Below the pieces are notes generated by a model. The model was not told the DNA's origin, did no database searches, and was given only the letters and a program-made list of their open reading frames with translations. From Nocardia elegans NBRC 108235 (lineage in GTDB: Bacteria > Actinomycetota > Actinomycetes > Mycobacteriales > Mycobacteriaceae), in NCBI RefSeq assembly GCF_001612845.1, contig NZ_BDBF01000016.1, positions 62,001-126,000 on the forward strand: a stretch of DNA of 64,000 nucleotides. The letters run 5' to 3'. Shown here one piece after another: positions 1 to 64,000 of the stretch. Each line of letters starts with the position of its first letter. Position 1 is the first letter of the stretch. The position numbers were made by a program, and so were the translations under genes.

Positions 1-563
1 GCGGGCACCGCGACGCTCGCGCAGGACACACGAGCCAGCGGAGTGCTGGGGTCCAGGGGCTCGAGCGCCTCGACCGTCACGCCCGGCGTGCCCGCCGGCA
101 GCAGGCACCACAGCTCGCGGTCGCCGGAGCGTACCGGCAGCAACAGCGCGGTCTGCTCGTCGGCGCCGAGCACGGTCTCCCAGGTGCCGGTCACTTCCAG
201 CGCGTCGGTTGTGTTGTGCGACAGCACAACAGGCTCGCCCAGGGCGATACCGCAGGGCGTATCCTCGTCGAGGGTGTCGCCGGCGACGAGGCCGGCCAGC
301 GCGGTAGCCGTCACCGGTCCGCCCACGAGATCATGCGCCGCCTGCTCGATCAGCACGGCCAGATCGCTCACGCAGCCGCCCGCGCCGCCGGCCTCCTCGG
401 GAACCGCGACGCGGAAGATGCCGAGGCCCACCAGGCCCGGCCAGAATTCACGCCAGTACCCGGGCGCGCCACTGCGCATTGTTGCAATCGGGTGCACCGC
501 TGCGGCCCATCCGCGCATCGACTCCTGGACGGCTTTATGCTCGTCAGTGGTGGCGATGGTCAC
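1..563 (-). CDS. fadE34: acyl-CoA dehydrogenase, FadE34-like (C-terminus outside window)
   Basis: The first 187 residues of an acyl-CoA dehydrogenase are visible; the rest lies beyond base 1. The translation opens VTIATTDEHKAV and contains the N-terminal helical-domain signature GLGIFRVAVPEEAGGAG near residues 46-62. It lies head-to-head with a clear kstR, the arrangement of fadE34 (Rv3573c) and kstR in M. tuberculosis, where FadE34 oxidises cholesterol side-chain CoA thioesters. The start is the GTG at 563; no in-frame ATG lies nearby. The family call is firm. The FadE34 name rests on synteny plus the KstR operator 36 bases upstream, because the catalytic C-terminal half is not visible. Confidence 0.8.
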   Translation of the reverse strand, partial: MTIATTDEHKAVQESMRGWAAAVHPIATMRSGAPGYWREFWPGLVGLGIFRVAVPEEAGGAGGCVSDLAVLIEQAAHDLVGGPVTATALAGLVAGDTLDEDTPCGIALGEPVVLSHNTTDALEVTGTWETVLGADEQTALLLPVRSGDRELWCLLPAGTPGVTVEALEPLDPSTPLARVSCASVAVP

Positions 564-598
564 ACTCCATACCGCCTTTCCGGCGTGACTCCCACACC

Positions 599-612
599 TA
601 GAACATGTTCTA
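599..612. promoter_or_regulatory. KstR operator
   Basis: The 14-base perfect palindrome TAGAACATGTTCTA fits the known KstR consensus TnnAACnnGTTnnA at every fixed position. It sits between the divergent acyl-CoA dehydrogenase and kstR, as expected for an autoregulated sterol-catabolism switch released by cholesterol-derived CoA intermediates. Confidence 0.9.
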
Positions 613-713
613 ATGTGACGGTCGGGCGTAAGTCAAGGGGCGTCCGTCGCCGCCGCTGAACTACGCTCGTCGGCCACCGGAACCGACGTGCGTGCAGGAA
701 AGGACTTTCACGA

Positions 714-1370
714 ATGGCCAGTCCCTCCCGAGAGCAGGCAGCCGACTCGGGTGCGCAGAACGGAGCCCGCAATCGCGCGACGGTCAGCACCCTCAGCGAG
801 GACGAGCTGAGCTCGGCGGCCCAGCGCGAACGGCGCAAGCGGATCCTCGACGCCACCCTCGCGCTCGCCTCCAAGGGCGGTTACGACGCGGTGCAGATGC
901 GCGCGGTCGCCGAACGCGCCGACGTCGCGGTCGGCACGCTGTATCGGTACTTCCCCTCGAAGGTGCATCTGCTGGTCTCGGCACTGGCCCGGGAATTCGA
1001 GCAGTTCGACAGCAAACGCAAGCCGCTGGCCGGGCAGACCCCGCAGGAACGCATGCACGTGATGCTGACCCAGGTCACCCGCGCCATGCAGCGCGATCCG
1101 CTGCTCACCGAGGCCATGACGCGAGCGTTCATGTTCGCCGACGCCTCCGCGGCCGCGGAGGTCGACCGGGTCGGCAAGGTGATGGACCGCTTCTTCGCTC
1201 GTGCCGTGAACGAGGGCGAGCCCACCGAGCGCGATCTGGCCATCGCCCGCGTCATCAGCGACGTGTGGTTGTCGAATCTGGTGGCGTGGCTCACCCGGCG
1301 TGCCTCGGCGACCGATGTGGCCGAGCGCCTCGACCTGACCGTCGACCTCTTGCTGGGCGAAAAGTCCTGA
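714..1370 (+). CDS. kstR: TetR-family cholesterol catabolism repressor KstR
   Basis: A 218-residue TetR repressor controlling sterol degradation. The helix-turn-helix region (about residues 40-90) contains AQRERRKRILDATLALAS and AVGTLYRYFPSKVHLLVSAL. It is nearly identical to mycobacterial KstR, and later blocks such as RVISDVWLSNLVAWLTRRAS also match, so the assignment goes beyond generic TetR. The N-terminus is about 25 residues longer than the mycobacterial protein. The ATG is preceded by AGGAAAGGA at 697-705. It is divergent from the acyl-CoA dehydrogenase, with its own operator between them. KstR is known to bind 3-oxo-cholestenoyl-type CoA ligands, which release it from DNA. Confidence 0.95.
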   Translation: MASPSREQAADSGAQNGARNRATVSTLSEDELSSAAQRERRKRILDATLALASKGGYDAVQMRAVAERADVAVGTLYRYFPSKVHLLVSALAREFEQFDSKRKPLAGQTPQERMHVMLTQVTRAMQRDPLLTEAMTRAFMFADASAAAEVDRVGKVMDRFFARAVNEGEPTERDLAIARVISDVWLSNLVAWLTRRASATDVAERLDLTVDLLLGEKS

Positions 1371-1391
1371 GCGCGCGGCAGGGAGCGGATT

Positions 1392-1412
1392 GCCGGACAA
1401 TGTAGGTCCGGC
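1392..1412 (+). terminator. possible terminator after kstR
   Basis: Inverted repeat GCCGGAC/GTCCGGC with a 7-base loop, 22 bases after the kstR stop. There is no clear U-run, which is common in actinobacteria. Confidence 0.45.
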
Positions 1413-1536
1413 GTTCGAAACCTGCCTGGCGAGCTCGTGTAAACAGCACGTATCACTGCGCCAACACGCGGGCAAACCTGACCCAGTAAAGTTTCTCGCG
1501 CCCTGAAAAATCTCCTCCGATCACTAGGTTGGATGC

Positions 1537-4110
1537 GTGAGCGCACAGGATCTGCCACACGAACTTCGCCGTGCCTTGTCGGCCGTAGCCCGCGTGCCGC
1601 GGCTATTGGTCGCTTCGGACTACGACGGGACAATCGCGCCCATAGTCTCCGATCCGGCAAAGGCCTATCCCCATCGGGAATCGGTCAGCGCATTGCGTGC
1701 GCTCGCCGGCCTGACGACCACTACCGCGGCCGTCATCTCCGGCCGCGCGCTGCGAGATCTCGCGGCGCTTTCCCGGCTTCCCGTCGAGGTGCAGTTGATC
1801 GGAAGCCACGGCTCGGAATTCGATGTCGGCTTCGTGCACGCCATCGACAACGACGCCAAGCAGTTGCTGACCGAGGTGCGCCACGCCCTGGCCGCCATCG
1901 CCGACGACAATCCCGGCGTCACCGTCGAGGCCAAGCCGGCCAGCATCGCGCTGCATGTGCGCAACGCCACTCCCGAGGTGGGCCGGCGTGCGCTGCAGCA
2001 GGCCCGGCAGGGCCCGGCGAGCTGGGTCGGCATCCAGGTCACCGAGGGCAAGGCGGTCATCGAACTGGCCGTCATCCAGACCGACAAGGGCGCGGCTCTC
2101 GACATCATCCGCCATCAGGAGGGGGCCTCGGCCGCCGTCTTCTTCGGTGACGACGTCACCGACGAGAAGGCCTTCGCGCGGCTGTCGGGTCCGGACATCG
2201 GCATCAAGGTGGGCGACGGCGAGAGCCTCGCCGAGTACCGGGTGCCCAGCACCGAGGAGGTCGCCAAGGCCTTGGCGTTCCTGCTCGAGGAGCGCCGCAC
2301 CTGGCTGGCGGGCGCCTCGGCGCCGCGCATCGAGCGGCTGACCATGCTGGCCTCGCCGCGCTCCAAGGCGCTGCTCACCCCCGACGGGACCGTCAGCTGG
2401 TTCTGCCATCCCGAGCCGGATTCGGCGGCGGTCTTCGCCCATCTGCTGGGCGGCCCGGCAGCCGGGCATTTCACCATCGCCCCCGAGCGTCAGAGCCTGC
2501 CGCTGTCCCAGCGCTACGTCGACGGCACCATGACCGTCGAAACCCGTTGGTCCAGTTTGAAAATCGTCGACTACCTGCCGCACGACGTCGCGCTGGAACG
2601 CACCGATCTGACCCGCGTGATCACCGGTGACGCGCGCGCGGTGGTCACCTTCGCACCCCGCCCGGAGTTCGGGCAGGTGCCGGTGACGCTGGTCCGCGAA
2701 CCGGCCGGCCTGCGCGTGCACGGCACCAACGATCCGATCGTGCTGCGCTCCCCCGGCGTGCAGTGGGAGATCTCCGAAGAGGGCATCCACCACGTCGCCC
2801 GCGCGGTGGTCGACCCTTCGCAGGGGCCGATCGTGCTCGAAATGCGCTGCGGCACCTCCGATCTCGCCCCGGCGATGGTCAGCGAGGCGGATCGGCGCAA
2901 CGAGGCCGAGCGGTACTGGCGCGACTGGGCCGCCGATCTGAACCTGCCGCCGCTGAAGCCCGATCTGATGAAGCGTTCGGCGCTGACCCTGCGCGGGCTG
3001 GTGCACGCCCCGTCGGGGTCGATTCTGGCCGCGGCCACCACCTCACTGCCCGAGGACATCGGCGGCGTCCGCAACTGGGACTACCGCTACTGCTGGCTGC
3101 GCGACGCCTCGCTCACCGCGCACGCCCTGGTCACCCTGGGCTCGCTGGCGGAGGCCGAGGATTTCCTGGCCTGGACGCACCGCGTGCTCGAGACGCTGGC
3201 CGGACCGGAACGCCTGCACCCGCTGTACACGCTCTACGGCGAGACGCTGCCCCCGGAGGCCGTGCTGGACCAGCTGCCCGGTTACGCGGGTTCGCGGCCG
3301 GTACGCGTGGGTAACGCGGCGAATATGCAGGTCCAGCTGGATGTCTTCGGCCCGATCGTGGATCTGATCGCGGCTCTGGCCGAGGCTCGGGAGGGCAAGG
3401 GCATTCTCGACCCGGCCAAGGCACTGCCCGACCGCGACTGGGAACTCGTCGAGGCCATGGTCCAGGCTGTCCAGCGCCGCTGGCGCGAACCGGACCACGG
3501 CATCTGGGAGATCCGTGGCAACCCGCGTCACCACGTGTATTCGAAGGTGATGGGCTGGCTGACGGTCGACCGGGCGCTGAAGCTGGCCGAACGGTTCGAC
3601 CGCGGCATCGACCCGGTGTGGGTCGAACTGCGCGAGACCATCGCCGACGAGGTCAAGGCCAAGGGCTGGAACGAGCAGGTGCAGTCCTACACGGCCGCCT
3701 ACGACGGCACCGATCTGGACGCCGCGACCCTGCACATCGGCCTCAGCGGACTGATCGAACCGTCGGATCCGCGCTTCGCGGCCACGGTCGTCGCCACCGA
3801 GGCCGAATTGCGCAGCGGCTCGACGGTATACCGCTATCACCACGACGACGGCCTGCCCGGCGGTGAGGGCGGCTTCCACCTGTGTGCCGCCTGGCTGGTG
3901 GAGGCCTACTTGCTGATCGGCAAGCGCGAGGATGCCGAGGCGCTGTTCGCCCAGCTGGTGGACGTCGCCGGCCCGACCGGACTGCTCAGCGAGGAGTACG
4001 ACCCGGTCGCCGAACGCTCCCTGGGCAACCACCCGCAGGCCTACAGCCATCTGGGCCTGCTGCGCTGCGCCCAGCTGCTGAGCCAGCCGGTAGCGGCCAT
4101 GGTGCAGTAG
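1537..4110 (+). CDS. trehalose-phosphatase / glycoside hydrolase family 15 fusion
   Basis: An 857-residue two-domain protein. Residues 1-255 are a HAD trehalose-6-phosphate phosphatase: nucleophile motif DYDGT at 28-32, VISGR near 67 and FFGDDVTDEKAF near 204. Residues about 265-857 are a GH15 (glucoamylase/trehalase) module with NWDYRYCWLRDASL near 512, the general acid region GIWEIR near 654 and the general base region LLSEEYDP near 816. The first half would make trehalose from its phosphate. GH15 relatives in mycobacteria hydrolyse trehalose, so the fusion could join trehalose production and breakdown, or the second module could act on another alpha-glucan. The start is GTG, four bases inside a short overlapping ATG-type frame. 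A strong hairpin follows the stop. It stands alone, with no otsA nearby. Confidence 0.88.
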   Translation: MSAQDLPHELRRALSAVARVPRLLVASDYDGTIAPIVSDPAKAYPHRESVSALRALAGLTTTTAAVISGRALRDLAALSRLPVEVQLIGSHGSEFDVGFVHAIDNDAKQLLTEVRHALAAIADDNPGVTVEAKPASIALHVRNATPEVGRRALQQARQGPASWVGIQVTEGKAVIELAVIQTDKGAALDIIRHQEGASAAVFFGDDVTDEKAFARLSGPDIGIKVGDGESLAEYRVPSTEEVAKALAFLLEERRTWLAGASAPRIERLTMLASPRSKALLTPDGTVSWFCHPEPDSAAVFAHLLGGPAAGHFTIAPERQSLPLSQRYVDGTMTVETRWSSLKIVDYLPHDVALERTDLTRVITGDARAVVTFAPRPEFGQVPVTLVREPAGLRVHGTNDPIVLRSPGVQWEISEEGIHHVARAVVDPSQGPIVLEMRCGTSDLAPAMVSEADRRNEAERYWRDWAADLNLPPLKPDLMKRSALTLRGLVHAPSGSILAAATTSLPEDIGGVRNWDYRYCWLRDASLTAHALVTLGSLAEAEDFLAWTHRVLETLAGPERLHPLYTLYGETLPPEAVLDQLPGYAGSRPVRVGNAANMQVQLDVFGPIVDLIAALAEAREGKGILDPAKALPDRDWELVEAMVQAVQRRWREPDHGIWEIRGNPRHHVYSKVMGWLTVDRALKLAERFDRGIDPVWVELRETIADEVKAKGWNEQVQSYTAAYDGTDLDAATLHIGLSGLIEPSDPRFAATVVATEAELRSGSTVYRYHHDDGLPGGEGGFHLCAAWLVEAYLLIGKREDAEALFAQLVDVAGPTGLLSEEYDPVAERSLGNHPQAYSHLGLLRCAQLLSQPVAAMVQ

Positions 4111-4134
4111 CCACCGGTCGCCGGATTCCCGTTC

Positions 4135-4175
4135 CAGGGCCCGCGGTCGCTCGGATCGAGCGGTCGCGGGCCCTG
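4135..4175 (+). terminator. terminator hairpin
   Basis: Arms 4135-4152 and 4158-4175 pair over 18 positions with two mismatches around a 5-base loop. It begins 24 bases after the stop of the trehalose-phosphatase/GH15 gene. Confidence 0.75.
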
Positions 4176-4245
4176 TTCGTGGTGCGGTTCACATCCCGGC
4201 CGGTCCGATCGATGGGGTCCGGGCCCGCCACATACGCTACATTTA

Positions 4246-4264
4246 AATGGAAATCGTTTCCGTT
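4246..4264. promoter_or_regulatory. Zur-like operator before the zinc ABC operon
   Basis: The core GGAAATCGTTTCC (4249-4261) is a perfect inverted repeat, and two of the three next outer pairs also match. It resembles actinobacterial Zur boxes of the TGAAAATCATTTTCA type and lies 28 bases before the GTG of a zinc-type binding protein. The alternative ATG at 4247 falls inside this element, which argues for the GTG start. Regulation by Zur and zinc is inferred, not shown. Confidence 0.6.
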
Positions 4265-4291
4265 AAGAGCTCGTGTGCAGGAGTACCCCGC

Positions 4292-5173
4292 GTGATCAGA
4301 AGTCTCGCCGCTCGAATCGCTGTCGTCACGCTGGGGATCACCACCGCGGTCACGCTGGCCGCCTGCTCGGGATCCTCGGATTCGGGGAAGCCGAAAATCG
4401 TCGCCTCCACCGATGTCTGGGGCAGCGTCGCGGCGGCGGTCGGGGGGCCCGACGTCGAGGTGAAGTCGATCATCGACAGCCCGGCCGTGGACCCGCACTC
4501 CTACGAGACCAGCCCGACCGACGCCGCCGCGATCCGCGATGCCGCCCTGGTTGTCTACAACGGCGGCCACTACGACGAGTTCGTCGAGAAGGCGGCCGCC
4601 GGGCGCACCGAACCCAGCATCGCCGCCTTCGACCTGCGCTCGGCCGCGAACGACGAGAACGAGCACGTCTGGTACGACATGAAGACCGTCGACGCGGTGA
4701 CCGGGCGGATCGCCGACGAACTCGGGCGCATCGCCCCCGAGCACAAGCAGGCCTTCGCCGACCGTGCCGCCGGGTTCCGCGCCCAGCTGGCGAATATCTC
4801 GGCGATCACCGCGAAAGCCGCCGCCGCCCATCCGAAAACGCCCGTACTACAGACCGAACCGCTCGCGCACTATCTGCTGCTGGCCGCCGACACCGACGAC
4901 CGCACCCCGCACGCCTTCGAGGAGGCGATCGAACAGGGCACCGATCCCTCGCCGGCGGATCTGGCGGCGGTGCGAGACCTGTTGACCGGCAAGCAGGTTC
5001 GTGCGCTGGTCTACAACATCCAGACCGAGGACAAGACCACGAAGGATGTCGCCGCGACCGCGAAATCCGCGGGTGTGCCGATCGTCGAGGTCACCGAAAC
5101 CCTCCCGGCGAACACCGATTTCGTGAAGTGGCAGACCGACAACGCGACGGCGCTGGCCGCCGCGCTCGGCTGA
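4292..5173 (+). CDS. znuA: zinc/manganese ABC transporter substrate-binding lipoprotein
   Basis: A 293-residue cluster A-I metal-binding lipoprotein that captures zinc (or manganese) outside the membrane for the adjacent ATPase and permease. The signal sequence ends in the lipobox LAAC with Cys25. Metal-ligand regions are PHSYE near residue 67 and EHVWYDM near 126. The C-terminal VPIVEVTETLP is typical of the family. There is no His-rich loop. The GTG at 4292 follows AGGAG and gives a standard signal peptide; starting at 4247 would add 15 residues and overrun the Zur-like box. First gene of a three-gene operon. Zinc rather than manganese is inferred from the operator. Confidence 0.85.
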   Translation: MIRSLAARIAVVTLGITTAVTLAACSGSSDSGKPKIVASTDVWGSVAAAVGGPDVEVKSIIDSPAVDPHSYETSPTDAAAIRDAALVVYNGGHYDEFVEKAAAGRTEPSIAAFDLRSAANDENEHVWYDMKTVDAVTGRIADELGRIAPEHKQAFADRAAGFRAQLANISAITAKAAAAHPKTPVLQTEPLAHYLLLAADTDDRTPHAFEEAIEQGTDPSPADLAAVRDLLTGKQVRALVYNIQTEDKTTKDVAATAKSAGVPIVEVTETLPANTDFVKWQTDNATALAAALG

Positions 5174-5184
5174 GGGAGGTAGTG

Positions 5185-6246
5185 ATGGCGGGACGCACCC
5201 GAACCGAAGCGCCGGAATCCGCCGGCAGCGGAGCCGACACACTCTCCGGCGACGGCCGCACCGATACGGACGGCGACCAGCGGACCCGGCCGACCGCCGA
5301 CGACAACCCGGATACGGCGGCCCGGCCCGGCTCTGTTGCGAGCTCGACCCGTCTCGACGGCGCGGAGTGCGCGTTCTGCGAGGAGACCGGCGAGGCAGCG
5401 ACGATTCCCGCGACCACATCAGCGGCGGCCACGGCGACACCCGCGGTATCGCTGCGTGGTGCGAGCCTGGCGTTCGGGCCGCGCACGCTCTGGGAGGGCC
5501 TCGATCTCGATGTCGCGCCCGGCGAATTCGTCGCGGTGCTGGGACCCAACGGATCCGGTAAGACCTCGCTGCTGCGGATGCTGCTGGGGCAGCTCGCGCC
5601 GAGTGCGGGGACGGTCGAGGTGAGCGGGGCGCCCGCGCGGCTGGGCAATCCGCGTATCGGCTATGTGCCACAACAGAAGACGATCGATGCCGGTGTGCAA
5701 CTGCGCGGGATCGATCTGGTCGGACTGGGCGTCGACGGGCATCGCTGGGGCCTGGGCTGGCGCGGCCGGGGCGAACGCCGGCGCCGGGTCGCCGACGCCA
5801 TCGCCCAGGTGGGAGCCGAGCATTTCGCGAACGCACCGCTGGAATCGCTGTCCGGCGGTGAGCAGCAACGCTTGCGGGTGGCGCAGGCACTGGCCGGTGA
5901 TCCGCGCGTGCTGCTGTGCGACGAACCGCTGCTGAGCCTGGATCTGGCCAATCAGCGGCTGGTGTCCGAACTCATCGATCGCCGCCGCCGCACCCACGAC
6001 ACCGCGGTGCTGTTCGTGACGCACGAGATCAATCCGATTCTGCCGCTGGTGGATCGGGTGCTGTATCTCGTGGAGGGCAGGTTCCGGATCGGCACACCCG
6101 ACGAGGTGATGTCCTCGGAGGTGCTCTCGGAGCTCTACGGCACCGAGGTCGACGTGCTGCGCGTCCGCGGCCGGCTGGTGGTCGTCGGCACCGGCGACGA
6201 AATCGATGCACTGGGCACCCACCACACCGAGGGAGCCGGCGAATGA
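5185..6246 (+). CDS. znuC: metal ABC transporter ATP-binding protein
   Basis: A 353-residue ABC ATPase that powers the importer. Walker A is GPNGSGKTS near residue 119, the signature LSGGEQQRLR near 221 and Walker B LLCDEPLLSLD near 242. The first 85 or so residues are an unusual low-complexity extension rich in Thr, Asp and Ala, containing CAFCEE, a CxxC pair near residue 64. The ATG follows GGGAGG and lies 11 bases after the binding-protein stop. Its own stop overlaps the permease start as ATGA. ZnuC-type proteins usually begin close to the nucleotide-binding fold, so the extension may be regulatory or a start artefact; no good alternative start with a ribosome binding site is visible. Confidence 0.88.
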   Translation: MAGRTRTEAPESAGSGADTLSGDGRTDTDGDQRTRPTADDNPDTAARPGSVASSTRLDGAECAFCEETGEAATIPATTSAAATATPAVSLRGASLAFGPRTLWEGLDLDVAPGEFVAVLGPNGSGKTSLLRMLLGQLAPSAGTVEVSGAPARLGNPRIGYVPQQKTIDAGVQLRGIDLVGLGVDGHRWGLGWRGRGERRRRVADAIAQVGAEHFANAPLESLSGGEQQRLRVAQALAGDPRVLLCDEPLLSLDLANQRLVSELIDRRRRTHDTAVLFVTHEINPILPLVDRVLYLVEGRFRIGTPDEVMSSEVLSELYGTEVDVLRVRGRLVVVGTGDEIDALGTHHTEGAGE

Positions 6247-7202
6247 ACGAGAAACTCTCCGACGTCCTCACCAAGATGCTGGATCTGCACACCACCGCCG
6301 ACCTGCTGTCCTACGACTTCGTGCAGCAGGCGGTGCTCGCGGCGGCCCTGCTGGGACTGCTCGCCGGGGTGATCGGGCCGCTCATCGTGAACCGGCAGAT
6401 GTCGTTCGCCGTGCACGGCACCAGCGAACTCTCGCTGACCGGTGCCGCGGCCGCGCTGCTGGTCGGCATCGGCGTGGGCGCGGGGGCGATCGCGGGATCG
6501 GTGATCGCGGCGGTCATGTTCGGTCTGCTGGGTTCCAAGGCGCGCGAACGTGATTCGGTGATCGCGGTGGTGATGTCGTTCGGGCTCGGCCTGTCGGTGC
6601 TGTTCCTCTGGCTGGGGCCGAGTCGCGCCGGATCGAAGTTCTCCCTGCTCACCGGGCAGGTGGTCAGCGTCGGCGGCACCGGTCTCACCTCGCTCGCGCT
6701 CTGCACCGTCGGCGTGCTGGCGGTGCTCGCGTTCATCTATCGCCCGTTGCTTTTCGCCAGCACCGACCCGGAAGTCGCGGTGGCGCGCGGGGTTCCGGTG
6801 CGCGCGCTCTCGGTGGTGTTCGCGGTGCTGCTCGGCGTGACCGCTGCCTTCGGGGTGCAGATCGTCGGCGCCCTGCTGGTGCTGTCGCTGCTGATCACCC
6901 CCGCAGCGGCCGCCGCCCAGCTCACCGCGAGCCCGCTGCGAGCGACGCTGCTGTCGGTGCTGTTCGCCGAAATCGCCGCCGTGGGCGGGATTCTGCTGTC
7001 CCTGGCGCCCGGCGTCCCGGTCTCGACCTTCATCACGACCATCTCGTTCGTGATCTACCTGGCCTGCCGGTTCATCGGCCGCCCGGTCGTGAACGCGCGC
7101 CGTCGGACGGCAGCGGTCGTGCGCGTGGAGGAGTCGCCCGGCTCGCCGCAGCCGGTACTTCCGGCGAACCCGTCCGTCGCCGCCGAGGCCGCAACGAAAT
7201 AG
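6243..7202 (+). CDS. znuB: metal ABC transporter permease
   Basis: A 319-residue polytopic membrane protein of the ABC-3 family that forms the metal channel. Hydrophobic segments run from about residue 28 to 270; landmarks are VLAALLGLLAGVIGPLIVNR, GLLGSKARERDSVIAVVMSFG and QIVGALLVLSLLITPAAAA. It is translationally coupled to the ATPase gene by ATGA and ends 10 bases before the convergent mutY. It belongs with the preceding two genes in a single importer operon. Confidence 0.88.
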   Translation: MNEKLSDVLTKMLDLHTTADLLSYDFVQQAVLAAALLGLLAGVIGPLIVNRQMSFAVHGTSELSLTGAAAALLVGIGVGAGAIAGSVIAAVMFGLLGSKARERDSVIAVVMSFGLGLSVLFLWLGPSRAGSKFSLLTGQVVSVGGTGLTSLALCTVGVLAVLAFIYRPLLFASTDPEVAVARGVPVRALSVVFAVLLGVTAAFGVQIVGALLVLSLLITPAAAAAQLTASPLRATLLSVLFAEIAAVGGILLSLAPGVPVSTFITTISFVIYLACRFIGRPVVNARRRTAAVVRVEESPGSPQPVLPANPSVAAEAATK

Positions 7203-7212
7203 ACCGCCGAAT

Positions 7213-8133
7213 TCAGTTCGCGCCGCTCTCGCCGGCCAGCGCGAACAGCCCCTCGGCGGTCTGCTCGATCAAACCGTCGACGAGCAAGGAATCCAGTGCC
7301 CGGTCGCGCTGGCCCGGATCGCGGGTCCAGGCCAGGTCGAGAGCCACGCGTTCGACCGGTCCGGTGGCCGCGCGCAGCACGTCCAGGAGGCGGCCGCGAG
7401 CCTGTCGATCGGTGCCGTCGTATTTCTGGGTACGGCGCACCACATCGGATGCCGGACGACCGGATGTGACCCACGTGCAGCGCGGCAGCGGGCAGCGCTC
7501 GCAGTCGGGAGTGCGAGCGGTGCAGACGGTGGCTCCCAGTTCCATCAGCGCCGCGGAGAAGACCGCCGCCCGGTCGGTCCGGACCGGCAGGAGGGCCTCG
7601 GTGTCGGCCAGATCGCGAGCGCGCGGATTGCCGGCCTCGGCGCGGCCGTGCACCGCACGGGCGACCACTCGGCGAACATTGGTGTCCACCACCGGAACTC
7701 GCTGCCCGTAGGCGAAACAGGCCACCGCCCGCGCGGTGTAGGCGCCGATGCCGGGCAGGGTGAGCAGCACCTCGACATCGTCGGGCACCACGTCGCCGTA
7801 TTCGGCGGCGAGCACCCGGGCGCATTCGTGCAACCGCAGGGCACGGCGCGGATATCCGAGTTTGCCCCACGCACGCAGCACCTCGCCGGGCGAGGCGGCG
7901 GCCATCGCCGAGGGCACCGGCCAGCGCCGCACCCATTCTCGCCAGATCGGCTCCACCCGCACCACGGGCGTCTGCTGCAGCATGATCTCGCTCATCAGGA
8001 TCTGCCAGGCGCTCACGCCGGGCCGCCGCCAGGGCAGGTCCCGGGCGGACTGCTCGTACCAGTCGATCAGAACGTCGCTGTCGACGCCCGCGACCTGGTC
8101 GCGCGTGGTCTCGCTCGCCGCCTTCGAGCTCAC
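7213..8133 (-). CDS. mutY: A/G-specific adenine DNA glycosylase MutY
   Basis: A 306-residue HhH-GPD glycosylase that removes adenine mispaired with 8-oxoguanine. Seen are the catalytic Glu49 in SEIMLQQTPV, the helix-hairpin-helix LLTLPGIGAYTARAV, the catalytic Asp in VVDTNVRRV near 150, and four cysteines for the [4Fe-4S] cluster near 202-217 in CTARTPDCERCPLPRC. The last spacing is four residues rather than the usual five. The C-terminal NUDIX-like domain is short, as in mycobacterial MutY. It is divergent from carbonic anhydrase, as in M. tuberculosis (Rv3589/Rv3588c). Confidence 0.93.
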   Translation of the reverse strand: MSSKAASETTRDQVAGVDSDVLIDWYEQSARDLPWRRPGVSAWQILMSEIMLQQTPVVRVEPIWREWVRRWPVPSAMAAASPGEVLRAWGKLGYPRRALRLHECARVLAAEYGDVVPDDVEVLLTLPGIGAYTARAVACFAYGQRVPVVDTNVRRVVARAVHGRAEAGNPRARDLADTEALLPVRTDRAAVFSAALMELGATVCTARTPDCERCPLPRCTWVTSGRPASDVVRRTQKYDGTDRQARGRLLDVLRAATGPVERVALDLAWTRDPGQRDRALDSLLVDGLIEQTAEGLFALAGESGAN

Positions 8134-8231
8134 GACATCACCGCCGTGCCCGCCCGCCGGTGATCCGAAATTTGCCCACGTGTAGCCAATCGGACTCGCC
8201 GGTAGCCCGCAAGCTGTGGAAAATGGGACGC

Positions 8232-8855
8232 ATGCCTCATACCAACCCGATCAGTGCCTGGAAGTCTCTCCGCGAGGGTAACGACAGGTTCGTCAACGGC
8301 ACACTGCAGCACCCCAGCCAGGGCGCCGCCGACCGCGCCAAACTCGTCGGTGGCCAGCAGCCCCGGGCCATCCTGTTCGGGTGCGGCGACTCCCGCGTCG
8401 CCGCCGAGATCATCTTCGACCAGGGCCTCGGCGATATGTTCGTGGTCCGCACCGCCGGCCACGTCGTCGACGAGTCGGTGCTGGGCTCGATCGAATACGG
8501 CGTCGCCATCCTCAACGTGCCGCTGATCGTGGTCCTCGGACACGACAGTTGCGGCGCGGTCCGCGCGACCATCGACGCCCTCGACGACGGCAACGTGCCC
8601 GGCGGATTCATCCGCAGCGTGGTCGAGCGCGTATCGCCGTCCATCCTCACCGGCCGCCGCGACGGACTCACCGAAGTCGACGAACTCGAGGCCCGCCACG
8701 TGCAGGAGACCGCGCGCCTGCTCACCGATCGCTCGAAGATCGTCTCCGATCGGGTCGACAGCGGACAGTGCGCGATCGCCTGTGTGAACTACAAGCTTGC
8801 CGACGGCCGCGCGCAGTTGCACAAGGTGATCGGCGATATCGGCGAAACAGTCTGA
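8232..8855 (+). CDS. canB: beta-carbonic anhydrase
   Basis: A 207-residue beta-class carbonic anhydrase that interconverts CO2 and bicarbonate. Zinc ligands are Cys51 in FGCGDSR and His104/Cys107 in LGHDSCGAV; the Asp53-Arg55 dyad is present. Length and sequence match mycobacterial CanB (Rv3588c), which begins MPNTNPVAAW. The start MPHTNPISAW was therefore chosen over in-frame ATGs at 8223 and 8160. It has GGGA a few bases upstream and is divergent from mutY. Confidence 0.93.
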   Translation: MPHTNPISAWKSLREGNDRFVNGTLQHPSQGAADRAKLVGGQQPRAILFGCGDSRVAAEIIFDQGLGDMFVVRTAGHVVDESVLGSIEYGVAILNVPLIVVLGHDSCGAVRATIDALDDGNVPGGFIRSVVERVSPSILTGRRDGLTEVDELEARHVQETARLLTDRSKIVSDRVDSGQCAIACVNYKLADGRAQLHKVIGDIGETV

Positions 8856-9003
8856 ACCACAACGGTTCTCACACGGTGATCGCCGGGTGCCCGCACCGCC
8901 GCGGAAGGCGGCGCGAAAATGTACCCGGCGTCACCGCCATTTCGGCGCCGACACGCCGCGTACCTGAGCGGAACGGCACGATCGTGCCCTTACCGTTGTT
9001 GCC

Positions 9004-9660
9004 GTGCTGGAACCGAATGGACCGCTGCCGCCGGAGATCTACTGGCGTCGCCGCCTGCTCGCCATCGGCGCGCTGATCGTCGCGCTCGCTCTGGTCATCT
9101 GGCTGGCGCTGATGTTGCTGCGCGGCGGCGGGGACGACAAGGACCCCAAGGCCGCGGGGGCGACCTCCACCACCTCCGCGAAGGCGGGCGGATCCACCAC
9201 CGCCGATCCCAGCGGTTCGAAGGCGCCGGCCTCGGGCACCGTCAATTCCACGGCCAGCGGCATCCCCGCACCGTGCCCGGATCAGTCGCTGGCGGTGAAG
9301 GTGACCGTCGGCCAGCCGACCTACAAGGCCGGTGATCAGCCGGTGTTCACCATCGTGCTCACCAACATCTCCACCGCGGGCTGTACTCGGGATATGGGTT
9401 CGGGCCTGCAGCAGGTGTGGGTGCAGTCGCTGGACGGCCAGCGCAAGCTGTGGTCGAACACCGATTGCGATCAGGGCGGTCCGGCCGATCTCCGCACGCT
9501 CAACGGCGGCCAGCAGGCGGCGTTCACTCTCACCTGGTCGGGCACCACGTCCCAGCCGGGTTGTGCGGGCGATCGCGTTCCGGTGCCGGCCGGCGGATAC
9601 GCGGTGGTGGCGCAGTTCGGTTCGGTGCGCAGCGCGCCGGAGACCTTCAACATCGCCTGA
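9004..9660 (+). CDS. single-pass membrane protein, Rv3587c-like
   Basis: 218 residues. A short cytoplasmic start is followed by one membrane helix (about residues 18-40, AIGALIVALALVIWLALMLL), a Gly/Asp/Ser/Thr-rich linker to about residue 85, then an extracytoplasmic beta-type domain with conserved-looking cysteines (ending in APETFNIA). Position between canB and disA matches Rv3587c, a membrane protein of unknown function. GTG start; no lipobox. Convergent with disA. The function is unknown. Confidence 0.8.
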   Translation: MLEPNGPLPPEIYWRRRLLAIGALIVALALVIWLALMLLRGGGDDKDPKAAGATSTTSAKAGGSTTADPSGSKAPASGTVNSTASGIPAPCPDQSLAVKVTVGQPTYKAGDQPVFTIVLTNISTAGCTRDMGSGLQQVWVQSLDGQRKLWSNTDCDQGGPADLRTLNGGQQAAFTLTWSGTTSQPGCAGDRVPVPAGGYAVVAQFGSVRSAPETFNIA

Positions 9661-9696
9661 CTCACCGGCTCGAAACCGGTAGCGCCCGAAGCCGGT

Positions 9697-10938
9697 TCAG
9701 ACCGTGCCGGATTCCGCCGATCGCACCGCGCCGGATTCCGACAGCCGGGACAGTCCCTCGCGGATCTGCCGGGCCAGATGCGCATCGATACCGTCGACGC
9801 CCTCGATATCCGAGGCGCTCGCCGACACGAGGCCCGACAGCGAGCCGAATGCGGCGATCACGGGTTCGGCGCGGCGCAGCGGCACCCGCGGAATCTCGGC
9901 CAGCACCCGATATCCGCGCGGGCCCACGGCGGTGTCGAGGGCCTCGTATGTCGCCGGAAAGCCCAGTGGCGGAGCGAGATTGGTGAGTTCGAGCAGATCC
10001 ACCTCGAGCAGCCCGTCGAGCGCTGCCAGCGTGCGGTCGACCATCGCGTCGTCGACCGGTTCGGTGCGGATGTAGTCACGGACCAGCAGGCGGCGCAGGG
10101 CCTCGGTGTTGCCGACGAGTTCGGCCAGTTGCAGCGCCAGCTGTCGGCCGTCGACGCCGAGTTCGGCCACGTCGGAACTGATTTCGCGCGCGACGCGGCG
10201 GACCAGCTCCAGGCAGTGCACCACCGCCAGCACATCGCGCACCGTGGCGCAGTCGTTCAACTCCACCAGCGACAGTTGCCGGGTGGTCTCGTCCAGGCGC
10301 GAACGGTAGCGCTCCAGCGTCGCCATCGCCTGATTGGCGCGCGACAAGATGGTCTCCGAGGTCTGGATCGGATGCCGGTGCCCGTTGAGATAGACGGTGA
10401 CGATGCCCGTCGAGCGGCTCACCGACACCACCGGATAGCCGGTCTGCGCGGCGGTGCGCTCGGCCGCCTTGTGCCTCGTGCCGGATTCGGTGGTCGGCAG
10501 GCCGGGGTCGGGAACCAGATGGACATTGGCGCGGCGGATACGTGCGCCGTCGGTCGAAAGCACCACGGCGCCATCCATTTTCGACAGCTCACGCAGCCGG
10601 GTCGGCGAGAATTCGACGTCGAGTTCGAATCCGCCGTCGCAGATGCGCTCCAGTTCCTCGTCGTAGCCGAGCACGATCAGCCCGCCGGTGCGGGCACGCA
10701 GGATCCGGTCGATACCGTCGCGCAATTCGGTGCCCGGCACCAGCCGGGCGATGGTGGAACTCAGACCGGGGTCACCAGCGGCCTCGACCGCCTCGGCCAC
10801 GGGCGCCCCATCCGTCGCAGCCACCCCATCTGCCGGAGTTACCCCATCCACGGTGGCCGGCACGTCCGCTGGAGTCACGAACCTGCGGCGCGGCGCGGGA
10901 CGGCCGAGCAGGTGTGTCACCCAACGGCCCGGGATCAT
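9697..10938 (-). CDS. disA: DNA integrity scanning diadenylate cyclase DisA
   Basis: A 413-residue DisA that makes cyclic di-AMP from two ATP and scans DNA for branched structures. The DAC domain carries DGA at 122-124 and, at the second active-site motif, GTRHKAAE, so the usual RHR reads RHK at 155-157. A linker helix and C-terminal helix-hairpin-helix ([20 protein letters not shown]) follow. The ATG overlaps the radA stop as ATGA, which supports this start. It gives about 55 extra N-terminal residues, Ala/Thr/Asp-rich, compared with mycobacterial DisA (358 residues). In-frame GTGs near residues 21 and 33 are alternatives. DisA activity is known to be restrained by RadA, encoded just upstream. 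Confidence 0.93.
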
Positions 10939-12338
10939 TCCACAGCCTCCACACGCTCGCGTCGTCGCTTCGACAAACCACTCGAGGCGAGAGCCGCACG
11001 AACACTCGCGACCTCGTGCACCTTCATTCCGATGCCGGACAGGTCGGTTCCGGGCGGTACCAACGCCTCCGTGAAACCTAGCCGCTCGGCCTCGCGCAAC
11101 CTGCGCCCGACCCCCGTGACACGCCGGACCTCACCGGCGAGGCCGACCTCGCCCAGCACCACCATGCCCGCGCGCAGCGGAATATCGCGTTCGGCGCCGG
11201 TGATCGCTACCGCGACGGCCAGATCGGCGGCGGGCTCGGTCAACCGCATTCCGCCGACCGTGGCGGCGTAGACGTCGTGCTTGCCCAGATACACACCGCA
11301 ACGGCTCTGCAGCACCGCGAGCACCATCGAGACGCGGTTGTAGTCCAGACCGCTCACCGCGCGTCGCGGGGCGGGTACCTGGGTGGATACGGTCAGCCCC
11401 TGCACCTCGCCGAGCAGCGGCCGCTTACCGTCCATCGCGACCGTGATCGCGGTCCCGGGAACCTGATCCGCACGGTGATGCAGGAACAGCCCGGACGGAT
11501 CGCTCACCCCGGCGATGCCGTCGTCGTGCAGTTCGAAACAGCCCACCTCGTCGGCGCTGCCGAAGCGGTTCTTGATGCCGCGCACCATGCGCAGGGTGGA
11601 GTGTTTGTCGCCCTCGAACTGCAACACCACATCCACCAGGTGTTCGAGGGTGCGCGGCCCGGCGACATTGCCGTCCTTGGTGACGTGGCCGACCAGTAGC
11701 ACCGCGATACCGCTCGCCTTGGCCAGGGAGGTCAGGGCCGCGGTCACCGCGCGCACCTGGGTCACACCGCCGATCACCCCGTCCGCGTCGGCGGCCAGCA
11801 TGGTCTGCACCGAATCGACCACGAGCAGCGTCGGCCGGACCTGATCGACATGGCCGAGAATCGTGGCGAGATCGGATTCGGCTGCGAGATAAACCCTTTC
11901 GTGCACCGCCCCGGTCCGGTCGGCGCGCAGCCGCACCTGCCCGGCGGACTCCTCGGCGGTGACGTAGAGCGCGCGCTCCTCGCGCTCCCGGGCCCAGCGG
12001 TGGGCGACCTCGAGCAGCAGCGTCGACTTGCCCACGCCCGGCTCACCCGAGAGCAGCACCACCGATCCGGGCACCACCCCGCCGCCGAGGACGCGATCCA
12101 GTTCCGCGACACCGGTGGGCCGGGCGCGGGTGACCTTCGAGTCGATGGTCGAGATGGGCGCCGCGGCCGTCGAGGGCAGCAGCGCCCGGCGCCCGGCGGC
12201 ATGCGCTCCCGCCCCGGCGCCGGCCGACACCACCTCGTCGACGGTTCCCCATTCGTTGCACCCCGGGCAGCGCCCCACCCATTTGGCAACCTCGTTCCCG
12301 CATGCCGAGCAGCGGTACAGCGATTTCACCTTGGCCAC
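10935..12338 (-). CDS. radA: DNA repair protein RadA
   Basis: A 467-residue RadA/Sms, a RecA-like ATPase that drives branch migration in recombinational repair. It has an N-terminal zinc finger (Cys10, Cys13, Cys24, Cys27), Walker [10 protein letters not shown] at 98-106, the RadA-specific KNRFG motif near 258 and a C-terminal Lon-like domain ending in [17 protein letters not shown]. The Ala/Gly-rich stretch around residues 38-55 is a linker. The stop overlaps disA, so the two are translationally coupled. Adjacent to the divergently placed lpqE/carD region, as in mycobacteria. Confidence 0.95.
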
Positions 12339-12390
12339 GTGCGCAGCCTAAATAGGGGGGCCGACATGGGCCGGTGCGCAGGGGCGAGCC

Positions 12391-13119
12391 TCAGTGGCCG
12401 CCGTGCTCGGCGACCGTCGCGCCCTCGTGCCGCGGGGTGTTCGGGCCGGCGTCGACGGGCACCTGCACCTGCACGGTGCCGGCGTTCTTGAAGTTGAAGG
12501 TGACGCCGTAGGTCAGCCCCGGCACGATGTCCTTGGTCAGTCCGGTGATCTCGACCAGGATCGGATGCGCGTTCGGGTCGGCCGGCTGATCGGGCGAACC
12601 GGCGCCCTCCTGGCGCGGCGAGGCGCTGCGCTCCGGTGTGGGCGTGGCGGGCGAGCTGGTGGGTTGCGCGGCGCCGGTGGTCGGCGAGGCGTTCTCGGCG
12701 CCCGCCTGGGCGGCCTTGGCGGCCTCCGGGCTCGCGGCGACGACCGTCTGGCCCGGGACCAGTTCCGGCGTGGCCGGGGTGATCTTCACCTGGCCGAGGT
12801 CGGTGGTGATGCTGACCAGCTGGTCGGTCTTGGACGAGCCCTCGTTGATCGCGCTGAACGCGACGACGGACTTGCCGCCCTTGGCGTTGGTGTACTCCTC
12901 GGACTGCGGCAGCAGGATGCGCACGTCACGCAGCGCCACGTTGCCGATGGTGGCCGCGCTGCCGTTGACGGCGGGCACCTGACCCGCGGTCTGCGAGATC
13001 TGGCCGGCACCGCATCCGGACAACGCCAGCGCCGCACCGGTGGCCAGCGCGGCAACAGCGATTGCGCGCCGCGACACCTTGGTCACATTCGACGCTGTGG
13101 TGGCTTTCAGGGCAGTCAC
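12391..13119 (-). CDS. lpqE: LpqE-like lipoprotein
   Basis: A 242-residue exported lipoprotein. The signal sequence ends in LSGC with Cys36. The mature part has a beta-type domain (IGNVALRDVRILLPQSEEY, KSVVAFSAINEGSSKTDQL), interrupted by a Pro/Ser/Thr/Ala-rich insert at about residues 140-170, and a C-terminal strand region ending in His-rich VAEHGGH. The position next to radA and divergent from carD is that of lpqE (Rv3584). The fold resembles the PCuAC copper-chaperone family, but the Met/His ligand set is not evident, so copper binding is not claimed. Confidence 0.75.
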   Translation of the reverse strand: MTALKATTASNVTKVSRRAIAVAALATGAALALSGCGAGQISQTAGQVPAVNGSAATIGNVALRDVRILLPQSEEYTNAKGGKSVVAFSAINEGSSKTDQLVSITTDLGQVKITPATPELVPGQTVVAASPEAAKAAQAGAENASPTTGAAQPTSSPATPTPERSASPRQEGAGSPDQPADPNAHPILVEITGLTKDIVPGLTYGVTFNFKNAGTVQVQVPVDAGPNTPRHEGATVAEHGGH

Positions 13120-13361
13120 GGGTTGTCCTCCATGTCGACCGGCTCACTCCACGATGGAGAGTAGTAGTAGGCAGCGTAGTAGTTCGCAGGGTGGTCGGTG
13201 TGGACCGGTCCGGTGTAATGTTCCGCGGCGACCCGCGAGCCGCGTATCCCGTTCTGCCGCAACGGGATGCACACGCATCGCGATCTGTCAAGCCCCAAGG
13301 TCGGCCTGTTGTGGCCCCTGACCTGCGCCGTTGATCGCGGCGTTATCGAGTCGCATGTTAA

Positions 13362-13880
<519 letters not shown>

Positions 13881-13890
13881 CCGCATCGCC

Positions 13891-14667
13891 TTGACGCTCA
13901 ACTCCCGCCGCGTTGTGGCATTGGTTCCTGCCGCCGGTCGGGGCGTTCGCCTGGGTGAATCGACACCCAAGGCATTCGTCCCGGTCGGCGGCAGTCCCAT
14001 GCTCGTACACGCAGTAGACGGTCTGATCACGTCCGGGGTCGTCGACCGCATCGTGATCATGGCGCCCATCGAGATGATCGATGCGGCCCGGGAACTGCTC
14101 GCCGCCCGTGCCCACGCGGCCAGCTCGATACCGGTCGATGTGGTGGCCGGCGGCGTAGAACGCACCGACTCGGTCCGTGCCGGCCTGGCCGCCGCCCCGG
14201 AAGCCACCCATATCCTCGTGCACGACGCGGCCCGCGCCCTGACGCCGCCGTCGCTGATCGCGCGGGTCGTGGGCGCGCTGGACGCCGGTCATCGCGCGGT
14301 CGTCCCCGGTATCCCGGTGGCCGACACCATCAAGGCAGTCGACGCGGCCGGTGATGTGACCGGGACACCGGACCGCTCCGGACTGCGGGCGATCCAGACT
14401 CCCCAGGGCTTCGACGCCGCGCTGCTGCGCGAGGCCTATGCGGTCGACCTGCCCGCCACCGACGATGCCGGCCTCGTGGAGGCGATGGGCGCGACCGTCT
14501 CGGTGGTTCCGGGCGATCCCCTGGCCTTCAAGATCACCGGCCCACTGGATCTGCGACTCGCGAACGCGCTGGTAGCGGACGACTCGGCCGCCGCGGGCGG
14601 GGCTTCCGGCGCGGCGAGCGCCGAGACCGCGATCACCGCGGCGACCCGGGCGGCGGTGACCGGATGA
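13891..14667 (+). CDS. ispD: 2-C-methyl-D-erythritol 4-phosphate cytidylyltransferase
   Basis: About 258 residues. Makes CDP-methylerythritol in the MEP isoprenoid pathway. The nucleotide-binding loop [18 protein letters not shown] lies at the N-terminus; [27 protein letters not shown] and [11 protein letters not shown] are family motifs. The start is uncertain: TTG at 13891, 11 bases after the carD stop, gives a normal N-terminus ([16 protein letters not shown]). An Ala/Ser-rich tail of about 25 residues precedes the stop, which overlaps ispF as ATGA. Confidence 0.9.
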
Positions 14668-15164
14668 CCGATCTCACCGCGCTGCGCACCGGCATCGGCA
14701 GCGATGTGCATCCCATCGAGCCCGGCCGGCCCTGCTGGATGGCCGGACTGCTGTTCGAGGGCGACGACGGCTGCTCCGGACATTCCGACGGCGATGTGGC
14801 CGCCCACGCCCTGTGCGATGCGCTGCTGTCGGCCGCCTGCCTGGGCGATGTCGGCGCGGTCTTCGGCACCGGACGTCCCGAGTGGGAGGGCGTCTCCGGC
14901 GCCGCGATGTTGACCGAGGTACGGCGCCTGCTCGCCGAATCCGGATATCGGATCGTCAACGCGGCGGTGCAGATCATCGGTAATCGCCCCAAAATCGGGC
15001 CGCGACGCGCCGAAGCGCAAAAAATACTCGGCGAATTACTCGACGCCCCGGTTTCGGTATCCGGTACGACGTCCGACGGTCTGGGGCTCACCGGCCGTGG
15101 GGAGGGAATCGCCGCGGTCGCGACCGCACTACTCGTGCACGACGGGCGATGTAGTACCGCGTAA
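14664..15164 (+). CDS. ispF: 2-C-methyl-D-erythritol 2,4-cyclodiphosphate synthase
   Basis: A 166-residue IspF, the third enzyme after IspD in the MEP pathway; it closes the cyclodiphosphate ring. Metal ligands are in GSDVHPI near residue 13 and the His in CSGHSDGDV near 45; [15 protein letters not shown] is the C-terminal family signature. It is coupled to ispD by ATGA and followed by about 240 bases without a gene before cysS. Confidence 0.95.
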
Positions 15165-15402
15165 CCGCAGTCGGCGATTCGGTGCGTATTTATCGTTCGC
15201 GCCGATCGACCGCGGCGAACTCGGCGCCGGCCGCCGTATTCGCATCCGCGCCGGGCGGCCGCACCGTCGGCCCCACACTCGCTCCGGAAACATGCCCCGC
15301 CGAATCCGTTCCGGACCCGCGGTGTCATCGCATTCGATGGACCGTGGACCATAGGAGGGGCCCACCCATACCGTTGTTCAACAAGCCTTAGGATGGCTGG
15401 TC

Positions 15403-16788
15403 GTGACTCTGCGCCTGTTCGACACCGCGACGCGGACCCTGCGGGATTTCACCCCGCTGGTCCCTGGACGTGCGTCGGTGTACCTGTGTGGCGCCACCGT
15501 GCAGGGCGAACCCCATATCGGGCACGTCCGCAGCGGCGTCGCCTTCGACGTGCTGCGCCGCTGGCTCACCGCGAACGGCTACGACGTGGCCTTCGTGCGA
15601 AATGTCACCGATATCGACGACAAGATCCTCGCCAAGGCCGCCGCGGCGGGCCGCCCGTGGTGGGAATGGGCCGCGACGCACGAACGCGCCTTCGACCGCG
15701 CCTACGAGGCGCTCGGGGTGCTGCCGCCGTCGGTGGAACCACGGGCCACCGGGCACATCACCCAGATGGTCGAGATGATGCAGCGGCTCATCGACCGCGG
15801 CCACGCCTACGCGTCGAGCGGCAACGTGTATTTCGATGTGCGCAGTTATCCGGAATACGGTGCGCTGTCCGGGCACAAACTCGAGGATGTGCAGCAGGGC
15901 GAGAGCGCCGGCGAGGGTAAACGCGATCCGCGCGATTTCACGCTGTGGAAGGCCGCGAAACCGGGCGAGCCGACCTGGCCGTCGCCGTGGGGACCCGGGC
16001 GTCCGGGCTGGCATCTGGAATGCTCGGCGATGGCCGAGTTCTACCTCGGGCCCGAATTCGATATCCACTGCGGTGGTATGGATCTCGTTTTCCCGCACCA
16101 CGAGAACGAAATCGCCCAATCCCGCGCCGCCGGAGACGGATTCGCGCAGTACTGGCTGCACAACGGGTGGGTGACGCTCGGCGGCGAGAAGATGTCGAAA
16201 TCGCTCGGCAACACGCTCTCGGTGCCGAATATTCTCGCCCAGGTGCGGGCCGTGGAATTGCGGTTCTATTTGGGCAGTGCGCATTACGCGTCGATGCTCG
16301 AATATTCCGAGCAGGCGCTGCGGGATGCCGCGCAGACCTATCAGCGACTCGAGGCATTCGTGCAGCGCACCGTCGAGCGGGTGGGTGAGGTCGCGGTCGG
16401 GAAATGGACCGACACCTTCGCCGAGGCGCTGGACGACAATCTCGCGATCCCGAAGGCCCTGGCCGAGATTCATCGCGTGGTGCACGAGGGCAATCGGGCG
16501 TTGGAAGCGGGCGCGTGCGAATCGGCGCGCGAGGCCGCCGGACAGGTCCGGGCGATGCTCGGAATCCTGGGCGTCGATCCGCTGGATGCGCACTGGGCCG
16601 GCCCGAAGGACACCTCGGCGGCCGAATCCGCGCTCGACGTCCTGGTGCGGGCCGAACTCGAACGCCGCCAGCAGGCCCGCCGCGAAAAGGATTGGGCCAC
16701 CGCCGACGCCGTGCGCGACCGGCTCGGCGCGGCCGGAATCGACGTCGTCGACACTCCCGGTGGCTCGGATTGGTCGCTGGCCAAATGA
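15403..16788 (+). CDS. cysS: cysteinyl-tRNA synthetase
   Basis: A 461-residue class I synthetase that charges tRNA-Cys. HIGH motif PHIGHVRSG at 37-45, KMSKS near 262, and zinc ligands Cys29 (YLCGATV), Cys near 206 (HLECSAM) and the HH of FPHHENE. It matches mycobacterial CysS1 in length and order (cysS-ispF-ispD-carD). GTG start; an in-frame ATG would lose the first strand. Confidence 0.96.
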
Positions 16789-16849
16789 TTCTCTCAGCGA
16801 AGCCTGCTGATCGGGTGCGGGTGTCGCGACCGACACGAAAGGCATACTG

Positions 16850-17818
16850 ATGGCAGGAAATTCGCAGCGACGAGGTGCGATCCGTAAGGGCGGCACCAAG
16901 AAGGGCGCCGTCGTCGGCAGCGGTGGTAAGCGCCGTCGCGGACTCGAGGGCCGCGGCGCCACCCCGCCCGCCACCATGCGCAAGAACCACCCTGCCGCGA
17001 AACGCGCTGCGGCGGCGGCGAAAGCGGCCAAGGCGACGCAGGGGCAGAACCGCGCCCGGCCGGGTACCCGCAAGGGCGACGACGGGCCGGAATTGGTGCT
17101 CGGCCGCAACCCGGTGGTGGAGTGTCTGCGCGCGGAGGTTCCGGCCACCGCGCTGTACGTCGCGCTGGGCACCGAGAACGACGACCGTCTCACCGAGTCC
17201 GTGCAGCGCGCCGCCGATGCCGGAATCTCCATCCTGGAGGTGTCGCGCATCGACCTGGATCGGATGAGCACCAACGGTTTACATCAGGGCATGGCCCTGC
17301 AGGTGCCACCGTACCGCTACGTCCATCCGGAGGATCTGCTGGACAGCGCCCGCGCTTCCGGGACCGCCCCGCTGCTGGTGGCGCTGGACAACATCTCCGA
17401 TCCCCGCAACCTGGGCGCCGTGATCCGTTCGGTCGCCGCGTTCGGCGGCCACGGCGTGGTGATTCCGCAGCGCCGCAGCGCCAGCGTCACCGCCGTCGCC
17501 TGGCGCACCAGCGCCGGCGCCGCGGCCCGGCTGCCCGTGGCGCGTGCGACCAATCTGACTCGCACACTGAAGGATTGGGCCAAGGCAGGTCTGCAGGTGG
17601 TCGGCCTCGATGCCGGCGGCGACACCGTCCTCGACGACTTCGACGGCACCACACCGACCGTCGTGGTCGTCGGCTCGGAGGGTAAGGGCCTGTCGCGCCT
17701 GGTCCGCGAAACCTGCGACACCATCATCAGCATCCCGATGGCCGGGCCGGTGGAATCGCTCAACGCCTCGGTGGCAGCGGGAGTCGTGCTGGCCGACATC
17801 GCCCGCCAACGCCGCTGA
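16850..17818 (+). CDS. rlmB: 23S rRNA 2'-O-methyltransferase, RlmB/TrmH (SPOUT) family
   Basis: 322 residues. A basic disordered N-terminal 75 residues rich in Lys, Arg, Gly and Ala is followed by a substrate-binding domain ([14 protein letters not shown]) and a SPOUT methyltransferase domain with [28 protein letters not shown] and [17 protein letters not shown], the three trefoil-knot motifs. Orthologue of Rv3579c by position next to cysS. RlmB methylates G2251 in E. coli. The exact target here is inferred, and some relatives confer thiopeptide resistance. Confidence 0.9.
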
Positions 17819-17887
17819 GCGGGGACGGAAACTCCCAAGATGCCCGTCTGCCAAGCTTTTAGGGTGGGCACGCCTTAAACTCGCACG

Positions 17888-18190
17888 GTGGCCATGAATC
17901 AACCCGACTACTGGGGATCGCTGCCTGAGCCGCCGACCGGTAACCCGGTCGAACACCCCCATGCGACGACGGTGCTGATCCTGGGTGTGCTGAGCCTATT
18001 GTGTTGTGGCGCATTGGGTCCGGTGGCGTGGGTGATGGGCAAGCGGGCGCTCGACCAGATCGAGATGTCCGGCGGCACCATCGGCGGCCGATCGCAGGTG
18101 GTGGTCGGCTATGTGGTCGGCATCGTCGGCACCGTACTGATGGTGTTGTACGCGTGCGTCTTTCTGTTGATGCTCATCGGCGGGCGCTGA
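17888..18190 (+). CDS. DUF4190 small membrane protein
   Basis: 100 residues. A hydrophilic N-terminus is followed by two membrane helices (TVLILGVLSLLCCGALGPVAW and VVGYVVGIVGTVLMVLYACVF) around the loop GKRALDQIEMSGG, the DUF4190 pattern. Function unknown. GTG 17888 and ATG 17894 are equivalent starts two codons apart. Confidence 0.75.
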   Translation: MAMNQPDYWGSLPEPPTGNPVEHPHATTVLILGVLSLLCCGALGPVAWVMGKRALDQIEMSGGTIGGRSQVVVGYVVGIVGTVLMVLYACVFLLMLIGGR

Positions 18191-18265
18191 CCGGGCCGGT
18201 CCGGGGGAACTCGCCGGCGGTGGCTCCGGAACCGGTCCGATGTCGAAGCGCCCGGCTTCGCAGGA

Positions 18266-19096
18266 CTAGGCCGGTTCCTCGGCGGTGCCGTCGAGACCGC
18301 GACGCTCGCTCGGCGACGACAACTCGCCCGCGGGCCATTCGGCGCTGATACTGCCCTTCCACTGCGGCTGGCGGCGGTCGCGAAACGCCGCCATGCCCTC
18401 GGCCGCGTCCACGCTCTTGCCGACGAAGCCGTGCAGCTCGGATTCCAGCCGGCCGACCGCCTCGGGGCTCATTCCGAGGCCCTCCCAGAGCAGCCGCTTG
18501 GTCAGAGCGGTCGGCAGCGGCGCGGAACCGGCCGCCAGGTCGTGCGCCACGGCCAAGGCGGTCGGCAGTACCTCACCCGCCGGCAGACTGCTGTTGGCCA
18601 CGCCCATCTGGCGCGCTTCCTCACCGTCGAAGGTGCGGCCGGTGAGCATGATGTCGGCCGCGTTGGCCATTCCCGCCAGCCGCGGCAGTGTCCAGTGCGC
18701 GTAGCCGTCGGCCATCGCGCCGCGACGCACCTGATTCAGCCCGTATACGGCATCGGTCGCCATGTATCGCAGATCGCACTGCAGGGCCAGCGACAGCCCG
18801 ATCCCCACGGCATGCCCGTTCACGGCCGCGATCACCGGCTTGCGGATCTGCCACGGCGGCGGATCGATCGTGCCGCGCACGTCACCGACGCGGGCGGACA
18901 GATCGGCGCCCGCGCAGAACGCGGGCGGCGTCCCGGTGATCACCACCGCCCGAATCGCGTCCTCGGTATCGCAGCGCCGCAGCGCGGTCCCCAGCTCCGC
19001 CGCCATCGTGGGCGTCATGGCGTTCTGCTGCGCGGGACGGTTGAGCGTGAGTACGGCGACACCGGCGGACACATCGACCTGCAGTTCCGAACTCAT
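18266..19096 (-). CDS. crotonase-family protein with altered active site
   Basis: A 276-residue enoyl-CoA hydratase/isomerase-family protein. CoA-binding and oxyanion-hole elements are present: AFCAGADLSA near 60 and NGHAVGIGLSLALQCDLR near 94. The two hydratase glutamates are not: the position of Glu144 in rat crotonase (QPEI) reads LNQV, and that of Glu164 reads Asp in AADIMLTG. Classical hydration is therefore doubtful; isomerase, hydrolase or thioesterase-type chemistry is possible. It lies 82 bases downstream of a fadE-type gene in the same direction, suggesting a shared acyl-CoA pathway. Confidence 0.85.
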   Translation of the reverse strand: MSSELQVDVSAGVAVLTLNRPAQQNAMTPTMAAELGTALRRCDTEDAIRAVVITGTPPAFCAGADLSARVGDVRGTIDPPPWQIRKPVIAAVNGHAVGIGLSLALQCDLRYMATDAVYGLNQVRRGAMADGYAHWTLPRLAGMANAADIMLTGRTFDGEEARQMGVANSSLPAGEVLPTALAVAHDLAAGSAPLPTALTKRLLWEGLGMSPEAVGRLESELHGFVGKSVDAAEGMAAFRDRRQPQWKGSISAEWPAGELSSPSERRGLDGTAEEPA

Positions 19097-19177
19097 GCGA
19101 CGATCCTAGGTTTGGGTGATCTTTCCGGACCACCTTACTGGTGGATGGTGCGGTGAGGAGCGCAGGCGTCGGGACCG

Positions 19178-20350
19178 CTATCCGCGCAATAGCTGGCGGC
19201 CGATCGCGTACTTGTGGACCTCGGTGGGGCCGTCGTAGAGGCGGAAGGCGCGCATATCGCGGAAGATCATCTCGACCACGGTTTCGTCGCTGATGCCGAT
19301 GCCGCCGAGGACCTGGACGCAGCGGTCGGCGACCTTGAACAGTTCCTCGGACACATACGATTTGGCCATCGAACTCTCGTGGCGAGCCTTGTGGCCCTGG
19401 TCCATGAGCCAGCAGGCGTGCCAGATGGTCAGGCGGCACTGATGCAGGGCGATCTCGTTGTCGGCGAGCATGAAGGACACGCCCTCGTGCTCGCCGATCG
19501 GCTTGCCGAAGGCCGTGCGGGTCTTGGCGTGTTCGACGGCGATGCTCTGGGCGCGTTCGGCGGCGCCGAGCCAGCGCATGCAGTGGGTGAGGCGGGCGGG
19601 GGCCAGTCGCAGCTGGGCGTAGCGCAGCGCCTGGCCGCTCTCTCCCAGCAGCGACTCCTTGGGCAGGATCAGATTCTCGAAGCGCACGACGCCGTGGCCG
19701 CCGACGTAGTTGCGGTCCATCGTGTTCATGGTTCGCTCGATGACGATTCCGGGCGCGTCCCCCTCGGTGAGGAACAGGGTCGGGCCCGCGGGGAGGTGGT
19801 GGTTGTCCTCGAGTTTGGCCATGATGATCCACGTCTTGGCCCCGTCGGCGCCGGTGATCAGCCATTTGCGGCCGTTGACGGTGAAGTTCTCGCCGTCGAA
19901 GGTGGCGGTGGTGGCGAGCTGGCCGGGATCGGATCCGGCGCCGCCGGGTTCGGTCATCGCGAAGACCGAGCGCTGACGGCCGTCGATCACCGGCATCAGG
20001 AAGCGGTCGACCTGCTCGGTGTTGGCGACCTTGGACAGCAGGAACATGTTGCCCTCGTCGGGCGCGGCGCAGTTCATCGCGACCGGCCCCAGCGTGGACC
20101 ACCCGGCCGCCTCGTACAGCACGGCCTGTTCGACGTGGGTGAGCCCGCGGCCGCCCAGTGCCTCGGGCGCCTGAATGGTGAGCAGCTTCTCGGCCCGCGC
20201 CAATTCGACCAATTCCTGACGCAGATCGTCGTTGGGCCCGTGCGCGGTCAGGCGGGGGTCGCGCTCGAACGGAACGATCTTGTCGATGACGAACCGGCGG
20301 ATGCGGTCACGTTCGGCGGCGAGGTCGGCGGGTATCGAGAAGTTAATCAT
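19178..20350 (-). CDS. acyl-CoA dehydrogenase, ACAD10/11-like
   Basis: A 390-residue FAD-dependent acyl-CoA dehydrogenase. FAD-binding motifs VFAMTEPGGAGSDPG and NGRKWLITGA are clear. The C-terminal substrate base region reads RLYDGPTEVHK: an Asp replaces the Glu of the short/medium-chain enzymes, as in the ACAD10/11 subgroup acting on unusual or hydroxylated acyl chains. AAGGTGA precedes the ATG. It is followed by the crotonase-like gene, together a probable two-gene unit for an unidentified acyl-CoA. Confidence 0.88.
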   Translation of the reverse strand: MINFSIPADLAAERDRIRRFVIDKIVPFERDPRLTAHGPNDDLRQELVELARAEKLLTIQAPEALGGRGLTHVEQAVLYEAAGWSTLGPVAMNCAAPDEGNMFLLSKVANTEQVDRFLMPVIDGRQRSVFAMTEPGGAGSDPGQLATTATFDGENFTVNGRKWLITGADGAKTWIIMAKLEDNHHLPAGPTLFLTEGDAPGIVIERTMNTMDRNYVGGHGVVRFENLILPKESLLGESGQALRYAQLRLAPARLTHCMRWLGAAERAQSIAVEHAKTRTAFGKPIGEHEGVSFMLADNEIALHQCRLTIWHACWLMDQGHKARHESSMAKSYVSEELFKVADRCVQVLGGIGISDETVVEMIFRDMRAFRLYDGPTEVHKYAIGRQLLRG

Positions 20351-20475
20351 GATTCACCTTATGGTCGGGGCCTCAGTGGAGCATACGTCGCCTCCCGCCC
20401 GAGACTGAAGGCGATTGCCCGCAACTGCCGGACCTCAGGTCGCCCTACGCCCGGACCCGTCCGCTGACGATCCGA

Positions 20476-21225
20476 TCAACCCATGTTTTCGTGCAGAAAC
20501 CGTTCGACTTCGGCGCGATAGACAGCGGGCTGGTCGTCGTGGACGAGATGTCCGGCGGCCTCGACGACCACATGACGCACACCCGCCCGAGCGGCCGCCA
20601 TCTCCCGCATCTGACCCGGCGGCGTGATCGTGTATTCGCCCTCGATCAGCAGGGTCGGCACGCTCACCGCGGCCCATTCGGCCCAGAAATCGCGGGTGCC
20701 CCACTCCTCGGAGATGTCGCGGAAGGTCGCGACCGAACCGTGCAACCGGTAGCCGTCCCCGCCGCGCGTGAACGAGTTGAGGAAGTAGCGCCCGGCGACC
20801 GGGCCGAAATAGTCCAGTACCGCGTCGGCGTCGGGGAACGGTTGCGGCCAGGCCTCGATCATCTCCGCCCAGTGCCGCGCGGTGCGCCCGCGGAAATCGG
20901 GCGCCATATCCTCGACCACGAGCGCCCGGACCCGCTCCGGGTGCGCGGCCGCGAACATCCACCCGTGCAGTCCGCCCATCGAATGGCCGATCACCACCAT
21001 CGGTTCCGATATCGCGGCGGTCGCGGTGGCCAGGTCGGCGACGAATGCCTCGGTGGTGAGCTCCGGCGGGGCCGGTCGGCCATGCCCGGCGGCGTCGAAG
21101 GAGTGGACATGGCCGAATTCGCGCAGCCACGGCACCTGACCCGCCCAGGTCCGCGCGCTGCCCATCAATCCGTGCAGCAGCAGAATCGGCACCCCGGTGC
21201 CACCCTCGTCGTACAACATCGGCAC
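20476..21225 (-). CDS. alpha/beta hydrolase, Rv3591c-like
   Basis: A 249-residue alpha/beta hydrolase. HGLMGSARTW forms the oxyanion region, GHSMGG holds the nucleophilic Ser near 97, and the His lies in AGHLVHDDQP near 228. There is no signal peptide. It is divergent from mhuD, the same pairing as Rv3591c/Rv3592 in M. tuberculosis. The substrate is unknown. Confidence 0.83.
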   Translation of the reverse strand: MPMLYDEGGTGVPILLLHGLMGSARTWAGQVPWLREFGHVHSFDAAGHGRPAPPELTTEAFVADLATATAAISEPMVVIGHSMGGLHGWMFAAAHPERVRALVVEDMAPDFRGRTARHWAEMIEAWPQPFPDADAVLDYFGPVAGRYFLNSFTRGGDGYRLHGSVATFRDISEEWGTRDFWAEWAAVSVPTLLIEGEYTITPPGQMREMAAARAGVRHVVVEAAGHLVHDDQPAVYRAEVERFLHENMG

Positions 21226-21337
21226 CGACGATACGTGCCGCGCGGTGGGATCAGGCAGTGCCGGATGCAGGCCAATGGGAGCCCTCCGTGGTTACGCCCG
21301 CTGCCTCCTCCGGGCTCTGTCCCATTAGCCTGGGCTC

Positions 21338-21652
21338 ATGGCTGTTGTGAAGATCAATGCGATCGAGGTTCCCGAGGGAGCCGGACCCGAACTCGAGAAG
21401 CGCTTCGCCCATCGGGCGCACGCGGTGGAGAATTCCCCCGGCTTCCTGGGCTTCCAGTTGCTGCGCCCGGTCGCCGGTGACAACCGGTATTTCGTTGTGA
21501 CGCAGTGGGATTCGGAGGAGTCGTTCGCCGCGTGGCGAGACGGACCGGCCAAGGAGGCGCATGCCGGCCAGGCCCGCCAGCCGGTCGCCACGGGCGCCTC
21601 GCTGCTGGAATTCGAGGTCGTCCTCGACGTCGCGGCGAAGCCCGCTCAGTAG
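21338..21652 (+). CDS. mhuD: haem-degrading monooxygenase MhuD
   Basis: A 104-residue antibiotic-biosynthesis-monooxygenase fold (IsdG/MhuD family), nearly identical to mycobacterial MhuD over its length (VVKINAIEVPEGAGPELEKR, NSPGFLGFQLLRPV). The residues known to shape the haem site are present: Asn7, the Trp of FAAWRDG and the His of EAHAGQ. It releases iron from haem as mycobilin in mycobacteria. It is divergent from the hydrolase gene. Confidence 0.95.
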   Translation: MAVVKINAIEVPEGAGPELEKRFAHRAHAVENSPGFLGFQLLRPVAGDNRYFVVTQWDSEESFAAWRDGPAKEAHAGQARQPVATGASLLEFEVVLDVAAKPAQ

Positions 21653-21711
21653 TTTTTCCGCACCCGGTGGTCGGTCCGACCACCGGGTGAGGTGCGCCGG
21701 TCTACCCCGGC

Positions 21712-22155
21712 TCAGCTTTCGAGGGCGGCGTCGAGTTCGATCGTCTCGACGCCGGCCAGAGCCTTGCTGACCGGGCAACCGGCCTTGGCGGTCTGGGCGG
21801 CCTGCTCGAAGCCGCCGGCGTCGATACCCGAGACCCGGCCGCGCACGGTCAGCTTGATCGCCGAGATGCGGAAGCCGCCCGCGGGATCCGGGCCGAGCGT
21901 CACGTCGGCATTCACGTCCAGGCTTTCGATGGTGCCGCCGGCGGCGCCGATCTGACCGGACAGCGCCATCGCGTAGCAGGACGAATGCGCGGCCGCGATC
22001 AGTTCCTCGGGGCTGGTGGTGCCCTCGGCGGTATCGGCGGTGCGCTTCGGGAACGAGACGTCGAATTTGCCGACACCGGAACTGGCCAGGTCGACCTGTC
22101 CGGAACCGTCCTGCAAGCCACCGGTCCATGCGGTACGCGCGCTGCGTGTAGGCAT
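21712..22155 (-). CDS. OsmC/Ohr family peroxide reductase
   Basis: A 147-residue OsmC-type protein that reduces organic hydroperoxides. The two reactive cysteines are in HSSCYAMAL and AGCPVSKAL, and the Arg region is FPKRTADTAEGTTSPEEL. The start is the ATG at 22155, preceded by AAAGGA; a longer frame reaching 22224 lacks a ribosome binding site. It is convergent with mhuD. Confidence 0.9.
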   Translation of the reverse strand: MPTRSARTAWTGGLQDGSGQVDLASSGVGKFDVSFPKRTADTAEGTTSPEELIAAAHSSCYAMALSGQIGAAGGTIESLDVNADVTLGPDPAGGFRISAIKLTVRGRVSGIDAGGFEQAAQTAKAGCPVSKALAGVETIELDAALES

Positions 22156-22269
22156 CGCTGTCCTTTCGTCGAGTGAGAATGAGCCGTCGCGATCGAACCT
22201 ACTCGCCGCGCGCGCTCGACTCACCGCTGTCCGGCCCGGCGCGATTCCGGCGCGACGCCGCGACGCCGT

Positions 22270-23118
22270 TCACGCCATATCGCGGCGCACCATCAGTGCC
22301 ACTGTGCCGCAGGCGAATACCGCGATGTACACCGCCAGCACGACGAACGACGCCGGTCGGGACAGGATGTCCAGGACGCCCGGCGTCGCCGTGCCGCCCA
22401 CGGTGCGCATGGCCCCTGCCGCCGAACCCGCCGCGGTCCCCGGCAGATGGTCGGTGAGCGCCCGGACAGGCGAGAAGATCGACGCGACGCCGCGCAGCAG
22501 ATTCTCCACGACGAGCACCCACACCAGGCCCAGGCCCACTGCCAGTGCCGGACCACGGGCGATCGCCGCGAACAGCGCGCCGGCCAGCGTCCACATACCG
22601 AGGATCACCACGCCGGTCGCGAGACCGAGCAGGGTGTGCGCGGCCGTCGGCAGCGTCGGCGTCCGATGCTCGGCGGCCCCGATCATCGCGGCCACCCCGG
22701 TATCCACCACGAACGCCGCACCGACCAGGCCAACCACCACGCTCATCAGGGAAACCACGGTTCCGCCGACCACCGCACGGCGCGAGGGTCCCTGGGTGAA
22801 AACGGTTTTCCAACTGCCCCAGCCGTATCCGCTTCCCACCACCAGCGCGCCCAGGACGAGCACGAGCGCACCGCCGAACATCGCCATGCCCTGGGTGAAC
22901 ACCTCCGGCACGGCCGCGGGCAGCATCAACTGCAACAGCACCTCGCGCGGTTGCCCGTTCGACATCCGGGAACTACTGCCCGACGTGTAGGCCAGATAGT
23001 TGAACAGATACGCGAAGACGAGATTCAGCGCGATCCAGGTGCCGAGCACGATCCAGAACGCGGGCCACTTCCGCAGCCGTGCGAATTCGGCTCTGGTGCA
23101 GGCCACTACGTCGTTCAT
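22270..23118 (-). CDS. ABC-2 transporter permease
   Basis: 282 residues with six hydrophobic segments, starting with a cytoplasmic MNDVVACTRAEFARLRKW that leads into WIVLGTWIALNLVFAYLF. Family: ABC-2 export permeases of the bacteriocin/antibiotic-export kind. The ATG overlaps the stop of the ATPase gene as ATGA, so the two are coupled. Cargo unknown. Confidence 0.83.
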   Translation of the reverse strand: MNDVVACTRAEFARLRKWPAFWIVLGTWIALNLVFAYLFNYLAYTSGSSSRMSNGQPREVLLQLMLPAAVPEVFTQGMAMFGGALVLVLGALVVGSGYGWGSWKTVFTQGPSRRAVVGGTVVSLMSVVVGLVGAAFVVDTGVAAMIGAAEHRTPTLPTAAHTLLGLATGVVILGMWTLAGALFAAIARGPALAVGLGLVWVLVVENLLRGVASIFSPVRALTDHLPGTAAGSAAGAMRTVGGTATPGVLDILSRPASFVVLAVYIAVFACGTVALMVRRDMA

Positions 23119-24107
23119 CGGTGCTCCTGTTTCGTCATCTCGAAAAACACTTCCTCCAGCGACTTTTCGTCGGTGCGCAGTTCCAGCAGATCCGCGCCGG
23201 ATGCGATCACCGCGCGCGCCACCTCGGGCGCCATTGCCCTACCGGCATCGACTCTGATGCCGGCGGCGGTCGGTAACGCACGGTGTTCACCCACCACCCG
23301 GCACACCGCCGGATAGGCCGTCTCCATCGGCTCGGCCCGAACCAGAAGTGTTGCCGCGCCGCGCAATTGACTCACGGTCGATTCGGTGAGCAATTTCCCG
23401 CCGGAGATGACGCCGACCCGATCGCAGATTTCCTGCACCTCGCTGAGCAGATGCGAGGAGAGCACGACGCTGTGCCCGTCGGCGGCCAAACCGGTCACCA
23501 GTTCTCGCATTTCGGCCATTCCGGCCGGGTCCAGACCGTTGGTCGGCTCGTCGAGAATGAGCAGATCCGGGTTGCCGAGCAGGGCCGCGCCGACGCCGAG
23601 GCGCTGCTTCATGCCGAGCGAGTAGGTGCGGAACCGATCGCCTGACCGGTCGGCGAGTCCGACTCGCGCCAGGATCTCGTCGACCTCGGCGAATCGGTCG
23701 CGAGGCCGGGAACCGGCGGTGCGCTCGGTCCGGTGGTAACGGGCCAGCACGCGCAGGTTGTCGCGGCCGGACAGGTACGGATAGAAGCCGGGCCCTTCGA
23801 TCAGAACACCGATGCGCCGCAACGACTCCTGTTCGCCCGGATTCAGGCCCAGCACCGTCGCGGTACCGGAGGTCGGCGCGATCAGCCCGACGAGCATTCG
23901 CAGCGTCGTCGTCTTACCGGCGCCGTTGGGGCCGAGAAATCCGTAGATCTCGCCGCGTCGCACGGTCATGGAGACGGCGTCGACAGCCGTGTGGTCGCCG
24001 TACTTCTTGGTGAGAGACTCGGTAACCACGACCTCGGTGGCGCTGGTCCGGGTCCGCGTGACCGTGCCCGGGAACTCGCCGGCCGGATCGGCATTCGATC
24101 TGTTCAT
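23115..24107 (-). CDS. ABC exporter ATP-binding protein
   Basis: A 330-residue ABC ATPase of the CcmA/NatA type. Walker A GPNGAGKTTTLRML near 65, signature YSLGMKQRLGVG, and Walker B LLILDEPTNGLDP. The C-terminal extension (SGADLLELRTDEKSLEEVFF) is typical of export ATPases paired with ABC-2 permeases. The ATG at 24107 was chosen because the sequence further upstream does not look coding. It is divergent from a NarL-type kinase and regulator, which may control it. Confidence 0.88.
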   Translation of the reverse strand: MNRSNADPAGEFPGTVTRTRTSATEVVVTESLTKKYGDHTAVDAVSMTVRRGEIYGFLGPNGAGKTTTLRMLVGLIAPTSGTATVLGLNPGEQESLRRIGVLIEGPGFYPYLSGRDNLRVLARYHRTERTAGSRPRDRFAEVDEILARVGLADRSGDRFRTYSLGMKQRLGVGAALLGNPDLLILDEPTNGLDPAGMAEMRELVTGLAADGHSVVLSSHLLSEVQEICDRVGVISGGKLLTESTVSQLRGAATLLVRAEPMETAYPAVCRVVGEHRALPTAAGIRVDAGRAMAPEVARAVIASGADLLELRTDEKSLEEVFFEMTKQEHR

Positions 24108-24165
24108 ATCTCGACCATCCGCTTCGACCTGCGCCGACACATCCGCCGAGGCGCCCGGCTCGGCG

Positions 24166-24181
24166 TACGTATCTGGACGTA
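24166..24181. promoter_or_regulatory. inverted repeat between exporter and two-component genes
   Basis: TACGT and ACGTA, spaced by 6 bases, in the 126-base divergent intergenic region. A possible site for the response regulator encoded at 25442; short, so only suggestive. Confidence 0.3.
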
Positions 24182-24233
24182 ATTCGCGGCGCGCAGGCTC
24201 GTGCCGCGGCGCGGCGGGGTTACCGTTCGAACT

Positions 24234-25445
24234 GTGCAGTCGAGTAAACGGCCCGGCGCCCGGGATGTGATGCTGTGCGTGGTCGTGGCCGCCGTCCAGC
24301 TGGGCGGCGGGCATGCGGCGAATGCGCATCAGTCCGGCGTGCGTCCGCTGGATGCGCTGGGTTATGTGCTGCTGGTGGCCGGCCCGCTGCTGTTGACGCT
24401 GCGCGCGTGGTATCCCCGGGCGGTCTTCGTGGGCGTGCTCGCGGTCACCGTCGCCTATCTGCTGGTCGGCTACGGTTACGGGCCGGTCTTCGTGTCGCTG
24501 GTCATCGCCTTCCTGACCGCGGCCTCGCGCGGCTCCCGCTGGTACACCTATCCGCTGGTGCCACTGGGATTCCTGCTGATGGTGTGGCCGGTGCCCGCGC
24601 TGCGCGGCCACGGGCCCGGGGGCTGGCCGGTCGTCGGCATCCTGGCGTGGCTGGTGGTGCTGATCGCGATCGCCGAGGGCATCCGGCAGCGGCGTTCAGC
24701 GCTGATCGCGCGGCGGCAGCGCGTCGAGGCGGCGCGGCGCAACCGGGAAGCCGAGCGTGCCCGTGAACTGGCCGAGCGCGAACAGCGCGCGGCCCAGGAA
24801 CGGCTGTCCATCGCGCGCGAACTGCACGATGTGCTCGCCCACAGCCTGTCGCTGATCAATGTGCAGTCGTCGGTGGCGCTGGAACTGCTCGACCGCAAAC
24901 CCGAGCAGGCCGCGACCGCCCTTTCGGCGATCAAAGAGGTCAGCCGCGATGCGCTCGGCGAGGTGCACAGTCTGCTGCGCTCGATCCGCGCCGGCGCGGA
25001 AACCGTTGCGGCGCCGACCAGCCCGGCGGTCGGCATCGGCGACCTGGAATCATTGCTGGCTCCGATGCGCGCCGCCGGCACCCCGGTCCACACCCGGATT
25101 TCCGGCACACCGCGCCGGGTGCCGGTGGTGGTCGACGTCGCCGCCGCCCGCATCGTGCAGGAATCGCTGACCAATGTGCTGCGGCATGCGCCCGGCGCGG
25201 AAGCGACCGTGGCTGTGGACTATTCGCCGAGCGAGCTGTGCATCACTGTGGACAACGAGCGCTCCCCGAATACTCCACAGTCGTCCACAACCGGTGGCGG
25301 GAACGGAATTCCGGGCATGATCGAACGCGCCCGCGCACTGGGTGGCGAGCTCTCGGCAGGACCACGGCCGGACGGCGGGTTCGCCGTGCGGGCCCGGCTG
25401 CCGATTCCGGATCGGCCGGACGCCGGCCTACAGGAGGTGTCGTGA
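24234..25445 (+). CDS. NarL-type sensor histidine kinase
   Basis: About 403 residues. Four or five membrane helices in the first 150 residues, a coiled-coil linker (RRQRVEAARRNREAERAREL), a HisKA_3 dimerisation domain with the phosphorylated His in ARELHDVLAHSLSL, and an ATP-binding domain with N-box VQESLTNVLRHA and GGGNGIPGMIERARALGG. The start is the GTG at 24234; codons between 24201 and 24233 do not show coding base use. It is coupled to the regulator by GTGA. The pair faces an ABC-2 exporter and may sense envelope stress or a drug. Confidence 0.87.
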   Translation: MQSSKRPGARDVMLCVVVAAVQLGGGHAANAHQSGVRPLDALGYVLLVAGPLLLTLRAWYPRAVFVGVLAVTVAYLLVGYGYGPVFVSLVIAFLTAASRGSRWYTYPLVPLGFLLMVWPVPALRGHGPGGWPVVGILAWLVVLIAIAEGIRQRRSALIARRQRVEAARRNREAERARELAEREQRAAQERLSIARELHDVLAHSLSLINVQSSVALELLDRKPEQAATALSAIKEVSRDALGEVHSLLRSIRAGAETVAAPTSPAVGIGDLESLLAPMRAAGTPVHTRISGTPRRVPVVVDVAAARIVQESLTNVLRHAPGAEATVAVDYSPSELCITVDNERSPNTPQSSTTGGGNGIPGMIERARALGGELSAGPRPDGGFAVRARLPIPDRPDAGLQEVS

Positions 25446-26107
25446 ACGAGATCCGCGTCCTGGTCGCCGACGACCAGGCTCTGGTTCGCGCGGGATTCGC
25501 CGCGCTGCTGGACGCCCAGGACGGCATCGAGGTCGTCGGGGAGGCCGGCGACGGCGACCAGGCGCTGCGGATGACCCGGGAGCTGCATCCCGATGTGGTG
25601 CTGATGGATATCCGCATGCCGGTCCTCGACGGCCTGTCGGCCACCCGCGAGATCGCCGCCGACCCCGGTCTGTCCGAGGTGAAGGTCGTGGTACTCACCA
25701 CCTTCGAACTCGACGAATACGTCTTCGAAGCCGTGCGCGCGGGCGCCACCGGGTTCCTGGTCAAACACACCGAACCCGCGGATCTGGTGAAGGCGGTGCG
25801 CGTGGTGGCCGCCGGGGACGCGCTGCTCTCGCCCAGCGTCACCCGCCGCCTGGTCGCCGAATTCGCCACCCACGCCAAACCCGCGCCCGCCGCGGCGCTG
25901 TCGGAGCTCACCGACCGCGAGCGCGAGGTGATGGCGCTGGTCGCGGAGGGGCTCACCAATGCCGAAATCGGCCGGCGCCTCTTCATGAGCCCCGCCACCG
26001 CTCGCACTCACGTGAGCCGAATCCTGGTGAAACTCAACGCCCGTGATCGGACGCAACTCGTGGTCCTTGCCTACGAGTCGGGGTTGGTCCGCCCCGGCTG
26101 GCAGTAA
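25442..26107 (+). CDS. NarL/LuxR-type response regulator
   Basis: 221 residues. Receiver domain with ADDQALVRAG, phospho-acceptor Asp in VLMDIRMPVLDG near 54 and KHTEPADLV; a C-terminal LuxR helix-turn-helix (LTDREREVMALVAEGLTNAE, then TARTHVSRILVKLNARDRTQ). The GTG start overlaps the kinase stop. Partner of the preceding kinase. Confidence 0.93.
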   Translation: MNEIRVLVADDQALVRAGFAALLDAQDGIEVVGEAGDGDQALRMTRELHPDVVLMDIRMPVLDGLSATREIAADPGLSEVKVVVLTTFELDEYVFEAVRAGATGFLVKHTEPADLVKAVRVVAAGDALLSPSVTRRLVAEFATHAKPAPAAALSELTDREREVMALVAEGLTNAEIGRRLFMSPATARTHVSRILVKLNARDRTQLVVLAYESGLVRPGWQ

Positions 26108-26130
26108 TCCGGGGTCGGTCGCGGCTCGGG

Positions 26131-27039
26131 TCAGCGACCGAATTCCGCGGCCACCGGGATCACCTCGCACCCGAGCACCTCCAAGGGCGTCAGCTCGTCG
26201 ACGCCGGCCACCCGTCCGATCACCAGATCGATTCCCATCTCCGCCATCCGCTCCAGCTGCCCCAGCACCTGGCCCACGCCGCCCCCGCTCGGCCCGAGAT
26301 CGAAGGCGAAGACGCAGCTCTTGCGGATCTCGCGCGGATTGCGGCCGATCTCCGCGCACAGCCGGTCCAGCAGTTCGATCTTGCTCGCCAGCTCCGGCCC
26401 CGGGCGCAGACTCGCCACATCCGCGTAGCGCGCCACCAGTGGCAATGTGCGCCGCTCACCGTCGCCGCCGATGAGCACGGGTGGATGCGGGCGATGCCCG
26501 CCCGCCGGCGGATTCCGCACCACCTGCGGAGCGTTCAGCGGGCGCTCGACGTGAAAGTGCTTGCCGGATACGGCTTCCGGACCGCCCCGCGCACCCGTCC
26601 ACATGGCCCGGCAGATCCGCAGCGCCTCCTCCAGCATCTCGTAGCGGTCGCGCAGCGGCGGAAACGGCAGGCCGTACCCTTCCACATCGCCGGTGGAGGT
26701 GCCCGTCCCGATCCCCAGCCAGGCCCGGCCGCCGGACAGCACATCCAGGGTGGTGACCAGCTTTCCGAGCATGGCCGGATGCCGATAGTGCACCCCCGAC
26801 ACCACCGCGGTCAGCTCCACCCGCGAGGTGTGCGCCGCGATGAACGACAGCGTCGAATACGCCTCCAGCACATTCTGTTCCACCCGTCCCAGCCATGGGC
26901 TCTGCCAGAGATGATCCCCCACCGCGACGACCGAGAACCCACTGTCCTCGGCCGTGCGGACGACCTCGGCCAGGCGCGATCCGATGCGTTCGGAGGGAGT
27001 GTCGAGCGCGAAGTTCGTCAGATGCAATCCGATATCCAT
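26131..27039 (-). CDS. LLM-class F420-dependent oxidoreductase
   Basis: A 302-residue luciferase-like TIM-barrel protein of the F420 subgroup: MDIGLHLTNFALDTPSERIG, VAVGDHLWQSPWLG, GIGTGTSTGDVEGYGLPFPP and VLIGGDGERRTLPLVARYAD. F420 use is inferred from family. The start ATG has GAGGG/GAGAG upstream. It lies just downstream of the PhyH dioxygenase in the same direction. Substrate unknown. Confidence 0.85.
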   Translation of the reverse strand: MDIGLHLTNFALDTPSERIGSRLAEVVRTAEDSGFSVVAVGDHLWQSPWLGRVEQNVLEAYSTLSFIAAHTSRVELTAVVSGVHYRHPAMLGKLVTTLDVLSGGRAWLGIGTGTSTGDVEGYGLPFPPLRDRYEMLEEALRICRAMWTGARGGPEAVSGKHFHVERPLNAPQVVRNPPAGGHRPHPPVLIGGDGERRTLPLVARYADVASLRPGPELASKIELLDRLCAEIGRNPREIRKSCVFAFDLGPSGGGVGQVLGQLERMAEMGIDLVIGRVAGVDELTPLEVLGCEVIPVAAEFGR

Positions 27040-27115
27040 GACTCTCACCCTCTGCCTCGCGGCAGCGCGAATCATCCGTCCGGAGAACACATCCCGGGTA
27101 CGTCCGCGCGCGTAG

Positions 27116-27901
27116 TCAGCGGGTGGCGCCGAGCTCGAGCCCCCGTCGGATCGCCTGCTCCACCGGCGAATACGCACCGTCGGGCCGGTCCAGCGCGCAC
27201 GGTTCGTGCAGCAGCAGCGGCGGCTGCGCCATGAATTTCGGGTTCCGGCCTCGATGCGCCTGGGCGGCATGCACCAGGAACGGATGGCACAGATACACAT
27301 CTCCGGCCCGTCCGGTCGCCGCCACTTCCGGAAGGTCCGCGGTGGCCGCGAAGTCCTCGACCAGGTCCGACATCGCGACTCCGGCCGCGCCGTACGGTTC
27401 CAGCACCTTCGCCATGCGCAGATGCGAGCCCACTCGGATCCGTGTCGGCGCATCGTCGGGGCCGACGTCGGAGAACAGGAACAGCATCAGCAGCCCCCGC
27501 CCCTGCGACCGCACGTTGATGCGCCACCGCAGATAGTCTTGGGGATCCTCGCCCGGGAAACTCGCATCGATATGCCATCCGTCGTCACCCGGCGGCTGCT
27601 CGCTGGGGAAGCGAATCGGGAAGGTGCCCAGTCCCTGAGCGGCGACCCACCGGCCCGCACCGACCAGCCGATCGCACGCCTGGGCCAGCAGTGGGCTGCG
27701 CGCGGCCCGGGCGAACGGCGGGTCCGCGAAACCGGGCAGCCGGACCACCGGCCGCGTCCACGTTCCGGAATCCGCCGGATCGCATCCGGTCGCGCGCCAG
27801 AGTATTTTCCGCGCCTCGGCCGCGGTGGACTCGGAAAACGCACCCTCCACTCGGACGAAACCGTCGGAGATGAAGTCTTCCACCTCGGCATCGGTCAGCA
27901 C
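27116..27901 (-). CDS. phytanoyl-CoA dioxygenase (PhyH) family protein
   Basis: A 261-residue Fe(II)/2-oxoglutarate dioxygenase. The iron triad is visible as HID in GWHIDASFPG near 110 and the distal His in CHPFLVHAAQAHRG near 208, with the 2-oxoglutarate Arg in GRNPKFM. In-family members hydroxylate lipids or secondary metabolites. Pairing with an F420-type oxidoreductase hints at one modification pathway, but no substrate can be named. Confidence 0.82.
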   Translation of the reverse strand: MLTDAEVEDFISDGFVRVEGAFSESTAAEARKILWRATGCDPADSGTWTRPVVRLPGFADPPFARAARSPLLAQACDRLVGAGRWVAAQGLGTFPIRFPSEQPPGDDGWHIDASFPGEDPQDYLRWRINVRSQGRGLLMLFLFSDVGPDDAPTRIRVGSHLRMAKVLEPYGAAGVAMSDLVEDFAATADLPEVAATGRAGDVYLCHPFLVHAAQAHRGRNPKFMAQPPLLLHEPCALDRPDGAYSPVEQAIRRGLELGATR

Positions 27902-27992
27902 ACAGCCCTCATTCCGCTCGCGAACATCGCCAGCATGGAACAGGTTCCCGCGCGGCCGCCACTCATTTTCAGGGCAGGAGGCCCGGATACGA

Positions 27993-28027
27993 CGATGCCG
28001 GTCACCCCGTCGGGGTGACCGGCATCG
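27993..28027 (-). terminator. terminator after clpC1
   Basis: A perfect 16-bp stem (27993-28008 with 28012-28027) and 3-base loop, starting 20 bases beyond the clpC1 stop. It lies between clpC1 and the PhyH gene, both transcribed leftward. Confidence 0.88.
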
Positions 28028-28046
28028 GTCGGTTCGTGCGGACTAC

Positions 28047-30596
<2,550 letters not shown>

Positions 30597-30922
30597 CGCT
30601 CCCTCACTTCCTGCTCCGCTATCCACGGCATCCGGCGCTGCTTGCTTCGTGCTTCACACCTGTGGCGCCAGCCTGCCATGAAGCCCTGGGGTTGCATGCC
30701 CCGCCTCTACTGTAGTTGGCGGGGGTCACGGCCGTCGTCCGTCCACCCTATTGCGAACGGGCGACAACGCGAGTCATACCGTTCTAACGCGGCTCCAACC
30801 CGGAACGTTTCCCCAGTAAATACGCCCACAGCTGAATTTTCGGGCCCCCTTTCCCCCGACGTCGGGGTTCGCGGCCCCGAAGCTCGACCGCGAATCTCCG
30901 CGCGACTTCCTCGCCGACGGAA
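30597..30922. other. intergenic region upstream of clpC1
   Basis: 326 bases with no gene recognised on either strand. It holds the clpC1 promoter region with a 26-base palindrome (30699-30724) and the 3' flank of the lipase gene. Confidence 0.6.
30699..30724 (-). promoter_or_regulatory. palindrome overlapping a possible clpC1 -10
   Basis: Outer arms CCCCGCC/GGCGGGG enclose inner arms CTAC/GTAG around one central base. On the minus strand the centre reads CTACAGTAG, which includes TACAGT, a fair -10 hexamer. An operator or a start-site hairpin are both possible; no known consensus was matched. Confidence 0.4.
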
Positions 30923-31897
30923 CTATCCGGTGAGCGGTGGGATGAAATGGCAGGGCACGGGGTGCGGATCGTCCGGATCCAGGGCGTTGAGCGCGAACGC
31001 GGCCGCCCGGTCGCTGCCCGCGATGCCCGCGTGCTCCGAATAGTCCGACGCGCAGCCGTCCTGGACCACGATGTTCGTCGTCGTCGGTCCGGGCACCAGG
31101 GCGACGGTGTACGGCACCACCAGTTCGTCGTAGCGGGTCTCGATATTGGTGTACGTGACGTCCGGGTCGTAGACGCCGTCGGCGTTCAGGGAGCGGATGA
31201 AATCGGTACTGCCCGTCATCTGCGCGCACGCGGCACAGGGGCTCACGCCCAGGACGCCGTCGAAGGCCGGCTCCGCGCCCAGACGCCGCGCGAAATCGCG
31301 TGCCGGATCGATCACCGGGCCGAAGGTGCCCAGCCACGGCGCGGCGATCGCCACGAACTTGTCGACCTTGTCCGAACCGCCCAGCCGCTTGACGAAGTAG
31401 TTGCCCACCAGATTGCCCTGCGAATGCGCGATCAGATCGACCTTCGCGGCGCCGGTCGCCGCCAGCACCCGGTCCACGAACTCCGCGAGCTGCGCCGAAC
31501 TGTCCTCGATCGGCCGCATGCCGCCGATCGCCGAGAGCGGCCACGGCAGGTCGTAGGCGCCGTAGGTCAGCGAGTAGACGCAATATCCCTCGTTGGCCAG
31601 CAGCGGCGCGTACACGCCCCAGTTCGTCTGCGCCCCGCCGCCGGTGCCGTGCACCAGCACCACGGGTTCGGGATGCGCGGCGCTGGGCCGGCACGACCAG
31701 TCGTCGGCGCCGGGCAGGGAACCACCCGGATTTCGCAGCTCGTACGGAATGCCGGAGAAGAAGTTGTAGTCCACCGGATATTCGGCGTGGGCCGCCGCTG
31801 GGGCGGTCACCCACAGGGTGCTCAACACCGCCAGGACGAGAACGGATCCGGGTAACCGGCGCAGCAGACGCGGCGCACGCACGGGACGAGACAACAT
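30923..31897 (-). CDS. secreted lipase, class 2 alpha/beta hydrolase
   Basis: A 324-residue exported lipase/esterase. A basic N-terminus and hydrophobic core LPGSVLVLAVLSTLWVTAPA with AHAE give a signal peptide cleaved near residue 38. The mature enzyme has VVLVHGTGGG, AHSQGN with the nucleophilic Ser near 164, and a cysteine pair in SPCAACAQMTG. The ATG at 31897 follows TGGAG; a TTG four codons earlier contains that ribosome binding site, so it was rejected. Likely acts on host or environmental esters. Confidence 0.87.
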   Translation of the reverse strand: MLSRPVRAPRLLRRLPGSVLVLAVLSTLWVTAPAAAHAEYPVDYNFFSGIPYELRNPGGSLPGADDWSCRPSAAHPEPVVLVHGTGGGAQTNWGVYAPLLANEGYCVYSLTYGAYDLPWPLSAIGGMRPIEDSSAQLAEFVDRVLAATGAAKVDLIAHSQGNLVGNYFVKRLGGSDKVDKFVAIAAPWLGTFGPVIDPARDFARRLGAEPAFDGVLGVSPCAACAQMTGSTDFIRSLNADGVYDPDVTYTNIETRYDELVVPYTVALVPGPTTTNIVVQDGCASDYSEHAGIAGSDRAAAFALNALDPDDPHPVPCHFIPPLTG

Positions 31898-32008
31898 CGA
31901 GAGCTCCAAAAACTAGAACGCGTTTCAACACGCTAGCGGGAGCAGGGAACCGTGCGGATCGATACCGGCGGGTAACCGGAATCGCGCGTCACATCCGGCG
32001 GACGGATT

Positions 32009-32632
32009 TCAGAGATCGCGGTGCGAGATGATGCCGTTCTGGATGGCCAGCGCCGCCAGCCGCACCCGCTTCTGATTCTGCGGCAGATCCTCGACGCCGA
32101 ACTTCGAAAACAGCGCGCGCAGATGGGTTTTGATCGCATCCACGCTCAGATACAACTCGTCGGCGATCTGCTGATTGGAGGCGGGCGTGGCGAATTCGGT
32201 ATTGCCGCGGTACGGGCGGCACAGCGCGATCAGAACCGCGCGCTGCGTATCGGTGAGCGAACGGGGGCTCGGCACCGAGCCGACGGAAGTCCGGGTCGCG
32301 TCGTCGACCGTGCCGGTGTAATCGTGAAACGACAGCATCGAGGTCCCGACCCGGATGCGGTCGCCGGCCTCCAGCCTGCGGCGACCGGCCAGCCGCTCGC
32401 CGTTGACGAAGGTGCCGTTGCGCGAGAGTCCGTCGTCGACGATCGTCCAGTGCGCCCCGAGGTATTCCACTGCCGCATGCAGTCGCGACACCTCGGCGTC
32501 CCAGCCCAGGGACAGATCGGCCTGCGGCGAACGCCCGATGGTGATGCGCTGATGATCCGGGGTCAGCGTCAGTTCGTGCCGGCGGCCGGTGTCGTCGATG
32601 AATCGAAGAAACGATTCGTGAATATCCGTCAC
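32009..32632 (-). CDS. FHA-domain regulator with C-terminal helix-turn-helix
   Basis: 207 residues. An FHA phosphothreonine-binding domain at about 15-105 (ITIGRSPQADLSLGWD, VSRLHAAVEY, LSRNGTFVNGERL) is followed by a helix-turn-helix domain (SLTDTQRAVLIALCRPYR, NQQIADELYLSVDAIKTHLR). It would bind a phosphorylated partner and DNA, which suggests a link between Ser/Thr kinase signalling and transcription. The GTG start has GGGTGGGGG upstream. Downstream of lsr2 in the same direction but separated by repeats and a terminator-like hairpin. Confidence 0.85.
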   Translation of the reverse strand: MTDIHESFLRFIDDTGRRHELTLTPDHQRITIGRSPQADLSLGWDAEVSRLHAAVEYLGAHWTIVDDGLSRNGTFVNGERLAGRRRLEAGDRIRVGTSMLSFHDYTGTVDDATRTSVGSVPSPRSLTDTQRAVLIALCRPYRGNTEFATPASNQQIADELYLSVDAIKTHLRALFSKFGVEDLPQNQKRVRLAALAIQNGIISHRDL

Positions 32633-32745
32633 CGCGTTGCTACCCCCACCCTCGTACCGCCAGTGACGTGGTCTGCATAGGCCCCATGTTGCCGCGCCGA
32701 CGCGGCGACGAGCAAGATCACCACGCCGGGGCCGTCCGGGTACGG

Positions 32746-32802
32746 CCGCACCGAAATACCGCGACCGCACCGAAATACCGCTGAGGCATCGAAATGCCGC
32801 TG
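32746..32802. repeat. three tandem 18-20 bp repeats
   Basis: Copies at 32746-32764, 32765-32784 and 32785-32802. The first two share CCGCACCGAAATACCGC; the third, GGCATCGAAATGCCGCTG, is diverged and forms its own small hairpin. It lies in the spacer between lsr2 and the FHA gene. Confidence 0.7.
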
Positions 32803-32841
32803 CCGCCCGGACGTCGCACGATTCCTCCGGGCGGCAGCGGC
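32796..32841 (-). terminator. terminator after lsr2
   Basis: A 16-bp GC-rich stem (32796-32811 with 32826-32841) around a 14-base loop, 30 bases beyond the lsr2 stop. The third tandem repeat overlaps its far arm. Confidence 0.75.
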
Positions 32842-32870
32842 ACAGACGCAGCCGGGTCCTTTCGACCGCA

Positions 32871-33236
32871 CTAGTTGTTGCGGCCGACTTCCTTGTGGTA
32901 GCTCTCCACGACATCGGCGGAGATGCGACCGCGCGCGGAAACCTTGTGGCCCTTACGCCGCGCCCACTCCCGAATTGCCGCACTCTGTTCGCGATCCATG
33001 GAAACTCGGCCCTTCGGCGCACCGGTGGTCGCACCGACCGGCTTGCTGCGCCGGCGACCGCTCACCCGGCGGGCATTGGCAACCCACACATCCAGCCCGT
33101 CCCGCAGCTTCGCCGCATTCGCCGCCGACAGGTCGATCTCGTACGAAACACCGTCGATCGCGAACTCGATGGTCTCGTCCGCAATGGACTCACCATCGAC
33201 ATCGTCGATCAGGCTAACGGTGACCTTCTTTGCCAT
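32871..33236 (-). CDS. lsr2: nucleoid-associated protein Lsr2
   Basis: A 121-residue xenogeneic silencer that bridges AT-rich DNA. The N-terminal dimerisation domain opens [15 protein letters not shown]; a basic linker ([16 protein letters not shown]) leads to the DNA-binding domain with the minor-groove RGR of [17 protein letters not shown]. Gene order clpC1/lsr2/lysS is as in mycobacteria. Confidence 0.97.
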
Positions 33237-33350
33237 GAGATGAACGTCCTCTCGAAATCGTGCGACCCGGATACCAGGCCGATGCCCGAGTCGAGAATAC
33301 CTCTAGATACGAAATTTCCAAGACGGGGAATCGGCATTCAAACCCGGTAC

Positions 33351-34916
33351 TCAGCGACCGGACGGACGCACAATTGGGAACAGTATGGTTTCCCGGATTC
33401 CGAGTCCGGTCAGTGCCATCAGCAACCGATCGATTCCCATACCGGTACCCGTTGTCGGCGGCATACCGTGTTCCATGGCGGCGAGGAAGTCCTCGTCCAG
33501 CCGCATGGCCTCGTCGTCACCGGCGGCGGCGAGTCTGGCCTGGTCGACAAATCGTTCCCGCTGCACGACCGGATCCACGAGTTCCGAATAGCCCGTGGCC
33601 AACTCGAATCCGCGGACATACAGATCCCACTTCTCCGTGACGCCCGGCTTACTGCGATGCTGGCGCGTCAAGGGTGAGGTCTCCACCGGGAAGTCCCGCA
33701 CGAAAGTGGGCGCATAGAGCTTGTCGCCATAGCTGTGTTCCCACAGTTCCTCGACAAGTTTGCCGTGGCCGTAACCCTTGTCCGGGGGAATTTCCAGACC
33801 GACCCGATCGGCTAGCGCGAGCAATTCCGGAACAGTAGTTTCCGGCGTTACCTCGACCCCCAGCGAATCGGATAGCGAGGGATACATCTCGATGGTGTTC
33901 CACTCACCACTCAGGTCGTATTCCGTACCGTCGGCGAGTGTGACAACCTGAGTGCCGAAGACCTCTTGAGCGACTTCCTGGATCAATTCCCGCATCATCC
34001 GCGCGGAATCGTCGTAGGTGCCGTAGGCCTCATAAGTTTCCAACATCGCGAACTCGGGCGAATGCGTCGAGTCGGCGCCCTCGTTACGGAAGTTGCGATT
34101 GACCTCGAAGACCTTCTCGATCCCGCCCACCACGCAGCGCTTCAGGAACAACTCCGGCGCGATGCGCAGATACAGATCCATATCCAGCGCATTGGAGTGG
34201 GTGACGAACGGACGCGCTGCCGCACCTCCGTGCAAAGTCTGCAGCATCGGCGTCTCGACCTCGAGGAAACCCCTGCGCTCCAACGCATTTCGCAGTGCGC
34301 GCACGGCCGCCACCCGGGTGCGGGCCATCTCCCGCGCCTCCGGGCGCACGATGAGGTCGACATAGCGCTGGCGGACCCGCGACTCCTCGCTCATCTCCTT
34401 GTGCGCCACCGGCAGCGGACGCAGCGATTTGGCCGCCATCGACCACGAATCGGCCATCACGCTCAATTCGCCGGTGCGGGAGGAAATCACTTCGCCGTGC
34501 ACGAAGACGAAATCGCCCAGATCGACATCGGCCTTCCACGCCGCCAGCGCATCGGCTCCGACACCGTTCAGGCTGATCATCGCCTGTAGCTTGGTGCCGT
34601 CCCCCTCCTGCAGCGTGGCGAAGCAGAGCTTGCCGGTATTGCGCATGAAGATGACCCGGCCGGCCACACCGGCCTGCACGCCGGTGCTGGTGTCGGGCTC
34701 GAGGTCGGGATAGGCGGCGCGGATCTCGGCGAGGGTGTGGGTCCGCGGCACCACCACCGGATACGGCTCGACGCCCGCGTCGAGCAGCCGCTCACGCTTC
34801 TCCCGGCGGATCCGCATCTGCTCGGGAACGTCGACTTCCGCTGCGGCAGGATGCGATTGCCCCGCAGGAACCCGGCCCGCGGAGCCACCGGACGAAGGGC
34901 TTTTCGGGGTGCTCAC
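33351..34916 (-). CDS. lysS: lysyl-tRNA synthetase (class II)
   Basis: 521 residues. An N-terminal OB-fold anticodon-binding domain ([19 protein letters not shown]) and class II core: motif 2 [18 protein letters not shown] and motif 3 [17 protein letters not shown]. The first 30 residues are a Ser/Pro/Ala-rich extension ([16 protein letters not shown]). The rhodanese gene lies 66 bases upstream in the same direction. Confidence 0.96.
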
Positions 34917-34982
34917 AGCGAACCACCCTATCGTGCGCCGGAAATCGTTTTGCGCGCGCCCGACCCCCGCTCACCCGGGCTA

Positions 34983-35420
34983 TTACAGCGAGACGAGTGC
35001 GGTGATCTCACCGGCCAGATGCGGTGCGCCGGCGGCCACCGACAACAGCCCCGCGGCCTTTACCGCCTGATAGCCACCGACCAGATCGGTGGCCCGGTGC
35101 AGACCCAGTTGCTGCAGTGTGGCGGCCGCCAGACTGGAGGTGTAACCCTCCGAGCAGACGATCACCCATTCGCGATCGTGATCGGTGGCCAGGGCGAGCC
35201 GCGCGGGGCTGGTGGGGTCCAGCCGCCACTCCAGCACATTGCGCTCGATCACCAGGGCGCCCGGCAGGGTGCCCTCCTTGACCCGCTGGGCTTGCGGGCG
35301 GATGTCGACCAGCAGGGCGCCGCGGGCGATCGCCTCCGGCAATTCGAACGCGTACATGCGCGTCAATCGCGCACGCGCCGCCTCCAGCATGTCGTTGATG
35401 GTGAGATGCGGGTACGTCAT
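34983..35420 (-). CDS. rhodanese-like sulfurtransferase
   Basis: A 145-residue single-domain rhodanese. LLVDIRPQAQR lies near residue 38, and the active-site loop CSEGYTS carries the persulfide Cys near 89. The ATG overlaps the stop of the cysteine dioxygenase gene as ATGA, so the two are coupled. Likely handles sulfane sulfur released from cysteine metabolism. Confidence 0.87.
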   Translation of the reverse strand: MTYPHLTINDMLEAARARLTRMYAFELPEAIARGALLVDIRPQAQRVKEGTLPGALVIERNVLEWRLDPTSPARLALATDHDREWVIVCSEGYTSSLAAATLQQLGLHRATDLVGGYQAVKAAGLLSVAAGAPHLAGEITALVSL

Positions 35421-36076
35421 TTCACATCGCCTTCGGGCTGGTCGGTGAGCACGGTCCGGGTACGTCGCAGCGTCCCGTGGCCGGTCACCTCGTAATACGA
35501 CATGGCGGACAGAGGTGGTGAATACGCGTGCACCGAGAGCGTCGGATTCGACGGCTCGGGCACACCCGCGAGCTGATCCGGGGCACGCACCACGTCGTGC
35601 ACCCAGCCGAGCGGGAACGAGGCCTGATCACCGGCCGTGAGAGTGCGCTGCCGCAATTCCTTGCCGTTCCAGCGGAATTCCGAGAGCGCGCCGCTCAGCA
35701 CGGTGAGCGCGCCGAGCGAGCCGGCGTGGTCGTGCAATTCCGTCGACCGGTCCGGCACCCAGCTGATCAGCCAGACATCGACCTCGTCGTCGGCGAGAAG
35801 CCGGACGGCCCAACGGTTTTCGGTGGGCCATACGCCACCGGACGGCAGCAGGTGGTCGAAGCGGCCGGCCATGACGTCCTCGGCGCCCTCGTCGGTCAGC
35901 CGCAGCAGATCCGCCGGGCGCAACCGGGTCGGCAATGCGGGCGACACCGAGCGATCGGTGATCTCGGCGGTGAGCCGGTTGGCCGGACGAGCGGGCGGCA
36001 ACTGCCCCGTCCGGCGACGCGCGGCGTCACCGCTCGCGGCGGAGGTAACAGCAGAGGCGAGGGCAGAGGAACGCAT
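35417..36076 (-). CDS. cdo: cysteine dioxygenase (cupin)
   Basis: A 219-residue thiol dioxygenase that oxidises cysteine to cysteine sulfinate. Iron ligands are the two His of ELHDHAGS and the His of GWVHDV. The Ser-His-Tyr triad of the family is intact in SVHAYSPP. An Ala/Arg-rich N-terminal stretch of about 40 residues precedes the cupin. The Cys that crosslinks with Tyr in animal enzymes is replaced by Gly, as in bacterial members. The ATG follows GGAG by 8 bases. Its upstream region holds a putative cysteine-responsive leader. Confidence 0.88.
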   Translation of the reverse strand: MRSSALASAVTSAASGDAARRRTGQLPPARPANRLTAEITDRSVSPALPTRLRPADLLRLTDEGAEDVMAGRFDHLLPSGGVWPTENRWAVRLLADDEVDVWLISWVPDRSTELHDHAGSLGALTVLSGALSEFRWNGKELRQRTLTAGDQASFPLGWVHDVVRAPDQLAGVPEPSNPTLSVHAYSPPLSAMSYYEVTGHGTLRRTRTVLTDQPEGDVK

Positions 36077-36166
36077 GAGCGAAGCTCCAGGAGTAGTGGA
36101 TGGCCGAGGGCGGATACGCAGCCTCGACAATCAGCCGAGGCGAATCAGCCTCGACAACACTCCTGG
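36077..36166 (-). promoter_or_regulatory. putative cysteine-responsive attenuator
   Basis: On the minus strand CGAGGC (36153-36148) can pair with GCCTCG (36141-36136), or the latter can pair with a second CGAGGC (36126-36121): two mutually exclusive hairpins. Separately CCAGGAGT (36166-36159), just before and including the first Cys codon of the leader peptide, is perfectly complementary to ACTCCTGG (36094-36087), whose last two bases belong to the cdo ribosome binding site GGAG (36088-36085). A ribosome stalled on the Cys codons would block that pairing and expose the site. The elements are read directly; the mechanism is inferred from cysteine-responsive leaders known in mycobacteria. Confidence 0.65.
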
Positions 36167-36186
36167 GTGCTCACGCGGAAAGTCAC
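36145..36186 (-). CDS. leaderless Cys-codon leader peptide
   Basis: A 13-codon open frame, GTG start, MTFRVSTQECCRG, with two adjacent TGT codons just before the stop. The GTG lies 7 bases after the -10 hexamer TAGACT, the spacing expected when the start codon is the transcript's first base. A second in-frame GTG is at 36174. The stop TGA falls in the loop of the first attenuator hairpin. It precedes the cdo-rhodanese operon and resembles the leaderless polycysteine short frames of mycobacteria. Confidence 0.65.
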   Translation of the reverse strand: MTFRVSTQECCRG

Positions 36187-36193
36187 GAGCCGA

Positions 36194-36221
36194 AGTCTAG
36201 CAGGGTGACCAGCGCGTGCAA
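36194..36221 (-). promoter_or_regulatory. promoter for the cdo leader transcript
   Basis: TTGCAC (36221-36216), 16-base spacer, TAGACT (36199-36194). The predicted start is the leader GTG at 36186. It lies just past the coaX stop. Confidence 0.5.
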
Positions 36222-36251
36222 GGCGGTGTGTTTCACCCCACAGCGCGCGGG

Positions 36252-37046
36252 TCACGGGCGGCGGCGCTGCTGGTTGCGCTCGTAGACCAGACGCAGGCCG
36301 TCCAGGGTCAGATGCGGCTCGTGGTGGTCGATGGTCTCGGATTCGGGGACGATCAGCGGTGCGGTCGGCCCCGTAGCCACCACCGACACATCGTCACCGG
36401 CGAAGGCGTCGAGTTCGTCGCGAATCCGGTCGATCAAACCGTCCACCAGGCCCGCGAAGCCGAACACCGCGCCGGACTGCATGCACTCCATGCTGTTCTT
36501 ACCCACCACCGAACGCGGGCGGGTCAGTTCCGCGCGTCGCAGCGCACTCCGGGCCACCAGCGCCTCGGTGGAGATCTCCACGCCGGGGGCGATCGTCCCG
36601 CCGAGGAACTCTCCCTTCGCCGACACCAGGTCGACACAGATGGCGGTGCCGAAATCGACCACGATCGCCGGCGAATCGAAACGATGATATGCCGCAAGGC
36701 AATTCACGATCCGGTCCGCGCCGACCTCTTTCGGATTGTCGACCAGCAGCGGAATTCCGGTGCGCACACCGGGTTCCACCAGCACGTGCGGCACGTGCGA
36801 CCAGTAGCGGCCCAACATGGTGCGCAACTCCCGCAGCACCGGCGGCACCGTCGACAAGGCCGACACCCCGACCACCTGGTCCAGCCGCTCGCCCACCAAA
36901 CCCCGTACCTGCATGGCGAATTCGTCGGCGGTCAGCAGCGGATTGGTGTGCACGCGCCAGGTGTGCACCAGCTCCGCATGCGCACCACTGCCCGAGAACA
37001 GGCCGATCTCGATACTGGTGTTGCGGACGTCGATCGTCAGCAGCAT
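36252..37046 (-). CDS. coaX: type III pantothenate kinase
   Basis: A 264-residue CoaX of the ASKHA fold, phosphorylating pantothenate in coenzyme A synthesis. [17 protein letters not shown] is the phosphate loop, [11 protein letters not shown] and [11 protein letters not shown] are conserved, and [11 protein letters not shown] follows. The kinase Asp lies in GADR. It sits downstream of panD and panC, as in mycobacteria (Rv3600c). Confidence 0.94.
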
Positions 37047-37067
37047 CCTCGCCCCGCTGCCCGCGGC

Positions 37068-37487
37068 TCAGGCGAAGGTCAGCGAGCGCGGCGAGGTCAA
37101 CCCCGAACCCTCCGGGGCGTGCGCCGGGTCCGAACCCAGCTCCACCGGACGGTTGCGGTCGTCGACGAACACCACCCGGGGCTGGTACTCGCGCAGCTCG
37201 GCCTCGTCCATCATGCCGTAGGCGATCAGGATGACGAGATCACCCGGATTCACCAGATGCGCTGCGGCGCCGTTGATTCCGATCACGCCAGATCCGCGCT
37301 CACCGGCGATCACATAGGTTTCCAGCCGGGCGCCGTTGTCGATATCGACGATGCAGACCTGCTCACCCTCGAGCAGATCGGCGGCGTCCATCAGATCCGG
37401 GTCCACGGTCACCGAACCCACATAGTGCAGATCGGCGTGAGTCACCGTGGCACGGTGGATCTTCGACTTCATCATGGTGCGCAACAT
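37068..37487 (-). CDS. panD: aspartate 1-decarboxylase precursor
   Basis: A 139-residue proenzyme making beta-alanine. Self-cleavage between Gly24 and Ser25 is placed by HYVGSVTVD. Catalytic surroundings include [12 protein letters not shown] and the ILIAYG strand. The C-terminal tail ([17 protein letters not shown]) is longer than in E. coli PanD, as in mycobacteria, where this tail affects stability and pyrazinoic acid response. An internal ATG at codon 6 ([10 protein letters not shown]) would also fit the family. Confidence 0.95.
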
Positions 37488-37501
37488 CGTGGTCGCCTTT
37501 C

Positions 37502-38455
37502 CTATGCGTCGGCCTGGGCAGGCTGGAAATCGGGGACAGCGTTGTGGCCGCCCACAGAGGGGACGGTGACGGGCACGTTGTCGATCAGGCGGGTGGCGCC
37601 GATGCGGGCGGCCACCAGCAGACGAGCGTTGCCGCTGCTCGGAATGGGGCCCAGATCCGAACCACGCAACTCCAGGTAGTCGACATCGACACCGGTCGCA
37701 CCGTCGAGCACGGAGCGGGCCGCCGTTACCACCGCCTCGGGCCCCCGCCCCGCCGAATGCCGGCCCGCGGCCAGCGCGGCGGACAGTGTGATCGCCAACT
37801 CGCGCTGCTGTTCGTCCAGGTAGCGGTTGCGTGAGGACAGGGCCAGGCCGTCGGACTCGCGCACCGTGGGCACCGCGACGATATCGACGTCGAAGTTCAG
37901 ATCCCGGACCATCTGCCGGATCAATGTCAGCTGCTGATAGTCCTTCTCGCCGAAGAACGCCTCGTGCGGACGGACGATCTGCAGCAGTTTCGCCACCACC
38001 GTCAACATCCCGGCGAAATGGGTCGGGCGGCTGGCGCCCTCCAATTCGGCGCCGAGCGGTCCCGGATGGACCGAGGTGCGCGGGCCGTCCGGGTACATCT
38101 GGGCGACGCTCGGCGCGAACACGAGCGCCACGCCCTCCTCACGCAGCAGCGCCACATCGCTGTCGAGCGTGCGCGGGTACTTGTCGAAGTCCTCGTTCTC
38201 ACCGAATTGCAGCGGGTTGACGAAGATCGACACCACCACAACCTGATTCGTGCGCTTGGCGCGGCGCACCAACTCCAGATGGCCCTCGTGCAGAGCACCC
38301 ATCGTCGGCACCAGCGCGACCGTGCGACCGACCCCGCGCAGTGCGGAGGTCACCGCCGAAACACCGGCCGGCTCGTGTACGACCGTGAGCTCGCCCGGGC
38401 GATACAGCTTGCGCAGTTGCTCCGGGGTCAGCTTCTTCGCTCCCGAATTCGACAT
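37502..38455 (-). CDS. panC: pantothenate synthetase
   Basis: A 317-residue ligase joining pantoate and beta-alanine. ATP-site motifs are [33 protein letters not shown] and [20 protein letters not shown] is the KMSKS-like loop. The start overlaps the stop of the DUF2520 gene (TGATG), and panD follows 14 bases on. Core of the pan cluster. Confidence 0.95.
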
Positions 38456-39438
38456 CAGTGTCCCTCCAGCAGGCCGATCAGATCCGGATTCGTGCGGGCC
38501 AGCTGCGCTGTCCGCAGCGACATCGCGCGATAGCCGGCGGCCAGCTCCGGATCTGCCGCGGCCAGTGCGTCCAGGTGCGTCGAGACCGCGAGGGCGTCAC
38601 CCCGCGCCACGGGGCCGGTCAGCGCCGGCAGGCCGCGCCGCAGCGCATTGTCCAGCGCCGCCGAGACCAGCGGTGCCAACATCCGCTCCGCCAATCCGTT
38701 GGGCTGGTCGTCGACCACCTGCTGTCCCAGCAGGCCCGGACCCTCCAGCGCCGCCCGCAACGCCGCGACCGCGTCGACGATCAGGGTGACCAGATGATTA
38801 CTGCCGTGCGCGAGAGCCGCGTGATACAACGCGCGATTCTCCTCCGGGACCCGCACCGGCTCGCCGCCCATCTCGATCACCAGCGACTGCGCGATGGCAT
38901 AGCCGATCTCGTCGGCCGCGGTGATGCCGAAACAGGCATTCGCCAGGCGGGCGGTGTCCTCGTCGTGGCCGGTGAAGGTCATCGCCGGATGGATCGCCAG
39001 CGGGCGGACATCGGTCAGCGGGGACAGGACGGCCACGCCGTTGGCCCCCGAGGTATGCGCGACGATCGTCCCCGGACGGACCACGCGCGCCGCCGCCAAA
39101 CCGGCCACCAGGCCGGGCAGTTCACTGTCCGGTACGGCCAGAATCAACAGTTCGCTGCGCGCCGCGATCTCCTCGGCCGGCAAGATCTGCGACTCCGGCA
39201 ACCGCGTGTGCGCCCGATGCCGCGACGCATCGGAAATCGCCGACACCCCGAACACCACATGCCCGGCCCGCTCCAGCGCGACACCCAGCGCCGAACCCAC
39301 CCGGCCCGCCGACACGATGCCGACGGTCAGCCGGGCCGGCGCCGGATCGCTGCCGGGTACAGCGGACGAGCCCGAGACCGCAGGCGCGGCGGGGCGCGAC
39401 GAATCGGCCTCGTCGGGCCGCGAAAAATCGGAGGTCAC
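38455..39438 (-). CDS. Rossmann-fold/DUF2520 protein in the pantothenate cluster
   Basis: 327 residues. A disordered Ser/Pro-rich N-terminus is followed by a nucleotide-binding Rossmann domain ([20 protein letters not shown]) and a helical DUF2520 domain ([32 protein letters not shown]). The layout resembles ketopantoate-reductase and hydroxyacid-dehydrogenase folds. It is coupled to panC by TGATG and is the Rv3603c counterpart. A role as ketopantoate reductase, which is otherwise missing here, is a plausible inference and not established. Confidence 0.83.
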
Positions 39439-39555
39439 CGTTGTCCTCTCGGAAGGCGTTCCAGTCCCGCATGGCGGGTACCGGACGTTACGAGTCGAGA
39501 ATAGGTAGTGACCGGGGGCGCTGCCAGAGGACCCGCGCGTGATATTTCCCTCAGT

Positions 39556-39605
39556 ACCTTTGGTCTGCGCTTCGCTTCGGACCTTTGGCCTCCGCTTCGC
39601 GTCGG
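39556..39605. repeat. tandem direct repeat, 2 x 25 bp
   Basis: Copies 39556-39580 and 39581-39605 match at 22 of 25 positions. They lie between the truncated diiron gene and the DUF2520 gene. Confidence 0.8.
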
Positions 39606-39626
39606 CAGGGGTCTCGGCCGTCGGCC

Positions 39627-39977
39627 CTATGCGGCCTTACGGGCGGGTTCGCTGCGGTACACCAGGTACTGCATCAGACCGCGGATCAGCAGCTGCTCGA
39701 AGTCCAGGCCGACCTTGGCGATACCGGCCTGCCGCCACATACCCATCGCGATTTTGCGTTCCACCGGCTGCGCCTTGTACCAGGGATGACGTCCCAGCGG
39801 ATCCTCGTCCGGCATGATCCAGCGGGTATCGGTGGGATCGACCGCGAATTCCGGTGAATCCCAATCGATGTCGACGTAGGGGTCGAAGTTCTTGTGCACC
39901 GAACCCTCGGACAGACCGCGCAGGATCTCGTGATACTCGGGATCGGCCGATGTGTTCTTTACGGCAGTGGACAGCAT
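39627..39977 (-). pseudogene. truncated AurF-like diiron oxygenase
   Basis: 116 residues that resemble only the N-terminal third of AurF-type diiron N-oxygenase family proteins (usually about 300 residues): EILRGLSEGSVHKNFDPYVD, FAVDPTDTRWIMPDEDPLG and GLDFEQLLIRGLMQY. The frame ends in EPARKAA just where the first iron-ligand helix region would continue, so no diiron site can form. The start has GGAGACACC upstream and looks functional. No downstream remnant is seen in other frames. It interrupts an otherwise conserved gene order. A short expressed stand-alone protein is the alternative. Confidence 0.6.
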
Positions 39978-40061
39978 CTTCGGTGTCTCCTTCGCAGTAC
40001 TCCTCCTGCGAAAGTTACCGAGCGTCACATGCAACCTGTTTCACAGGCGTGATCGCGGGCA

Positions 40062-41129
40062 TTACGAGCTGTTCTGCTCCGATCGCAGATTCGCCATGAT
40101 CTCCGCGACGGTGAGTTTGCGCCCCGGCTGATCCTCGTCGGAATCGGCGTGGCGACGACGGCGGGAACCGGCGGTGCCCATGGTCGTCGTGGGCTGGACG
40201 GGAGCCAGCCGCGGCACCGAGGAACTCGGGCGCGAGTCGCCGGACTCCGTGGCCGCCGGCTCGGAGGTCCCGTTCGCCGACGCGGTGGCGGATTTCGCCG
40301 AGCTCGCCGAGGGACCGTCGCTCTGCCGGCCGCCGGATGGGGCCGATCCGGACTCCGGCGACAGGGACTCCGATGGCTGGGACTCCGGCGGTCCGGACTG
40401 CGCGTCCCCGCCCTGGCGACCGCCGTTTCCGTCGCCGTTCACCGACGGTCCGGACGAAACGCCCTCCTCATCCGGCGCCTCCGCCGACACCACGGCGGTC
40501 TCGGCCGTCACCGGATCGTCGTACGGACTGGCGAAGGCCGGGGGTTCGGGATGATCGGGATCGAAGACCGGCGAGACCACGTGCAGCGGCACGGCAGGTG
40601 CGCTCCACGCGTCCCAGGTGTCGGTTTCCTGCGAGCTACCGTTCGCCACGGTCGCGTGGGTGAGCTCCTGCACCCGCACGGCCTCGGCGCGCAGCGCCGG
40701 TCGGTCGACCAGTAGGTCGCCGTCGAACAGCCGCTGCAGGCTTTCGCGCAACACGGTCAGTTCACTGCGCAGCGCGGCCAGTTCCGCGGCGTCCGCACCG
40801 ACCTCCCGGCGCACCCGCGATTCGACACCGAGTTCGTATTCGCGGCGGGCGGTTATCTCGCGTTCGAGCTGCAACTCGTAGACCTTCTGCAGGTCACGAG
40901 CCTTGGCCTGATCGATCGCCGCATCCCGGCGATAGCGGGTCGCCGCCAGCGCGGCCACCGCGGCGGCCCACAGAGCCGCGACCAAACCGACCCGGACCAA
41001 CTGCACATTGTTGCTGAAAATCAGAAACACACTGGCAATCAGACCGAGCAGAATTAATACGCCGACGACGATTTTTCCCGCGTTGTCCCGCTGTCGCGGG
41101 GAAGCACTGCTACGGGAGGGTGAAACCAT
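40062..41129 (-). CDS. DUF6779-type membrane protein (Rv3604c-like)
   Basis: 355 residues. Two membrane helices at about 18-62 (GKIVVGVLILLGLIASVFLI, LVRVGLVAALWAAAVAALAA), a coiled coil at about 70-135 (LQKVYELQLEREITARREYE), then a long Ser/Gly/Pro/Asp-rich disordered region and a conserved-looking C-terminal RKLTVAEIMANLRSEQNSS. The start ATG has GGGAGGG nearby. It is in line with folK and the DUF3180 gene. Function unknown. Confidence 0.8.
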   Translation of the reverse strand: MVSPSRSSASPRQRDNAGKIVVGVLILLGLIASVFLIFSNNVQLVRVGLVAALWAAAVAALAATRYRRDAAIDQAKARDLQKVYELQLEREITARREYELGVESRVRREVGADAAELAALRSELTVLRESLQRLFDGDLLVDRPALRAEAVRVQELTHATVANGSSQETDTWDAWSAPAVPLHVVSPVFDPDHPEPPAFASPYDDPVTAETAVVSAEAPDEEGVSSGPSVNGDGNGGRQGGDAQSGPPESQPSESLSPESGSAPSGGRQSDGPSASSAKSATASANGTSEPAATESGDSRPSSSVPRLAPVQPTTTMGTAGSRRRRHADSDEDQPGRKLTVAEIMANLRSEQNSS

Positions 41130-41199
41130 GTCCGCAAGGGTAGCTCGAATAGCGGACTCCGGCGCGCAGCCGGTCCGGAACTCCACCGGATCGCGTTAG

Positions 41200-41679
41200 C
41201 TATGAGGTAGCCGGTTCGTCTGGTGGCTCATGTGGCGCGCGGCAGCAATACTCCAGCCACAGCGCGGCGGCGACCAACACCACACCGGCGATCAAACCCA
41301 CGATGGCGCCGGGGGTGTCCGAGGCGGCCGCGCGGATATCCGACCGCTGCGGCAGCACCCAGATCAGGAAGCCCAGCCACACGCCGGCCGCCAGGGAACC
41401 CACCTGCGCCGAAGCCTTCGCCAGCGCCACCGCGCGGGCCGCGGTGATCGGATGCAACTGTTTCGGCCCGTCACCGATGCGGTGATCGCCGACGCGGGCG
41501 CGAATCACGAACGCCAGCACCGCTTCCACGGCGGCCACCGGATACAGCGAGGCGGCCGCGATCACGGTGATCGGCGGAAAGCTCGAATAGGCCCACCGAG
41601 TCGCCACCCATGCCACCGCGGCGGCGATCACGACATTGGCGAGCAGATCCAGAATCTTGGTCGGCCTCATGACGTTCAT
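41200..41679 (-). CDS. DUF3180 membrane protein (Rv3605c-like)
   Basis: 159 residues with four hydrophobic segments (ILDLLANVVIAAAVAWVATR; PITVIAAASLYPVAAVEAV; AQVGSLAAGVWLGFLIWVLP; GAIVGLIAGVVLVAAALWLE). It follows folK by 13 bases, as in mycobacteria. Function unknown. Confidence 0.85.
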   Translation of the reverse strand: MNVMRPTKILDLLANVVIAAAVAWVATRWAYSSFPPITVIAAASLYPVAAVEAVLAFVIRARVGDHRIGDGPKQLHPITAARAVALAKASAQVGSLAAGVWLGFLIWVLPQRSDIRAAASDTPGAIVGLIAGVVLVAAALWLEYCCRAPHEPPDEPATS

Positions 41680-41692
41680 GACCAGCCGCCGT

Positions 41693-42229
41693 TCATCGTT
41701 GCGCCGCGGACAGCGACAGGTCGGTGAGCCGGACGCCGTCGATCTCGTCCGGGTCGAGTTCGGCGAGCAGTTCCCGAACCGGCCGGGTCCGGCCGAGCAC
41801 CTCTAGCGTCGCGTCGGGTTCGACTTCGGCCCACGGCACCAGGACGAACGCGCGATTGTGCGCCTGCGGATGCGGCAGTGTCAGTTCCGGGTCCGCACTG
41901 GTCACCGGATGCAGCCCCGCGGGGCCACGCTCCGCGCACCAGACCACGTCGACATCCAGAGTCCGTGCGCCCCAGCGGATCTCGCGGACACGCCCGGACC
42001 GCTGTTCCAACCGCTGTCCGCGTTCGAGCCAATCGCGCGGGCCCAGTTCCGAATCCTCGACCACCACAACGGCATTGAGGTAGTCCTCCTGCGGCACTCC
42101 ACCCCACGGAGCGGTCGAGTACACCGACGAGACGGCGACCAGCTGCGGCGTCAGCGCCTCCACCACACCGCGGAGATGGGCGAGCCGATCTCCCAGATTC
42201 GACCCGATCGACAGCACCGCACGGCTCAT
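41693..42229 (-). CDS. folK: 2-amino-4-hydroxy-6-hydroxymethyldihydropteridine pyrophosphokinase
   Basis: A 178-residue HPPK that activates the pterin for dihydropteroate synthase. [14 protein letters not shown] at the start and the signature [12 protein letters not shown] near 84 are diagnostic; [15 protein letters not shown] follows. It overlaps folB by ATGA. Confidence 0.95.
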
Positions 42230-42618
42230 CCGGCCACCTCCGGGGTCGGCGGTAATCCTCGCCGCCTGGTGGCCACCACGCGGACATCGGCGAAGGTGTG
42301 CGGAATCGGCGCCGAGGGCTTGTGCACGACCACCTCCGCTGCGGTGACGCGCTCGTCGCGCATCACATCGTCGGCGATCTCGGCGGCGACGGTCTCGATG
42401 AGATTGCGCGGCGGACCGGAGACGATCGCGACCGCGCGTTGCGCCAGCTCGCCGTAGTCGACGGTGGCCGACAGCTCATCGGTCGCGGCCGCCTTCGCGA
42501 AATCCAGCCACAGGGTGATGTCGACCAGGAATTCCTGGCCGTCGCGGCGCTCGAAGTCGAAGCAGCCGTGGTGACCGTAGGCGCGCAGACCGCGCAGCTC
42601 GATGCGATCGGTACTCAC
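42226..42618 (-). CDS. folB: dihydroneopterin aldolase
   Basis: A 130-residue aldolase releasing glycolaldehyde from dihydroneopterin. [30 protein letters not shown] and the active-site Lys in [10 protein letters not shown] near 99 are seen. The GTG start overlaps the folP stop (GTGA), fixing the start; a longer frame upstream is folP sequence read out of frame. Confidence 0.93.
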
Positions 42619-43562
42619 TCGCTCCCCTGATTGTGTGAACCGGCTTCGGCGGCTCGCCGCTCCACGGATTCGGCGGCCCACCGCTCTGCGGATTCGGCGG
42701 CCCGCCGCTCTGCGGATTCGGCGGCCCGCCGCCAGGCATCCGCGACGGCGATGGCGTCGAGCGACGACCGCACATCGTGCACTCGCACGCCCCATGCGCC
42801 GTGCTGAGCGGCCAGGGCGGAGATGGTGGCGGTGGCGACCTCACGCCCGTCGGGCGGGCGCGGTCCGGACTCGTCGCCCAGCAGCGAACCCAGGAAACGC
42901 TTGCGGGAGGCGCCGACCAGAATCGGCAACCCCTGGGCCGTCAGTTCCGGCAGTGCACCCAGCAGGGCCCAGTTGTGCTCGGCGTTCTTGGCGAAGCCGA
43001 GGCCGGGGTCCAGGACCAGCCGGCTCGGATGCACGCCGGCCGCCATGGCCAGATCCACCTGGGACGAGAGTTCGGCCAGCACCTCGCGCACGACGTCGTC
43101 GTAGTGATCGGCGGGGCCGATGTGGCGATGGTCGGCATTCGCCCGCCAGTGCATCAGAATCCACGGGATCTCCGCGGCCGCAACGACTTTCACCATCTCG
43201 GCATCCGCGCGACCACCGGATACGTCGTTCACCACGCTCACTCCGGCGTCGATCGCGGCGGCCGCGACACTCGCCCGCATGGTGTCCACACTGGTCGGCA
43301 CGCCGGCTTCCACCAGCCCGCGAATCACCGGGACCACCCGCTGGGCCTCGGTCTCCGGATCGATCCGAACGGCGCCCGGGCGGGTGGACTCACCGCCCAC
43401 ATCGATGATGTCGGCGCCCGCCTCGTACAGCCGCACGCCGTGGGCGACCGCGACCGCCGGATCGAGGTAGCGGCCACCGTCGGAGAAGGAGTCGCTGGTG
43501 ACGTTCACCACGCCCATCACCACGCACGAGCGCCCGTCCCGGGGAGTGATCAATGCGCTCAT
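42615..43562 (-). CDS. folP: dihydropteroate synthase
   Basis: A 315-residue TIM-barrel enzyme joining pterin and p-aminobenzoate; the sulfonamide target. [28 protein letters not shown] and [15 protein letters not shown] are the substrate motifs. The last 35 residues are an unusual tail built from repeats of AAESAERR, encoded by 24-bp DNA repeats. It lies between folE and folB in the folate operon. Confidence 0.95.
42642..42733 (-). repeat. 24-bp tandem repeats in the folP 3' end
   Basis: Nearly four copies of a 24-base unit (42642-42665, 42666-42689, 42690-42713, 42714 onward); copies two and three differ at one base. In frame, each adds eight residues of the RRAAESAE type. Confidence 0.85.
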
Positions 43563-43572
43563 GGGCGATCGC

Positions 43573-44244
43573 TCATTTGCGCAGGATCAGGTCGAGGGCC
43601 TCGGCGCGCGAGGACGCGTTGGTCTGCAGCAGGCCGCGGACCGCGGACGTGGTGGTGCTCGCGCCCGGCTTGCGGATGCCGCGCATCGCCATGCACAGAT
43701 GCTCGGCCTCCACCACCACGATGGCGCCCCGCGGATCCAGCTTCCGCATGACCGCATCGGCGATCTGGCTGGTCAGCCGCTCCTGGACCTGCGGCCGCTT
43801 GGCGTACAGGTCGACCAGGCGAGCCAGTTTGGACAGACCGGTGACCCGGCCGTGCGGGCCCGGGATATATCCGACGTGGGCGACCCCGTGGAAGGAGACC
43901 AGGTGATGTTCGCAGGTCGAGTACATCGGGATGTCGCGCACCAGCACCAATTCCTGATGCCCTTCGTCGAAGGTGGTGTTCAGCACCGAATCAGGTTCAA
44001 CGTACAGGCCCGCGAACATCTCGCGATAGGCGCGCGCGACCCGGGCGGGGGTATCGATCAGCCCGGGGCGGTCGGGGTCCTCTCCGACCGCGACCAGTAG
44101 TTCACGTACCGCGGACTCGGCCCGCTTCTGATCGAAGGGCCGACCGGTACCCAGCGCGATCGGAGCCGGTTCCTTCGCAACCACGGCGGCACCCGCGCCC
44201 GACGCCGAATCGGACCCGGCGGGAGCGCTGTTGTTGGCCGACAT
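43573..44244 (-). CDS. folE: GTP cyclohydrolase I
   Basis: A 223-residue enzyme that makes dihydroneopterin triphosphate from GTP. Zinc ligands lie in [12 protein letters not shown] and [28 protein letters not shown] is conserved. The ATG at 44244 follows GGAGGTG; an ATG six codons upstream overlaps that site. First gene of the folE-folP-folB-folK run, downstream of ftsH. Confidence 0.95.
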
Positions 44245-44319
44245 ACGAGGACACCTCCACAATCACGTAAATCAACGCGCCGACAGCGCGGTTCGACCGT
44301 CGAGCCTAATCGCAGCCGG

Positions 44320-46728
44320 TCAGCGGTGGCTGTTCGGTCCGTCCCAATCGCCGTGATCCTGGGTGCCGTTCTGCGTCGATCCGTCCTGATCTCCGGGCCA
44401 TTCGGGCCGGCGATGACCGCCGCCGTAACGCTGCGGCTCGCCATAGCGCTGGGGCTCGCCGTATCCCTGGGAACCGCCGCCCTGAGGGGCGCCGCCGTAC
44501 TCCGGCTGCTGCGGCGATCCGCCCGCGGACGGATCCTCCTGCGGCGGCCAGCCCGGAGCCGACCAGCCTGCGGGAGCGCCGTAATCCGGCCGGGAGCCGT
44601 GCGTACTCTGCCGCGGATATCCCGGGCCACCCGCGGGCCGCGGGTAGTTCCCGGGCTGCGGGGCCGGATAGCTGTAGCCGGTCGGAGCCGGGGCCGGGTT
44701 GCGATGCCCCTCCTGCGGATAACCGTTGGCCGGTACCGGCTGCGGCGCGGGCTGCTGGCTCGGCGTGCGGGTTTCGGCTTCCTCCGGCCACGGTTCACCG
44801 CGTTCGGCGGCGAGCTCGCGCGGGGTCTTCACCGGCGGCCGATCCGAGGGCACGCGTTCACCGAAATCGTTGAAGGCGGTGATGCGCGGGCGCTTGTCGA
44901 CGGTGGCGAGCACCTGCTCGAGGTCCTTGCGGTGCAGGGTCTCGCGCTCCAGCAGCGCAATGGCCAGCGCGTCGAGTTCGTCGCGGTATTCGTTGAGGAT
45001 CGCCCATGCCTCGGTGTGCGCGGCCTCGATGAGGTTGCGCACCTCCTCGTCGATCTCGCGGGCCACCTCGTGCGAGTAGTCCGAGCCGGTGCCCATCGTG
45101 CGGCCCAGGAACGGGTCGCCCTGTTCCTGCCCGTAGCGCACCGCGCCCAGCCGGGCACTCATGCCGTATTCGGTGACCATCGCACGCGCGATCTTGGTCG
45201 CCTGGTCGATATCGGACGAAGCGCCGGTGGTCGGCTCGTGGAAGACCAACTCCTCGGCGGCGCGGCCACCCATCGCCATCACCAGGCGGGCGATCATCTC
45301 CGAACGGGTCATCAGGCCCTTGTCGTCCTCGGGCACGGTCATGGCGTGGCCGCCGGTGCGACCGCGGGCCAGGATGGTGACCTTGTAGACGGGCTCGATA
45401 TCCGGCATCGCCCACGCGGCCAGAGTGTGACCACCCTCGTGGTAGGCGGTGATCTTCTTCTCGTGCTCGCTGATGATTCGGCTCTTGCGGCGCGGGCCGC
45501 CGATCACGCGGTCGACCGATTCCTCCAGCGCCGGTCCGGTGATGACGTTGCCGTGCTCACGCGCGGTGAGCAGCGCCGCCTCGTTGATCACATTGGCCAG
45601 ATCCGCACCCGACATGCCGACGGTGCGCTTGGCGAGGCCGTCCAGATCGGCATCGGGGGCGATCGGCTTGCCCTGCGAATGCACCCGCAGGATCGCGCGC
45701 CGACCGGCGAGGTCCGGATTGCCGACCGGGATCTGACGGTCGAAGCGGCCCGGGCGCAGCAGCGCCGGGTCCAGGATGTCCGGGCGGTTGGTGGCCGCGA
45801 TGATGATCACACCGGTGCGGTCGCCGAAACCGTCCATCTCGACCAGCAACTGGTTCAGCGTCTGCTCGCGCTCGTCGTGCCCACCGCCGAGGCCGGCGCC
45901 GCGCTGGCGGCCGACCGCGTCGATCTCGTCGACGAAGATGATGCAGGGGCTGTTCTGCTTGGCCTGGTCGAACAGGTCACGCACGCGGGAGGCGCCGACA
46001 CCGACGAACATCTCGACGAAGTCGGAACCGGAGATGGTGAAGAACGGCACCCCGGCCTCACCCGCGACCGCGCGGGCCAGCAGCGTCTTACCGGTTCCGG
46101 GCGGGCCGTAGAGCAGCACGCCCTTGGGGATCTTGGCGCCCAGCGCCTGGTAGCGAGCCGGATTCTGCAGGAAGTCCTTGATCTCGTACAGCTCTTCGAC
46201 GGCCTCGTCGGCACCGGCCACATCGGCGAATGTGGTCTTGGGCATATCCTTCGACAGCTGTTTGGCCTTGGATTTACCGAAGCCCATCATGCCGCCGCGA
46301 CCACCGCCCTGCATCCGGGCCATCACGAAGACGAACAGGCCCAGCAGAATCACCATCGGCAGCACGAACAGCAACACCTGGGTGAACCAGCTGTCCTGTT
46401 TGACCGCGGTGTTGAACGGCGCTCCGGACTGCTGCACGTCGCGCAGGATCTGCGCGGAGACCTCGCTGCCGCCGGGATACTTGGCCATGATCTGGTTCTG
46501 GCCGCCGGTGGCGTCGTTGCCCTGTTTCAGGGTGATGCGCAGCTGCTGTTCTTTGTCATCGATCTGGACCTGCTTGACGTTCTGCTTGTCGGCAAGCTGG
46601 GTGAGCGCCACCGAGGTATCGACGTTCTTCCAGCCGCGCGTGTCGTTGCTGAAGTAGCTGACCAGATAGATCACGAGCAGGATGCCCGCGACTATGGCCA
46701 GGTTGCGAAACACTGTCTTGCGGTTCAT
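44320..46728 (-). CDS. ftsH: ATP-dependent zinc metalloprotease FtsH
   Basis: An 802-residue membrane AAA protease. Helices near 8-26 and 112-135 flank an extracytoplasmic domain; Walker A is [12 protein letters not shown] near 210; the M41 zinc site is HEGGH near 429-433, the mycobacterial variant of HEAGH. The C-terminal 150 residues are a Pro/Gly/Gln/Tyr-rich disordered tail with repeated QRYGEP, longer than in M. tuberculosis FtsH. It degrades membrane and regulatory proteins. Directly upstream of folE. Confidence 0.96.
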
Positions 46729-47039
46729 AGAGCGTCGGCCGGCGGGCCAGTCCTTTCCGGTGTTTCCGGTGTATGCCTACTATGCGTCGGGCGGGGCCGT
46801 ATCCATACCGGCACCGACCGGGTCGGGCAGAACGGATGCGGACAAGCCACGTTACCGCGTACGGTCTACTCGATACATCGCGCAGTTCGGCAGCTGATGC
46901 AGTTCAACAGGTAAACGGTCGGAGAACGCTGGTGGTTCCCGACCTATCGGGCGATCACCTCACGGTGTCCGTCCAAGTGGTCCCAATCATGGCATGCACG
47001 ACCTATTGTGAGCGACAACACAGGACGAACGCAGGGGGT
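46729..47039. other. divergent intergenic region, ftsH and unknown gene
   Basis: 311 bases without a recognised gene. A possible -10 TATTGT at 47004-47009 serves the rightward gene at 47040. No operator-type repeat was recognised. Confidence 0.5.
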
Positions 47040-47963
47040 ATGGACATAGTCGAGCTACGGACACCCACAGCGATACTGCGCCACGGCGGCGGGCGACTCC
47101 AGGTTCTGCGGCCGGGCACCGATGGCGAGCGGGTGCTCGACGTACCGGTGTCGGACCTGCTCAAGGTCCGGCTGAACCGGCGCGCCGACGACGCCGTCGT
47201 GATCGAGATCTATCTGCGTTATCCGAGTCCGGTCCTCACCGGCGTCCCGGCCGACCGCACCCCGCTCCCGGTGCTGATCGCCGAACACGACGTACCGGCC
47301 GCGACCGTGATCGTGGAGCGGATCAACTCCCAGATCCTGTCCACCCAGCGCATCGATATGTCGGCACCCGATCTGGTGCCTCCCGCGCCGGTCTGGGGTA
47401 AGACCGGGCCGACCCGGGCCGACGTGGACCGCGCGCTCCGGCGGATGGCGCCGCGGCGCGAGACCCGCGCGGCCGCCGGAGCGCTGCACACGATGGTCAC
47501 ACCCGAGGAATTCATGTTGGAGACGGCGATGGTCACCGCGGTCCCGCCGGCCGGACGGGGGCGCGGGCTGATGGCCGTCACCACCGAGCGGGTGCTGCTG
47601 CTCTCGATCGGATCGACTCCCCGCTACGCGCACGAGATGCCGGTTTCCGCGCTGATCTCGGCCGAGGTCGGCAAGGGTTCGGGCGACGAGCCGGGTGGTG
47701 ATTACGGCATCGACCTCACCGACGGCAACCGGACGCTGAGTTTTCTGGGGACCGACCGGGCCGATACCGATCGGATCGTCGGCGCGGTGAATTTCGCGAT
47801 TCAGCGCGAGTCCGCCGACGGCGCCGTAGCGCCGCCGGACCCCGGTGTGGCACAGCTGTATTCGGAGTGGGAACTGCTGGTCGAGCGTCATTCACTGGCG
47901 ATGGTCGACGATGCGCAGTTCCAGCGCTACGGTCGCGGGATCCTGCGCTCGCTTCCCGACTGA
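47040..47963 (+). CDS. hypothetical protein with PH-like C-terminal half
   Basis: 307 residues, not recognised as a named family. The N-terminal half is beta-rich (MDIVELRTPTAILRHGGGRL, VEIYLRYPSPVLTG-like). The C-terminal half (FMLETAMVTAVPPAGRGRGL, MAVTTERVLLLSIG) resembles bacterial pleckstrin-homology-like domains. No signal peptide or membrane helix. The ATG follows GCAGGGGG. Divergent from ftsH, convergent with the DUF1266 gene. Confidence 0.7.
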   Translation: MDIVELRTPTAILRHGGGRLQVLRPGTDGERVLDVPVSDLLKVRLNRRADDAVVIEIYLRYPSPVLTGVPADRTPLPVLIAEHDVPAATVIVERINSQILSTQRIDMSAPDLVPPAPVWGKTGPTRADVDRALRRMAPRRETRAAAGALHTMVTPEEFMLETAMVTAVPPAGRGRGLMAVTTERVLLLSIGSTPRYAHEMPVSALISAEVGKGSGDEPGGDYGIDLTDGNRTLSFLGTDRADTDRIVGAVNFAIQRESADGAVAPPDPGVAQLYSEWELLVERHSLAMVDDAQFQRYGRGILRSLPD

Positions 47964-47969
47964 GACGCG

Positions 47970-48791
47970 CTACTCCCCCTGGAGTGCGATGCGCCGCCAC
48001 GGACTGGTCGGCCGCATCCATAGTCGGACCAGTTCGAGCCGCCGATCGGTGCCGCCGGACTTGAGTTCGGCCAGATCCTCACAGGCCTGCCAGTAGGTCC
48101 AGCCGGTGAGATAGGCGTCGCCGAACTGCCGCCAATTGCGGTAGCGCTTCTGCGCCGGCGGCAGCGCGCGCATCACATAATCCCAGGCGGTATCGGCCTC
48201 GAGGTAGCCGGCGGTGAAGGCCATCCGTGCCACCGCCACCACCCGGGCGAGGTCCCAGGCCTGGATATCGGCCGGCAGCGGTTGCACCAGATGGCCGGTC
48301 AGATCGAGTTTGATCGCCTGGGACCAGATGTCGTAGTCGCGAACCAGCGCCTCCGGATTGTCCATTCCCCGGAACGCCCCGACCTGCCGCAGGAACGCGC
48401 GATGCCGATCGGCGCGTTCACCGAAGCGGTCGCGTTCGGGCGAGTTGAGGGCCGCGTTGACCAGCGGATGGACCAATGCGTACAGCGGCGCGTGCATCCC
48501 GTCGAGCAGCTGTTCCATCGACGCCATCGCCTCGGTCCCGTCGGTGATTCCCCAGGCTCCGGTCAGGGTGTCGATGGCCAGTTCGCGGCGGTCGCCGAGC
48601 GGATGTTCCCGCTCGGGCCCGAGCAACAGCGCGTCGTGAAACGCGTCCCAGCGGGCGGAATAGAACGCCCCCAGGGACAGCGCGCGCAATTCGTCGTCGG
48701 AAACCTGAGCGCCGGACCAGTGGTCGTCCTCGCGCTCGTCCAGTTCCGGGTAGGGGAATGTGGTCAGGGTCGGCATGTCGCGGGCAGCCAT
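47970..48791 (-). CDS. DUF1266 protein
   Basis: 273 residues. The helical C-terminal DUF1266 region is clear (WDLARVVAVARMAFTAGYLE, ADTAWDYVMRALPPAQKRY, FGDAYLTGWTYWQAC). The N-terminal part is acidic. Function unknown; DUF1266 genes are often found near contact-dependent or toxin-type loci, but nothing of that kind is next to it here. The start is MAARDMPTLTT; a longer frame upstream has no ribosome binding site. Confidence 0.8.
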   Translation of the reverse strand: MAARDMPTLTTFPYPELDEREDDHWSGAQVSDDELRALSLGAFYSARWDAFHDALLLGPEREHPLGDRRELAIDTLTGAWGITDGTEAMASMEQLLDGMHAPLYALVHPLVNAALNSPERDRFGERADRHRAFLRQVGAFRGMDNPEALVRDYDIWSQAIKLDLTGHLVQPLPADIQAWDLARVVAVARMAFTAGYLEADTAWDYVMRALPPAQKRYRNWRQFGDAYLTGWTYWQACEDLAELKSGGTDRRLELVRLWMRPTSPWRRIALQGE

Positions 48792-49008
48792 GGTTCCGAT
48801 TGTGTCGTATCGGCGATGCGGGAGTTCGATTATCTCCCGATGCCGTGTCGACTGTGACCCGCACGATTCGCCGCGTTCACCGATCGGGGCGCGCGAGAGG
48901 CGGATTTCGACGCTTCTGGACGCTTTGCCACAGTCCGATACACACATTTTTCACATTTGCCGTTTCATCGGGCGCCGCAAGCCCCTACCTAGGGCTACTC
49001 TCGGCGCC

Positions 49009-49257
49009 ATGAGCAACATCACCGTGCTGCGCGGGCTCGAACCCCGTGCCACCGAGCAGGAAATCTTTGCTGCCGCACAGGAATACGTGCGGAAGGTGGG
49101 TGGCCTGACCGGTCTGTCGTATGTCACGAAGCCGGCCTTCGACAAGGCGGTGGCCGCGGTGGCGGCGGCAACGACGACGTTGCTGGCGGAACTGCCCGAC
49201 CATCCGGTGACCCCGGCGGCGGAACCGCCGTTGCGCACGACCGGGGATCGGGTCTGA
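49009..49257 (+). CDS. DUF2277-like small protein
   Basis: 82 residues. The pattern LRGLEPRATEQEIFAAAQEY, VRKVGGLTG and AFDKAVAAVAAATTTLL fits the DUF2277 family of small helical proteins. Function unknown. It begins 217 bases from the divergent DUF1266 gene and is convergent with the PucR regulator. Confidence 0.75.
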   Translation: MSNITVLRGLEPRATEQEIFAAAQEYVRKVGGLTGLSYVTKPAFDKAVAAVAAATTTLLAELPDHPVTPAAEPPLRTTGDRV

Positions 49258-49261
49258 GCGC

Positions 49262-50656
49262 TCACACCCCGTAGACCGCGACGCATTCCAGCGCGAGCTC
49301 GAGTCGCAGCCCGCATTCCTCGATGCGGCGCCCGAGCGTTTCCTCGATGCGCTGAACGCGGTAGCGGACCGTGTTCTTGTGCACGCCCAGGCGCGCCGCC
49401 GCGCCCTCCGGGCTGCGGTGGCAGCGCAGATAGGCGAGCAGCGTCTCGCGCAGCCGCGCCGAACTCGCATCCGGCGCGGCCAGCGGTCCGAGCTCCCGCC
49501 GGATCAGCGCACGCATCGCCGCGACGTCCGCGCCGGCCAGATATGCCGGTTCGACCTGCGCGTACGGCAGCACCCGGCCGAGTTCGACGACCGCGCGCTC
49601 GGCCACCTGCCGTGCCGCGATCGCCTCGCGGTGGCTCTGCCGGAACCCCGCCACGCCCGTCCCGGACGAACCCAGTGTGAGGCGCATCGGGGCGGCGACG
49701 ATATCCGCGGCGACCGCCGCGACCGCCTCGGCATCGGCCGCGATCCATGCCCACAGCGCCGCCGATCCGGCCGGGACGGTGAGGACTCCGACCCCGCCGA
49801 GCGCGTTGGCCAGCCGCGTGGCCGTACGTTCCAGCCGCCCGAGTTCGTCGCTGCCGCCCGCCAGCCGGTCGTCACCCGGCGCACGCTCCCCCGCGCGGCC
49901 ATCGTTTCCTGCGACTGCATTACCGGGCAGCCCGGTCGGGGCATCCTCGCCGTCGCCCGCGCCGGGGGCGTCGATCCAGCCGGCGAACCCGTCCGCCGCG
50001 GCAGAGAGCAACGCAGCGGCCCCGCGCGCGGCGGGATCGGTCCACAGCACGATCGCGACCTGGCGTTGCGCGAGGCGGAAACCCAGCCGCGCCGAGGCGT
50101 AGTCGGCATCGACATCCTCGCCCGACAACAAGGTGCGCACGATTTCGGTGCGCTGGTTGAGCGCCGCGCGCAGACCGCGCTCCCGCTCCTGCATATAGGT
50201 GTCGGTCAGCGCCTCGACGGAGGTGTTGACCCAGCGGGTGGAGCGCTCGAACAGCCGGATCAGCGCCGAGCGTTCGAACTGCTCGGGCAGCCGGCGCTCG
50301 TCGATCACTTCGGTCATGTAATCGTTCGCGGCCTCCTGGCCGGCGTGGTAGACCCGCAGCAGCAGCCGCAGGTCGTAGCCGCGGCGGGCCAGGGTGCGCG
50401 CGAACGCGTGTGCCTGCTCGGGAACCGCGTAGTCCATCGCGTCCTGGGTGAGACCGCTGAGCACCGCCAGGGCATGCGCCCGGGTGCTGGATTCCAGGTC
50501 GCGGCGCAGATCACGATCGGTCAGCTCCGGCACGCGGCCGATGATCTGCGCGTCGAGCCGGGCCACCATCTGTTCGAGGGTCTCCCCGCGCAGTGTCTCG
50601 GCGACGAAATCGGCCATCCACTGCCGCACCGCCACATCGGACGGAGCTGTCGCCAT
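49262..50656 (-). CDS. PucR/CdaR-type transcriptional regulator
   Basis: 464 residues. A helical N-terminal sensor-like domain (to about 200), a GGDEF-like middle region, and the C-terminal PucR helix-turn-helix (LRETLLAYLRCHRSPEGAAA, HKNTVRYRVQRIEETLGR). The middle has a Gly/Asp/Ala-rich insertion around 285-305. It is divergent from the aldehyde dehydrogenase gene, its likely target. The ATG at 50656 follows GGGGGATCGG. Confidence 0.87.
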   Translation of the reverse strand: MATAPSDVAVRQWMADFVAETLRGETLEQMVARLDAQIIGRVPELTDRDLRRDLESSTRAHALAVLSGLTQDAMDYAVPEQAHAFARTLARRGYDLRLLLRVYHAGQEAANDYMTEVIDERRLPEQFERSALIRLFERSTRWVNTSVEALTDTYMQERERGLRAALNQRTEIVRTLLSGEDVDADYASARLGFRLAQRQVAIVLWTDPAARGAAALLSAAADGFAGWIDAPGAGDGEDAPTGLPGNAVAGNDGRAGERAPGDDRLAGGSDELGRLERTATRLANALGGVGVLTVPAGSAALWAWIAADAEAVAAVAADIVAAPMRLTLGSSGTGVAGFRQSHREAIAARQVAERAVVELGRVLPYAQVEPAYLAGADVAAMRALIRRELGPLAAPDASSARLRETLLAYLRCHRSPEGAAARLGVHKNTVRYRVQRIEETLGRRIEECGLRLELALECVAVYGV

Positions 50657-50786
50657 CACCGATCCCCCTCCGTCACACGATCTCGTTACGCGGCCGCCGA
50701 CCACCTGCCACCGGCGGCGAAAAATTGTGCTTTGATGCCAAATTCCGTGCGAGTCCTTGACCGCAAAGACCAAGCAGCGCGCGATT

Positions 50787-50827
50787 CATTGTGACACGAT
50801 CATAGATCAGTGAAGTGATTCACAATG
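50787..50827. promoter_or_regulatory. operator-like dyads between pucR-type and aldehyde dehydrogenase genes
   Basis: CATTGTGA (50787-50794) and TCACAATG (50820-50827) are exact inverted arms; between them GTGAA/TTCAC (50810-50814, 50819-50823) forms a second dyad and GATC is repeated. It is in the 213-base divergent region and a plausible site for the PucR-type regulator. Confidence 0.5.
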
Positions 50828-50869
50828 TCAACCGTTCGCAGCGCAGCGCACGTGGGGAGAGACAGCATC

Positions 50870-52660
50870 GTGCCGAATACCGAACCGTCACCCGGCGAAT
50901 CCACGGCCGGGAAGCCGACCGGCGCCGACAAGCCGGCCGCCCGCAAGACCGCAGGCCGCACCGCGGCCAAGAAGACGCCCGCGAAGTCGGCGGCCAAGTC
51001 CGCCTCGGCCGCGAAGTCGAGCACCCCTGCGAAGTCGCGCACCGCGGCCGCCGAGAAATCGGCACCGGCCGCCGCCGAGCAGGCCTCCTCATCCGGGCAG
51101 CAGGCGACGGCGGTCGCGACCGCGGTGGCCACCGAGATCGAGGTACGCAACCCCGCGACCGGCGAGCTGGTGGGCACCGTCCCCGCCGAATCGGCCGACG
51201 CGGTGGCCGCCAAGGTGCGCGAATTGCGGCTCTACCAGCCCGAATGGGAGGCCATCGGGCCGGAGGGCCGCAAGGAATGGCTGCTGAAGCTGCAGGACTG
51301 GATCATCGATCACACCGATCATCTCGCCGATGTGCTGCAGTCGGAGACCGGCAAGGCCCGCGTCGACGCGCTGATCGATCCGAGCTTCTCGGTCGATCTC
51401 ACCGGCTATTACGCCCGGCGCGCAGGCAAATTCCTCTCCGACGAACATCCCTCCCCGCACAGCCCGCTGGCCCGGGTCAAGAAGCTGACCACCGCCTACC
51501 GGCCCTATCCCGTGGTCGGCGTGATCACGCCGTGGAACTTCCCGCTGGCGATGCCGGTGATCGACGTGATCCCGGCGCTGGCCGCGGGTGCGGCGGTCGT
51601 CCTCAAGCCTTCCGAGGTGACTCCGCTGTCCGCACTGGAACTGGCGCGCGGCTGGTCCGAAATCGGTGCGCCGCCGGTGCTGGCTGTGGTGACCGGCGCC
51701 GGCGAGACGGGTGCGGCGGTCGTCGACAACGTCGACTACGTGCAGTTCACGGGGTCGACGAAGACGGGTAAGCGGATCGCCGCCGCCTGCGTGGAGCGGC
51801 TCATCCCCTACAGCCTGGAACTCGGCGGCAAGGATCCGGCGATCGTGCTGGCCGATGCCGATATCGACCGCGCCGCCTACGGCGTCGCGTTCGGCGGCCT
51901 GTTCAACGCCGGGCAGGTGTGCATCTCGGTCGAGCGGGTCTACGTCGAGGCGCCGATCTACGACACCTTCGTCGAGAAACTGGCCGCGCACGTGCGCGAA
52001 CTGCGGCAGGGCGCCGACGGCCGGGAGCCGAAGTACGATGTGGGCGCGCTGGCCAACGACGCGCAGAAATCCATCGTCACCGACCACGTCGAGGATGCGA
52101 TCGCCAAGGGTGCGCGGGCCGTGACCGGCGGCAAGGCCACCGGTGTGGGCACCTTCTACCAGCCGACCGTGCTGGCCGACGTCGACCACTCGATGAGCTG
52201 CATGACCGAGGAGACCTTCGGCCCGACCATCCCGGTGATGAAGGTCGCCGACGAGGCCGAAGCCGTTCGGCTGGCCAACGATTCGATCTACGGCCTGTCC
52301 GCGTCGGTATGGACCGGCGACAAGGCGCGCGGGGAACGCATTGCGCGTCAACTGAATGCGGGCGCGGTGAATATCAACGACGTCTTCGCCAACATGTTCA
52401 GCTTCGCGCTGCCCATGGGCGGGTGGCAGCAGTCCGGTGTGGGCGCGCGCTGGGGCGGCGCCGACGGCGTGCGCAAATACTGCCGCAAACAGGCCATCAC
52501 CGTGCCGATCCTGCCCACGCAGGAAAAAGAACTCATGTGGTTCCCGTACAACACCACCAAACTCGGATTCGCGCTGGCCGCGATGCGCGCCGCGGGTGCG
52601 CGTGGGATGCGCCGGCTGGGTATCAAGGACATGCTCGACACGGTCGGAGGGAAGAAGTGA
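50870..52660 (+). CDS. aldehyde dehydrogenase, succinate-semialdehyde type, with basic tail
   Basis: 596 residues. The catalytic core (about 85-590) has TPWNFPLAMPVIDVIPALAA, the Glu in LELGGKDPAIV, and the nucleophile Cys in FNAGQVCISVERVYVE. It is closest in my reading to GabD2-type succinic semialdehyde dehydrogenases. The first 80 residues are a Lys/Ala/Ser-rich, histone-H1-like extension (AAKKTPAKSAAKSASAAKSS). The GTG at 50870 follows GGGGAGAGA; ATG 50825 lacks one. Coupled to the SDR gene by GTGA. Confidence 0.88.
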   Translation: MPNTEPSPGESTAGKPTGADKPAARKTAGRTAAKKTPAKSAAKSASAAKSSTPAKSRTAAAEKSAPAAAEQASSSGQQATAVATAVATEIEVRNPATGELVGTVPAESADAVAAKVRELRLYQPEWEAIGPEGRKEWLLKLQDWIIDHTDHLADVLQSETGKARVDALIDPSFSVDLTGYYARRAGKFLSDEHPSPHSPLARVKKLTTAYRPYPVVGVITPWNFPLAMPVIDVIPALAAGAAVVLKPSEVTPLSALELARGWSEIGAPPVLAVVTGAGETGAAVVDNVDYVQFTGSTKTGKRIAAACVERLIPYSLELGGKDPAIVLADADIDRAAYGVAFGGLFNAGQVCISVERVYVEAPIYDTFVEKLAAHVRELRQGADGREPKYDVGALANDAQKSIVTDHVEDAIAKGARAVTGGKATGVGTFYQPTVLADVDHSMSCMTEETFGPTIPVMKVADEAEAVRLANDSIYGLSASVWTGDKARGERIARQLNAGAVNINDVFANMFSFALPMGGWQQSGVGARWGGADGVRKYCRKQAITVPILPTQEKELMWFPYNTTKLGFALAAMRAAGARGMRRLGIKDMLDTVGGKK

Positions 52661-53496
52661 CCGACTTCGGCAAGATCAACGGCAAGGTCGTCGTCATCAC
52701 GGGCGGTGCCCGCGGTATCGGCCTGGCGACCGCGACGCGGCTGCAGCAACTCGGAGCGAAGATCGCCATCGGCGACGTGGACGAGACGGCCGTCAAACAG
52801 TCCGGCACCGACCACGATTTCGACCACTACGGCCGAGTGGACGTGACCGACCAGCAGTCGTTCAGCAGTTTCCTCGACGAGGTGGAACGGGCGCTCGGCC
52901 CGATCGATGTGCTGATCAACAATGCCGGCATCATGCCCACCGGCAAGGTGGTCGACGAACCGGATGCGCTGACCCGCCGCATCATCGACATCAATGTCTA
53001 CGGCGTCATCCTCGGCTCGAAGCTGGCGCTGGCCCGGATGCTGCCGCGGCGCGGCGGCCACATCATCAACATCGCCTCCCTCGCCGGGGAAACCCACATC
53101 CCCGGCCTGGCGACCTACAACGCCACCAAACACGCGGTCCTGGGCTTCACCGACACGCTGCGGGAGGAGTACCGCGATACCGGCGTGTCGTTCTCCTCGG
53201 TGCTGCCGACGCTGACGAACACCGAACTGGGATCGGGTGTTTCGGCGCCGAAGCTGATGCGCCCGGCCGAGCCGGAGGAGATCGCCGAGGCCATCGCGAA
53301 ACTCCTGGTGGCGCCGAAGTCGAAGGTGCGCGTGACCAAGGTGGCCGGCGCCATCTCGCAGGTGGTCGGGTTGCTGCCGGAATCGGTGGGCGATGCGATC
53401 GGGCGTGCCCTGGGCGCGCAGCAGACCTTCCTCGGCGACGTCGATTCGGCGGCCCGCAAGGCGTACGAGGAACGGGTCCGCAGCGGAACCGAATAG
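52657..53496 (+). CDS. short-chain dehydrogenase/reductase
   Basis: A 279-residue SDR. The NAD(P) motif is ITGGARGIG near 14-22; NNAG near 86; catalytic Ser in NIASLAG, Tyr-Lys in YNATKHA. Asp in GDVDE after the second strand suggests NAD preference. It overlaps the aldehyde dehydrogenase gene, so the two likely act in sequence: alcohol to aldehyde to acid. Confidence 0.92.
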   Translation: MTDFGKINGKVVVITGGARGIGLATATRLQQLGAKIAIGDVDETAVKQSGTDHDFDHYGRVDVTDQQSFSSFLDEVERALGPIDVLINNAGIMPTGKVVDEPDALTRRIIDINVYGVILGSKLALARMLPRRGGHIINIASLAGETHIPGLATYNATKHAVLGFTDTLREEYRDTGVSFSSVLPTLTNTELGSGVSAPKLMRPAEPEEIAEAIAKLLVAPKSKVRVTKVAGAISQVVGLLPESVGDAIGRALGAQQTFLGDVDSAARKAYEERVRSGTE

Positions 53497-53698
53497 CGCG
53501 GAGCGAAACGAGCTGTCCGGCCGCGGTGTCCAGTGGGCGCCGCGGCCACCGTGCATTCGACGTCGACGCGGTCGTGGTTTCGCGGCGCCATCCGCCACGC
53601 CCTGTGATGATCGACGGTGTGCATCGCCGAAAGTGATAACTTGCGCGACAACATCGAAACAGCCCATATCGACCACAACGCGACGGGGGCTTTGACAT

Positions 53699-55444
53699 AT
53701 GCACAACGAGGGCACCGCACTAGCCGACGCGATATCGAACGCCGTCTCGCGCGCCACCCGGGAGGTAGCAGTGGACGCAGACGAAACCACCGGTACGGAA
53801 CCAGCGGATCCGGCCTCCGGTTCCGAATCCGAAACAGTTGAGCTCCAGCAGGATTCCCTTGCCGACGCCGAGGCGACCGCCCCGGCCGACCCGTCGCGAT
53901 CGCCCACCGCCGCAGTACCGGCGGAGGACGCGGCCGCCGTGCAAGCACAGGCCGCACCCCCCGAGCAACCCGGCGACACAGGGCAGTCGGCGGACCCGGA
54001 CCAGCGCCCCGACGCGCCCGCGCCGGCCACGGCCCGCCCGCGGCCGGCGGACGATGAGCCGCTTCCCATGGGCCGTGCCGCGGACGCCGCCGAGACCGTT
54101 CCGAACCCGGCGACGTTGACCACCGCCACGGCGATCGCCGCCGCGGTGCGCGACGGTCTGGTCACGGCCGGGCAGGTCGTCGACGCCACGCTGGATCGCA
54201 TCGCGGGGGGTGATACGCGAGTAGGCGCCTTCCACACCGTCCGCGCCGAGCGGGCACGGGCCGAGAGCCGGGCCCTGGCCGACCGCGCGGATCTCGACAT
54301 CCTCCCGCTGGCCGGCGTTCCCGTCGCGGTGAAGAACAACATCGATGTGGCCGGTGAGATCACGGCCGCGGGGTCGCGCGCCGGGTCGGGCGTCCCCGCC
54401 GGCTCGGATCATCCGGTGGTGCGACGGTTGCGCGCCGCGGGCGCGGTCGTGGTCGGCCTGACCGAGATGCCGGAGGGCGGGCTCTGGGGCACGTCCGACA
54501 CGCCCGAGCGAATTGTGCGTTCTCCGTGGAATATTCGCTACAGCGCCGGCGGCTCCTCGGGTGGGTCGGGCGCCGCGGTCGGCGCCGGACTCGTGCCGGT
54601 GGCCCACGGCAACGACGGACTCGGGTCGGTGCGCATACCCGCCGCGTGCTGCGGCGTATTCGGCATCAAGCCGGGGCGCGGCGTGGTCCCGGCCCAGGTC
54701 GGTGTCGACTCCTGGAGCGGCATGACCGAGAACGGAGTGCTCGCGACCACGGTCGCCGATGCGGCACTCATGCTTTCGGTATTGGCCGACCGGCCCGCCC
54801 TGGCCGATCTGGAACCGCCGACGCCGCTGCGCCTCGCGATCGCGGCGGGATCGCCGTCCCCGCTGGTACGGGTGGACAAGCATTGGGCGGCGGCCGCGCA
54901 GACCGCCGCCCGGCTCGCCGGGGAGGCCGGTCACGGCGTTGCTCCCGCCGCACTGCCCTACCAGGGCGCCACCACCGCGCTGGCGTGGCGCTGGCTGGCC
55001 AATGCGGCGCGCGAGGCAGGTGCGGTGGCGAATCCGGAACTGCTGCAACGCCGTTGCCGCGTGCATATCGCACTGGGCCGGGCGGTGCTGAAGGCCGGTC
55101 TGGTCCGGCCGGATCAGGTCGATCGGATCGAGGCGCGGTTGCTCGACTTCTTCGAGCAGCACGATGTGGTGATCACCCCGACCCTGGCCGCCCCCGCTCC
55201 GGCGGCACGCAACTGGCACGCCCGCGGCTGGCTGGCCAATGTCGTTGCCAACGTTCGCTTCTCGCCGTTCACGCCGCTGTGGAATCTGGTCGGCTGGCCC
55301 GCGGCGAGCGTCCCGATGGGACTGCATCCGCGCACCGGGACGCCGGTGGCGGCGCAGCTGGCCGGACCACCCGGCAGTGAATCGACGCTGCTCCGGCTGG
55401 CCGCCCAGCTGGAGGCGGCCCAGCCCTGGCAACGCACCGCCTGA
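53699..55444 (+). CDS. amidase with long acidic disordered N-terminus
   Basis: 581 residues. The C-terminal amidase-signature domain (about 140-575) has the Ser-cisSer-Lys triad: Lys in [11 protein letters not shown], Ser in [13 protein letters not shown], and Ser in [12 protein letters not shown]. It hydrolyses amides of unknown identity. The first 140 residues are rich in Asp, Glu, Ala and Pro and probably unfolded. A GTG at 53771 with GGGAGGT upstream is an alternative start and would remove 24 residues. It stands alone, divergent from no gene, with the LysR gene convergent. Confidence 0.87.
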
Positions 55445-55466
55445 CAGCGCCTATCGGTCGGTCGCG

Positions 55467-56348
55467 TTATCGGTCGTCTTCGACGACGGAGAAGCCCCCG
55501 GCGACAACGCGATTGGCGAAATCGAGAATGGTCGGCCGGTCGTCGTCCGCGCGCCACACCATCGCGAGTTCACACGGTGCGAGGCCGGCGACCGGGCGGG
55601 CGGTGAGCCCGGGCCATCGATACATCGGCACGTTGTTCTCGGCCAGCAGGCAGACCCCGAGTCCGAGGCTGACGGCCTCGAGCCGCTCCTCGGCCGTGGC
55701 GGCCTCGCCGCCGATCTTGGCCTGGCGGCCGCCGCGGGCGTCGCCGCCGAGCCAGAAGTCGCGTGCCGCACCGGCTTCGGCGGGCATCGCGATGAACGGT
55801 TCGTCGATCAGATCGGCGAATTCGATCGTCTCCTGATCGGCCAGCCGGTGATTCTCCGGGAGGAGCACCCACCTCGCCTCGGTGCGCAGCACCTGCCAGC
55901 GGTAGCGCCCGGAATCGGGCACCGGCAGCCACATCAACGCCAGATCGGCCTGCCGGCCCGCGAGGCCGCTGGAGGGATCGGTCCACGACGCCGAATGCAG
56001 CGCCAGCCGATGTCCGCTGGCGCTTTCCAGTTCGGCGATCAGACCGCGTCCGATCGAACTCTGGATACCGACCCGCAACACCTCGCCGGCTTCCTGGAGA
56101 GCCACGTTGGTGACCTCCCAGAGCTCCAGAATGCGGCGGGCGCCCTCGAGCAGCTCTTTACCGGCGACGGTCAGCGCCACGCTGCGCTGATTGCGATCGA
56201 ACAGGACCACGTCGAGCTGACGCTCGAGCTGGCGGATCTGCCGCGACAGGGTGGGTTGAGCGATGTGCAGCCGCTGGGCGGCATTGGTGAAGTGCAGTTC
56301 CTCAGCGACGGCGACGAAGTACCGCAGGTCGCGCAAATGCGGGTCCAT
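55467..56348 (-). CDS. LysR-family transcriptional regulator
   Basis: 293 residues. N-terminal winged helix (LRYFVAVAEELHFTNAAQRL, IAQPTLSRQIRQLERQL) and a C-terminal effector-binding domain. Typical length. It is convergent with the amidase; its target may be elsewhere, since upstream is a 376-base gap. Confidence 0.92.
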   Translation of the reverse strand: MDPHLRDLRYFVAVAEELHFTNAAQRLHIAQPTLSRQIRQLERQLDVVLFDRNQRSVALTVAGKELLEGARRILELWEVTNVALQEAGEVLRVGIQSSIGRGLIAELESASGHRLALHSASWTDPSSGLAGRQADLALMWLPVPDSGRYRWQVLRTEARWVLLPENHRLADQETIEFADLIDEPFIAMPAEAGAARDFWLGGDARGGRQAKIGGEAATAEERLEAVSLGLGVCLLAENNVPMYRWPGLTARPVAGLAPCELAMVWRADDDRPTILDFANRVVAGGFSVVEDDR

Positions 56349-56724
56349 AGCACCTTGCTATCAGAATCGGTCTTGGAAATCCAGCCGCTTTAGACCTTCG
56401 AGTCCGAATAGAGGGTCAGAAACAGCCAAACGGTTTGTTACCGACAGCATAGGGCTCCGCCATAACTCCAGCACAATCGCCTCGGAAAATTTCCAGCGAA
56501 CGCGACTGTCGTCGCCGAGAGCCGATGAAACCGCTTCGCCGCGCGCGACGACCAGCGGCGATGTCACTTTCGGCGCAGCGCGTAGATCTCCGCCGCCGAG
56601 ACGGCCCACTATCCGGGCCGACCAGCAACTTCCCTCGATAGCGATTGCGCAGGGAACATCTTCAAACGGTGATTTTCGCCACAGTCCGGCGGAATTCGGT
56701 CACCAATTCGGTCATGTGCCCAGT
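56349..56724. other. 376-base region without a gene
   Basis: Bounded by the LysR start and the hpt stop. Several short open frames exist on the minus strand, but none has recognisable homology or coding base use. It is somewhat less GC-rich than its surroundings and probably holds the LysR promoter. Nothing else seen. Confidence 0.5.
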
Positions 56725-57279
56725 TCAGGCGCTGTAGACCCGCGGGTTCAAGGTGCCGATGTAGGGCAGATCGCGGTAACGCTCGGCGTAGTCGAGTCCG
56801 TACCCGACGACGAATTCGTTCGGGATGTCGAAGCCGACGTGCGCGACCTCGATGTGGGTGCGCAGGGCATCGGGCTTGCGCAGCAACGTCACCACCTCCA
56901 GCGAGGCGGGGTTGCGGCTGGAGAGGTTTCGCATGAGCCACGACAGCGTGAGACCGGAGTCGATGATGTCCTCGACGATCAGCACGTTGCGCCCGGCGAT
57001 GTCCTTGTCCAGATCCTTCAGAATCCGGACCACACCCGAGGACGAGGTGGACGACCCGTACGACGAGACGGCCATGAACTCCATCTGAGTCGGGATCGGC
57101 AGCGCCTGCGCCAGCTCGGTCATGAAGAAGATCGCACCCTTGAGCACGCCGACCAGCAGCAGATCACCCTCGGGCGCGTCGGGGGGATATCGCTTCGCGA
57201 TCAGTTCGGCCAGCTCGTCGACCTTGGCTCGGATCTGCTCCTCGGTGATCAGCACCGACGCTATGTCGTCCCCGTACAC
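56725..57279 (-). CDS. hpt: hypoxanthine phosphoribosyltransferase
   Basis: A 184-residue purine salvage enzyme. The PRPP-binding motif [14 protein letters not shown] is near 108, [14 protein letters not shown] near 48, and [20 protein letters not shown] near the C-terminus. It lies 25 bases after tilS in the same direction, as in many bacteria where hpt, tilS and ftsH are linked. Confidence 0.95.
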
Positions 57280-57303
57280 GTGTGCTGGCTTCCCTTCGGG
57301 TCG

Positions 57304-58413
57304 TTATCGTGCAAACGCCAACGTCAGCCTGCCACGTTCGCGCCTGGCAACCAACCTGATCCCCGGCATTCCTCCGCCGACCGCGACGCCGCCCTGGCCG
57401 TGCCACTCGGTAATCAAGGACTCGACCGCGCGTAAATGCTTGTCCGTCAAGGCTTTTGCACCGCCGTCGAGCAGCCAGGCCCGGATGACACGCCGACGAA
57501 TCGCGGACGGCACCGTGGCGAGTGTCTCGACCGACAGCGACGAACCATCACGCGCGTCGATCAGCAATCGATCGGCAATCGCATCGAGCGCCTCGCCGTC
57601 CTCGCGCAGGTGCGCGGCCGTGCGAGCCAGCGCCGGCGCCACACCCCCACCCAGGACCTCCTCCAGCAGCGGGAGCACCTCGGTCCGCAGCCGGACACGG
57701 GTGAATTCGGGGGCGGCGTTGTGCGGATCCTCGTGCGGCACCAGGCCCAGATCCCGGCACATCTCCCGAGTGACCGCGCGCCGCACACCCAGCAGCGGCC
57801 GGCCCCAGGGCTCGTCGAATTCCGTCATCCCCCGAATCGAACGCGGACCCGATCCGCGCGCCAATCCGAGCAGCACGGTTTCCGCCTGGTCGTCGAGGGT
57901 GTGCCCGAACAACACCGGGAGCCCGGCGCGCGCCGCGTCCAGTGCCCGGTAGCGCGCCTCCCGGGCGGCGGCTTCCGGGCCACCCGCGCCGCTCACCCGC
58001 ACCCGGCACACCCGCGCGGATCGGCATCCCAGTCGCCGGGCGACGGCGGCGGCCTCGGCGGCGACCTCGGCGGACCCGTCCTGCAGCCCGTGGTCCACGA
58101 TGAGCGCGTCGACCGCCGTGGCCTCGGCCACCGCCGCAGCCGTCAGTGCGAGCGAATCCGCCCCGCCGGAGAGCGCGACGGCAACCACCCCGTCCGGCGC
58201 GTAGCGCACAAGCCAATCCCGCACCGCGTGCCGCATGACCAAGACGGCTCGGGTCTCGGGCAACCGCGCCGGGTCCGCTGCCCCCGCCTGCTCTGCGCCC
58301 AGCCGGACCGGCCCGGACGCCGACGGCGATTGCGCATCGTCGGGCGATCGGACCTCCGCCGCCGACACCGGATCCGTTCCCGGCGCCTCCGCGGGCAGAT
58401 CCGCCGGGTTCAT
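57304..58413 (-). CDS. tilS: tRNA(Ile)-lysidine synthetase
   Basis: A 369-residue ATP-PPi-type enzyme making lysidine at the wobble base of tRNA-Ile (CAU). The PP-loop is VALSGGADSLAL near 78-89; VDHGLQDGSAEV and FGHTLDDQAETVLLGLARG follow. The first 50 residues are an Ala/Pro/Asp-rich extension. The ATG overlaps the metalloprotease stop by ATGA, which picks this start over the ATG 21 bases upstream. Confidence 0.92.
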   Translation of the reverse strand: MNPADLPAEAPGTDPVSAAEVRSPDDAQSPSASGPVRLGAEQAGAADPARLPETRAVLVMRHAVRDWLVRYAPDGVVAVALSGGADSLALTAAAVAEATAVDALIVDHGLQDGSAEVAAEAAAVARRLGCRSARVCRVRVSGAGGPEAAAREARYRALDAARAGLPVLFGHTLDDQAETVLLGLARGSGPRSIRGMTEFDEPWGRPLLGVRRAVTREMCRDLGLVPHEDPHNAAPEFTRVRLRTEVLPLLEEVLGGGVAPALARTAAHLREDGEALDAIADRLLIDARDGSSLSVETLATVPSAIRRRVIRAWLLDGGAKALTDKHLRAVESLITEWHGQGGVAVGGGMPGIRLVARRERGRLTLAFAR

Positions 58414-59546
58414 CCCAGGACTCGGTCGATCCATCGTTGCGGGGTGCTGATCTCGTCGGGCCGGGGCAGGGTGTCGGCGTCGGTCCAGACGGTGTTGAAC
58501 CGCTGCATGCCGACCTTGCCGACGACGTCGTCGACGAACGCCTTGCCGCGCACGTACTGCGCGACCTTCGCGTCGACGCCGAGCAGGGCACGCAACAGGC
58601 GCTGGACCGGATTGGCCGGGCGCCGCCGGCGCTGATCGAAGGCCTCCCGGATCTGCGCGACGGTGGGGATCACGGCCGGGCCGACGGCATCCATCACGTG
58701 GTCGGCATGGCCCTCCAGCAACGTGCCGAGCATCAGCAGCCGGTCCAGCGCCTCGCGCTGCGGCGGCGGCTGGGTGGCGCGCAGCAGGCCGAGGATCCCG
58801 CGATCGGCCGGATCGTCGCTGACACCGTTGTCGCGCCGGCGGCGCAACTCCTCCATCAGCCGGGTCAGCACCTCGTTCACCGATTCGTCGCCGACGGCGC
58901 CGAGAGTGTCGACGTTGCGCTTCATGTAGTCGCCCAGCCACGGCGCCGAGGAGAACTGCACCCGATGCGTCACCTCGTGCAGGCACACCCACAGCCGGAA
59001 GTCGCTGGGCGAGACGCCGAGTGCGCGTTCCACGGCCATGATGTTCGGGGCGACCAGCAACAGGGTGCCGTCCGGTCCGCTGAACGGGTCGTATTGCCCG
59101 AGGATCGCGGTGGACAGGAAGGCCAGCATCGCCCCGGCCTGGACACCGGCCGGTTTCCCGGCGAAACGGCCGCGCTCGTCCTCGGCGGACCCGGTGAGTT
59201 CGGACATGGATTCGGCGGCCGCGCGGATCCAGCCGCGGCGATCGACGATCGTGGCCTGCGGGACGGGCTGGTCGTCGAGGAGCAGACTCACCTCGCGCAC
59301 CGGGCCCTCGGCCCGCACGGACGCCTCGGACAGTTCCTGGACGACCTGTTCGGCCGAATACCGCGTGGTGCGGGGACCGGACGGCACGACGGCGCTACCG
59401 GCGCGTGCGGCCAGCTGCCAATCGACCGAGCCGGCCAGCACCGAGCGCTTCGCGGCCGAGTTCGTCGCCACCTCCACGGGTTCGCGACCGGCGACCGCGG
59501 CATCGTCGGCGGTACGGCCATCGGCGGGGTCACCGGATCCGGTCAT
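58410..59546 (-). CDS. zinc-dependent metalloprotease, Rv3626c-like (DUF2342)
   Basis: 378 residues. The zinc motif HEVTH is near 188 (VCLHEVTHRVQF), with downstream GHADHVMDAVGP carrying further possible ligands. It belongs to the actinobacterial DUF2342 zincin family of unknown substrate. The ATG at 59546 follows GGTGGAAA. Located between the D-Ala-D-Ala carboxypeptidase and tilS as in mycobacteria. Confidence 0.87.
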   Translation of the reverse strand: MTGSGDPADGRTADDAAVAGREPVEVATNSAAKRSVLAGSVDWQLAARAGSAVVPSGPRTTRYSAEQVVQELSEASVRAEGPVREVSLLLDDQPVPQATIVDRRGWIRAAAESMSELTGSAEDERGRFAGKPAGVQAGAMLAFLSTAILGQYDPFSGPDGTLLLVAPNIMAVERALGVSPSDFRLWVCLHEVTHRVQFSSAPWLGDYMKRNVDTLGAVGDESVNEVLTRLMEELRRRRDNGVSDDPADRGILGLLRATQPPPQREALDRLLMLGTLLEGHADHVMDAVGPAVIPTVAQIREAFDQRRRRPANPVQRLLRALLGVDAKVAQYVRGKAFVDDVVGKVGMQRFNTVWTDADTLPRPDEISTPQRWIDRVLG

Positions 59547-59560
59547 CGCATTTCCACCCG

Positions 59561-61045
59561 TCAGGAGCATCCACAGTTGCGAAGCGTGGTGGCGACGGCG
59601 TCCAATGCCGGGCGGCTGGCCTCTGGGGGCCGGTCGTTCGACATCAGCGCGAAGGTCATGACCCGGCCGTCGCGATCCAACACATATCCAGCCAACGCGC
59701 TCGACACGGACAGAGTTCCGGTCTTGGCGCGCACCCAGCCCGCTCCGGAGCGTTCGGGGCCGCCGTCGACGAACCGCACGGCCAGCGATCCGGTACCGCC
59801 GGCGACCGGCAGATAGTCCAGCAGTGGCGCCAGCGGAGAGGCGACCGCGGCGCTGTCACCGGTGTCGATGACCGAGGGCGCGGCGGTCCCGCCCGAATCC
59901 GCACCGCCCGGCTGCGCGGACGCGGCCGACTCGGCGATGATCCGGTCGAGCAATCGCGCCGGAACCCGGTCGTCGGTGGACAGTCCGCTGTTGTCGATCT
60001 GGGTGACGCCCGCGGTGTCGAATCCCGCCGCCTTCAACGCCGTCAAGGTGGCGGAGGCGGCACCGGCGAACGACTGCTCGCCACCGGTCGCCGCGGCGAT
60101 CTCCCGGCCGATCGTCTCGGCGAGCACATCATCGGAGTGAATCATCATGTCCCGCAACCGGTCTCGCAGCTGCGCGGATTCCACGTGGGCCAGTTCGGCG
60201 GCGCCGGGCGCGGCCTTGCCCAGCCGTACCTTCGCGGGGTCGGCGCCCAGCTCCAGCGCCAGCCGGCGACCCGCGTCCAAGGCGGGAGTGGCCGAACGCG
60301 GCGAATATTCGACGAGCGGGTCGAGGCGACCGCCATCGATCATCACCGGTTCGATCGGCGCCCATGAACCGCCCGCGATATCGGCCGGATCCCAGCCGGC
60401 CGGTGAGGTCGGGCCCGAATACAGCGAGGTGTCGACCACGACCGTGTCGACCGGATGGCCGGCGGCACGAATCTGGGCCACCAGATCCGACAACTTCGGC
60501 CCTTCCGGGTAGTACCCCTTGCCGTCGGCCTGCGCGGTCAGGGTGGGATCGCCGGCGCCGACCAGCACCACCTCACCGGGCGCCGAACCGGCCACCACCC
60601 GGGTGGTGAGCCGATGGTCCGGCGGCAGGACCAGCAGGGCCGCCGCCGTGGTCATGACCTTGAGGGTGGACGCCGGGATCATCGGCTTGTCCGGATCGGC
60701 GCTCCACAGCGTGGCGCGGGTGTCGGGGTCGGAGATCGATCCGGCGAAATTGCCCAGGTCCGGACTGGTCGCCACATGGGCCAAGGCATCGGCCAGGCCC
60801 TGGCGGCTGGGTTCGGGCGCGCTCGCCGAGGCGGGATTCAGCTGCGGAAAGGGCTTCACGGGGGCCGGGGGTGCGGCTATCGTCAAACCCCCGTGCCGGA
60901 ATTCCTCGGTCCACGGGCGCACCGTCACCAGGGCGACCGTGGCCACGACGACGGCGACAACGGTTGCGACCAGCACCGCGACCCACATATTGCGGCGTCG
61001 GCGAGCGGCCAGCCCACCGATGTTCTTCCTACCTCGACCTACCAC
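59561..61045 (-). CDS. dacB: D-alanyl-D-alanine carboxypeptidase/endopeptidase (PBP4, S13)
   Basis: A 494-residue membrane-anchored penicillin-binding protein. A basic N-terminus and helix (AVLVATVVAVVVATVALVTV) anchor it; the Ser-Lys pair is in PASTLKVM near 125, the SxN position reads HSDDVLAE (Asp rather than Asn), and KTGT lies near 441 in VRAKTGTLSVSS. It trims peptidoglycan stem peptides. Counterpart of Rv3627c, divergent from ppa. GTG start with GGAGA upstream. Confidence 0.9.
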   Translation of the reverse strand: MVGRGRKNIGGLAARRRRNMWVAVLVATVVAVVVATVALVTVRPWTEEFRHGGLTIAAPPAPVKPFPQLNPASASAPEPSRQGLADALAHVATSPDLGNFAGSISDPDTRATLWSADPDKPMIPASTLKVMTTAAALLVLPPDHRLTTRVVAGSAPGEVVLVGAGDPTLTAQADGKGYYPEGPKLSDLVAQIRAAGHPVDTVVVDTSLYSGPTSPAGWDPADIAGGSWAPIEPVMIDGGRLDPLVEYSPRSATPALDAGRRLALELGADPAKVRLGKAAPGAAELAHVESAQLRDRLRDMMIHSDDVLAETIGREIAAATGGEQSFAGAASATLTALKAAGFDTAGVTQIDNSGLSTDDRVPARLLDRIIAESAASAQPGGADSGGTAAPSVIDTGDSAAVASPLAPLLDYLPVAGGTGSLAVRFVDGGPERSGAGWVRAKTGTLSVSSALAGYVLDRDGRVMTFALMSNDRPPEASRPALDAVATTLRNCGCS

Positions 61046-61256
61046 GTGACAGCTGTCTCCCTATTCACCCGTGTGAGGCGGACGCTCCCTGCCGCACCCA
61101 TGCGCGCATCGACCACACTATCCTCACCTCGCCGGCGTTCCACCGAACGAGCTGGCGAGTCGGCAGCCCACCGAATCGGTCGGCGAGTCGGCCGCGGCAC
61201 ACGCCGGCGAGCAGCCGTACCGCATCAACGCATACGCATCGGACGAAGGAGATGAC

Positions 61257-61748
61257 GTGGAGTTCGACGTCACCATCGAGATCCCCAAGGGGCAGCGCAA
61301 CAAGTACGAGGTCGACCACGAGACGGGTCGGGTGCGGCTGGACCGCTACCTCTACACCCCGATGGTCTACCCGGCCGACTACGGCTACATCGAGAACACC
61401 CTGGGCTCCGACGGCGACCCGCTGGACTGCCTGGTGCTGCTGCCCGAGTCGGTGTTCCCCGGCGTGATCGTCGAGGCCCGTCCGGTGGGGGTGCTGCTGA
61501 TGAGCGACGAGGCCGGCGGCGACGAGAAGGTCGTCGCGGTTCCGGCCGGTGACAAGCGCTGGGATCACATCCAGGACGTCAACGACATCCCGGAGTTCGA
61601 GCGCAAGGCCATCGAGCACTTCTTCGAGCACTACAAGGACCTCGAGCCCGGCAAGTGGGTCAAGGTCGACGGCTGGGATGGCCGGGCCAAGGCCGAGACT
61701 CTCGCCGATGAGGCGTTCAAGCGGCTGCAGGAGCAGGGCGGGCACTGA
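61257..61748 (+). CDS. ppa: inorganic pyrophosphatase
   Basis: A 163-residue family I pyrophosphatase that drives biosynthesis by hydrolysing PPi. [37 protein letters not shown] (the Asp-rich metal site) and [11 protein letters not shown] are the signatures. GTG start with GGAGA. Divergent from dacB, as in mycobacteria (Rv3628). Confidence 0.97.
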
Positions 61749-61796
61749 GTGCCGCTGGCGACCCGCGCCGCCGGGCCGCCGGGCATCCCTACCGAG

Positions 61797-61837
61797 CGAG
61801 AGCGCCCGCGGGCGTATGCGTCCCGCGGGCGCTCTCG
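61797..61837. terminator. bidirectional terminator between ppa and the crotonase gene
   Basis: A perfect 16-bp stem (61797-61812 with 61822-61837) and 9-base loop, 49 bases after the ppa stop and 41 bases after the stop of the convergent crotonase gene. Confidence 0.9.
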
Positions 61838-61877
61838 CCGATTCGGCAGCCGTGTCGGCAGGCCGCCGGCCCGAGCG

Positions 61878-62699
61878 CTACTTGCCCTGGAAGTTCGGCT
61901 TGCGCTTCTCGAAGACGGCCTGGATCGCCTCGGTCAGATCCTCCGAGGGCAGGAAGGCCGCGTTCCACGCCGACACGTACCGCAGCCCGTCGGCCACCTT
62001 GCCGGCCTTGGGCTGATCGAGCACGTCCTTGATGCCCTGCACGACCAGCGGCGGGTTCGCGGCGATCTCCTCCGCCAGCGTGTGAGCGGCGGCCAGTACC
62101 GCCTCCTGGTCCGGGTAGACGTCGTTGATCAGGCCGATCTTCTCCGCGCGCGCGGCGTCGATGTCCTTGCCGGTGTAGGCGAGCTCGCGCACATGGCCCT
62201 CGCCGATGATGCCCGGCAACCGGTGCAGCGACCCGATGTCGGCGACGATGGCGACCTTGGCCTCGCGCAGGCTGAAGCTGGCCTCCGCGCTGGCCAGGCG
62301 GATATCCGCGGCGGCGATCAGATCGAGTCCGCCGCCCACGCACCAGCCGGAGATCGCGGCGATCACGGGTTTGCGGCAGTCGGCGACCGCGGTCACCGAG
62401 GCCTGCATGCGCCGGATCTCGTAGAGGAAATCGGTGCGCGGTGCGGCCAGGGCCTTCTCGGCCAGCAGCGGACCGAAGGTCGGGCTCATCGCGGGCAGAT
62501 CGAGACCGTAGGAGAAGTGCTTACCGGAACCGGTGAGCACGATCGCGCGGATCTCCGGGTCGGCGTCCATCTCGCCGAAGATCAGCGGCAACTCACTCCA
62601 GAAATCCGGGCCCATGGCATTGCCCTTGCCGGGTCCGGTCAGCGTCACTCGCGCGACGTGACCGGTGCGCTCGACGTCGAAAGCCTTCCAATCACTCAT
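61878..62699 (-). CDS. crotonase-family protein, dienoyl-CoA isomerase-like (EchA21-like)
   Basis: 273 residues. Oxyanion-hole elements are HFSYGLDLPAM and SGWCVGGGLDLIAAADIRLA. The region FSLREAKVAIVADIGSLHRL keeps the Glu and Asp that serve delta3,5-delta2,4-dienoyl-CoA isomerase in mammals (EVDVGLAADVGTLQRL there). Isomerisation of dienoyl-CoA in unsaturated fatty acid oxidation is therefore favoured over hydration. A role similar to M. tuberculosis EchA21 is possible. Confidence 0.88.
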   Translation of the reverse strand: MSDWKAFDVERTGHVARVTLTGPGKGNAMGPDFWSELPLIFGEMDADPEIRAIVLTGSGKHFSYGLDLPAMSPTFGPLLAEKALAAPRTDFLYEIRRMQASVTAVADCRKPVIAAISGWCVGGGLDLIAAADIRLASAEASFSLREAKVAIVADIGSLHRLPGIIGEGHVRELAYTGKDIDAARAEKIGLINDVYPDQEAVLAAAHTLAEEIAANPPLVVQGIKDVLDQPKAGKVADGLRYVSAWNAAFLPSEDLTEAIQAVFEKRKPNFQGK

Positions 62700-62782
62700 T
62701 CGTACAGCGTATCGGGGCAGTTCGGCGGCACCGGGACAGCGGTCGGGATTGCGGGAGAGCGGGCAGGACGTAGGTTGGAAGC

Positions 62783-63349
62783 GTGAGCAGTTCCCAGCGA
62801 CCCGACGCCGAGCTGGCCGATCTCGAACCCGAGCATCTCCGACCTCAGCACGATGGCATCACCGCAGCGCAGTACCGAGCCGCCATGCGCCACTACCCCG
62901 CGGGAGTGACGATCGTCACCCTGAGCCGGCCGGAACGCCCGGTGGGATTCACCGCCACCTCCTTCGCCTCGCTGTCGCTGGATCCGCCGTTGATCTCGTT
63001 CAACATCGCGCACACCTCCTCGTCCATCGACGCGATGACCGAGGCAGATTCGGTCGTCGTACACTTCCTCGGCGAACATCAACAGCATCTGGCACAGCGG
63101 TTTTCGCGTGCCGCCGAACAGCGTTTCGCCGACCCGGAGTTGTGGTCGACGCTCGACACGGGCGAGCCGGTGCTGCACGGCACCCCGATCTGGGTGCGCG
63201 CCACGGTGCACCGGTTGATCCCCATCGGCGACCACACCCTGGTCGTCGGACTGGTCACCCGCGTACACGACGACACCGGTGGCGAACCGATGCGCAACCC
63301 GCTGCTGTACTACAACGGCACCTATCATCGCCCGGCCGGATTAGACTGA
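62783..63349 (+). CDS. flavin reductase-like domain protein
   Basis: A 188-residue flavin reductase-family protein. [37 protein letters not shown] and the FMN-binding Ser-rich region are typical of the HsaB/reductase component of two-component monooxygenases. The N-terminal 25 residues are an acidic extension. GTG start. Divergent from the crotonase gene; its oxygenase partner is not in the window. Confidence 0.87.
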
Positions 63350-63456
63350 GCCACAAGCTGTTTCACGCATTTCGCGATTGCGGGACGGCGCGGCGCACCT
63401 TCTCGCCGGATGCCGGCGCTTGACAATGCCCGGCGAATTCTGCCAATCTCGGCTCA

Positions 63457-63571
63457 GGTCACGAGTACCAGCGTCAAGCCCCGGCTAGCTGGTCGGCAAC
63501 CCTCCTCCGCGGTGGGGTGCTCCGGGTGACGACCTGGCCGCTGCTCGACCGAGCACGGCAAGCGCGGACTC
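63457..63571 (+). ncRNA. SAM-IV riboswitch
   Basis: The stretch from GGTCACGAGTACCAGCGTCA through GCGGTGGGGTGCTCCGGGTG to AAGCGCGG matches the actinobacterial SAM-IV riboswitch in order and spacing: the multistem core with CCCCGGC and GGCAACCCTCC, the hairpin CTGCTCG...GAGCAC, and the distal GCGCGG for the pseudoknot. It would sense S-adenosylmethionine and reduce expression of the gene 47 bases downstream. Confidence 0.92.
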
Positions 63572-63617
63572 CGATCACCCTCCACATCCGGAGTCCCTGA
63601 ACAAAGGGATCGCCCCG

Positions 63618-64000
63618 ATGCGTACTGCTGTCTCGACAATTGCCGCCGTCAGCGCCGAAACCGTTGTCCCGGAACAGATTTGCTCTCACCGAGGCCGCGC
63701 CTCCCGCTCCGGCGCCGCCTGCACCTGCTCGGCGTCGGGCTGCGCCGGCAATGCCACCCGTTCCTGCCGCACCGGTGAACCGATCGCGCGTGTCTCCGGG
63801 TGCGATCTACGAGTTCCGTTGGTACAGGGCGGTTTCCGTACCTACGCCAACTTCGACTACGCCGCCAGCGCCCCCGCCCTGGCCCAGGTCACCGACCGTG
63901 TGAACGAGCTGCTCCCCTATTACGCCAGCGTGCACCGCGGCGCCGGCTACGCCTCCCGCATCAGCACCGACTGCTACGAGGCGGCACGGGTTTCGGTGGC
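63618..64000 (+). CDS. class V aminotransferase-fold PLP enzyme with Cys-rich N-terminus (C-terminus outside window)
   Basis: The first 127 residues are visible. From about residue 65 it reads as a class V aminotransferase/cysteine desulfurase-like fold: RTYANFDYAASAPALAQVTD and YYASVHRGAGYASRISTDCY. Residues 20-62 hold six cysteines (22, 35, 37, 42, 50, 62), unusual for this family. High third-position GC confirms the frame. The ATG follows AAAGGGA. The SAM-IV riboswitch upstream suggests a role in sulfur amino acid metabolism, for example sulfur mobilisation or a C-S lyase step; this is inference. Confidence 0.8.
   Translation, partial: MRTAVSTIAAVSAETVVPEQICSHRGRASRSGAACTCSASGCAGNATRSCRTGEPIARVSGCDLRVPLVQGGFRTYANFDYAASAPALAQVTDRVNELLPYYASVHRGAGYASRISTDCYEAARVSV

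Follow-up and report, generated by a model that had tools for sequence, protein, structure and literature searches.

The window, by which the whole stretch of DNA analysed is meant, comprises 64,000 nucleotides of Nocardia elegans NBRC 108235. A gene for a cysteine dioxygenase family protein of 219 amino acids (cdo, 35417-36076, minus strand; PF05995, E 4.4e-10) is followed on the same strand by a rhodanese-domain protein gene (34983-35420; PF00581, E 7.9e-12), which overlaps the cdo stop codon in an ATGA. Among the best 80 of 419 relatives, those of N. nova and N. africana were the closest, at 96-97% identity to cdo. Between the ORF at 36252-37046 and cdo, which starts at 36076, an ORF scan of the minus strand placed a -10 hexamer and a leader ORF. 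The hexamer TAGACT (36194-36199, minus strand) lies 7 nt before the leader GTG (36184-36186), the predicted transcript start, and the leader ORF (36145-36186, minus strand) runs for 13 codons, VTFRVSTQECCRG, from GTG to TGA; an earlier note on this DNA had described both elements, and both were found as described. The leader carries two Cys codons, TGT TGT (36154-36159, minus strand), which are the proposed sensor. At gathering score no Rfam family matched the leader locus, and the sole match in the whole window was a SAM-IV riboswitch on the plus strand (63457-63570, 112.6 bits versus a gathering score of 38).

The cdo product scored 39.8 bits with PF05995 (cut-off 23) and contains the HxH and SxHxY residues; H115, H117, S181, H183 and Y185, taken here to be the catalytic residues, were invariant in 12 cdo orthologues. 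A profile of 12 orthologues placed 8qfl-8qfr, deposited as cysteine dioxygenase, nearest in sequence among solved structures (E ~2e-18), ahead of 3eqe (1e-7), presumably the B. subtilis protein, and of CDO type 1 entries. The alignment to 3eqe begins after the position of rat Arg60, which we take to be that of the substrate-binding Arg; gapless extension would place Ala/Val at this position and an invariant Arg two residues on. With their CDO_I and rhodanese domains, cdo and its neighbour represent sulfur-metabolism target genes. A second CDO-family gene (L002, G000:C36:49755-50069), 38% identical and followed by a rhodanese-like reading frame, was also noted, and no Cys-pair leader was seen by eye before it.

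For comparison of the leader, the best 80 of 419 confirmed cdo relatives were taken, all of them titled Nocardia. The core GAGTGTTGTCGAGG (GAG TGT TGT CGA GG) was present 5′ of cdo in 80/80 of these loci, with TGT TGT in every one, and all 80 leader frames end ECCRG or ECCRGR, in keeping with the ECCRG ending noted earlier for the window. A TAnnnT motif preceded the leader start in 81/81 Nocardia leaders (the 80 and the window), with a spacing of 7 in 73 and of 6 in 8, versus a background of 1.7% of 16063 ATG/GTG triplets in 118 scanned sequences that included the whole minus strand of the window. The same scan found no SD-like sequence before the leader starts so identified. From the -10 spacing and the missing SD, the Nocardia leader is apparently leaderless.

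Relatives of cdo (E up to 1e-20) were found in 128/201 genomes of the family, 113 of these outside the genus of the window, from which 55 cdo loci of 21 genera were drawn. In 44/55 loci and 16/21 genera, a short ORF carried two adjacent Cys codons close to its end; the reverse strand gave 1/55, and 40 dinucleotide shuffles averaged 1.8 loci, with at most 5. Glu-Cys-Cys was found in 37/55 loci and in none of the reverse-strand and shuffle controls. The Cys pair was missing in 11/55 loci (genera g7, g9, g13, g18, g19 and g30), some of which carry single-Cys frames when read by eye. In L147 and L173 (genus g19), for example, the place of the Cys-pair leader before cdo is taken by a short frame that has one Cys close to its end (VIHHPTSRRCRS). 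The leaders of L143, L169 and L170 (genus g11) end NRMCCR or NRMCCC before cdo in a different surrounding RNA, an apparent diverged sensor. Among other-genus leaders (n = 37), TAnnnT was present in 9, CAnnnT only in 24 and neither in 4 (either-motif background 6.7%); the absence of TAnnnT from 28/37 counts against the attenuator reading given below. Seven loci (L113, L127, L129, L132, L134, L137 and L138) were included in the Cys-pair, -10 and start-codon counts and stood outside the permutation, covariation, opening-cost, recoding and SD-unpaired sets described below.

R1, a covariance model trained solely on 26 non-Nocardia rows, matched 148/148 genomes of the genus of the window (E 1.9e-6 to 9.6e-18). 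The R1 places compared by eye lay at the cdo start in 9/9 cases from eight genomes (G003, G032 twice, G057, G064, G083, G084, G113 and G126). In the genome of the window the leader was the sole R1 place below E 0.1, the only other match having E 0.66. Across 150 genomes of the order, searched with strict filters by which weak matches were lost, R1 gave 6 matches, all in the family of the window; two were in genus g29, of which at least 11 other genomes were without a match. The leader before cdo in G241 reads FQECC, and no Glu-Cys-Cys codons were found at the G294 locus.

The leader strand can pair with the cdo start region in two helices. The 5′ arm of the helix designated H0, CGCGTGAGC (36169-36177, minus strand; codons CGC GTG AGC, Arg-Val-Ser), is complementary to the start codon region, and its 3′ arm, GCTCATGCG (36072-36080, minus strand; GCTC ATG CG), identified by folding and comparison, holds the cdo ATG (36074-36076). 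The 5′ arm of HA, CCAGGAG (36160-36166, minus strand; leader codons ending Gln-Glu), is complementary to the SD region, and its 3′ arm, CTCCTGG (36087-36093, minus strand; fold and RNAalifold consensus), overlaps the SD GGAG (36085-36088). Further hairpins involve leader codons Arg-Gly (segment 1, CGAGGC, 36148-36153), GCCTCG (segment 2, 36136-36141), a second CGAGGC (segment 3, 36121-36126) and CCTCGG (segment 4, 36104-36109), all on the minus strand; by row comparison segment 2 is common to hairpins 1:2 and 2:3, and by row comparison and pair probabilities segment 3 pairs with segment 2 when a ribosome is at Cys, or otherwise with segment 4. The two exclusive 6-bp hairpins sharing GCCTCG that the earlier note had reported were thus recovered, as was its 8-bp complement to the cdo ribosome site (CCAGGAGT, 36159-36166, with ACTCCTGG, 36087-36094). 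The H0 pairing of CGCGTGAGC with GCTCATGCG and the third hairpin, 3:4, go beyond that note, which dealt with a stretch ending just before the cdo start codon and therefore missed the 3′ arm of H0.

The leader RNA of the window folded at -58 kcal/mol with z -5.99, and 0/200 shuffles were as good. In this fold H0, at the start codon, and HA, at the SD, enclose hairpins 1:2 and 3:4, and segment 2 can switch to segment 3. Over 74 distinct Nocardia rows, 100% of cells were paired in 1:2, 97.7% in 3:4, 97.1% in HA, 90.7% in H0 and 100% in the alternative 2:3 helix; the four Nocardia helices (H0, HA, 1:2 and 3:4) were jointly 96.1% paired versus 34-43% when slid. The 1:2 core was invariant over these rows, and H0 was imperfect, with one pair broken in 18/74. 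Since segments 2, 3 and 4 lie downstream of the leader stop, their conservation is not due to the peptide. RNAalifold recovered HA, 1:2 and 3:4 from the 74 rows with a small covariation term (-0.75), and H0 was absent from its consensus of these rows. For other genera, 26 rows were aligned (A2) on a structure taken from one row, L149, and 89% of cells were paired versus 35-46% when slid; L151, L159, L171 and L172 (4 of 30 rows; genus g29, with different leaders) were dropped, a choice that favours the model. Most other-genus rows hold only 1:2, H0 and HA. A leader-to-SD spacing able to hold 3:4 was present in 81/81 Nocardia rows, 3/4 g22 rows and one g2 row, and also in L132 of g22. Segments 3 and 4 may have arisen by duplication of 1:2.

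Compensatory change was counted against shuffles without correction for kinship. In the 26 other-genus rows there were 27 double-change cells versus 12.6 shuffled (0/500 as high), 7 pairs changed on both sides versus 4.9 (21/500), and further pair types at 104/500; in the 74 Nocardia rows there were 13 double-change cells versus 3.5 (0/500), 3 pairs changed on both sides versus 1.7 (83/500), and further pair types at 476/500. Compensatory changes in these alignments thus appear to exceed shuffles on some measures and are not exceptional on others. Individual cases included a double change from A-U to G-C in 1:2 in 4/26 rows outside Nocardia, and one 3:4 pair in Nocardia that was A-U in 56 rows, G-C in 11, G-U in 1 and unpaired in 6.

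The HA-only, duplex, SD-unpaired and opening-cost tests were confined to the 108 of 111 rows in which an SD was recognised, and in the first three the cdo start was misplaced in at least L046, L051, L053, L070 and L086. The duplex between leader and start region was stronger with its own partner than when re-dealt, at -23.6 versus -21.1 kcal in other genera (0/10000; 27 distinct pairs) and -24.3 versus -23.8 kcal in Nocardia (20/10000; 68 distinct pairs, a few with misplaced start). An HA-only permutation test gave no significant covariation (1226/5000 in Nocardia and 375/5000 in others). The cdo start codon was GTG in 13/118 loci, where the opposite leader base was C in 7 and U, giving a G-U pair, in 6; in ATG-start loci with a found partner (n = 93) the opposite base was U in 93 and C in 0, and 12 loci had no partner. 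Parsimony placed 6 changes at the start codon and 3 at its leader partner, and a tree-corrected independent-pairs test gave a median p of 0.5 with 4 pairs only, a number with which it could not reach significance.

Ribosome positions on the leader were modelled on the assumption that a ribosome covers the RNA from 12 nt upstream to 15 nt downstream of the first P-site nucleotide. In the window, the cost of opening the region from SD to start was 16.5 kcal in free RNA, 8.6 when Glu occupied P and Cys1 occupied A, 8.9 when P held Cys1, and 11.8 at the stop; the means for these four states were 14.8, 9.1, 9.4 and 11.1 kcal over 81 Nocardia and 13.4, 6.3, 6.5 and 9.9 kcal over 27 other loci. At Cys the cost fell more than 3 kcal below that of free RNA in 69/81 Nocardia and 22/27 other loci. 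The Cys pair was among the cheapest ribosome positions for opening cdo, and at the stop H0 and 3:4 can re-form. This measure was computed after the SD-unpaired probability had moved against the model, falling with the ribosome at Cys from 0.26 to 0.05 in Nocardia and from 0.30 to 0.14 in others; the printed folds for this state have weak local pairs at the SD. Start-codon exposure rose with the ribosome at Cys, from 0.21 to 0.60 in Nocardia and from 0.08 to 0.50 in others.

Pair probabilities in the window for free RNA were 1.0 for H0 and HA, 0.84 for 1:2 and 3:4 and 0.15 for 2:3. With the ribosome at Cys they were 0.01-0.26 for H0, 0 for HA, 0.97-0.99 for 2:3 and 0.01-0.03 for 3:4, and with the ribosome at the stop 1.0 for H0, 0.01 for HA, 1.0 for 3:4 and 0 for 2:3. 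The earlier note had suggested that the second hairpin pair might reverse the logic of simple stalling; in these computations a reversal is not borne out, as 2:3 is predicted to form in the state with a ribosome on the Cys codons, where both leader:SD and leader:start pairing is open, and H0 and 3:4 to re-form at the stop, so that the second hairpin would sharpen low-cysteine induction. In the 74 Nocardia rows, the 2:3 probability exceeded 0.5 in 20 in free RNA, which counts against an attenuator, in 58 with Cys1 in A and in 0 at the stop; for 3:4 the corresponding numbers were 46, 11 and 65, and the mean H0 probability in free RNA was 0.66. The predicted toggle is less clean over the 74 rows than in the window. 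Random synonymous change of leader codons 2-9 lowered the opening cost of free RNA in the window from 16.5 to 10.4 kcal (0/25 draws reached the natural value), and lowered the mean cost from 14.7 to 10.8 kcal in 66 Nocardia and from 13.4 to 9.8 kcal in 27 other loci, where 161/1650 and 116/675 draws, respectively, reached the natural value. This suggests that the leader codons may be under selection for RNA pairing beyond the peptide.

Comparison and computation together support a translational attenuator, and probably cdo and the rhodanese gene are ON when charged tRNA-Cys is scarce. Transcription would start at the leader GTG and ribosomes would load on the 5′ end, as suggested by the -10 spacing and the missing SD. 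On a ribosome-free leader, CGCGTGAGC and CCAGGAG would be base-paired to the start codon and SD of cdo (H0 and HA) around 1:2 and 3:4 and keep cdo off; this fold is a computed one, with conserved arms. When charged tRNA-Cys is scarce, a ribosome would wait on TGT TGT and cover the strands of H0, HA and segment 1, whereupon segment 2 is predicted, under the assumed footprint, to pair with segment 3 and free segment 4 and the cdo start region for translation of cdo and the rhodanese gene. When cysteine is sufficient, the ribosome would reach the TGA two codons on, 3:4 and H0 would re-form at once and expression would be off, with HA and 1:2 presumably re-forming after ribosome release. Most other genera examined would use a simpler form with 1:2, H0 and HA only. 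The control of cdo and the coupled rhodanese gene by a leaderless Cys-codon attenuator, proposed in the earlier note, gains support from the conservation of Cys codons and arms, and the comparison of cdo upstream regions that it called for gave Cys codons and arms kept in Nocardia, the Cys pair in 44/55 other-genus loci and compensation in some arms.

Three other readings were weighed against this attenuator. A ribosome at Cys might keep cdo off and the completed leader turn it on, through the second hairpin or by termination-reinitiation, so that the enzyme would be made when cysteine is plentiful. This would fit the usual role of a cysteine dioxygenase, and the window opening cost at the stop is indeed below that of free RNA, meaning that any ribosome traffic gives some opening; the region from SD to start was, however, more than 1 kcal cheaper to open at Cys than at the stop in 54/81 Nocardia and 21/27 other loci, and the H0 probability in the window is 1.0 at the stop and 0.01-0.26 at Cys, which makes the reading unlikely. 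The computed states instead suggest that the second hairpin reinforces the low-cysteine-ON logic. Mutually exclusive hairpins also recall trp-type attenuators, and the hairpins or a loss of leader translation could decide Rho-dependent or intrinsic termination before cdo, Rho having been suggested for cys leaders without terminators in passages of PMC1262725. Such transcription attenuation is considered very unlikely, as no terminator-like site was found in 35950-36300 and conserved pairing extends as far as the SD and the start codon themselves, which points to translation.

It is also conceivable, though very unlikely, that leader and structure regulate cdo with no sensing of cysteine, any leader translation opening the start and the Cys codons being kept for pairing. 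The leader codons do double as pairing strands, and 4/6 Cys-codon bases are paired in the window fold. Against this, the consensus helices of the 74 rows do not include the first Cys codon or the opening base of the next, which are nevertheless invariant, and the Cys pair is kept where other genera have different leader peptides (NRMCCC, SRRCCLG and VRCCR). The translational attenuator responding to scarce charged tRNA-Cys remains the preferred reading.

Cysteine dioxygenase usually serves in cysteine disposal, and induction at low cysteine is odd for a cysteine-degrading enzyme. Speculatively, this paradox is most simply resolved if the enzyme frees sulfur from a different thiol or works in sulfur redistribution; sulfur recovery would fit induction at low cysteine better than disposal of cysteine would. 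Some CDO homologues oxidise ergothioneine, and 8qfl-8qfr may be one of these; searches of literature and data gave no support for an ergothioneine link of the enzyme. The full proposal, in which a four-segment translational attenuator with a leader antisense to its target start gives cysteine-starvation induction of a CDO-family enzyme and rhodanese in Nocardia and has a simpler counterpart in related genera, and the enzyme recovers sulfur from another thiol and does not serve cysteine disposal, is tentative and as a whole somewhat doubtful. If true, cysteine-responsive leaderless attenuation would extend to a gene of catabolic appearance across a broad range of Actinobacteria, as a compact, highly conserved RNA switch whose Cys codons, arms and toggle are separately testable. 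A protein annotated as cysteine-degrading would be predicted to be made when cysteine is short, and its annotation or presumed role would need revision.

In trp-type attenuators a leader peptide precedes overlapping hairpins 1:2, 2:3 and 3:4, and the ribosome position selects among these hairpins. The Nocardia element has a leader peptide and overlapping hairpins of the same kind; unlike for trp-type attenuators, no intrinsic terminator (hairpin and T run) was found in 35950-36300, and its output would be start-site access. Closer to it are the mycobacterial leaderless polycysteine ORFs of Canestrari and colleagues, reported in 2020. In attenuators of this kind, as the earlier note also has it, a stalled ribosome frees a downstream ribosome site. 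Passages of PMC9031893 on Canestrari et al. 2020 state that contiguous Cys codons cause attenuation there, dependent on ribosome speed; Cys-rich leaderless uORFs before cysA2, Rv0485/Msmeg_0932 and nirA in mycobacteria are reported in PMC4633059, whose main text does not contain 'dioxygenase', and six predicted ORFs of the polycysteine kind in M. tuberculosis are given in a passage of PMC9094748. In passages of PMC1262725, short ORFs that carry Cys runs close to their stop are described for Mycobacterium, for Propionibacterium acnes and, in Bifidobacterium longum, upstream of cbs, and Cys leaders upstream of cys operons are said to have no conserved terminator-like hairpins, with Rho suggested.

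Among leaders of a different kind, the LEU element of leuA in Actinobacteria, as passages of PMC1262725 present it, differs in responding to leucine, in its pseudoknot and in its gene. The NCBIfam NF042934 cis_reg_atten leader, a 19-position profile, was rejected as a match for the present element, since none was found on C16, the cdo contig, and two sub-cut-off matches lay on C31 and C10 (150 of 261 candidates scored). One matched at 25.9 bits (cut-off 27) and is a Cys-rich leader-like frame on C31 near 96000 (L189, 1489-1674, minus strand) that ends MLTRRRTVDLCRLGGCCCLCM and is flanked by a thioredoxin-like gene and a DUF4395 gene. Among the literature titles and openings of abstracts listed for cysteine dioxygenase, none described the present leader element.

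Like the mycobacterial polycysteine attenuators, as far as the passages above describe them, the element is an apparently leaderless short ORF with clustered Cys codons directly 5′ of sulfur genes. Its Nocardia -10 element lies 6-7 nt before the start with no SD, as expected of an apparently leaderless transcript, and consecutive conserved Cys codons, two only here, stand near the short-ORF stop. A sequestered ribosome site that a stalled ribosome would open is indicated by comparison and computation, the SD-unpaired measure going the opposite way. Unlike the mycobacterial attenuators with targets cysA2, Rv0485/Msmeg_0932 and nirA in those accounts, the targets here are a CDO-family gene and a rhodanese gene, the leader is antisense to both SD and start codon, and Nocardia has a predicted four-segment toggle; unlike in the Actinobacteria cys-operon leaders as passages of PMC1262725 describe them, the mutually exclusive helices are conserved here and extend to the SD and the start codon. 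Compared with Canestrari et al. 2020, as represented in passages citing it, the target gene, the start-codon antisense helix and the Nocardia toggle seem new, and by analogy with the mycobacterial leaderless polycysteine attenuators the element would work like them.
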